DNA from: a virus | DNA: 31,490 nucleotides | IMG/VR virus record: IMGVR_UViG_3300046733_000738 | Span: 1 to 31,490 of that record | Reading direction: 5' to 3' (one strand) | Shown here: one piece after another, positions 1-31,490 of the stretch | How the letters are laid out: each line of letters starts with the position of its first letter | Numbering within the stretch: the stretch's first letter is position 1 | Made by a program: the position numbers and the translations under genes | The notes under the pieces: generated by a model | The model's database searches: none | Told to the model about the DNA's origin: nothing | The model's input: only the letters and a program-made list of their open reading frames with translations

Positions 1-1779
1 GTTTTTGATGCTGTTTTTGATAATAATGAAGGCTCTACAAATACAAATACCAATAGTTATTTATTTAAAGGTGATTATCAAGGAACAAGAAATGCAACTA
101 ATGTTTGGGGAATATATGTAGAGGGAGACAAGCATTATTTACAAGGCAACTTAGGAATAAATGTAACTGATCCCGATGCTCAATTAGAAATAGTAAATTC
201 ATCGGGTGGTTCATATAGGTTAGGATATGGTGGAGGCACTGACAGTTATTTTGATTCAGAAAACTTTTATGTTAGGTCAGGCAATGGTGGTTCAAATAAA
301 CTTGTTGTTAACTCTAGTGGTAGAGTAGGAATAGGGACTACGAATCCTTCAAGGGAGTTAGATGTTGTTGGAGTTATACAGGCACAAGGAAATTTTAAAT
401 CTTTAGTAAGTAGTTCAAGTACAAATTTAGGAACTTCAAATGGTGGGAATGTTACATTAACTAATAGTAGTGCTACAGATGGTAACTTTAATAATATAGG
501 TGGTTATAATTCAAATAGTCTTGTAACAAGTCAAATTAACTTTATAAACGTAAGTCAAGCAGGCAGAACGGGAGATATTTCTTTTAATACACATAATGGA
601 AGTGATTTATTAGAACGAATGCGTATAGACTCTAGTGGAATAGTCACAGGTACAATAACTGATGATAGCTTTAGTGACGTAGACCAGTTAATTTTAAAAA
701 GAATTTGGTCTACAGGTTCTTCAGGTGACAGGTCACACGGAATAGCTTTGAAAGATGCAAATTCTACAATGGCAAGAATATATGCTGATAGAGTTAATTC
801 TGGAACTAATTATAAAAGTGATTTAGTTTTTATAACAAATACTGGCGCAACTGGTACAGATACTTCCGAGAAAATGCGTATTGATTCGAGTGGCAACGTT
901 GGTATTGGCACGACTAGCCCTGGTGGTAAGCTAGATATAAAAACCCCAATGGGCACCTCTGGCCGATTTGACGGTGCTCAATTAAGACTTGAATCAACTA
1001 ATACAGTAGATACTACAGGTTTCCAAGGGATTAGATTTGCAACAAGTACCACCCCTAATTATGGTTGGAGCATGGGCGCTAATAGAAGTGGTAGTGGTAG
1101 AGGCTCGTTTAGATTTTTTGAACATATTAATAGTATAACCGGAGTTGAAAGGTTTACTATAAAGCAAGATGGCAACGTAGGAATAGGGACTACTAATCCT
1201 GCTTATAAGTTAGACATTAGTGGTTCATTAAGAGCAACAACAGGAATTTTTTTAGGCAATATTAGTACGTCAGGTTCTGTTCTTTTTAATGACAATCAAG
1301 GTATTAATTTTGGCAATAGCAATGCAAAAATTTACGGTTCAAGTACTGATGGTATAAAGTTTAATGGTGGCGGGTCTGAAAAGATGCGTTTAACTCAAGC
1401 AGGAAACGTGGGAATAGGGACTACGAACCCAGGTGTAGCATTAGACGTAGTGGGAGCAATACGAGCTACTGGAGATGTAACAGCTTTCCATTCTTCTGAT
1501 GAAAGATTAAAAGCAAATAAAAAAATAATAGAAAATGCTACTGATAAAATTGAACAAATCGGCGGATATGAATTTGATTGGGTGCCTAAAGAAGGCGTTC
1601 ATATAAATGAAGGGCATGATATTGGAGTAATAGCTCAAGAAGTAGAGAAAGTAATACCTGAAGTTGTAGTTACAAGGGATAACGGATATAAAGCCGTTAA
1701 ATACGAAAAATTAGTACCTTTGCTTATCGAAGCTGTAAAAGAGCTATCTGAAAAGGTTAAGATCTTGGAAAACAAGTAA
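1..1779 (+). CDS. Tail fibre/spike protein with C-terminal S74 chaperone domain (5' partial)
   Basis: The frame is open from base 1 with no stop, so the gene begins upstream of the window; 592 codons are visible. An ATG at 619 is internal and is not the real start. The visible part is rich in Gly, Ser, Asn and Thr and carries repeated blocks of the form MRIDSSG-x-VGIGTT-x-P-x-x-x-L-D, typical of trimeric beta-structured fibres. The last ~95 residues match the Peptidase_S74 intramolecular chaperone: an HSSDERLK motif at about residues 497-504, GVIAQEVE, a PEVV motif and a closing helix (LLIEAVKELSEKV). In this family the domain guides trimerisation and then cuts itself off near the conserved Ser-Asp. 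The role is receptor binding at the tail or capsid surface. The domain call is firm; which fibre it is remains unknown. Confidence 0.88.
   Translation, partial: VFDAVFDNNEGSTNTNTNSYLFKGDYQGTRNATNVWGIYVEGDKHYLQGNLGINVTDPDAQLEIVNSSGGSYRLGYGGGTDSYFDSENFYVRSGNGGSNKLVVNSSGRVGIGTTNPSRELDVVGVIQAQGNFKSLVSSSSTNLGTSNGGNVTLTNSSATDGNFNNIGGYNSNSLVTSQINFINVSQAGRTGDISFNTHNGSDLLERMRIDSSGIVTGTITDDSFSDVDQLILKRIWSTGSSGDRSHGIALKDANSTMARIYADRVNSGTNYKSDLVFITNTGATGTDTSEKMRIDSSGNVGIGTTSPGGKLDIKTPMGTSGRFDGAQLRLESTNTVDTTGFQGIRFATSTTPNYGWSMGANRSGSGRGSFRFFEHINSITGVERFTIKQDGNVGIGTTNPAYKLDISGSLRATTGIFLGNISTSGSVLFNDNQGINFGNSNAKIYGSSTDGIKFNGGGSEKMRLTQAGNVGIGTTNPGVALDVVGAIRATGDVTAFHSSDERLKANKKIIENATDKIEQIGGYEFDWVPKEGVHINEGHDIGVIAQEVEKVIPEVVVTRDNGYKAVKYEKLVPLLIEAVKELSEKVKILENK
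325..1431 (+). repeat. Dispersed VGIGTT-coding repeats in the fibre gene
   Basis: Four in-frame copies of a 24-nt block coding V-G-I-G-T-T-(N/S)-P lie at 325-348, 898-921, 1177-1200 and 1408-1431. Copies 1, 3 and 4 share the exact 14-mer ggaatagggactac; copy 2 is diverged. They mark repeated structural units of the fibre shaft and could serve as sites for homologous exchange. Confidence 0.8.
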
Positions 1780-1812
1780 TAATATAAATATGTTTAATTT
1801 AATACAATAACT

Positions 1813-2088
1813 ATGAGTAAACTAACTGAAAAAGAGCTTAAAAAGCTAACTGACCAATTAACTGAAATTTCTAAACTGAAAGCATCACTAGGTGATCTTG
1901 AAATTAGCTATCAAGTACAAAAGCAAAGCTTACTAGCGCAAGCAACCGCTGCTCAAACAAAATTCAACGATCTTGGCAAAGACATTGAAGATGAGTATGG
2001 TAAATGTACAATTGATATTGGTACAGGAGAACTTACACCTGTGGAAGAGGATGTTGATCCGTCTGAATTACAAAAAGTAGAAGACTAA
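1813..2088 (+). CDS. Small coiled-coil protein, function unknown
   Basis: The product has 91 residues. The first ~60 are predicted by eye to be helical and coiled-coil (Lys, Leu, Gln and Ala in heptad-like spacing, MSKLTEKELKKLTDQLTEI). A conserved-looking YGKCTIDIGTGEL segment at about 63-75 and an acidic tail follow. Similar small proteins occur beside fibre genes in marine phages, as far as I recall, but I know no assigned function. It sits 33 bp after the fibre gene and 16 bp before the next gene, so it probably belongs to the same transcript. A role as fibre assembly factor or structural adaptor would be a guess from position only. The start follows an A/T-rich leader without Shine-Dalgarno. 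Confidence 0.7.
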   Translation: MSKLTEKELKKLTDQLTEISKLKASLGDLEISYQVQKQSLLAQATAAQTKFNDLGKDIEDEYGKCTIDIGTGELTPVEEDVDPSELQKVED

Positions 2089-2104
2089 ACTTTAAATAAT
2101 TATT

Positions 2105-2449
2105 ATGAATATTACATACGATTGGAAGATAACGGCTATGAAAAAAGCACCAGCGCTTGACGGACTGTCAGATGTTATCACGCATATTAGATTCGATTAT
2201 ACGGGTACAGATTCAGATTCTGGGGAAAGTCATACTTTCTCCGGGGCTTGCCCTGTTGGAACTCCTGATGCAGAAAACTTTACAGAGTTAGCTACTTTAA
2301 CAGAAGCTGATGTAATTTCTTGGGCACAGGCTAATCATCCTACAGATCATATGAATGAAGTTATAGAGAAAGCAATATCTCAAAAAGTAACTCCAACTAA
2401 TGTGGATGCGGACATGCCTTGGGCACCTGAAGAAGAAACTCCAGAATAA
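2105..2449 (+). CDS. Conserved-looking small phage protein, unknown function
   Basis: The product has 114 residues, begins MNITYDWKITAMKKAPALDG and contains a VITHIRFDYTGTDSDSGESH segment, a helix (TEADVISWAQANH) and an acidic, Pro-rich end. The pattern is a short beta-rich half followed by an alpha half. I recognise the general pattern from proteins encoded next to tail-fibre genes in marine phages but cannot give a function. It has no signal peptide or membrane segment. It lies 3 bp before the LamG adhesin gene, which suggests co-translation and possibly a virion or fibre-assembly role. Confidence 0.7.
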   Translation: MNITYDWKITAMKKAPALDGLSDVITHIRFDYTGTDSDSGESHTFSGACPVGTPDAENFTELATLTEADVISWAQANHPTDHMNEVIEKAISQKVTPTNVDADMPWAPEEETPE

Positions 2450-2451
2450 GT

Positions 2452-3318
2452 ATGGCTTTACCTAGCAGTGGACCTTTATCTATAGGCGATATAAGAACAG
2501 AATTAGGTAATACAAGTGGTTCTTTAAGAACTTTATCTGCTGATGCTGGTTTATCATCTCCTGATGCTATAAGTGAATTTTATGGATATAGTTCATTTTC
2601 TTCCCTTCCTACATCAACATACAACTTAGCTAATACCTTACATTTTTCTATACAAGCGGATGACGTTGCATGCTATTCAGGGACAGGCACGGTTTTAAAT
2701 GATACTTCTGGAGTTTCAGGCGGAACTTCTGCAAATTCAAAAGCAATATTATATGGAGGCACAAGTTGGGTTTCTACAGGCGGAAAATATTGGTCTTGTG
2801 ATGGGGTAAATGATTTTATTTCAATTGATCCACTTAAATTACCAAGGATTGCAACTTATATTACTGTTGCAAAATCTCCTACTACAAATTGGAATAATTC
2901 TGCTGGATTAGGGTCATCTAGAAGAGGAAACGGATTTATAATTCATAATGATATTAATACTACTAATTGGAGAGCATATTATTACGGAAGGACCACTTCC
3001 CAAATAGTTCAACTAGGTGGGACTTTATCTTCTACCCCTACCGATTGGGCGATGTATGTTATAGTAACGCATGATCCTTATGACTCCCTAGGAAGAAGAC
3101 ACAGAGCATATTATAATAATACGCTTGTAGCTAGTAGTACTGCTTCAAACAACAGAACAACTACTCCATTCGTGGGACACACTATAGTTTTAGGAAAAGA
3201 TGACAATGCTTCGATATTTAATGAAATATATATTCATGCATTTTTAATGTATGAATCTGGGTTGACAGGAGCAGAAATAACTACTTTGTGGAATTATTTT
3301 AATGCAAAATTACCATAA
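2452..3318 (+). CDS. Putative adhesin with LamG/concanavalin-like domain
   Basis: The product has 288 residues. The first ~48 form a short conserved module (LPSSGPLSIGDIRTELG, then SPDAISEFYGYS) that I associate with tail-fibre or receptor-binding proteins of marine phages. From about residue 60 to the end the pattern fits a LamG/concanavalin A-type beta sandwich: a WSCDGVNDFI strand, many aromatic and Ser/Thr-rich strands, HTIVLGKDD, and a closing LMYESGLTGAEITTLWNYF helix typical of such lectin-like domains. The likely role is sugar binding on the host surface. It neighbours the S74 fibre, so this phage may carry two receptor-binding proteins. The gene overlaps the next one by one base (TAATG), which suggests translational coupling. 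Confidence 0.7.
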   Translation: MALPSSGPLSIGDIRTELGNTSGSLRTLSADAGLSSPDAISEFYGYSSFSSLPTSTYNLANTLHFSIQADDVACYSGTGTVLNDTSGVSGGTSANSKAILYGGTSWVSTGGKYWSCDGVNDFISIDPLKLPRIATYITVAKSPTTNWNNSAGLGSSRRGNGFIIHNDINTTNWRAYYYGRTTSQIVQLGGTLSSTPTDWAMYVIVTHDPYDSLGRRHRAYYNNTLVASSTASNNRTTTPFVGHTIVLGKDDNASIFNEIYIHAFLMYESGLTGAEITTLWNYFNAKLP

Positions 3319-3590
3319 TGCAAAAAAAATATTTAATTATACCGGCTTTTGAAATACCAAATATAAATTTTGATGAGATAGGTGCGGGATCAGCAGAGGA
3401 GCTTAGACTTTCTTTAGATGAACAATGGGCCGTAATAAGATATAATGCTGATCAACGACCAAGCGTTTTTTCTACTGATTATAATGAATACACGCATTCT
3501 GAAATATTAACAATAATGCATACAAAAGAATGGAGTCCACCAATTGTATCGCCAGAAGATGAAATTATAGAAAATGACGTGCCACTATAA
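3318..3590 (+). CDS. Hypothetical protein coupled to the adhesin gene
   Basis: The product has 90 residues: an N-terminal strand (KKYLIIPAFEI), a mixed middle (LRLSLDEQWAVIRYN) and an acidic end (SPEDEIIENDVPL). I do not recognise a family. Its ATG overlaps the TAA of the LamG adhesin gene (TAATG), so translation is probably coupled and the product may act with that adhesin, for instance as a chaperone or small virion component. This is inference from position. No membrane segment or catalytic motif is visible. Confidence 0.65.
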   Translation: MQKKYLIIPAFEIPNINFDEIGAGSAEELRLSLDEQWAVIRYNADQRPSVFSTDYNEYTHSEILTIMHTKEWSPPIVSPEDEIIENDVPL

Positions 3591-3615
3591 AAGTGGTATA
3601 AAAGTATAATAAAAT

Positions 3616-3837
3616 ATGAATTTAATAAGAAAAATATCTATAGGTCGCGATTATAAAAACGACGCTATGCACTATGCTGTAGGGCAAGAAGTATACGGCG
3701 GGCATACTATATGTGACATATTAGAGAAAGAGGAAAACTATGTTGTATACATAGAAAAAAATAAAGAAGTATTACCATGGAAATCTTTTAATAAGAACAT
3801 GGCTATAAGTGTTGAATTTAATTTGAATTATGAATAG
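3616..3837 (+). CDS. Small hypothetical protein
   Basis: The product has 73 residues and begins MNLIRKISIGRDYKNDAMHY. It looks like a compact beta-rich domain, with short strands such as YVVYIEKNKEVLPWKSF, then FNLNYE at the C-terminus. I recognise no function. Its last 8 bases overlap the next gene in another frame (ATG at 3830, TAG ending at 3837), so the two are probably translated together. It sits at the start of the pre-terminase group. Confidence 0.65.
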   Translation: MNLIRKISIGRDYKNDAMHYAVGQEVYGGHTICDILEKEENYVVYIEKNKEVLPWKSFNKNMAISVEFNLNYE

Positions 3838-4426
3838 TATTTATTCTTTTATAATAAAACCAAAAGAAAACAGATACAATAATACAAAGAAAATACAAAA
3901 CAAAAACTTAATACTTAATACTTCAATAGAAGACCATAAGTTTGTTAGTAGGAACGCTATTGTTGTGTCTATACCAAAAGCTTTTAAAACAAATATAAAA
4001 GTAGGTGATGAAATAATAGTGCATCATAATACGTTTAGAAGATTCTATGATGTACGCGGTAATGAAAAAGATAGTTCAAATTATTTTAGAGATAATTTAT
4101 ATTTCTGTTACATAGATCAAATATTTTTATATAAGCAGAATAACGAATGGAAAGCTACAGATGGTTTTTGCTTCATACAGCCAATTAAAAAACAAATTGA
4201 TACTATTATATCAGAAGATACTGAAGAGCCCTTAAAGGGCTTTATAACGCACTCAGATGGCGTGTATAGCAAAAATACTTTAGTAGGATTTTCACCAGAG
4301 TCAGAATATGAATTTATTATAGACAAAAAACGTTTATACAGAGTACCAATTAAATCTATTACTATTAAATATGACATCAAAGGAACAGAAGAACCGTATA
4401 ATCCAGTCTGGGTACAAAGCAGTTGA
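3830..4426 (+). CDS. Possible phage co-chaperonin with two GroES-like barrels
   Basis: The product has 198 residues. The order of elements recalls the GroES/Cpn10 fold used twice. The first copy has a strand YSFIIKP at residues 5-11, AIVVSIPKAF, then KVGDEIIVHHNTFRR at 57-71 (GroES has a similar V-G-D-x-V-I pattern), then YIDQIFLY. A second copy would start at GFCFIQPI (112-119), with GFITHSDG and KRLYRVPIKSITIKYD. Known phage co-chaperonins (T4 gp31 type) help fold the capsid protein, and this gene lies just ahead of the head genes. The sequence match is by pattern only and the loop that would bind GroEL is not obvious, so the call is tentative. The 3' end overlaps the next gene by 56 bp. 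Confidence 0.45.
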   Translation: MNSIYSFIIKPKENRYNNTKKIQNKNLILNTSIEDHKFVSRNAIVVSIPKAFKTNIKVGDEIIVHHNTFRRFYDVRGNEKDSSNYFRDNLYFCYIDQIFLYKQNNEWKATDGFCFIQPIKKQIDTIISEDTEEPLKGFITHSDGVYSKNTLVGFSPESEYEFIIDKKRLYRVPIKSITIKYDIKGTEEPYNPVWVQSS

Positions 4427-4649
4427 AGAACTTATAAAAGTAGCAGAAGAAGAAATTATTGTTGATGGCGGCGAAGATGAGCTTGCTGCTGATAGATTAA
4501 AGAATGCGGCTGCTACAAAAAAACTTGCAATATTCGATGCATTTGAAATATTAAATAGAATAGATGCTGAGAAAGCAATGCTTGAAAACAAACCTATTAA
4601 AAAAGAAGAAAAATCATTTGGTGGGTTTGCAGAAAAAAGATCTAAGTAA
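4371..4649 (+). CDS. Small helical protein; candidate small terminase subunit
   Basis: The product has 92 residues, almost entirely helical by composition (KAVEELIKVAEEEI, DELAADRLKNAAATKKLAIF, FEILNRIDAEKAMLE), with a basic C-terminus (GGFAEKRSK). It lies immediately before the large terminase and overlaps it by one base (TAATG), the usual place for the small terminase subunit that recognises phage DNA. No helix-turn-helix is clear, so the assignment rests on position, size and helical nature. The first 56 bases also code for the end of the upstream gene in another frame; a later start would remove a well-formed N-terminus. Confidence 0.45.
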   Translation: MTSKEQKNRIIQSGYKAVEELIKVAEEEIIVDGGEDELAADRLKNAAATKKLAIFDAFEILNRIDAEKAMLENKPIKKEEKSFGGFAEKRSK

Positions 4650-6856
4650 TGTACGAACAAAAGCTTTTAAAAATAGTTCAACCTATTAAATTAACCACAA
4701 TAGATAGACTTAATAGAAGTAAATCTTGGAAGTATGGTTATGATAAAGAGCATGATGTTGTTGTTATAAGTAAAACTGGTAAGATTGGTGAAATATATGA
4801 ATTACAAAATTTAAAAATAGCATTACCAAAAGCTAACGATGTTCAGAATACTAATAACAAATGGGAACCAATCGAATATCCTAAAGAATTAAAAAGTATT
4901 AAAACTATTTTTGATTGGGAAAAATACTCTGAAGAATTTAAAAACAAATGGTATGCATATATTGATAAAGAATTTACCAGACGCGAAAAAGGATATTGGT
5001 TCAATAACAAGGATATACCTACTTATGTTACTGGTTCTCACTATATGTACTTGCAGTGGACCAAGATTGATGTTGGGAAGCCAGACTTCAGAGAGGCTAA
5101 TAGATTGTTCTTCATTTTTTGGGAGGCATGCAAAGCGGACAAACGTTGTTACGGAATGTGCTATCTTAAAAACCGTAGATCCGGATTTAGTTTCATGTCT
5201 TCAAGTGAAACCGTCAATCAGGCTACAATTACTTCAGACTCACGCTTCGGGATATTGTCCAAATCTGGATCTGATGCTAAAAAGATGTTTACCGATAAAG
5301 TCGTACCGATATCGCTCAATTTACCGTTCTTCTTTAAACCAATACAAGACGGAATGGATAGGCCGAAATCGGAGCTCGCGTACAGAGTCCCAGCGTCCAA
5401 GCTTACCAAGAAATCCATCACCTCAACCAGTGAAGAAAAAATACTCGAAGGACTTGATACGACAATAGACTGGAAAAATACTGGAGACAACAGTTACGAT
5501 GGTGAAAAGCTTAGGTTATTAGTGCATGATGAATCTGGTAAATGGGAAAAACCAGATAACATATTAAATAACTGGAGAGTAACGAAAACAACATTAAGAT
5601 TAGGTAGCAGAATCATAGGTAAATGTATGATGGGTTCTACCTCAAATGCTTTAGATAAAGGCGGCGAAAATTTTAAAAAATTATATAAAGCATCAGATGT
5701 CACAAAAAGAAATCGCAATGGCCAGACTAGCTCGGGATTATATAGTTTGTTCATACCTATGGAATGGAACTACGAAGGATACATTGATTCTTTTGGATAC
5801 CCTGTATTCGATACACCAGCAGAACCCGTCATTGGAAATGATAAAGAGTATATTGATATTGGAGTAATTGAGTTTTGGGAAAATGAAGCGGATGGTTTAA
5901 AAAATGATAAAAACGGTTTAAACGAATTCTATAGACAGTTTCCTAGAACTGAAGAACATGCCTTTAGAGATGAAAGTAAAAACAGTATATTTAATTTAAC
6001 AAAGATATACGAGCAGATAGATTACAATGATGGTACTTTAGCAACTGGTGCTGTGGTTAAAGGTAACTTCCAATGGGAAAATGGAATCAAAGATACTAAA
6101 GTAATATTCTATCCTAGCAAAGAAGGTAGATTTAATATTTCTTGGGTACCTAGTTTAAATTTACAAAACCGTGTAATAATAAAGAATGGAGCTAAACATC
6201 CAGGTAATGAACACGTAGGAGCTTTTGGTTGTGACTCATATGATATATCAGGTACAACAGATGGTAATGGTTCTAAAGGTGCTTTGCACGGACTTACTAA
6301 ATTTAGTATGGAAAATGCACCACCTAATACATTTTTTTTAGAATATATAGCTAGACCGCAAACGGCTGAAATATTTTTTGAAGATGTGCTTATGTCTTTA
6401 GTATTTTATGGAATGCCTTTACTTGCGGAAAACAATAAACCAAGACTATTATATTATTTAAAAAGAAGAGGTTACAGAGGTTACTCAATGAATAGACCGG
6501 ATAAGTTAATGAATAAATTATCTGTAACTGAAAAAGAAATTGGTGGTATGCCTAACTCGTCAGAGGATATAAAACAAGTTCATGCTGCTGCAATTGAAAC
6601 ATACATAGAAAGTTATGTAGGTTTACAGGAAAATGGTGATTATGGAAATATATATTTTAATGACACCTTAAACGATTGGTCAAAATTTAATATTAATAAT
6701 AGAACGAAGTTTGATGCTTCGATTAGTTCAGGACTAGCTATTATAGCTTGTAATAAACATTCATACCAACCTAAAATAAATACTACAAAAAAAGTATTGG
6801 ATTTTGGTTTTAAAAAATACAATAACCAGGGTAATACTTCAAAAATAATAAAATAA
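4649..6856 (+). CDS. terL: Terminase large subunit (DNA-packaging ATPase/nuclease)
   Basis: The product has 735 residues. The ATPase half has a variant Walker A, LKNRRSGFS (residues 173-181, with Arg-Arg in place of the classic lysine loop, as in many phage terminases). Walker B is RLLVHDE (D294, E295), and a coupling motif MMGSTSN follows with S330 and T331. The nuclease half begins near residue 525 with FGCDSYD (D529 as the likely first metal ligand). It cuts concatemeric DNA and pumps it through the portal encoded directly downstream (stop and start adjoin). About 430 bp around the Walker A region have clearly higher GC and C-ending codons compared with the rest of the gene (see the separate entry). 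The family call is confident. Confidence 0.9.
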   Translation: MYEQKLLKIVQPIKLTTIDRLNRSKSWKYGYDKEHDVVVISKTGKIGEIYELQNLKIALPKANDVQNTNNKWEPIEYPKELKSIKTIFDWEKYSEEFKNKWYAYIDKEFTRREKGYWFNNKDIPTYVTGSHYMYLQWTKIDVGKPDFREANRLFFIFWEACKADKRCYGMCYLKNRRSGFSFMSSSETVNQATITSDSRFGILSKSGSDAKKMFTDKVVPISLNLPFFFKPIQDGMDRPKSELAYRVPASKLTKKSITSTSEEKILEGLDTTIDWKNTGDNSYDGEKLRLLVHDESGKWEKPDNILNNWRVTKTTLRLGSRIIGKCMMGSTSNALDKGGENFKKLYKASDVTKRNRNGQTSSGLYSLFIPMEWNYEGYIDSFGYPVFDTPAEPVIGNDKEYIDIGVIEFWENEADGLKNDKNGLNEFYRQFPRTEEHAFRDESKNSIFNLTKIYEQIDYNDGTLATGAVVKGNFQWENGIKDTKVIFYPSKEGRFNISWVPSLNLQNRVIIKNGAKHPGNEHVGAFGCDSYDISGTTDGNGSKGALHGLTKFSMENAPPNTFFLEYIARPQTAEIFFEDVLMSLVFYGMPLLAENNKPRLLYYLKRRGYRGYSMNRPDKLMNKLSVTEKEIGGMPNSSEDIKQVHAAAIETYIESYVGLQENGDYGNIYFNDTLNDWSKFNINNRTKFDASISSGLAIIACNKHSYQPKINTTKKVLDFGFKKYNNQGNTSKIIK
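5041..5475. other. Higher-GC patch inside the terminase gene
   Basis: By counting each 60-base row, 5041-5460 contains about 178 G+C of 420 (42%), with 32 of 60 at 5341-5400. Rows on either side (4801-4860, 5521-5640) are about 23-33%. Codons switch to TTC, TCC, ATC, GTC and CCG here and back again at about 5475. The reading frame is intact and protein motifs are continuous. The patch covers Walker A up to just before Walker B. Confidence 0.75.
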
Positions 6857-9274
6857 ATGTTACAAACTCAAACAAAAGGTATATTTCCGAGCCAAGCGGT
6901 TTCAGATGGTGAGAAAAGAAGTGCAGCTTATGGTTTAGAAATAGCTAGGGCAATTGAAAGCGAATGGTTTAAAAGAGACGCAGGTACTATGCGTTATTTT
7001 GCAAGTCGCGATAATTTTCATAGATTAAGATTGTATGCTAGAGGTGAGCAATCTATTCAAAAATATAAAGATGAATTATCTATTAATGGTGATTTGTCTT
7101 ATTTAAATTTAGACTGGAAGCCTGTACCTATTATACCTAAGTTTGTAGACATTGTAGTAAATGGTATGGCTGATAGATCATACGATATTAAAGCTTATTC
7201 ACAAGATAGTGCATCTATAAAGAAAAGAAGTGAGTATGTAGAGTCTATGCTTAGAGATATGCAGACTAGAGAAATATCTGATCAAATACAAGCTCAACTA
7301 GGTATAGACGTTTATGAAAACGATAAGGAAAAACTTCCTGAAACAGAAGAAGAGCTAGAATTACACATGCAGCTTGAATACAAGCAGTCTGTTGAAGTAG
7401 CGGAAGAAGAAGCTATAAATAATGTTTTTGATCATAATAAATTTGATCTTTTAAAAAGAAGATTAAATTACGATGCAGTAACTATTGGGATGTCGGCATG
7501 TAAAAATAGCTTTAACACTGCTGATGGAATTAAAATAGATTATGTAGATCCTGCTGATTTAGTTTATTCTTATACTGAATCACCTTATTTTGATGATATA
7601 TATTATGTAGGTGAAGTTAGAAGAGTTTCTTTTGTTGAATTGAAAAAACAATATCCTGAGTTAACGGATGAAGATTTAAAAGAGATAGAAGATAAAGGAA
7701 GTAATGTTATGTTGTATAACAGATCTCACAACGCTCAAGATTCTTCAGATAATTCTTATGTTTATGTTTTATACTTTGAATATAAAACTTTTAACAATCA
7801 AGTATATAAAATAAAGGATACAGCTTCTGGCGCTAGTAAGGCGATTAAAAAAGATGATAGCTTTGATCCTCCAAAAGATAATAAAGCTAGGTTTAAAAAA
7901 GTATCTCGTTCTGTAGAGGTTATATATGAAGGAGCTAAAATTATAGGTCACAACAAAACATTGAAATGGCAGCTTGCTGAAAATATGACTAGACCTAAAA
8001 CTGATACTACAAAAGCTCACTTTAGTTATAATATCGTTGCACCTAGAATTTATAAAGGTAATATAGAATCTTTAGTTGGCCGTATGACTACGTTCGCTGA
8101 TATGATTCAATTAACTCATTTGAAGTTACAACAAGTATTATCAAGAATGGTACCAGACGGTGTATTCTTAGATGCAGATGGTATTGCTGAAATAGATTTA
8201 GGTAATGGAACTAATTATAATCCACAGGAAGCACTTAATATGTATTTCCAAACTGGATCTGTTATTGGTAGATCAATGACACAAGATGGTGACTTTAACA
8301 ACGGTAGAGTACCTATACAAGAATTACAAACTTCTGGAGCTAATGCAAAAATAGCTAGTTTAATTAATTCTTATAATTACTATTTACAAATGATCCGTGA
8401 TGTAACCGGATTAAATGAAGCACGTGATGGTAGCACACCAGATAAGAATGCTTTAGTAGGTTTACAAAAATTAGCTGCTGCGAATTCAAATACAGCAACA
8501 AGACATATATTACAAGCTGGATTGTATTTAACTTTAAAAACAGCTGAAGCGGTTGCGCTTAGAGTTTCCGATGTTCTAGAATATTCTAACACTAGAAATA
8601 ACTTTATACAAAGCATTGGAAAATATAATGTTGGTGTTTTAGATGATTTAAAAGAATTGCATTTGCATGACTTTGGTATATTCTTAGATTTAGCACCTGA
8701 TGAAGAAGAAAAACAATTGCTAGAAAATAATATTCAAGTAGCATTATCAAGAGAACAAATATTCTTAGAAGATGCTATTGATATTAGAAATATTAAAAAC
8801 TTAAAACTAGCAAATGAATTATTAAAGCTTAGAAGAAAAAAGAAAGCTGCACAAGACAGACAAATGCAAACAGAAAACATATCATTGCAATCTGAATCTA
8901 ATGCAAGAGCTGCACAAGCTGCTGCTCAAGCAGATGTCCAAAAAGAACAAGCTATATCTCAATCTAAAATACAAATCAAAAGTGCAGAGCACGAACTTGA
9001 AATACAAAAATTACAACAAGAAGTTCTAGCTAAAAAAGAGCTTATGACATATGAGTTTGAGCTTAATAAGCAGCTTAAAGAACTAGATTTACAAGTGATT
9101 AACAATAAAGAAGAATATAAGGAAGATAGAAAAGATAAAAGAACTAAAATTCAAGCATCTCAACAATCTGAATTAATTGATCAAAGAAAAAATAATACCC
9201 CACCTAAAGACTTTGAATCATCTGGCTTTGATACATTAGGTGGATTTGGTCTAGAGCAATTTGAGCCTAGATAG
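6857..9274 (+). CDS. Portal protein
   Basis: The product has 805 residues and follows terL directly, in the canonical portal position. Features include an N-terminal region with FHRLRLYARGEQS and NLDWKPVPIIPKFVDIVVN (about residues 55-105), a central region with VDPADLVYSYTESPYFDD, and a helical stem area (DMIQLTHLKLQQVLSRM) followed by RDVTGLNEARDGSTPD. The pattern strongly recalls portals of crAss-like and related marine podoviruses. From about residue 655 to 765 there is a long Gln/Lys/Ala-rich helix, likely coiled-coil, which could form an extended barrel inside the head as in P22-type portals. The end is Gly/Phe-rich. The ring would dock the terminase and later the neck proteins. The fold family is inferred from sequence pattern and position. 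Confidence 0.87.
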   Translation: MLQTQTKGIFPSQAVSDGEKRSAAYGLEIARAIESEWFKRDAGTMRYFASRDNFHRLRLYARGEQSIQKYKDELSINGDLSYLNLDWKPVPIIPKFVDIVVNGMADRSYDIKAYSQDSASIKKRSEYVESMLRDMQTREISDQIQAQLGIDVYENDKEKLPETEEELELHMQLEYKQSVEVAEEEAINNVFDHNKFDLLKRRLNYDAVTIGMSACKNSFNTADGIKIDYVDPADLVYSYTESPYFDDIYYVGEVRRVSFVELKKQYPELTDEDLKEIEDKGSNVMLYNRSHNAQDSSDNSYVYVLYFEYKTFNNQVYKIKDTASGASKAIKKDDSFDPPKDNKARFKKVSRSVEVIYEGAKIIGHNKTLKWQLAENMTRPKTDTTKAHFSYNIVAPRIYKGNIESLVGRMTTFADMIQLTHLKLQQVLSRMVPDGVFLDADGIAEIDLGNGTNYNPQEALNMYFQTGSVIGRSMTQDGDFNNGRVPIQELQTSGANAKIASLINSYNYYLQMIRDVTGLNEARDGSTPDKNALVGLQKLAAANSNTATRHILQAGLYLTLKTAEAVALRVSDVLEYSNTRNNFIQSIGKYNVGVLDDLKELHLHDFGIFLDLAPDEEEKQLLENNIQVALSREQIFLEDAIDIRNIKNLKLANELLKLRRKKKAAQDRQMQTENISLQSESNARAAQAAAQADVQKEQAISQSKIQIKSAEHELEIQKLQQEVLAKKELMTYEFELNKQLKELDLQVINNKEEYKEDRKDKRTKIQASQQSELIDQRKNNTPPKDFESSGFDTLGGFGLEQFEPR

Positions 9275-9306
9275 CATATTTTTAAACTATTATATAAAAT
9301 TTTATT

Positions 9307-10515
9307 ATGGAAGACTACAAAGTTAATTTAGTCGAAGACGAGAACCCTAGTGCTGCAGAAAAAGAAGAAACAGTATTAGAAAACGCAGGAGTTGATACAA
9401 AATCAGAAAATACAACTTATAAAGTTGATTTATCTAAACCACCTAAAACAGAAGAAAAAGATGCCGTTCAAGAGCAAAGCACAGATGAGGTTCCTGTTCG
9501 CGACGAATCCGAAGCTAGCGAAAAAGTGGAAGAGGAAGTACGGAGTACCGAAGAACCTACCCAACAAGAAGAAGAATCAGTCTTAGAGTTAATAGAAGAC
9601 GATCCTGTAGAAGAAAAAGAAAACGAAGAGCCTGTTGCTGAAGTAAAAGAAGAAGTGCAGGTTGAAGAAACTAAAGAAAATAATATTGAGCTACCTGAAA
9701 ATATACAGAAGGTAGTTGAGTTTATGGAAGAAACTGGCGGTAGTTTAGAAGATTACGTTAGGTTGAATGCTGATTATTCAAATGTAGACGAAAATACATT
9801 GTTGAAAGAGTACTATAAACAAACAAAATCTCATTTAGATAATGATGAGGTTAATTTTTTAATTGAAGATAATTTTTCTTTTGATGAAGAAGTTGATGAT
9901 GACAGAGAAATCAGAAGAAAAAAATTAGCTTATAAAGAAGAGATTGTAAAAGCTAAGAGCTTTCTTGAAGGTTTAAAAGGCAAATATTACGAAGAAGTCA
10001 AGTTGAGTTCTAAGTTAGCCCCAGAACAAAAAGAAGCAATTGAATTTTACAACGCTTATAAAGAAGAGCAGTCTAAACTAACTGCTCAGCAACAAACACA
10101 AGCAAATAATTTTACTGAAAAAACTAATTCTTTTTTTAGCGATGAATTCAAAGGTTTTGATTTTAAAGTTGGAAATAACAAGTATAGGTTTAAAGTAAAT
10201 GATGTGAACCAAGTAAAAGAATCCCAGAGCGACATTGCTAGTTTCTTAGGTAGTTACCTAGATGACAAAGGCATGCTTACAGATCCTTCTACTTATCACA
10301 AAGCTTTATTTGCTGCTAAAAATTCTGACAAAATTGCTAATCACTTTTATGAGCAAGGTAAAGCAGATGCTATTAAGCAATTAGAAATGGAATCTAAGAA
10401 TATTAATATGGATCCAAGAAAAAATGCAAGTGGCTATGTTGATGCCGGAGGATTAAAAGTAAGAGCAATTAGTGGAAATGATAGTTCAAAATTAAGAGTA
10501 AAAATAAAAAGATAA
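9307..10515 (+). CDS. Head scaffolding protein
   Basis: The product has 402 residues and lies between portal and major capsid genes, the classic place for the scaffold. The first ~140 residues are extremely acidic and low-complexity (runs of Glu with Pro, Val and Thr), the middle is helical (RRKKLAYKEEIVKAKSFLEG, LAPEQKEAIEFYNAYKEEQS), and the last 20 are basic (KVRAISGNDSSKLRVKIKR), a common capsid-binding end. It would guide procapsid assembly and then leave or be degraded. No protease motif is visible here. Bases 9461-9586 also encode, in the +1 frame, a separate small basic protein described in its own entry. The start at 9307 follows an A/T-rich leader. Confidence 0.8.
   Translation: MEDYKVNLVEDENPSAAEKEETVLENAGVDTKSENTTYKVDLSKPPKTEEKDAVQEQSTDEVPVRDESEASEKVEEEVRSTEEPTQQEEESVLELIEDDPVEEKENEEPVAEVKEEVQVEETKENNIELPENIQKVVEFMEETGGSLEDYVRLNADYSNVDENTLLKEYYKQTKSHLDNDEVNFLIEDNFSFDEEVDDDREIRRKKLAYKEEIVKAKSFLEGLKGKYYEEVKLSSKLAPEQKEAIEFYNAYKEEQSKLTAQQQTQANNFTEKTNSFFSDEFKGFDFKVGNNKYRFKVNDVNQVKESQSDIASFLGSYLDDKGMLTDPSTYHKALFAAKNSDKIANHFYEQGKADAIKQLEMESKNINMDPRKNASGYVDAGGLKVRAISGNDSSKLRVKIKR
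9461..9586 (+). CDS. Embedded small basic protein of the MPFKSKAQ type
   Basis: A 41-codon ORF with its own ATG lies wholly inside the scaffold gene, in the +1 frame. It starts MPFKSKAQMRFLFATNPK, continues KKWKRKYGVPKNLP and ends KKKNQS. I recognise the start as matching a family of short phage proteins beginning MPFKSKAQ-x-R-(F/Y) that usually have their own gene; their role is unknown to me. The product has 13 Lys/Arg and no Asp or Glu. G or C is present at about 31 of 41 third positions in this frame, against about 14 of 41 in the scaffold frame over the same bases. The frame remains open upstream to an ATG at 9392, but the family start favours 9461. Expression is not shown by sequence. 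Confidence 0.6.
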   Translation: MPFKSKAQMRFLFATNPKLAKKWKRKYGVPKNLPNKKKNQS

Positions 10516-10533
10516 CTTTAAAAAAAATTTAAA

Positions 10534-11922
10534 ATGGCTATTACTTTAGGGGGCGGAACTACAACTCCAGCTCCAGTAAAACAAACTTTGTCAACTAACT
10601 ACGTTGACTTTACCGCTGCAGGAACTGCAGGATGGGCACAACAATATCTACCAGATCTATATGAAGCTGAAGTTGAAAAATTTGGTGACAGAACAGTTGG
10701 TGGATTTCTAAAAATGGTAGGCGCTGAAATGCCTATGAGTTCAGATCAAGTTATTTGGTCAGAGCAAGGAAGACTACACCTTTCTTACACAGGTACTTTA
10801 GGTACTGATACTAACAAAACAAATGAAATAACAGGTCTTACAGGTCACGCAATCCGCGTTGGTCAAACAGTTGTTATTTCTGACGGTGCAGGACCAGCTG
10901 TTAAAGCTTATGTTTCTGCAATTGCTGCTGCAGCTATTACTGTTAACTGTTATACAAGTGATACTGGTTGTGTTGCTGCTGGTGTAACTGCAGGTGCTGT
11001 TTCTTTATTTGTATACGGTTCTGAATTTGCAAAAGGTACTGATACAATGAGTGAATCAGTAACTCCTAGCTTCCAGTCTTATACTAACAATCCTATTATC
11101 TTAAAAGATAAGTATGAAATCTCTGGATCTGATGCTTCTCAAATTGGATGGGTTGAAGTAACTGGTGAGTCTGGTGAGTCTGGATACTTATGGTATATCA
11201 AAGCTGAAGGAGAAACTCGTTCACGTTTTGAAGACTATACTGAAATGGCTTTAGTTGAAGCAGAAAAGAATATTAATACTTCTACTTCTACAATTGCTGG
11301 TTCTGAAGGGCTTTTTGCTGCGATTACTGATAGAGGACACATCCATGAAGATGGTATTAATGGTTCTTCTGCTGCAGATGATTTAGCTGATTTTGATAAC
11401 ATGCTTAAGAAACTTGATAAGCAAGGTGCTATTGAAGAAAACGTACTTTTCTTAAATCGTGATCTTTCTTTGAACATTGATGACATGCTAGCTGCTCAGA
11501 ATTCTTACGGTGCTGGAGGTACTTCTTACGGAGTATTTAACAACAGTGAGGATATGGCGCTTAATTTAGGATTTAGCGGTTTCCGTAGAGGTTCTTATGA
11601 TTTCTACAAAACTGACTGGAAATACTTAAATGATGCTGCTACTCGTGGAGCAATCGCTGGAGATGTTACAGGTGTATTAGTACCTGCAGGAACTTCTACT
11701 GTTTATGACCAAATTCTTGGTAAAAACCTTAAAAGACCATTCCTACACGTACGTTACCGTGCTTCTGAAGCTGATGATAGAAAAATGAAATCTTGGATCA
11801 CTGGATCTGTTGGAGGAGCTTCAACTTCTGGTTTTGATAAGATGGAAGTACACTATCTATCTGAAAGATGTTTAGTAACTCAAGCTGCGAATAACTTCGT
11901 ATTGTTTGGTGACTTTGCATAA
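10534..11922 (+). CDS. Major capsid protein
   Basis: The product has 462 residues. N-terminal MAITLGGGTTTPAPVKQTLS is followed by DLYEAEVEKFGDRTVGGFL, a middle rich in Ala, Thr and Gly (about residues 80-170, perhaps a surface-exposed insertion), an EISGSDASQIGWVEV segment, and a C-terminal block with RPFLHVRYRASEADDRKMK and YLSERCLVTQAANNFVLFGD. The last block is strongly reminiscent of crAss-like and marine Bacteroidetes phage capsid proteins (HK97 fold). It follows the scaffold gene. Codons are biased to GCT, ACT, TCT, GGT and AAC, as expected for a very highly expressed gene. A strong hairpin terminator follows immediately. I see no N-terminal delta domain or processing site. Confidence 0.9.
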   Translation: MAITLGGGTTTPAPVKQTLSTNYVDFTAAGTAGWAQQYLPDLYEAEVEKFGDRTVGGFLKMVGAEMPMSSDQVIWSEQGRLHLSYTGTLGTDTNKTNEITGLTGHAIRVGQTVVISDGAGPAVKAYVSAIAAAAITVNCYTSDTGCVAAGVTAGAVSLFVYGSEFAKGTDTMSESVTPSFQSYTNNPIILKDKYEISGSDASQIGWVEVTGESGESGYLWYIKAEGETRSRFEDYTEMALVEAEKNINTSTSTIAGSEGLFAAITDRGHIHEDGINGSSAADDLADFDNMLKKLDKQGAIEENVLFLNRDLSLNIDDMLAAQNSYGAGGTSYGVFNNSEDMALNLGFSGFRRGSYDFYKTDWKYLNDAATRGAIAGDVTGVLVPAGTSTVYDQILGKNLKRPFLHVRYRASEADDRKMKSWITGSVGGASTSGFDKMEVHYLSERCLVTQAANNFVLFGDFA

Positions 11923-11936
11923 TTAATTAAGTAAGA

Positions 11937-11979
11937 TTTACCCTCGTTCAATCAACGGGGGTAAACTCTTACATTTTTT
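11937..11979 (+). terminator. Rho-independent terminator-like hairpin after the capsid gene
   Basis: A 12-bp stem (11937-11948 tttaccctcgtt pairs with 11954-11965 aacgggggtaaa, one G-T pair) has a 5-nt loop caatc. A T-rich stretch ending in a six-T run follows at 11974-11979, eight bases after the stem. The distance is slightly long for a textbook terminator, so partial termination or protection of the capsid mRNA 3' end is equally possible. Confidence 0.7.
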
Positions 11980-12001
11980 ATCTATTTAATATTATCATAT
12001 C

Positions 12002-12739
12002 ATGTCAAAAAATACAAATACTTGGGAAGTAAAAGATAGAACTTACTTATTAAAAAATGATCTATCACCATTAACCTTTACTATTAAATCAAAAAATATA
12101 TTTTGGTTTGATGAAGAAAAAGGATTTGAAAGAGAATTAAAATACACTATAAATCAAAAAACACCTTTTGTTGATGAATTCAAAGGGAATGCAAGATTAG
12201 GACATATTGTTTTTGAAGACGGTATTTTAGTTGTTCCAAAAAATAAACAAACATTACAAAAATTACTTTCTTTATATCATCCTTCCAGAAATAAAGTTTA
12301 TCAAGAGTTTGATCCTAATGTTGAGGCGCAAGACGAACTTGAAATCATAGAAAACGAAGTAGAAGCTTTATTAATAGCGAAAGAGATGGATATTGATCAA
12401 GCAGAAGCTATAGTTCGTATTAATGCTGGTTCTGCGGTATCTACGATGACTTCTAAGGAACTTAAAAGAGATTTGCTTGTATTTGCCAAAAACGATCCTA
12501 TCTTGTTCTTAGAATTAGCTAATGATGAAAATGTACAAGTTAGAAATGTAGGCTTAAAAGCTGTAGAAGCTGGAATTGTAAAATTATCTGATGACCAGCG
12601 TACATTTAAATGGAGTACTAACGGAAGAAAATTAATGACTGTACCTTTTGATGAAAACCCATATTCAGCTTTAGCTGCTTGGTTTAAAACTGATGAAGGC
12701 GTAGAAGTATATAAAGCAATAGAAAAGAAACTAAAATAG
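12002..12739 (+). CDS. Conserved-looking post-capsid protein, unknown function
   Basis: The product has 245 residues. The N-terminal half is beta-like (LSPLTFTIKSKNIFWFDEE, FKGNARLGHIVFEDGILVV), ending in TLQKLLSLYHPSRNKVY. The C-terminal half is helical: a charged helix near LEIIENEVEALLIAKEMDID, SKELKRDLLVFAKNDPILFL, NVQVRNVGLKAVEAGIV, and a final GRKLMTVPFDENPYSALAAWF. I recall similar proteins following the capsid gene in marine phages but know no assigned function. By position it may be a head-completion or decoration protein. It is bracketed by two intergenic hairpins (11937-11965 and 12746-12788), so its expression may be set separately from the capsid gene. Confidence 0.7.
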   Translation: MSKNTNTWEVKDRTYLLKNDLSPLTFTIKSKNIFWFDEEKGFERELKYTINQKTPFVDEFKGNARLGHIVFEDGILVVPKNKQTLQKLLSLYHPSRNKVYQEFDPNVEAQDELEIIENEVEALLIAKEMDIDQAEAIVRINAGSAVSTMTSKELKRDLLVFAKNDPILFLELANDENVQVRNVGLKAVEAGIVKLSDDQRTFKWSTNGRKLMTVPFDENPYSALAAWFKTDEGVEVYKAIEKKLK

Positions 12740-12745
12740 TTGCTC

Positions 12746-12788
12746 TTATAGTGGTTAGGCCATCTTAAGGGTGGCTTAATTACTATAA
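12746..12788. other. Long intergenic hairpin without T-run
   Basis: Bases 12746-12764 pair with 12770-12788 through 19 consecutive pairs (four or five of them G-T) around the loop ttaag. No T-run follows on the + strand, and none is seen on the other side, so it is not a typical intrinsic terminator. It fills most of the 64-bp gap and could be an RNase III-type processing or mRNA-stability element. Confidence 0.6.
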
Positions 12789-12803
12789 ATAATAAAAACA
12801 AAT

Positions 12804-13502
12804 ATGATTAGCATAGATACGGTTTACCAAAAAGTATTATCAATTGTTAATAAAGAGAATAGAGGTTATATAACGCCACAAGAGTTTAATTTATTTGCAA
12901 ATCAATCACAATTAGAAATATTTGAACAGTATTTTTTTGATCTCAATCAATATATGAGACAGAAAGAAAATAATACTGAATATGCTAATTTATATAGAAT
13001 CATTGATGAAAAGTTAAGTAAGTTTAAAACAGAAGCTAACTTAACATATTCAACAGATCATTTTAATTTCCCTGCTAATCTTCATAAGCTGGGAACAGTT
13101 ATTTATAACTCAATTGAAGTTGAGAGAGTAGATAAAAAACAACTACTTGAATATCAGCTATCTAAGCTAACTCAGCCAACAATTACTTCACCTATATATA
13201 TACAGAACATTGCAAATACCAGCGCAGATTGGTCTATAAGTGTATATCCAACAACAATAACTTCTGGTGTTTCTTGTACATACGTTAGAAAACCTAATAG
13301 TGTAACTTGGGGCTATACTAGTGTATCAGGAAATGCTTTATATAACGCAAGTACTTCAACTGATTTTGAAATACATGAATCAGAAGAAACAGCTTTATTG
13401 TTAAAAATACTCGCATACGCGGGATTAAATATAAAAGATCCTTCTATAATTCAAGTAGCGGATGGAAAAGAAAACAAAAAGATAACTCAAGAAAAGTCAT
13501 AA
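12804..13502 (+). CDS. Neck/ring (head-tail connector) structural protein
   Basis: The product has 232 residues. It starts with a helical region containing YQKVLSIVNKENRGYITPQE and QSQLEIFEQYFFDLNQ, a pattern I associate with conserved neck or ring proteins of crAss-like and marine podoviruses. A beta-rich part follows (LPANLHKLG-like NFPANLHKLGTVIYNSIEVE, WSISVYP, SCTYVRKPNSVTWGY) and then a final helix (EETALLLKILAYAGLNIKDP). It lies between the post-capsid gene and another ring-type gene, so it likely forms part of the connector below the portal. The precise ring is not resolvable from sequence alone. Confidence 0.65.
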   Translation: MISIDTVYQKVLSIVNKENRGYITPQEFNLFANQSQLEIFEQYFFDLNQYMRQKENNTEYANLYRIIDEKLSKFKTEANLTYSTDHFNFPANLHKLGTVIYNSIEVERVDKKQLLEYQLSKLTQPTITSPIYIQNIANTSADWSISVYPTTITSGVSCTYVRKPNSVTWGYTSVSGNALYNASTSTDFEIHESEETALLLKILAYAGLNIKDPSIIQVADGKENKKITQEKS

Positions 13503-13505
13503 TAG

Positions 13506-14594
13506 ATGGGACTCATAACACAAACAGCAAGACAATATTATACTTTAACGCAAAAGTTTACGGGTACTGGTAGTTTATCTACATTTACCTTAACTTTTGA
13601 TCCGTTACCATCTAGCATAAATGATTTTATAGTATTTATTAGTGGCGATGAGATTGATGATAGCAATTATACTTATAATAATTCAACGGGAGTTATTGAT
13701 TTTTCACCTTCAACACCTCCTGGTTTAAATATAGAGGTAAAAGTTGTTTTAAAAAATCAGAAGCATGGTAGCTATAGATATATATCTTTAGAAGATATTA
13801 TAAATAATTTTATGGTTTCTTATGTAGGCGATGATAAAATTATAAGTACAGTAAAAAAACTAGATGTTATATTTCATGCTAAAAGAGCTATTCAAGAATT
13901 TAGCTATGATATTTCAAGAGTTGAAAAAATACAAGAAATAGAAGTTGGGGATACTTTAACTGTACCTTTTCCACAAGACTATGTTAATTATGTTCAACTG
14001 TCTTGGGTTGATGGAAATGGAATAGAAAGAATACTATATCCTTCTACAAATACCTCAAGACCATCACAGTCTATACTACAAGACAATGATGCTAATTATC
14101 TATATGATAATGATGATTCCTTACTTACTGGTACATCGATAACAACTGATAGATTTAAAGGTATTGAAAATACAGATAACACTGGTTTATTTGATGAAAT
14201 ACATAATAGTCTATCAACTAGCGGCTTAGGCCAAAGGTATGGTAATAACCCTGAAACTACACAATCTAACGGTTTATTTGTTATAGATGAATTAAACGGA
14301 CAATTTGGATTCAGTAGTAATTTACAATCCCAAATACTTACTTTAAAATATATATCAGATGGTTTAGGTACTGATGCAGAAATGCAAATACATAAACTAG
14401 CTGAAGATGCTATCTATAAACATATAGCTCACGCTGTAATTGCTTCTAAAGCAAACATGCCCGAATATATAGTAAATAGATTTAAAAGAGAAAGAAGAGC
14501 TGCAATGAGAAATGCTAAGCTTAGACTTTCAAACATGAAGTCATTAGAAATGGCTCAAATAATGCGAGGCAAAAGCAAGCAAATAAAACACTAA
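13506..14594 (+). CDS. Ring/tail-stabilisation protein with extra N-terminal beta domain
   Basis: The product has 362 residues. Residues ~15-88 form a beta-sandwich-like domain (STFTLTFDPLPSSINDFIVF, then YTYNNSTGVIDFSPS) of a kind usually met in fibre-type phage proteins. From about residue 95 a typical ring protein begins: SLEDIINNFMVSYVGDD, KKLDVIFHAKRAIQEFSYDI, FPQDYVNYVQLSWVD. A helical end follows with EDAIYKHIAHAVIASK, YIVNRFKRERRAAMRNAKLR and a basic tail. The core recalls the P22 gp4-like neck proteins described for crAss-like phages. It is followed 4 bp later by the muzzle gene. The N-terminal addition is the unusual part and may expose a decoration domain at the neck. Confidence 0.65.
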   Translation: MGLITQTARQYYTLTQKFTGTGSLSTFTLTFDPLPSSINDFIVFISGDEIDDSNYTYNNSTGVIDFSPSTPPGLNIEVKVVLKNQKHGSYRYISLEDIINNFMVSYVGDDKIISTVKKLDVIFHAKRAIQEFSYDISRVEKIQEIEVGDTLTVPFPQDYVNYVQLSWVDGNGIERILYPSTNTSRPSQSILQDNDANYLYDNDDSLLTGTSITTDRFKGIENTDNTGLFDEIHNSLSTSGLGQRYGNNPETTQSNGLFVIDELNGQFGFSSNLQSQILTLKYISDGLGTDAEMQIHKLAEDAIYKHIAHAVIASKANMPEYIVNRFKRERRAAMRNAKLRLSNMKSLEMAQIMRGKSKQIKH

Positions 14595-14598
14595 TTAA

Positions 14599-17500
14599 AT
14601 GCCAGAAATTAAAAACAATTTCCTTAAGGGGAAAATGAATAAAGACGCTGATGAGCGTGTTTTACCTCCTGGAGAATACAAAGATGCTTTAAACATTCAA
14701 GTTGGTGTTGCTGAAAATGGTGACGCTGGTAGCTTGCATAATGTATTAAGTAATAATAAAATAAGTAATCTTAATATTTCTGGAGCAAAGTGTATTGGTA
14801 GTGTGGCAGATACACAAACTGAAAAAATATACTGGTTTATCTATGGCACAACGGTTGATGCTATTGCAGAATATGATGAGACAACGAATACAATTTCACC
14901 TGTAATAGTTGATACAACTAAAAATATATTAAAGTTTCTTAATACGCAAATAACTGCTTTAAATGTTATAGAAGGGTATTTAATATGGTCAGATAATAAT
15001 TCTGAACCAAAAAGTATTGATATAGAATCTTTTAAGTCTGGTTCAACAAATTTTGCTACAACAACAACTATAATAGATGATATATTAGGCGTAAGAAATA
15101 TTGAAGAAGCCGATATTACATTAATAAAGAAAAAACCAGCCTCTGCCCCAACGTTAGTTACTAATACTTTAGGAAACACAATTCAGTCTAATGGTATTGA
15201 TATAACGGTTAATATTGATATGACTGGAGCTTCTTTTGGAGATACACTAGACATACAGTTTTCTGCAGACCCCGATATTGATATTAATGAAAAATTTGTT
15301 GTATCTAATAGCGATTTAAGTAAAGCATATATTGTACAAAAGGTTGAGGGGTATTTGCATGCTACCACTGATAAGTGCAAAGTTTTATACGGTTTATTAG
15401 GCACTACAGTACTTGACTTTGATAATTTTACAGGTGTAATAAGAAAAGGAGATATATTATTTCCTGATAAATTTGTAAGATTTGGTTATAGATGGAAGTT
15501 TAAAAATAATCAGTACTCAGTAATGTCTCCATTTACAGAGCCAGTTTTTTATCCCGAACAAATGACAGGAACTGGTTCAACGTTTAATTATACTATTTCA
15601 AAGGGATATAATGATGCAATGGAAAATACAATTAAAAGTATTGAATTGCATAATATTGATTGTTCGGATACTAGTATAGACTCTGTAGATATATTATATA
15701 AAGAATCAAACAATACAAATATATATATATATAAAACAATTAAAAAACAAGATTTAAACGGCTTTAATCAAGGTGATATACTAGGAGATTGTGATGTACC
15801 TATTACTTCTGAAAGTTTTTACACTGTGCTTCCAAGTAATCAATTATTTAGGCAATATGATGATGTTCCATATAGAGCTAAAGCTTTAGAAATAAGTGCT
15901 AATAGAACTATTTTTGGTAACTATATAAATGGTTTAAATGTAACTAAAGATCAAAACAATAATCCAGCAACTTATTCACCTAATTTTAATGTATCAATAA
16001 GTAAAAGAACAACAGATAAGTTAAAATCAATAAAAGCTGGTAGAAAATATCAATTTGGTATTTTATTTGAAGATAAATACGGCAGACAAACTCCTATTTC
16101 TTCTAATGAATCAGGATCAATACATATTAATTTTAATGATGTTCGTGGGGTAGGTCTAGATGTGTATAATTCTGATACAACAGGGGGCAAACAATTCCAA
16201 GTTTCAATGAGCTCATTACCTATTCGAATTAATTTTGATAATAGAATTGAAAGATTTAAATATTATATTAAAGAACAGTCTAAAGAATATTATAATATTT
16301 TAATTCATTCAGCATATGATGATACCGAAGATTCTGATATTACTTGGATAGCATTACCTAGTTTTGAAATAAATAAGGTAGATGAAAATGATTATGTAAT
16401 ATTAAAAAGAAAATCTACTAGTTATTTTCCAGTTGCAGATCAAGAATTTAAATTTAAAGTATTAACCTCTGTTGGGTCTAAACCATCTACATTAGATAAT
16501 GCAAATGATTTAAATGGAAACTTTTTTATAAAAGTTGAAAAAAATTCTTCATTATCTTTATCTGATTACAATGGTGGTATTTTTGAAACAATACCGGAAG
16601 ATAACATTTTAGATTTATATTATGAAACAGAAGATTCTTATCCTATACATGAATATACACAAACAAAAACTTTAAAATGGTTTAATTGTTATGATTTTGC
16701 AAATGGTATAGAAAGTGATAGAATTAAAGATGATTTTAACGAAGCTACTATAGATAATCAAGTACGAGTATCTACTATAGTTGAAGATGGATATAAGCAA
16801 AAGCATAACAAATATGGTTTAATATTTTCTAGCGGGTTATTTAATGCTAGAAATGGTGTTAATGATATAAACCAATTTAATACTGCAGAAGCTATAACTA
16901 AAGATCTTAATCCTGAATATGGCAGTATACAAAAGCTTCATACTAGAGATACTGATATGGTAGTTTTTTGTGAAGATAAATTATTAAAAATACCAGTACA
17001 AAAAGATATTTTATTTAACGCAGATGGCACTACAAACTTAACAGCTTCAAACAAAGTTTTAGGAACAGCAAGAACGGTTGCTGGAGAATACGGCATATCT
17101 ACAAATCCAGAATCTTTTGCAGAGTATGGTTATCGAGTATATTTTACAGATAGAGCTAGAAATGCTGTATTAAGACTCTCTATGGATGGCTTAAGTGTTA
17201 TATCTAATTATGGTATGTCAGACTTTTTTAGAGATAAATTTAATAAAGCTACTACTGAAGAATCTATTTCTTTTAAAGAAGGTCTTGATGGTTGGACGTC
17301 AAGATTAAGCTTTGTACCAGAATCAGGTGTATCTTTAAATGGTAGTTACTACACTATGAAAGATGGTGAGTTATATAAACAGCACGTAGCTTCTAGCAAT
17401 TATAATAATTTTTATAATACACAATACAACTCTACTGTTGACTTTGTATATAATCAAGACCCTTCTGTAATTAAAAACTTCAAAACTTTAAGTTATGAAG

Positions 17501-17685
17501 GTACTGAAAATTGGTATGCTAATACTATAAAAACAGATCAACAATCTGGCAAAGTAAGCACTTTTATAAATAAAGAAGGCAAATGGTTTAATAATATTAA
17601 GGGTATTGCAAATACAGATAATAATTTAGATACTAAAGAATTTTCTATACAAGGGTTAGGAAATATAACTAGTTTTACAACATAG
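14599..17685 (+). CDS. Large tail muzzle/nozzle-type protein
   Basis: The product has 1028 residues. The N-terminus LKGKMNKDADERVLPPGEYK followed by DALNIQVGVAENGD is a signature I recognise from large tail proteins of marine and crAss-like podoviruses, where the related protein forms the nozzle or muzzle of the short tail (P22 gp10-like propeller). The remainder is beta-rich throughout with many aromatic residues and blocks such as RYGYRWKFKNNQYSVMSPF-like FRFGYRWKFKNNQYS, KAGRKYQFGILFEDKYGRQT and AEYGYRVYFTDRARNAVLRL. No enzyme motif is visible. Its place after two neck genes supports the assignment. It would form the lower tail through which DNA and internal proteins leave. Confidence 0.75.
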   Translation: MPEIKNNFLKGKMNKDADERVLPPGEYKDALNIQVGVAENGDAGSLHNVLSNNKISNLNISGAKCIGSVADTQTEKIYWFIYGTTVDAIAEYDETTNTISPVIVDTTKNILKFLNTQITALNVIEGYLIWSDNNSEPKSIDIESFKSGSTNFATTTTIIDDILGVRNIEEADITLIKKKPASAPTLVTNTLGNTIQSNGIDITVNIDMTGASFGDTLDIQFSADPDIDINEKFVVSNSDLSKAYIVQKVEGYLHATTDKCKVLYGLLGTTVLDFDNFTGVIRKGDILFPDKFVRFGYRWKFKNNQYSVMSPFTEPVFYPEQMTGTGSTFNYTISKGYNDAMENTIKSIELHNIDCSDTSIDSVDILYKESNNTNIYIYKTIKKQDLNGFNQGDILGDCDVPITSESFYTVLPSNQLFRQYDDVPYRAKALEISANRTIFGNYINGLNVTKDQNNNPATYSPNFNVSISKRTTDKLKSIKAGRKYQFGILFEDKYGRQTPISSNESGSIHINFNDVRGVGLDVYNSDTTGGKQFQVSMSSLPIRINFDNRIERFKYYIKEQSKEYYNILIHSAYDDTEDSDITWIALPSFEINKVDENDYVILKRKSTSYFPVADQEFKFKVLTSVGSKPSTLDNANDLNGNFFIKVEKNSSLSLSDYNGGIFETIPEDNILDLYYETEDSYPIHEYTQTKTLKWFNCYDFANGIESDRIKDDFNEATIDNQVRVSTIVEDGYKQKHNKYGLIFSSGLFNARNGVNDINQFNTAEAITKDLNPEYGSIQKLHTRDTDMVVFCEDKLLKIPVQKDILFNADGTTNLTASNKVLGTARTVAGEYGISTNPESFAEYGYRVYFTDRARNAVLRLSMDGLSVISNYGMSDFFRDKFNKATTEESISFKEGLDGWTSRLSFVPESGVSLNGSYYTMKDGELYKQHVASSNYNNFYNTQYNSTVDFVYNQDPSVIKNFKTLSYEGTENWYANTIKTDQQSGKVSTFINKEGKWFNNIKGIANTDNNLDTKEFSIQGLGNITSFTT

Positions 17686-17691
17686 TACATA

Positions 17692-18876
17692 ATGAGTATA
17701 AACGCAGATAATATAATAGGTACATACGATATATATACTAAACAATATATAGTTACTTTTACAGAAAAGCCAACATTAGTTGTTCCGCCCGCGGATTGTA
17801 GTTTTTCATTAACAGCTACTGAAGTAGTTGAAATAGTACCTATTCCAGAACCAACTGATCAAGATTGTAGTTTTTCATTAGCTGCGGTATATTCAGGCCC
17901 TGCTAGAACAGCAACAATATCTGGTTTAACAACATCTAATATAAATACTAATGTTACTCTTACTGCTGTAAGCAATAACTTTACAAGTTATAAGCACGAA
18001 TGGACTGGGGGTAATGTTGATGGCGATACAACAGAAGTTGTTACCGCAACAAGTTCTTCTGCTGGAACCGTTAATTACGGTGTTACAATAAACGATGTTT
18101 ACAGTGATACACATTCTATTAATTGGACTAATCCACCTACACCTCCAACCCCAACCCCAACCCCACCACCAACCCCACCACCAACCCCAACCCCCTGTAC
18201 AAGTAGAATAACTTCTACTTCTATACCAGCACAAACATTAACTCAAGGCCAAACGGTAAATATTGATGTAAGCCCTTACTTTACACAATTAGATGGGTTA
18301 AGTTTAAGTTATAATGCTGATGGTTCTGGTGCAATTTTTCAAGGTCTTTTGTCAAGTGTATCAATAAGTGGAAGTACAGTAACTATAACCGCTAATAACA
18401 GTAATGTTTGTAATACACAATCAAATGCTGTTTCAGTAACAGCTGATGACGGTGTATCAGGAAATTGTATTGGGATAGAGTTTATTTCTGTTACAGTTAC
18501 TGGGTGCTCAACTCCACCAACACCTCCGCCTACACCACCAACACCTCCGCCTACACCACCTACACCCCCACCTTCTCCACCTACTCCAACGCCCACGCCT
18601 TCTGGAAGTTTTAGCGGATGTCCAGTAACTTCATTTACCCCTGGGGTTTCAGGTTCAACTTCGATTACAGTTGTAGCAAATGAAGCTTGGTCATTATCTA
18701 TAGCAGGTGCAGCTTCATCATATTTTACTTTAAGTCCAGCGAGCGGGTCAGCAACTAATGGAACTTCTGTTACTGTTTCTTATGATGGTAGTAGTAGCTT
18801 TGATCGTGATGCTATAATTTCATTAACAGTTGGTGGGACAAATGTAGCTAGTTGTACTATAGAATATTCAAATTAA
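17692..18876 (+). CDS. Virion surface protein: Ig/PKD-like domains, Pro-Thr linkers, BACON-like end
   Basis: The product has 394 residues. Order: an N-terminal part with two copies of DCSFSL; an Ig/PKD-like domain at ~72-145 (FTSYKHEWTGGNVDGDT); a 21-residue Pro/Thr linker at 148-168; a cadherin/Ig-like domain at ~170-265 (SIPAQTLTQGQTVNIDVSPY, VSVTADDG); a second, 30-residue Pro/Thr/Ser linker at 274-303 (repeating PPTPP and PPPTPP); and a C-terminal BACON-like domain at 304-394 (TSITVVANEAWSLSIAG, FTLSPASGSATNGTSVTVSY). BACON domains are typical of Bacteroidetes and were noted in crAssphage. Likely an exposed decoration or sugar-binding protein on tail or head. The next gene encodes a prolyl-hydroxylase-like enzyme, which makes the proline linkers noteworthy. 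Confidence 0.75.
   Translation: MSINADNIIGTYDIYTKQYIVTFTEKPTLVVPPADCSFSLTATEVVEIVPIPEPTDQDCSFSLAAVYSGPARTATISGLTTSNINTNVTLTAVSNNFTSYKHEWTGGNVDGDTTEVVTATSSSAGTVNYGVTINDVYSDTHSINWTNPPTPPTPTPTPPPTPPPTPTPCTSRITSTSIPAQTLTQGQTVNIDVSPYFTQLDGLSLSYNADGSGAIFQGLLSSVSISGSTVTITANNSNVCNTQSNAVSVTADDGVSGNCIGIEFISVTVTGCSTPPTPPPTPPTPPPTPPTPPPSPPTPTPTPSGSFSGCPVTSFTPGVSGSTSITVVANEAWSLSIAGAASSYFTLSPASGSATNGTSVTVSYDGSSSFDRDAIISLTVGGTNVASCTIEYSN
17794..17880 (+). repeat. 18-bp exact direct repeat coding DCSFSL
   Basis: The 18-mer gattgtagtttttcatta occurs exactly at 17794-17811 and 17863-17880, 69 bp apart and in frame. Each copy codes DCSFSL. Identity at all 18 bases suggests a recent duplication or gene conversion. 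Confidence 0.85.
18133..18195 (+). repeat. Proline-threonine linker repeat 1
   Basis: A C- and A-only tract built from cca, acc and ccc codons that encodes only Pro and Thr for 21 codons. It is a simple-sequence region liable to length change by slippage and separates two Ig-like domains. Confidence 0.85.
18511..18600 (+). repeat. Proline-threonine linker repeat 2 with 21-bp tandem unit
   Basis: Thirty codons of Pro, Thr and one Ser. It includes a 21-bp unit repeated in tandem at 18520-18540 and 18541-18561 that differs only in its last base. It lies just ahead of the BACON-like domain. Confidence 0.85.
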
Positions 18877-18882
18877 AATTAA

Positions 18883-20034
18883 ATGAAGGAAGTTAAAAAT
18901 TTTCTTACAGAAAATGAATGTAATTATATTATAGATTTAATTAATAATAACAACTTTAAATCACAAGTAATTGGAGCAGAAGGCAAGTCTATTTACGAAA
19001 ACAGTAGAACATCCTCCACATCTAATTTATCAATAGCAGATAAAGTTATTATTAGTATACATAAAAAAATATCAAATTATTTAAATATACCTATAGAGAA
19101 CGGAGAATCTTTACAAGGTCAAATGTATGAACCTGGTGAATATTTTAAACCACATCAAGATGCTTTTTCTGGTAATTCTTATGAAGCTCATGCGGGAACC
19201 GCAGGAAACCGCACGCATACATTAATGATTTATTTAAATGATAATTTTGAAGGTGGTGAAACAAGATTTACAAACATTAATACATCTGTAGTTCCTGAAA
19301 TAGGCAAAGCTGTATTTTGGAAAAATATAGACGAGAATAAAAATATAATACCAGAATCAATGCACGAAGGTTGTGAGGTAACCTCAGGTAAAAAGTATAT
19401 AATAACGTCCTGGTGGAGAGAAAATTCTTGGTCTACAAATAACACTAAACTTAATAATTTTGTTAATTCTGGGCCACCTAAACTTACAGAAAAAGGTTTT
19501 AAAGTAATTCCGTTGCCTAAAAATGAATGGAGTATAATACAAGACACTTATGAATTAATTAAAAACAAAAATGTAGAAGAAATTTTTGATAATAAAAAAG
19601 ATTTTATTAAAAATGGAAACACTGAATTATTAAGTTTTGATCATGCTCCTAATATTAAAAATTTTATTCATAATCAGTTGTTAAAAATTCACGAAGAATT
19701 TGCTGGTAAAAAACTTATACCGTCTTTTATATATGGAATTAGATCTTACCAAAACGGAGCAACATTAGTTCCTCACGTAGATCGCATTGAAACTCATCAC
19801 ATATCCTCTATAATAATTATAGATAAAGATTTAGATGGAGAAAATGATTGGCCTTTAGATATTAAAGACCATAATGGCGAATGGCATAAAGTTTATGCAA
19901 AACCAGGGGATATGATACTTTACGAAGGGGCGGTGTGCAAGCATGGACGTAAAGAAAATTTTAAAGGTAATTATTTTAGAAATTTATTTGTTCATTATAA
20001 GCTTCATGACTTTTTAACAAATAATGTTTTATAG
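18883..20034 (+). CDS. Tandem 2-oxoglutarate/Fe(II) dioxygenase, prolyl-hydroxylase-like
   Basis: The product has 383 residues with two dioxygenase domains. Domain 1 (about 1-182) resembles prolyl 4-hydroxylase: PHQDAF gives H91-x-D93, then RTHTLMIYLND and FEGGETRF, the distal H161 in MHEG, and K170/K171 for 2-oxoglutarate in GKKYIITSWW. Domain 2 (about 205-375) has PHVDR with H298-x-D300, distal H354 in CKHGR and R366 in YFRNLFVHY. All iron and cosubstrate residues are thus present in both. The enzyme would hydroxylate a substrate using O2 and 2-oxoglutarate. It lies between two BACON-like virion genes, one with long Pro/Thr linkers, which are plausible substrates; that link is inference. 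Phage 2OG oxygenases can have other substrates. Confidence 0.82.
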   Translation: MKEVKNFLTENECNYIIDLINNNNFKSQVIGAEGKSIYENSRTSSTSNLSIADKVIISIHKKISNYLNIPIENGESLQGQMYEPGEYFKPHQDAFSGNSYEAHAGTAGNRTHTLMIYLNDNFEGGETRFTNINTSVVPEIGKAVFWKNIDENKNIIPESMHEGCEVTSGKKYIITSWWRENSWSTNNTKLNNFVNSGPPKLTEKGFKVIPLPKNEWSIIQDTYELIKNKNVEEIFDNKKDFIKNGNTELLSFDHAPNIKNFIHNQLLKIHEEFAGKKLIPSFIYGIRSYQNGATLVPHVDRIETHHISSIIIIDKDLDGENDWPLDIKDHNGEWHKVYAKPGDMILYEGAVCKHGRKENFKGNYFRNLFVHYKLHDFLTNNVL

Positions 20035-20068
20035 ATTAAAAATTAAAAAAAAATAACAAAATAATAAA

Positions 20069-21100
20069 ATGGCACAATACACTTTAACAGGAACTTTTGG
20101 AACATCATTTGAAAATAGTGATACGGTATTATTGTCTGTAAATTCAGGAACAATATCTCCAACTTCCACAACAAAAGGCGCTTTAGCAGCGGGATTAAAC
20201 GTACAAATAGATGACGGTGTTACCGTTACTGCAGTTGCAAATAGTGGAGCGTGTTCATCTGTAATAGCTCAAGTTGTTGCAGGTACTGCAGCACCAACCC
20301 CTCCTGCTTCAGCCGCTGGATCATATGATTGTAATACAAGAACTTGGGCAACAGCAAGTTGGAATTCTGGAACTGGGGCGGTTACTTTAACTCCATCAGC
20401 AAATACAACGATACATAGTTATTCTCCAACTAATATTTCTGCTAATAGTGGGGAAGTGTTTATTGAATACACTTTTTCAAATTCAGAAGCTGGCTGGGAT
20501 AATACGGATGCTCAAATTGCTGTAACTGACCCTGTAGCTTGTTATATGCCATCTATTGATACTGGAGCAACGCTAGAGCCTTTTGGACCATCGCAAGCTA
20601 ATTTCAATGTTGCTGATGGAGTTACTGGAGCTACCATAGTAGTTGGTACTGATGCGACTGTTAGTCAAGGTACTTTAGTAAGTGTTAGCCCTTCGGTGTA
20701 TGGTAATAATTTAAATAACTATGTAGGTACTATTACACCGCCTGCTTCAGGATATTCTAATAGTGGAGGAGCAAACATAACAGATAGTGATGACGCGATT
20801 GGTTCTTCAACAACTCCTACTGGATCATTTAGTGGAAGTTTTTCAGGATTTACACCTGGAGATGCAGGGGAATATGCTGTAAATGTAACTTCTAATGTAG
20901 CTTGGAGTTTAGCATTAAAAGGTTCAGATACAACACACTTTACTTTAGATGTAGTATCTGGTAATCCAGGAACTAGTGTTGTTACTATGAGTTATGATGG
21001 AAGCAATAATTGGGATATTAATTCAAACGTCAGTGTTATTTTAAAATCTACAACACCTCTTGCGATATTAGCTTCTACAACGGTAGATTATACTAATTAA
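20069..21100 (+). CDS. Second BACON-like virion surface protein
   Basis: The product has 343 residues, beta-rich, with Thr, Ser, Gly and Asn throughout and no enzyme motif. The last ~92 residues (from PTGSFSGSFSGFTPGDAG) are clearly related to the end of the 17692-18876 product: both share GSFSG, FTPG, (V/E)AWSL, FTL, a GTSV strand, SYDGS and a final Y-(S/T)-N. That end is BACON-like. The upstream part has a short TAAPTPPASAAG hinge at about residue 73-84 and two further beta domains that I cannot name. It probably decorates the particle and was formed by shuffling or duplication of the C-terminal module. The leader before the start is A-rich. Confidence 0.68.
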   Translation: MAQYTLTGTFGTSFENSDTVLLSVNSGTISPTSTTKGALAAGLNVQIDDGVTVTAVANSGACSSVIAQVVAGTAAPTPPASAAGSYDCNTRTWATASWNSGTGAVTLTPSANTTIHSYSPTNISANSGEVFIEYTFSNSEAGWDNTDAQIAVTDPVACYMPSIDTGATLEPFGPSQANFNVADGVTGATIVVGTDATVSQGTLVSVSPSVYGNNLNNYVGTITPPASGYSNSGGANITDSDDAIGSSTTPTGSFSGSFSGFTPGDAGEYAVNVTSNVAWSLALKGSDTTHFTLDVVSGNPGTSVVTMSYDGSNNWDINSNVSVILKSTTPLAILASTTVDYTN

Positions 21101-21130
21101 CATAACCAATTAAGACGTAATAATAAATAC

Positions 21131-21448
21131 ATGAGTCAGATCACGTTAAATATAAACTTCGATAAAAATACTTCATTACAAGTTGGAGATATTATTTATT
21201 ATGAAACTGCAGGTTCTATTAAAACAATAGGACCTGTAACTACTATTAATACTTCATCTATAGTTTGTGAAGAAACTGGTGACACCAGTAGTTTAGCAAA
21301 CAACTCATTTATCTTTTTTGGAAAAGACAATGAAATAAATACATCGGGCATAATAGGATACTATGCTGAAGTACAAATGAAAAACGAATCAACTTCTGAA
21401 GCTGAAATATTTGCAGTTAATTCAGAAATATTTTTAAGTAGTAATTAA
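21131..21448 (+). CDS. Small beta-rich structural protein
   Basis: The product has 105 residues. It starts SQITLNINFDKNTSLQVGDI and ends with GYYAEVQMKNESTSEAEIFA and VNSEIFLSSN, an end that I recall from small proteins located between tail and internal virion genes in marine phages. It looks like a small all-beta domain; no function can be assigned. Its place 12 bp before the internal-protein genes and after the decoration genes suggests a virion component. Confidence 0.65.
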   Translation: MSQITLNINFDKNTSLQVGDIIYYETAGSIKTIGPVTTINTSSIVCEETGDTSSLANNSFIFFGKDNEINTSGIIGYYAEVQMKNESTSEAEIFAVNSEIFLSSN

Positions 21449-21459
21449 AATATAAAATT

Positions 21460-22119
21460 ATGGATCCATTAACAATAATAGGAATGGCTGGAAAAGCTGC
21501 ACAAGGCGTAGCTGGAATAATAGGAGGTATTGTAGGTAGCCAAGCTAGGAAAGATGAACAAGAAACAGCTACAAGTCAATTTGATAAAAGAATGAGATCT
21601 TATGAAAGTTTTGATTTTCAAAATTTGTATGCGGACATTGAAAATCCTATGGAAGATTTAAGAGTTGGTACTCAAGCCGCAGAATTTCAAGCTCAACAAA
21701 CTCAACAAGGTTTAGCTCAAACATTAGACGCCCTTAGAAGCAGTGGGGGCGGGGCGGGTGCAGCAGCTTTAGCCCAAACATTAGCTCAGGCTCAAGCACA
21801 ATCAAGCCAACAAATAGCTTCAGGAATTGAACAACAAGAATTAGCTAACGAATCTGCAAGAGCAGCTATGCAAGCTGAATTAAATTTAAAAGAAGCTTCT
21901 GGTGCAATGGAAGTGCAAGACTTTGAACTTGGCAGAACAGAAACTTTATTAGACATGAGTTCTCAACGTAAACAAGCTGCTGATGCGGCCAGAGCGCAAG
22001 CTACTGAGTCAATTTTAGGTGGAGTTGGACAGCTAGGTGGTTCTGTTGCGGCATTTGGAGCAATGGGTGGATTTTCAAAAAAAGAAAATAAAAAGTATGA
22101 CACTGGACAACCAGGTTAA
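21460..22119 (+). CDS. Internal virion (ejection) protein, small
   Basis: The product has 219 residues. Residues ~5-28 are a Gly/Ala/Ile-rich hydrophobic helix (GVAGIIGGIVGSQARK) able to insert in membranes. The centre (about 75-185) is a Gln/Ala-rich helix likely to form a coiled coil (QAQQTQQGLAQTLDAL, ALAQTLAQAQAQSSQQIASG), and a second Gly-rich stretch follows near the end (SILGGVGQLGGSVAAFGAMG). This architecture is that of small ejected proteins such as T7 gp14 and P22 gp7. It is followed by two larger proteins of the same expected class, making a three-gene set as in T7 (gp14-15-16). The role would be building a channel for DNA across the host envelope. Confidence 0.7.
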   Translation: MDPLTIIGMAGKAAQGVAGIIGGIVGSQARKDEQETATSQFDKRMRSYESFDFQNLYADIENPMEDLRVGTQAAEFQAQQTQQGLAQTLDALRSSGGGAGAAALAQTLAQAQAQSSQQIASGIEQQELANESARAAMQAELNLKEASGAMEVQDFELGRTETLLDMSSQRKQAADAARAQATESILGGVGQLGGSVAAFGAMGGFSKKENKKYDTGQPG

Positions 22120-22145
22120 TAAGATGCATAGGAAAAAAATAAATT

Positions 22146-23540
22146 ATGGCAAGTAAATATTATAATCCAAGATTAGCAGCTAATGTTGCAAAAGCTCAAG
22201 CAAGAGAATTTGTAGACGTAGGAGGTTCTTTTAGCAAAGGTTTTGAAGACGCTAGAACTACTATTGAACCTTTAATAAAACCGGCTATTGATAAATATAA
22301 TGCTGATATAGAAACTATTGCATCATTAGCTGTTGATCCTAAAGGTATACCTGTAGATTCAAGAAAAGCTGTTGAAGAATTTGTTAAACAAAAAAAGCAA
22401 GAGGCTTTTGAAGCAAGACAAAGTGGAGTTGCTCCGGGGGCTGAAGCTATACAACAAAGTAAATTTGCAATAGATGGCGTTGCTGAGGTTGCAAAAAGAC
22501 AAGGAGCTCGAATAGCTGTTGGTCAAGAATTAATTGCAATAGGTTCTAGTGCAAACGATATTGAAACTACAACTGCTTTAAAAGACATATTAACCGCAGA
22601 GTTTGATCCAAGTGACCCAGATGGTAATTTTTATAAATTAAGTAATGGTGAAAAAGTAAACGAACAATATATGGATAATGTAATTAAAAGTTACATGGTT
22701 ACTCCTGATGGGGATTACTTAGATTTATATGATAACATGGATAAGTTAATTACAAAAAAATTTGATGCCAATAACCAACCATATTATGGATATGATGATG
22801 TGGATGCAGAAAGAGGAAGAAGAATGGTTGCTGCAAAAACAGATAACCCTGAAACTGGCGACACTTTTACTTTTGATGCTTTATCAAATCCTGACCCATA
22901 TAGAGGTTTAAGTAAAGAATTTACAGATGGTATTGATTTTACTAAAATGACAAAATCTCAAATTATTTCTACAATAAAAAAAGAAAAAGGTTATAAAACT
23001 GATGAAGAAGCTACAACTTATGCAAAAACATTAGTTGTAAATGGTTTTCAAAAAGCTTTTGCTAAATCATTTGGAAAAGAAAAACCTTATGTAGATCCAT
23101 TAAAAGCTGCTAAAGTTAAAGAAATAAAAAGAAAAGGTGCAGAAAGTACAGCGGAAATTAAACTTATTGAAAAAGAAATAGATGATGCAGCAAAAATACT
23201 TAATAGTAAAGGCACATCTTTTTCAAGTCCATTAACAATATCAACTGAGCGTTTACCTTCTAAATATGAAGAAGAATTAAAAGATTTAGGCCTTTCTTAT
23301 GAGCCAATACCAGAAACTATAATAAATGAGGATAATAAGGAAATTGAAACTGGAAAAACAGTTGGATATAGAATATTTAATACAAGGCTAGGTAAATCAA
23401 AAATTTCAGAAGATATTTTAATTGGTGATTCTCCTAGTTTAATTAAAAAGAAAATGCTTGATGCTTTAGGTAGAAAATATAAAACAGTACAAAGATCATA
23501 TGATGTTCTTAAGAATGACCCATTTAATCCTAATAATTAA
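22146..23540 (+). CDS. Internal virion (ejection) protein, medium
   Basis: The product has 464 residues. N-terminal KYYNPRLAANVAKAQAREFV and GGSFSKGFEDARTTIEP precede a mostly helical, highly charged protein (VEEFVKQKKQEAFEARQSG, AAKVKEIKRKGAESTAEIKL). The last part is more mixed. No enzyme motif or signal peptide is visible. Its size, helical nature and place between the small and the giant internal proteins suggest the middle component of an ejection apparatus, comparable in position to T7 gp15, but there is no sequence-level proof. It begins 26 bp after the preceding gene and ends 10 bp before the giant gene. Confidence 0.6.
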   Translation: MASKYYNPRLAANVAKAQAREFVDVGGSFSKGFEDARTTIEPLIKPAIDKYNADIETIASLAVDPKGIPVDSRKAVEEFVKQKKQEAFEARQSGVAPGAEAIQQSKFAIDGVAEVAKRQGARIAVGQELIAIGSSANDIETTTALKDILTAEFDPSDPDGNFYKLSNGEKVNEQYMDNVIKSYMVTPDGDYLDLYDNMDKLITKKFDANNQPYYGYDDVDAERGRRMVAAKTDNPETGDTFTFDALSNPDPYRGLSKEFTDGIDFTKMTKSQIISTIKKEKGYKTDEEATTYAKTLVVNGFQKAFAKSFGKEKPYVDPLKAAKVKEIKRKGAESTAEIKLIEKEIDDAAKILNSKGTSFSSPLTISTERLPSKYEEELKDLGLSYEPIPETIINEDNKEIETGKTVGYRIFNTRLGKSKISEDILIGDSPSLIKKKMLDALGRKYKTVQRSYDVLKNDPFNPNN

Positions 23541-23550
23541 ATAAAATAAT

Positions 23551-26500
23551 ATGTTTGAACTAAACGGAGAACCAGTTGATTTAGATTTTTTGCAAGGCAA
23601 AGCTAAAGAATATAATATGGATTTTGATTCATATATTAATAAGATGAAATCAAAAGGCTTAACAGAAGTTGAGCCGGGAAAGATAACTCCTCCGAAGGAA
23701 GACAATCAGGGTGGGCCTGTGGAGGTAAATGCAACACCCAATACGGATTTAAACTTGGTAAATGGTTTTTTGGATTACAACGATCCCAGTGTAAGAAAAA
23801 AGTCTGATTTTACTTATAGCGAAGAACAACAATACCTTAGAAATAAAACAATTCCAAAAAGATTAGAAAAAAAATCTGAAGAAGAATTAAAAAATATGTA
23901 TCAGCAGTATATAGTTGGTACTAAAATTTCTGACGAAGATTTAAAACAGGGTTTTGCTAATGAATATTTTAATATAAAAAATATAAAAGGCCAATGGACT
24001 GTAACTCCAGGGGGTGGCTTTTTTGCGCAACCCACAAAAGCTGATATTAAAAAAGCATTAGGTGAAGAAAAACATTCTGAATATTTAAAATGGAAAGAAA
24101 ACGGAGAAATTAATTTACCATTTCCAGGAAATCAACTAGAAGAATTAAAAGGTAAAATTAAAAAAAGAAAGAATGAATCTTTTATGATGAATCTTTCTGA
24201 TAATGAACGAACCCAATTTTCAAATTTTATAGCAGATAGAAATAAAAAAATTGAATTAGCGGTAGAAGATTTATCTAATAAAAATAATGATCTTACAAAA
24301 AAGTCTAAGCAATTTGAAAATGAATTTGTAAAATTTGAAACTCAGCTAGACTTTATTGATAATGAATTAAAGGCTATGCAAACTCAGTATGGAAAAATTT
24401 CTGGTCTTGATAGCCCTAAAGTTATTAATAAATATAATAGCTTAATAGAGCAGCGAAAAACATTAATTAATAAAAATTTACCATTAATTAATTTTGGCAA
24501 ACAACTTAATAAAGACGCATTAGATTATAACAATAAGCTTGAAAGTTATAATATAAATCCAGAGGAATATACTGATAATATTTACGCGCTAGAAGCGTCT
24601 AAATTAAATTATAGCTTAATTGATTTAGCAGCTAAAAATTTAGAAAAAGGTTTTTTTGGTGGATTAGCAATGATCGGAGAAACGGTTGTTGAGGGTGCTG
24701 AAGCCCTTAGAATTATAGATGAAACAACTGCTGATGAACTTTCTAGCGTTGCTATAAATTATAATAATGAACTTTCAAAATCATTACAAAAAGATTTTCC
24801 AAAAAGAATAGAATTAAGTGAAGTAAATTCTAATAATGCAGGAAGATATATTGGTGAAACAATAGCTGATAATAGCTTTTCTATTGCAGCAGCAGCATTA
24901 CCTTGGATGGGGGTTGCGGCAAAAAGTACTACTGCTATAGCAGCTACTAGAAATATTTCAACAGCAGCTTTTGGAATATCATCATATGGGGCAAAAAGAT
25001 CTGAAATGAAAATTGCTCAAATTAATAAAGAAAGCAATTTAAATAATATAAATAAAGAATTAAACAGAGCTGATTTAACAGAACAAGAAAGAGTTGAGCT
25101 TGAAGAGCTAAAAAGTATTTGGGAAGATATGCCAACTTATTCTGAATCTCAAATGTTCTTTGCCCCCTTATTATTTGCTGGTATAGAAGCCGGGGCAGAA
25201 AGATTCAGTGCTATTAAACAAATTGGCGCATTGACAGATATGTCAAAGACTATTACTAGAAGCGCTTTTTCTAAATCTTTAAGGGCTGCAACATTAATTC
25301 CAAAAGGAGTTTTAATAGAAGAAGCTGAAGAACTTGCAACTCAAGTTGGTCAAAATATTGTTGATATTGTAAGTTATCGTTTAGCTGCTGATAAATGGGG
25401 AGATAAAAGTGTTTTTGAGGGGATTGATGCTAACTTTTTTGTAAAAACCGCAATAACGTCTTTTGCTATTGGCGGCCCTGGTCATTTAAATAATTATGTT
25501 GAAATAATTAAAGATGAGTTTAGGACTGCTGAGGACAAAAAAAATATTGCTAAATTTTTAAATAAGTTTGAGTTATTAGGTAAAGAATTTAATGACGGCA
25601 ATATTACTAGAAAAGAATTTAATAAAAAAAGAAAAGAAATATTATCTGACCTTTGGCTTCAAGATAAAATTGATTTAAGAAAAGTAAATAATCTTACTGC
25701 GCAACAAATTGAAGAAGTTGCGGAGAGTAATAGAATAATGCGAAAGCAATTAAGATTGGCAAGTGAAATTGGTGCTAATACAAAATTATCAGAAGAATAT
25801 AAGCAACAAGAGCTTTTAGAATTAAAGAATAAATATGTAAAAGCACAAATTAGTAAAAATAAAATTTTAAAACAAGAACAACGTGAACTTTCTGTTGAGG
25901 CTGCATTTTATGATGGACTTTATAATTTAAATAAAGATATATTATTTGAATTAATACCTGAAGGTAGCGAAGTTAAAATATTTACCTCAGAGCAAGAATC
26001 AAAAGAATGGGCTGAAGCAAATCTACCAGAAAATCAAAGGGATAAAGCTACTGATAATGCTTTTACTGACGGTAAAAATATTTATATAAATGAATGGGTA
26101 ATACAACAAACATTAAGTTTGATTGGCGATCAAGAAATAGAAAATATTGTTGGTAAATACAGTCCTATGTTTGCAGCTGTATCTCCTGTTCATGAATTAT
26201 TTCATTTAAAAATTTCTCAAGATAAATTATTTTTTAATAATAAACTTCAAGGTGAATTAAAATGGGCTAATCAAAAATTAAGAAAAGCTCTTAGACAAAA
26301 ATTTGAAGAGGGTAAAGTTATTAATCAAGAGGCTTATGATGCTATTATCCAAAGGCTTGATGCAATGGATGAAGGGGGCAAAGCTGATATTGAAGAATAC
26401 TTTACAGCTATTTCTGACGCACAGCGTTTAGGCTTAATTAATAAAAGTGATTTTTCTTTAGATTTTGCAATGAAATCTTTAGTTAATAAAGCACTAACAT

Positions 26501-29500
26501 TAATTAATCCAAGAGCAAATATATTTGGTAATATTAAAACAACCGAAGACGCCTTTAATTATATAGAAGATTTTAATCGATCAGCACAATCTAAAAAAAT
26601 ATTTTTAGGCGGAGCAACAGAAAAAGATGAAATAAAAGCTTCTAAAGATATAAAACAAGGTATTGATAAATTTGTTCAAAATATTGATGGAACTAAAAAA
26701 TATCAAACTAAACAAGAATTTGAAGCGTCAGAAGACTATATAAATGCATATGAAGCTATTACGCAAAGTAATTTATTAGATGGCTTAATTATGCAAGGCA
26801 TGACTGAAAAAGGTGTTATTGGACCAGCTATGCAAGATTTTGTTCAAGAAGTAAAAGATGATTTGACAACACGATTTGTAAAAAACTTTGACCCTGCTAA
26901 AAATGAAAGTTTATTTGGTTGGCTAACTGGTAAAAATGGAGTTTTAAATTTTGCTAAAATAGCAGTCCAAACACGATATGTAAAAACAAAAGGGCAAGAA
27001 ACCGGATTAGAAACAGAAATAGGCGGGGAAGTTATTACAAGAGATCTTATAGATGAAGATATATTAATAGATGAAACTATTGATTTAGAAACTTCTGAAG
27101 GTTTAGAAGCCTCTACTTTAATTGAACCGTTAAATGCGTTAACTAAAGATAATCAAATTAAAAAACAATTTGTTAGCACAGTTGCGGAAAAAATAAAAAA
27201 TATAAAAGTTGAAAACCTTAATTATAAAACATTAAAAGATTTAGCGCCTGAGTTAACAAATAAAATATTTGGAAAAAGAACATCTGATAAGCAAGAGTTT
27301 ATTAGAAATAATGCCAAACTTTTATATGATTTGCTACCAATGGGCGCAATGAAAATGGCTATTGATCGCACAAAAAGTGCTACAGGCATTCAACGTTCTT
27401 TATTAATGGCTTTTTATGATAAAGGTGAAAGAGTAGTACAGCGCGATGAAATTAAAAAGGAAATAGCTGGTACTGCCGCTGGCTTAAATGAGCAAATTAA
27501 AAAACCTTTTTATAAACCAGAATTTTTATCATTATTTGGAGCAAATGAAGGGCAAGCCCAAGACAGAAATCAAGTTACCGCAATAAAAGCGCTACAAAAA
27601 GAAATTGGAAAAGCAATTACTAATAGGACTGCTAGACAAGCATTAGAATCCGAAAATATACCTGCAAAAGTTTTATTTAGAATTGCTGATGGTAAGTCTA
27701 AAATAATGGCTTCTAAGGGTTTGAATTTATCAATACCAAAATTAGAACAATATCATAATGATGTTGAAATACTTTCTGCTGCATTAACAAGATTTTCAAA
27801 AACAATTAATGGTGTTGAAGTTAAAAAAGGTTCAAAAGAAATAAAAGAATTTGTAAAACAATCTTTAGCGCCGCATGTGGATAATTTTTCTACTTCAACA
27901 AAATTACTACTATTGTATAGTTTGTCTGGAACTGGAAGAGATAAAATTGAAAATAATTTAGGAGCAAGATATGCAATATTTCCAACAATAAAATCAACTG
28001 CTAATTTTTTAAATATTGATAAAAAAACATTAGATCAAATAGATTTAAATGATTATAATTCTGTATTAGCCTATGCTGGAATTAAAGCTATTACAGCTAA
28101 AAAGAATTTAAATAAAACTAAAAAAGTACTTGAAAGATTAAAAAATAAAGATAAAGAATTAATAAATATTATAGAAAAAGAAAATTCTATAAAAGAAAAA
28201 GCTTTAAAAATATTTATAAATGATCTTATTAAAGTTGCAAAAATAAACGATAATGCAGAAAAATCAATTTATCATATTTTAAATATACAAGATAATTATA
28301 CTTTGCATGCTGTCCGCGCTTTACATCCTTTAATTTCTTTTACTGATCCTTCTGTTTTAAATGAGGATGAAAGATTCCATGATGAACATTTTTCTAGATC
28401 AAAAAGAACTTCTGCTTATATTTCAACTATAATTAAAAATGCAATTGATGGAGAAACAGCAGATGTAACAGACAGTAAAATAAATTTACTATGGAGGGGC
28501 ATGTATAGAGGTATTATCACAAAAACCCAAGGTGATAAATTTAGTTCATCTAAAGATTTTGGGCCTCAAACATATATTAGTCAATCGCCACTATATGAAA
28601 TGAATGACAATATAGAAGATGGCGATTTGCATTATTTTTTACCTAATACTACCTTAAATCCATATAAAGAAATAAAAACTTTAAATGAATTATTAGATGG
28701 ATTAGCTCCAATTAAATCTATAAAAAGTGAAAATAAAAAATTAAGAGTTTTTGATTTTGATGATACACTTGCTAGATCTGCATCAAATGTATTATATACT
28801 ATGCCAAATGGCGTGAAGGGTAAATTAACCGCAGAGCAATTTGCAAGTCGTGGGGATGATTTAGCTGAACAAGGCGCTAAGTTTGATTTTTCTGAATTTA
28901 ATAAGGTTGTTAAAGGCAAAAAAGGCCCATTATTTAATGTTGCTAAAGCTATATTGAATAAAAGAGGAAATGAGGATTTATTTATTCTGACGGCAAGACC
29001 TGCAGATTCTAAATATGCAATACAAGAATTTTTAAAAGAATTAGGTCTTCAATTTAAAATAGATAATATTACGGGACTGGGTAGTTCAAATCCACAAGCA
29101 AAAGCAAATTGGATTGCTTCAAAACTTAACGAAGGATATAATGACGTATATTTTGCTGATGATGCATTAAAAAATGTTAAAGCTGTTGACGAAACTCTTT
29201 CTTCATATGGTATAAAGTACAGAACCCAAACTGTAAAAGCATCAAAAGGATTGAACAGGGAGTTTAATAAAATATTAGAACAATCTACAGGAGTTGATTG
29301 GGCTAGAAGATTTTCACCAGTTGATGCACGCATAATGGGTAAAGGTAAAGGTAAAAAATTCTTTATTCCTTATTCTGCTGATGACTTTGTTGGTTTGCTA
29401 TACACAACTTTAGGTACTAAAAAGCAAGGTGGTAATGAGCAAATGGAATGGTATAGAGAAAATTTACTTAGACCTTTTTCTCGTGGTATTCAACAGTACG

Positions 29501-31293
29501 AAGCTGCTAAACAAAACGCTTTACGTGAATGGCAAATAATTAAAAAAGAAGCTAAAAAAGATGTTCCTGGAGGTTTAAATAAAAAGAACGATACAGGCTT
29601 AACTAATCAAGATGCAGTACGTATATTTATATGGAACGAGCAAGGTATGGAAATACCTGGTGCAGGTAATAAGCTTATTAATGACAACTTAGAAGTTGTA
29701 AAAAATAATCCTAAGCTACAAGAGTTTGCAGAAAGATTAATGGCTTTAAATCCAGAAGGTTATCCTGAACCATCTAAAAACTGGGATTCGGGCGATATTA
29801 CTACAGACATTGTATCATATATTAATGATGTTAAAAGATCAGAGTTTTTAACTGAGTTTAAAGAAAACGCTGAAGAGATATTTTCTGATGAAAATAAACA
29901 AAAGCTTAGAGCTTTATATGGAGATAATTATATAGAAGCATTGGATGACATTCTTTTTAGAATGACTACTGGAACTAATAGAAGAAAAGGTGCAAGTAAA
30001 GTTGAACAAGAGTTTATGAATTGGACAAACAGGTCAGTTGGTGCAATTATGTTCTTTAATGCTAGATCTGCTGTACTACAAACTTTATCCGCAGTTAACT
30101 TTATAAACTTTAGTGATAATAATCCTATTAATGCTGCAATTGCTTTTGCTAATTTTCCACAATATATAAAAGATTTTGTTGCATTATTTAATTCTGATTT
30201 TCTTAAACAAAGAAGAACAGGTTTACAAACAGATGTAAATGCGGATGAAATTGCCAGAGCCGCTAAAGGTTCTAAAAATACTGCAAGAGCAATGTTAAGC
30301 GCTTTACTTAAATTTGGTTTTACACCAACACAAATAGCAGATAGTTTTGCTATTGCTTCTGGTGGTGCAACTTTTTATCGCAATAGAATAAATACATACT
30401 TAAAAGAAGGGTTAACTCAAAAAGAAGCCGAAGAAAAAGCATTTACAGACTTTCAAGAAATTGCAGAAGAAACACAGCAATCTGCAAGACCTGATAGAAT
30501 ATCATTGCAACAAGCGAGCTCATTAGGACGTATTGTATTATCTTTTGCCAACACCCCTATGCAATATGCCCGATTAACTAAAAAAGCTACATTAGATTTA
30601 ATTAATGGACGAGGAGATTGGAAGACAAATGTTAGTAAAATTGCTTATTATAGTGTAATACAGAATATTATATTCTCTGCACTCCAACAAGGTTTATTTG
30701 CTTTATTATTCGATGATGAAGATGATGATAAAGAAAAATCAAGATTGTTTAGAATAGGTAATAGTAGTATTGATACTTTGCTTCGTGGTATAGGTGTTTA
30801 TGGTGCAGCTGCAGCAACTGTTAAGAATATGATTTTAGAAATTATAGAGCAGTCTAAAAAATCAAGACCTGATTATACTAAAATTGCAATTGCAGCTACA
30901 TCAATTTCACCACCTATTAATTCTAAGTTAAGAAAATTAGAATCTGCTGGTAAAACATTTACTTATAAGCAGTCAAAAGAAAAAGTATTTACTGAAGGAT
31001 TTAGTTTAGAAAATCCAGTATTTTTAGCTGGAGGTAAAGTATTATCAGCTGCAACAAACTTACCTGCTGACAGGATTGTTCAAAAAGCAGATCATATTTA
31101 TACAGCTATGCAACCTGAAACAGAATTGTGGCAAGCTATAGCGTTATCACTTGGTTGGTCCGAATGGGATTTAGGTATGATTGAAAATCAAACTAAAAAA
31201 TCTAAAACACCATTAAGAAGAAGCAATGCAAGAAAAACAGCTAAAAGAAAAACAGCTAAAAGAAAAACAGCTAAAAGAAAAATGGCTAACTAA
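23551..31293 (+). CDS. Giant internal virion/polyvalent-type protein with zincin motif and HAD domain
   Basis: The product has 2580 residues. Order: an N-terminal FELNGEPVDLDFLQGKA module; coiled-coil stretches to ~345; hydrophobic segments near 440-480 (SIAAAALPWMGVAA) and 535-550; a zinc-protease motif HELFH (H881, E882, H885) with a possible third ligand in IEEYF (E948/E949); and helical regions. A HAD phosphatase domain follows at ~1730-1890, with motif I FDFDDTLA (D1735, D1737), motif II LTAR (T1814), a lysine in KANW and motif IV ADDA (D1870, D1871). Next come a C-terminal conserved block from FFNARSAVLQTLSAVNFINF (about 2168), a hydrophobic helix at ~2367-2391 and a basic repeat tail. 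Its place last in the internal set suggests ejection into the host, as for T7 gp16. The enzyme activities are inferred from motifs only. Confidence 0.75.
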   Translation: MFELNGEPVDLDFLQGKAKEYNMDFDSYINKMKSKGLTEVEPGKITPPKEDNQGGPVEVNATPNTDLNLVNGFLDYNDPSVRKKSDFTYSEEQQYLRNKTIPKRLEKKSEEELKNMYQQYIVGTKISDEDLKQGFANEYFNIKNIKGQWTVTPGGGFFAQPTKADIKKALGEEKHSEYLKWKENGEINLPFPGNQLEELKGKIKKRKNESFMMNLSDNERTQFSNFIADRNKKIELAVEDLSNKNNDLTKKSKQFENEFVKFETQLDFIDNELKAMQTQYGKISGLDSPKVINKYNSLIEQRKTLINKNLPLINFGKQLNKDALDYNNKLESYNINPEEYTDNIYALEASKLNYSLIDLAAKNLEKGFFGGLAMIGETVVEGAEALRIIDETTADELSSVAINYNNELSKSLQKDFPKRIELSEVNSNNAGRYIGETIADNSFSIAAAALPWMGVAAKSTTAIAATRNISTAAFGISSYGAKRSEMKIAQINKESNLNNINKELNRADLTEQERVELEELKSIWEDMPTYSESQMFFAPLLFAGIEAGAERFSAIKQIGALTDMSKTITRSAFSKSLRAATLIPKGVLIEEAEELATQVGQNIVDIVSYRLAADKWGDKSVFEGIDANFFVKTAITSFAIGGPGHLNNYVEIIKDEFRTAEDKKNIAKFLNKFELLGKEFNDGNITRKEFNKKRKEILSDLWLQDKIDLRKVNNLTAQQIEEVAESNRIMRKQLRLASEIGANTKLSEEYKQQELLELKNKYVKAQISKNKILKQEQRELSVEAAFYDGLYNLNKDILFELIPEGSEVKIFTSEQESKEWAEANLPENQRDKATDNAFTDGKNIYINEWVIQQTLSLIGDQEIENIVGKYSPMFAAVSPVHELFHLKISQDKLFFNNKLQGELKWANQKLRKALRQKFEEGKVINQEAYDAIIQRLDAMDEGGKADIEEYFTAISDAQRLGLINKSDFSLDFAMKSLVNKALTLINPRANIFGNIKTTEDAFNYIEDFNRSAQSKKIFLGGATEKDEIKASKDIKQGIDKFVQNIDGTKKYQTKQEFEASEDYINAYEAITQSNLLDGLIMQGMTEKGVIGPAMQDFVQEVKDDLTTRFVKNFDPAKNESLFGWLTGKNGVLNFAKIAVQTRYVKTKGQETGLETEIGGEVITRDLIDEDILIDETIDLETSEGLEASTLIEPLNALTKDNQIKKQFVSTVAEKIKNIKVENLNYKTLKDLAPELTNKIFGKRTSDKQEFIRNNAKLLYDLLPMGAMKMAIDRTKSATGIQRSLLMAFYDKGERVVQRDEIKKEIAGTAAGLNEQIKKPFYKPEFLSLFGANEGQAQDRNQVTAIKALQKEIGKAITNRTARQALESENIPAKVLFRIADGKSKIMASKGLNLSIPKLEQYHNDVEILSAALTRFSKTINGVEVKKGSKEIKEFVKQSLAPHVDNFSTSTKLLLLYSLSGTGRDKIENNLGARYAIFPTIKSTANFLNIDKKTLDQIDLNDYNSVLAYAGIKAITAKKNLNKTKKVLERLKNKDKELINIIEKENSIKEKALKIFINDLIKVAKINDNAEKSIYHILNIQDNYTLHAVRALHPLISFTDPSVLNEDERFHDEHFSRSKRTSAYISTIIKNAIDGETADVTDSKINLLWRGMYRGIITKTQGDKFSSSKDFGPQTYISQSPLYEMNDNIEDGDLHYFLPNTTLNPYKEIKTLNELLDGLAPIKSIKSENKKLRVFDFDDTLARSASNVLYTMPNGVKGKLTAEQFASRGDDLAEQGAKFDFSEFNKVVKGKKGPLFNVAKAILNKRGNEDLFILTARPADSKYAIQEFLKELGLQFKIDNITGLGSSNPQAKANWIASKLNEGYNDVYFADDALKNVKAVDETLSSYGIKYRTQTVKASKGLNREFNKILEQSTGVDWARRFSPVDARIMGKGKGKKFFIPYSADDFVGLLYTTLGTKKQGGNEQMEWYRENLLRPFSRGIQQYEAAKQNALREWQIIKKEAKKDVPGGLNKKNDTGLTNQDAVRIFIWNEQGMEIPGAGNKLINDNLEVVKNNPKLQEFAERLMALNPEGYPEPSKNWDSGDITTDIVSYINDVKRSEFLTEFKENAEEIFSDENKQKLRALYGDNYIEALDDILFRMTTGTNRRKGASKVEQEFMNWTNRSVGAIMFFNARSAVLQTLSAVNFINFSDNNPINAAIAFANFPQYIKDFVALFNSDFLKQRRTGLQTDVNADEIARAAKGSKNTARAMLSALLKFGFTPTQIADSFAIASGGATFYRNRINTYLKEGLTQKEAEEKAFTDFQEIAEETQQSARPDRISLQQASSLGRIVLSFANTPMQYARLTKKATLDLINGRGDWKTNVSKIAYYSVIQNIIFSALQQGLFALLFDDEDDDKEKSRLFRIGNSSIDTLLRGIGVYGAAAATVKNMILEIIEQSKKSRPDYTKIAIAATSISPPINSKLRKLESAGKTFTYKQSKEKVFTEGFSLENPVFLAGGKVLSAATNLPADRIVQKADHIYTAMQPETELWQAIALSLGWSEWDLGMIENQTKKSKTPLRRSNARKTAKRKTAKRKTAKRKMAN
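31231..31290 (+). repeat. Tandem 15-bp repeat coding a basic RKTAK tail
   Basis: Three exact copies of agaaaaacagctaaa (31231-31245, 31246-31260, 31261-31275) plus a fourth diverged copy (31276-31290) form the last coding bases of the giant gene. They encode RKTAK three times and then RKMAN. Such a tail is highly positively charged and histone-like, and the repeats can change number by slippage. Confidence 0.92.
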
Positions 31294-31303
31294 ATGAAAT
31301 AAA

Positions 31304-31490
31304 ATGAAAATATCTAATCATATATCTTATAAAGAAGGAACAAGATCAAATACAGCAACCAGGAAAGGTATTGATAATACTCCGGGTTCTTATGAAGAAT
31401 CTAATATGGTTAATATAGCTATTAATGTTTTTGAACCTTTAAGAGAGTGGGTCGGCGGACCTATTAAAATTAATTCTTTTTATCGTTGCG
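31304..31490 (+). CDS. M15-type peptidase, probable endolysin (3' partial)
   Basis: An ATG at 31304 opens a frame that runs off the window end after 62 codons. The product begins MKISNHISYKEGTRSNTATR, then GIDNTPGSY, NVFEPLREWVGGPIKIN and SFYRC. This order (a SxxEFxxSxTAxRxGIDNxP-like start, LEPLR, GGPIxIxSxYR) is the N-terminal signature of peptidase M15 proteins related to D-Ala-D-Ala carboxypeptidase, used by phages to cut peptidoglycan cross-links at lysis. The zinc ligands lie beyond the window, so catalytic completeness cannot be judged. It follows the giant gene by 10 bp, with an A-rich leader. Confidence 0.8.
   Translation, partial: MKISNHISYKEGTRSNTATRKGIDNTPGSYEESNMVNIAINVFEPLREWVGGPIKINSFYRC

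Follow-up and report, generated by a model that had tools for sequence, protein, structure and literature searches.

A probable exchangeable small phage gene nested in the +1 frame of a putative scaffold gene

The classical nested out-of-frame genes of phages are phiX174 E, within D, and lambda Rz1, within Rz. Both are lysis genes, and each is fixed in one host gene. The locus described here resembles them in that a larger gene contains, in another frame, all or nearly all of the coding sequence for a small protein. Unlike them, the gene described here, a member of what we call the MPFKSKAQ family, can be found in host genes of two classes, passes between near-identical phages and has relatives that stand alone as genes. 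Another described system is ShiLan, in which an out-of-frame HNH homing endonuclease lies in a 202-aa insert of phage methylase genes (PMC11855218). The likeness to ShiLan consists of an alternate-frame gene in a segment where the host frame stays open, and of a patchy distribution; the difference is that the product here has 41 aa and no nuclease motif, and that its hosts are structural genes. Nested out-of-frame phage genes, and an out-of-frame gene in an open insert, are thus already known. In tailed phages they are usually single curiosities, whereas here many phages carry members of one family, unnoticed by annotation and invariably in +1, in structural genes of two unrelated kinds. The literature searched, in which subscription journals were thinly covered, contained neither the term "MPFKSKAQ" nor any account of a family with stand-alone members that is repeatedly nested out of frame in structural genes of two kinds. 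An earlier, sequence-only reading of this DNA had suggested that overprinting of a conserved small gene inside a scaffold gene would be new.

The window, meaning the whole stretch of 31,490 nt that was analyzed, has the gene order terminase, portal, putative scaffold, capsid-type structural protein, based on PHROG matches (Table 1). The host gene of the small ORF itself had no match in domain-family and PHROG searches, and it is called a scaffold because of its place in this order and its acidic N terminus. The small ORF overlaps scaffold codons 52–93. It is very probably a real protein gene, contained entirely within the scaffold gene in +1, initiated internally and carried as an exchangeable cassette.

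Table 1. Features of the window around the nested gene, and offsets of a possible further hidden family in related loci
Feature	Position	Strand	Basis
Terminase large subunit	4649..6856	+	PHROG 6681, E=4.8e-163
Portal protein	6857..9274	+	PHROG 6547, E=2.6e-150
Putative scaffold gene, 402 aa	9307..10515	+	ORF, place directly before capsid gene, acidic N terminus
A-rich leader (agaagaaaaag) of small gene, candidate initiation region without Shine-Dalgarno	9446..9460	+	Sequence; determinants per PMC6847099
MPFKSKAQ-family gene, 41 aa, entirely within scaffold gene in +1	9461..9586	+	Translation, family match, conservation
Capsid-type virion structural protein	10534..11922	+	PHROG 13704, E=4.5e-102
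Possible third +1 family, offset after scaffold ATG	L003 +277, L009 +280, L102 +286, L004 +292, L042 +298		

What distinguishes the small ORF from an accidental one? Translation and frame confirm the 41-codon +1 ORF noticed in the sequence-only reading, with the product MPFKSKAQMRFLFATNPKLAKKWKRKYGVPKNLPNKKKNQS*. That reading also correctly counted 13 K/R and no D/E in the product, set against a strongly acidic overlapping scaffold peptide (16 D/E, 3 K/R). Its GC figures hold as numbers (29/60 at 9481–9540; third-position GC over the overlap of 76% in the small frame and 34% in the scaffold frame), but the third-position contrast, offered as a sign of dual coding, is largely mechanical because position 3 of the small frame is position 1 of the scaffold frame, which has 50% GC gene-wide. 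Open length and the basic/acidic contrast likewise come for free, since GAA/GAG-rich sequence read in +1 becomes AAG/AGG-rich, and hence Lys-rich and stop-poor. Indeed, when codons of these Glu-rich scaffolds were resampled and the protein sequence left unchanged, 33% of the shuffled versions had an ATG-initiated +1 ORF of 38 codons or more, and a meaningless ORF of this kind is seen in Maribacter phage Panino. Given the shuffles, open length and charge contrast were dropped as proof of a gene. An ORF that arose in this way, with an accidental family resemblance, is nonetheless refuted, and its probability is close to nil. The family motif arises in 0.65% of shuffles per gene but is present in 53/81 real loci; a profile made from stand-alone genes only (16 genes from other phage contigs and MAGs) singles out this ORF among 715 six-frame window ORFs at E=1.7e-20; and the conserved family match recurs in a second class of host, the giant genes described below. 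The family likeness was therefore rightly judged improbable by chance.

The similarity extends past the residues by which the family was recognized. The first eight residues had served to fetch loci and were removed for a second score; residues 9 onwards alone still give E=2.4e-14 with the stand-alone-only profile. PHROG 1375 matches the small product at E=2.9e-4 over residues 3–26, whereas Pfam and NCBIfam gave no useful match and no Pfam domain. On sequence similarity, the ORF is assigned to a widespread, uncharacterized, PHROG 1375-like phage family, as the sequence-only reading had proposed. Streptomyces phage FlowerPower gp48, Mycobacterium phage Papyrus gp8 and A0A6J5KN67, like the product here, have the common N-terminal motif, a two-helix core and similar size, with one copy per record searched. 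PHROG 1375 members are separate genes, in contrast to the small gene here, which is nested wholly inside another gene. An AlphaFold2 model of the product predicts two helices, at residues 6–15 and 17–27, with a mean pLDDT of 87. The nearest BFVD models are uncharacterized, stand-alone phage proteins of 43–44 aa, with TM-scores up to 0.83; Streptomyces phage Fabian and Mycobacterium phage Barnyard also contribute relatives to the close predicted structures. The best Foldseek E is only 1.3e-3, as might be expected of a chain this short. A fold search of the PDB returned nothing below E=5, and PDB sequence matches (Cake designs and similar) were rejected as an artifact of weak repeats summed.

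Overprinting of the family on scaffold genes is not confined to the window. Relatives were fetched by capsid protein rather than by the small gene, giving 80 viral contigs, or 81 scaffolds with the window; most of these loci are metagenomic fragments. A family member lies in 53 of the 81 scaffold genes, in +1 in every case and never in +2, with its start 61–199 nt downstream of the scaffold ATG, and each of the 31 carrier records searched whole has exactly one copy. The synonymous-site comparison proposed in the sequence-only reading gave depressed variation: with one set of locus pairs used for both regions, scaffold synonymous-site mismatch is 0.15 over small-gene codons 2–8 and 0.523 in the control, the scaffold downstream of the overlap, although carriers were recognized partly by codons 4–8, so that the figure for codons 2–8 is partly ascertainment. 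Variability within the overlap runs in the reverse order, third positions of the small frame being the most variable. Their mismatch over codons 2–8 is 0.29–0.41 in overprinted copies and 0.58 in stand-alone genes; the greater freedom of the stand-alone genes implies that both frames constrain the overlap, and constraint at the protein level is thus seen on both frames in diverged relatives. Beyond codon 8, there is no conservation across subfamilies among the carriers. Strong base conservation within codons 2–8 might also be expected if the conserved entity were an RNA or DNA element rather than a protein, but variation is concentrated at small-frame third positions, the site has no Rfam match, and the window mRNA at the small-gene start is less structured than 197/200 shuffles (z=+1.98). 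A structured RNA was rejected on this last result, and a nucleic-acid element of any kind is exceedingly improbable. One scaffold with a hidden gene, in L173 (PBPJ01000056), resembles those of Bacteroidetes phages (L169, L146) in a record titled Candidatus Woesearchaeota archaeon; it is probably a misbinned phage contig.

Host genes of a second class also contain the small gene. Searching for the family pattern gave ~95 further loci, and every same-strand overprinted copy among them is in +1. Sixteen of these copies lie within giant ORFs of ~1000–3200 aa, one of which has an LPD38 polyvalent-protein domain. For an unbiased sample, relatives were fetched by the giant-gene sequence downstream of the site; the small gene is in +1 in 16/16 loci so obtained (~11 of them new), in some of which the host protein is only 25–45% identical. 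Elemo and MW202828 keep the order portal, scaffold, capsid with a scaffold that lacks the small gene, and have their single copy in the giant gene. Hence, the small gene can occupy another position and still keep its sequence and its frame relative to the host. The proposal that a conserved MPFKSKAQ-type gene overprints the scaffold is thus borne out and extends to giant genes. Elemo phage MT497075 (L002:3186) also has, ~400 nt upstream of its full copy and in frame with it, a short ORF, MPFKSKKLMK, possibly a decayed duplicate.

How would the small frame be translated? Translation of the small protein would begin internally, at its own ATG within the mRNA that it shares with the host gene, through an A-rich, unstructured leader in Bacteroidetes phages like the window and through a Shine-Dalgarno sequence in other hosts. 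In giant genes, 64% of the small-gene ATGs (14 distinct leaders) follow a Shine-Dalgarno core, compared with 11% of 1031 other out-of-frame ATGs in the same genes. Scaffold copies have no Shine-Dalgarno core, and neither do the scaffold and capsid starts themselves; the leaders of these copies are A-rich at −12, −13 and −3. In Flavobacterium, ribosome profiling places −12, −13 and −3 among the positions that favor initiation (PMC6847099). Alternatively, the small frame could be the C-terminal end of a scaffold protein made by programmed frameshifting, as would be compatible with the window itself, where 27 open codons of the small frame precede the ATG. Most copies, in contrast, have a small-frame stop 0–9 codons upstream of the ATG, so that a frameshift could hardly serve as a general mechanism, and an upstream open overlap long enough for a shift site is not found in all copies. 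The Met is invariant in alignments, stand-alone homologs start at the same Met, and the Shine-Dalgarno cores before giant-gene ATGs also argue against frameshifting, which is very improbable. Internal initiation is the best reading, and it is from these sequence features that we infer translation of the small frame.

The distribution of the small gene is patchy: on the capsid tree, its presence and absence require at least 17–20 changes. L010 and L011 have nearly identical capsid proteins but different small-gene subfamilies, as do L037 and L048, and L055 lacks the small gene that L067, with a capsid 97% identical, carries. DNA identity falls from mostly 75–100% in the flanks to 34–56% over the small gene or just past its start, and carriers are ~12 residues longer before the scaffold anchor motif in 9/10 matched pairs. 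These patterns are those of a cassette being replaced, not of a gene born de novo. The sequence-only reading held that it would be refuted if homologs were missing outside this locus, or if related phages had stops in the small frame while conserving the scaffold. Homologs do exist elsewhere, as stand-alone genes and in giant genes, but the second expectation holds in part: 28/81 related scaffolds lack the small ORF although the scaffold is conserved, and no copy was found elsewhere in those 28 records, most of which are fragments. This absence, together with cassette exchange between near-identical phages, indicates a dispensable accessory gene and not an artifact. Could the cassette spread by itself, as a selfish homing insertion like ShiLan? 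The patchy distribution, the sharp local replacement of DNA and the extra N-terminal residues of carriers would all be compatible with this. Against it, the inner frame encodes no endonuclease (41 residues forming two short helices, with no nuclease motif, Pfam domain or PDB fold match), there is one copy per record, and the added length is usually smaller than the cassette, so that replacement by homologous recombination explains the spread. Homing is accordingly quite unlikely. The small gene did not arise anew here but belongs to a family with stand-alone phage genes among its members. As an exchangeable cassette, it sits in a probably disordered segment of the scaffold or, in other phages, of the giant gene, and the host frame of the cassette (DAVQEQS...) reads as a linker, acidic in the scaffold.

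Why is the frame always +1? Phase permissiveness was considered and rejected as the cause for the window subfamily. When the window's small protein is given random synonymous coding, the host frame is open with P=0.03 in the +1-type phase and P=0.43 in the +2-type phase; +1 is thus the harder phase, and ease does not explain its universality. In the subfamilies of L010 and L011, the +2 phase is never open. The likely reasons are that the double-coding cassette descends from a common ancestor, or that an acidic linker is selected over a basic one.

There are two main candidates for the function of the small protein. First, and ranked highest, though tentatively, the product may be a basic two-helix protein that binds nucleic acid or the scaffold in head assembly or DNA packaging. 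Some stand-alone members lie beside portal or connector genes (L168, L177, Papyrus) and some beside terminase genes (L163, L148, L087), while others adjoin replication genes (L101, L166) or lysis genes (FlowerPower); the copies in replication or lysis regions weaken a packaging role. Second, the gene may encode an anti-defense or superinfection-exclusion factor hidden in a late gene for compactness, a possibility ranked second and only slightly lower. Presence, absence and subfamily switches among phages with near-identical capsids are as expected of arms-race genes, and overlapping genes with exclusion activity are described for Pseudomonas phage Fc02 (PMC9936078); on the other hand, the small gene sits in late structural genes, and many stand-alone copies adjoin portal or terminase genes. 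Assembly or packaging remains the reading we place first. More broadly, and speculatively, structural genes may hold docking sites, disordered and in the same phase, for exchangeable out-of-frame small genes: the MPFKSKAQ family would move between two unrelated hosts, a Cys-rich family would share the scaffold site, and the products would be head-associated DNA- or scaffold-binding factors synthesized with their partner.

This locus matters for several reasons. First, the cassette exchanges between near-identical phages are natural experiments on the co-evolution of two frames. Second, cultured carriers are available, as elemo phages on Flavobacterium sp. BAL314, which makes expression and function directly testable. 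Third, in all 68 elemo-type Flavobacterium phage records the small gene overlaps one whose only annotation is "structural protein", and it is thus stored under another gene's name. The implication is that a class of phage proteins stays hidden where gene callers forbid nested genes on the same strand.

Other small ORFs are hidden in the scaffold gene. A second, unrelated, Cys-rich family with SPxK or SPxKM repeats lies in +1 at the site used by the MPFKSKAQ family (L056, offset +103; L197–L210). It is in +1 in 14/14 loci, with host synonymous sites depressed (0.114 vs 0.365). Tails of the [ST]PxK type occur at 12.6%, compared with 6.5% by shuffling, and as a common DNA-binding module they are suggestive only. 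A possible third +1 family of 25–28 aa (MAYKCKSKGK..., MPRSCKSKSKK...) coexists with the MPFKSKAQ gene in L004, L009, L042 and L102. Elsewhere, a Rhodobacteraceae MAG (L175:4001–5641, NZVE01000002) encodes a long protein with an MPFKSK start, Cys-rich modules and repeated AESFGAE linkers that resemble protease cleavage sites. In the window, an ORF of the virion-gene region at 18883–20034 resembles, by eye, tandem 2-oxoglutarate/iron oxygenase domains.
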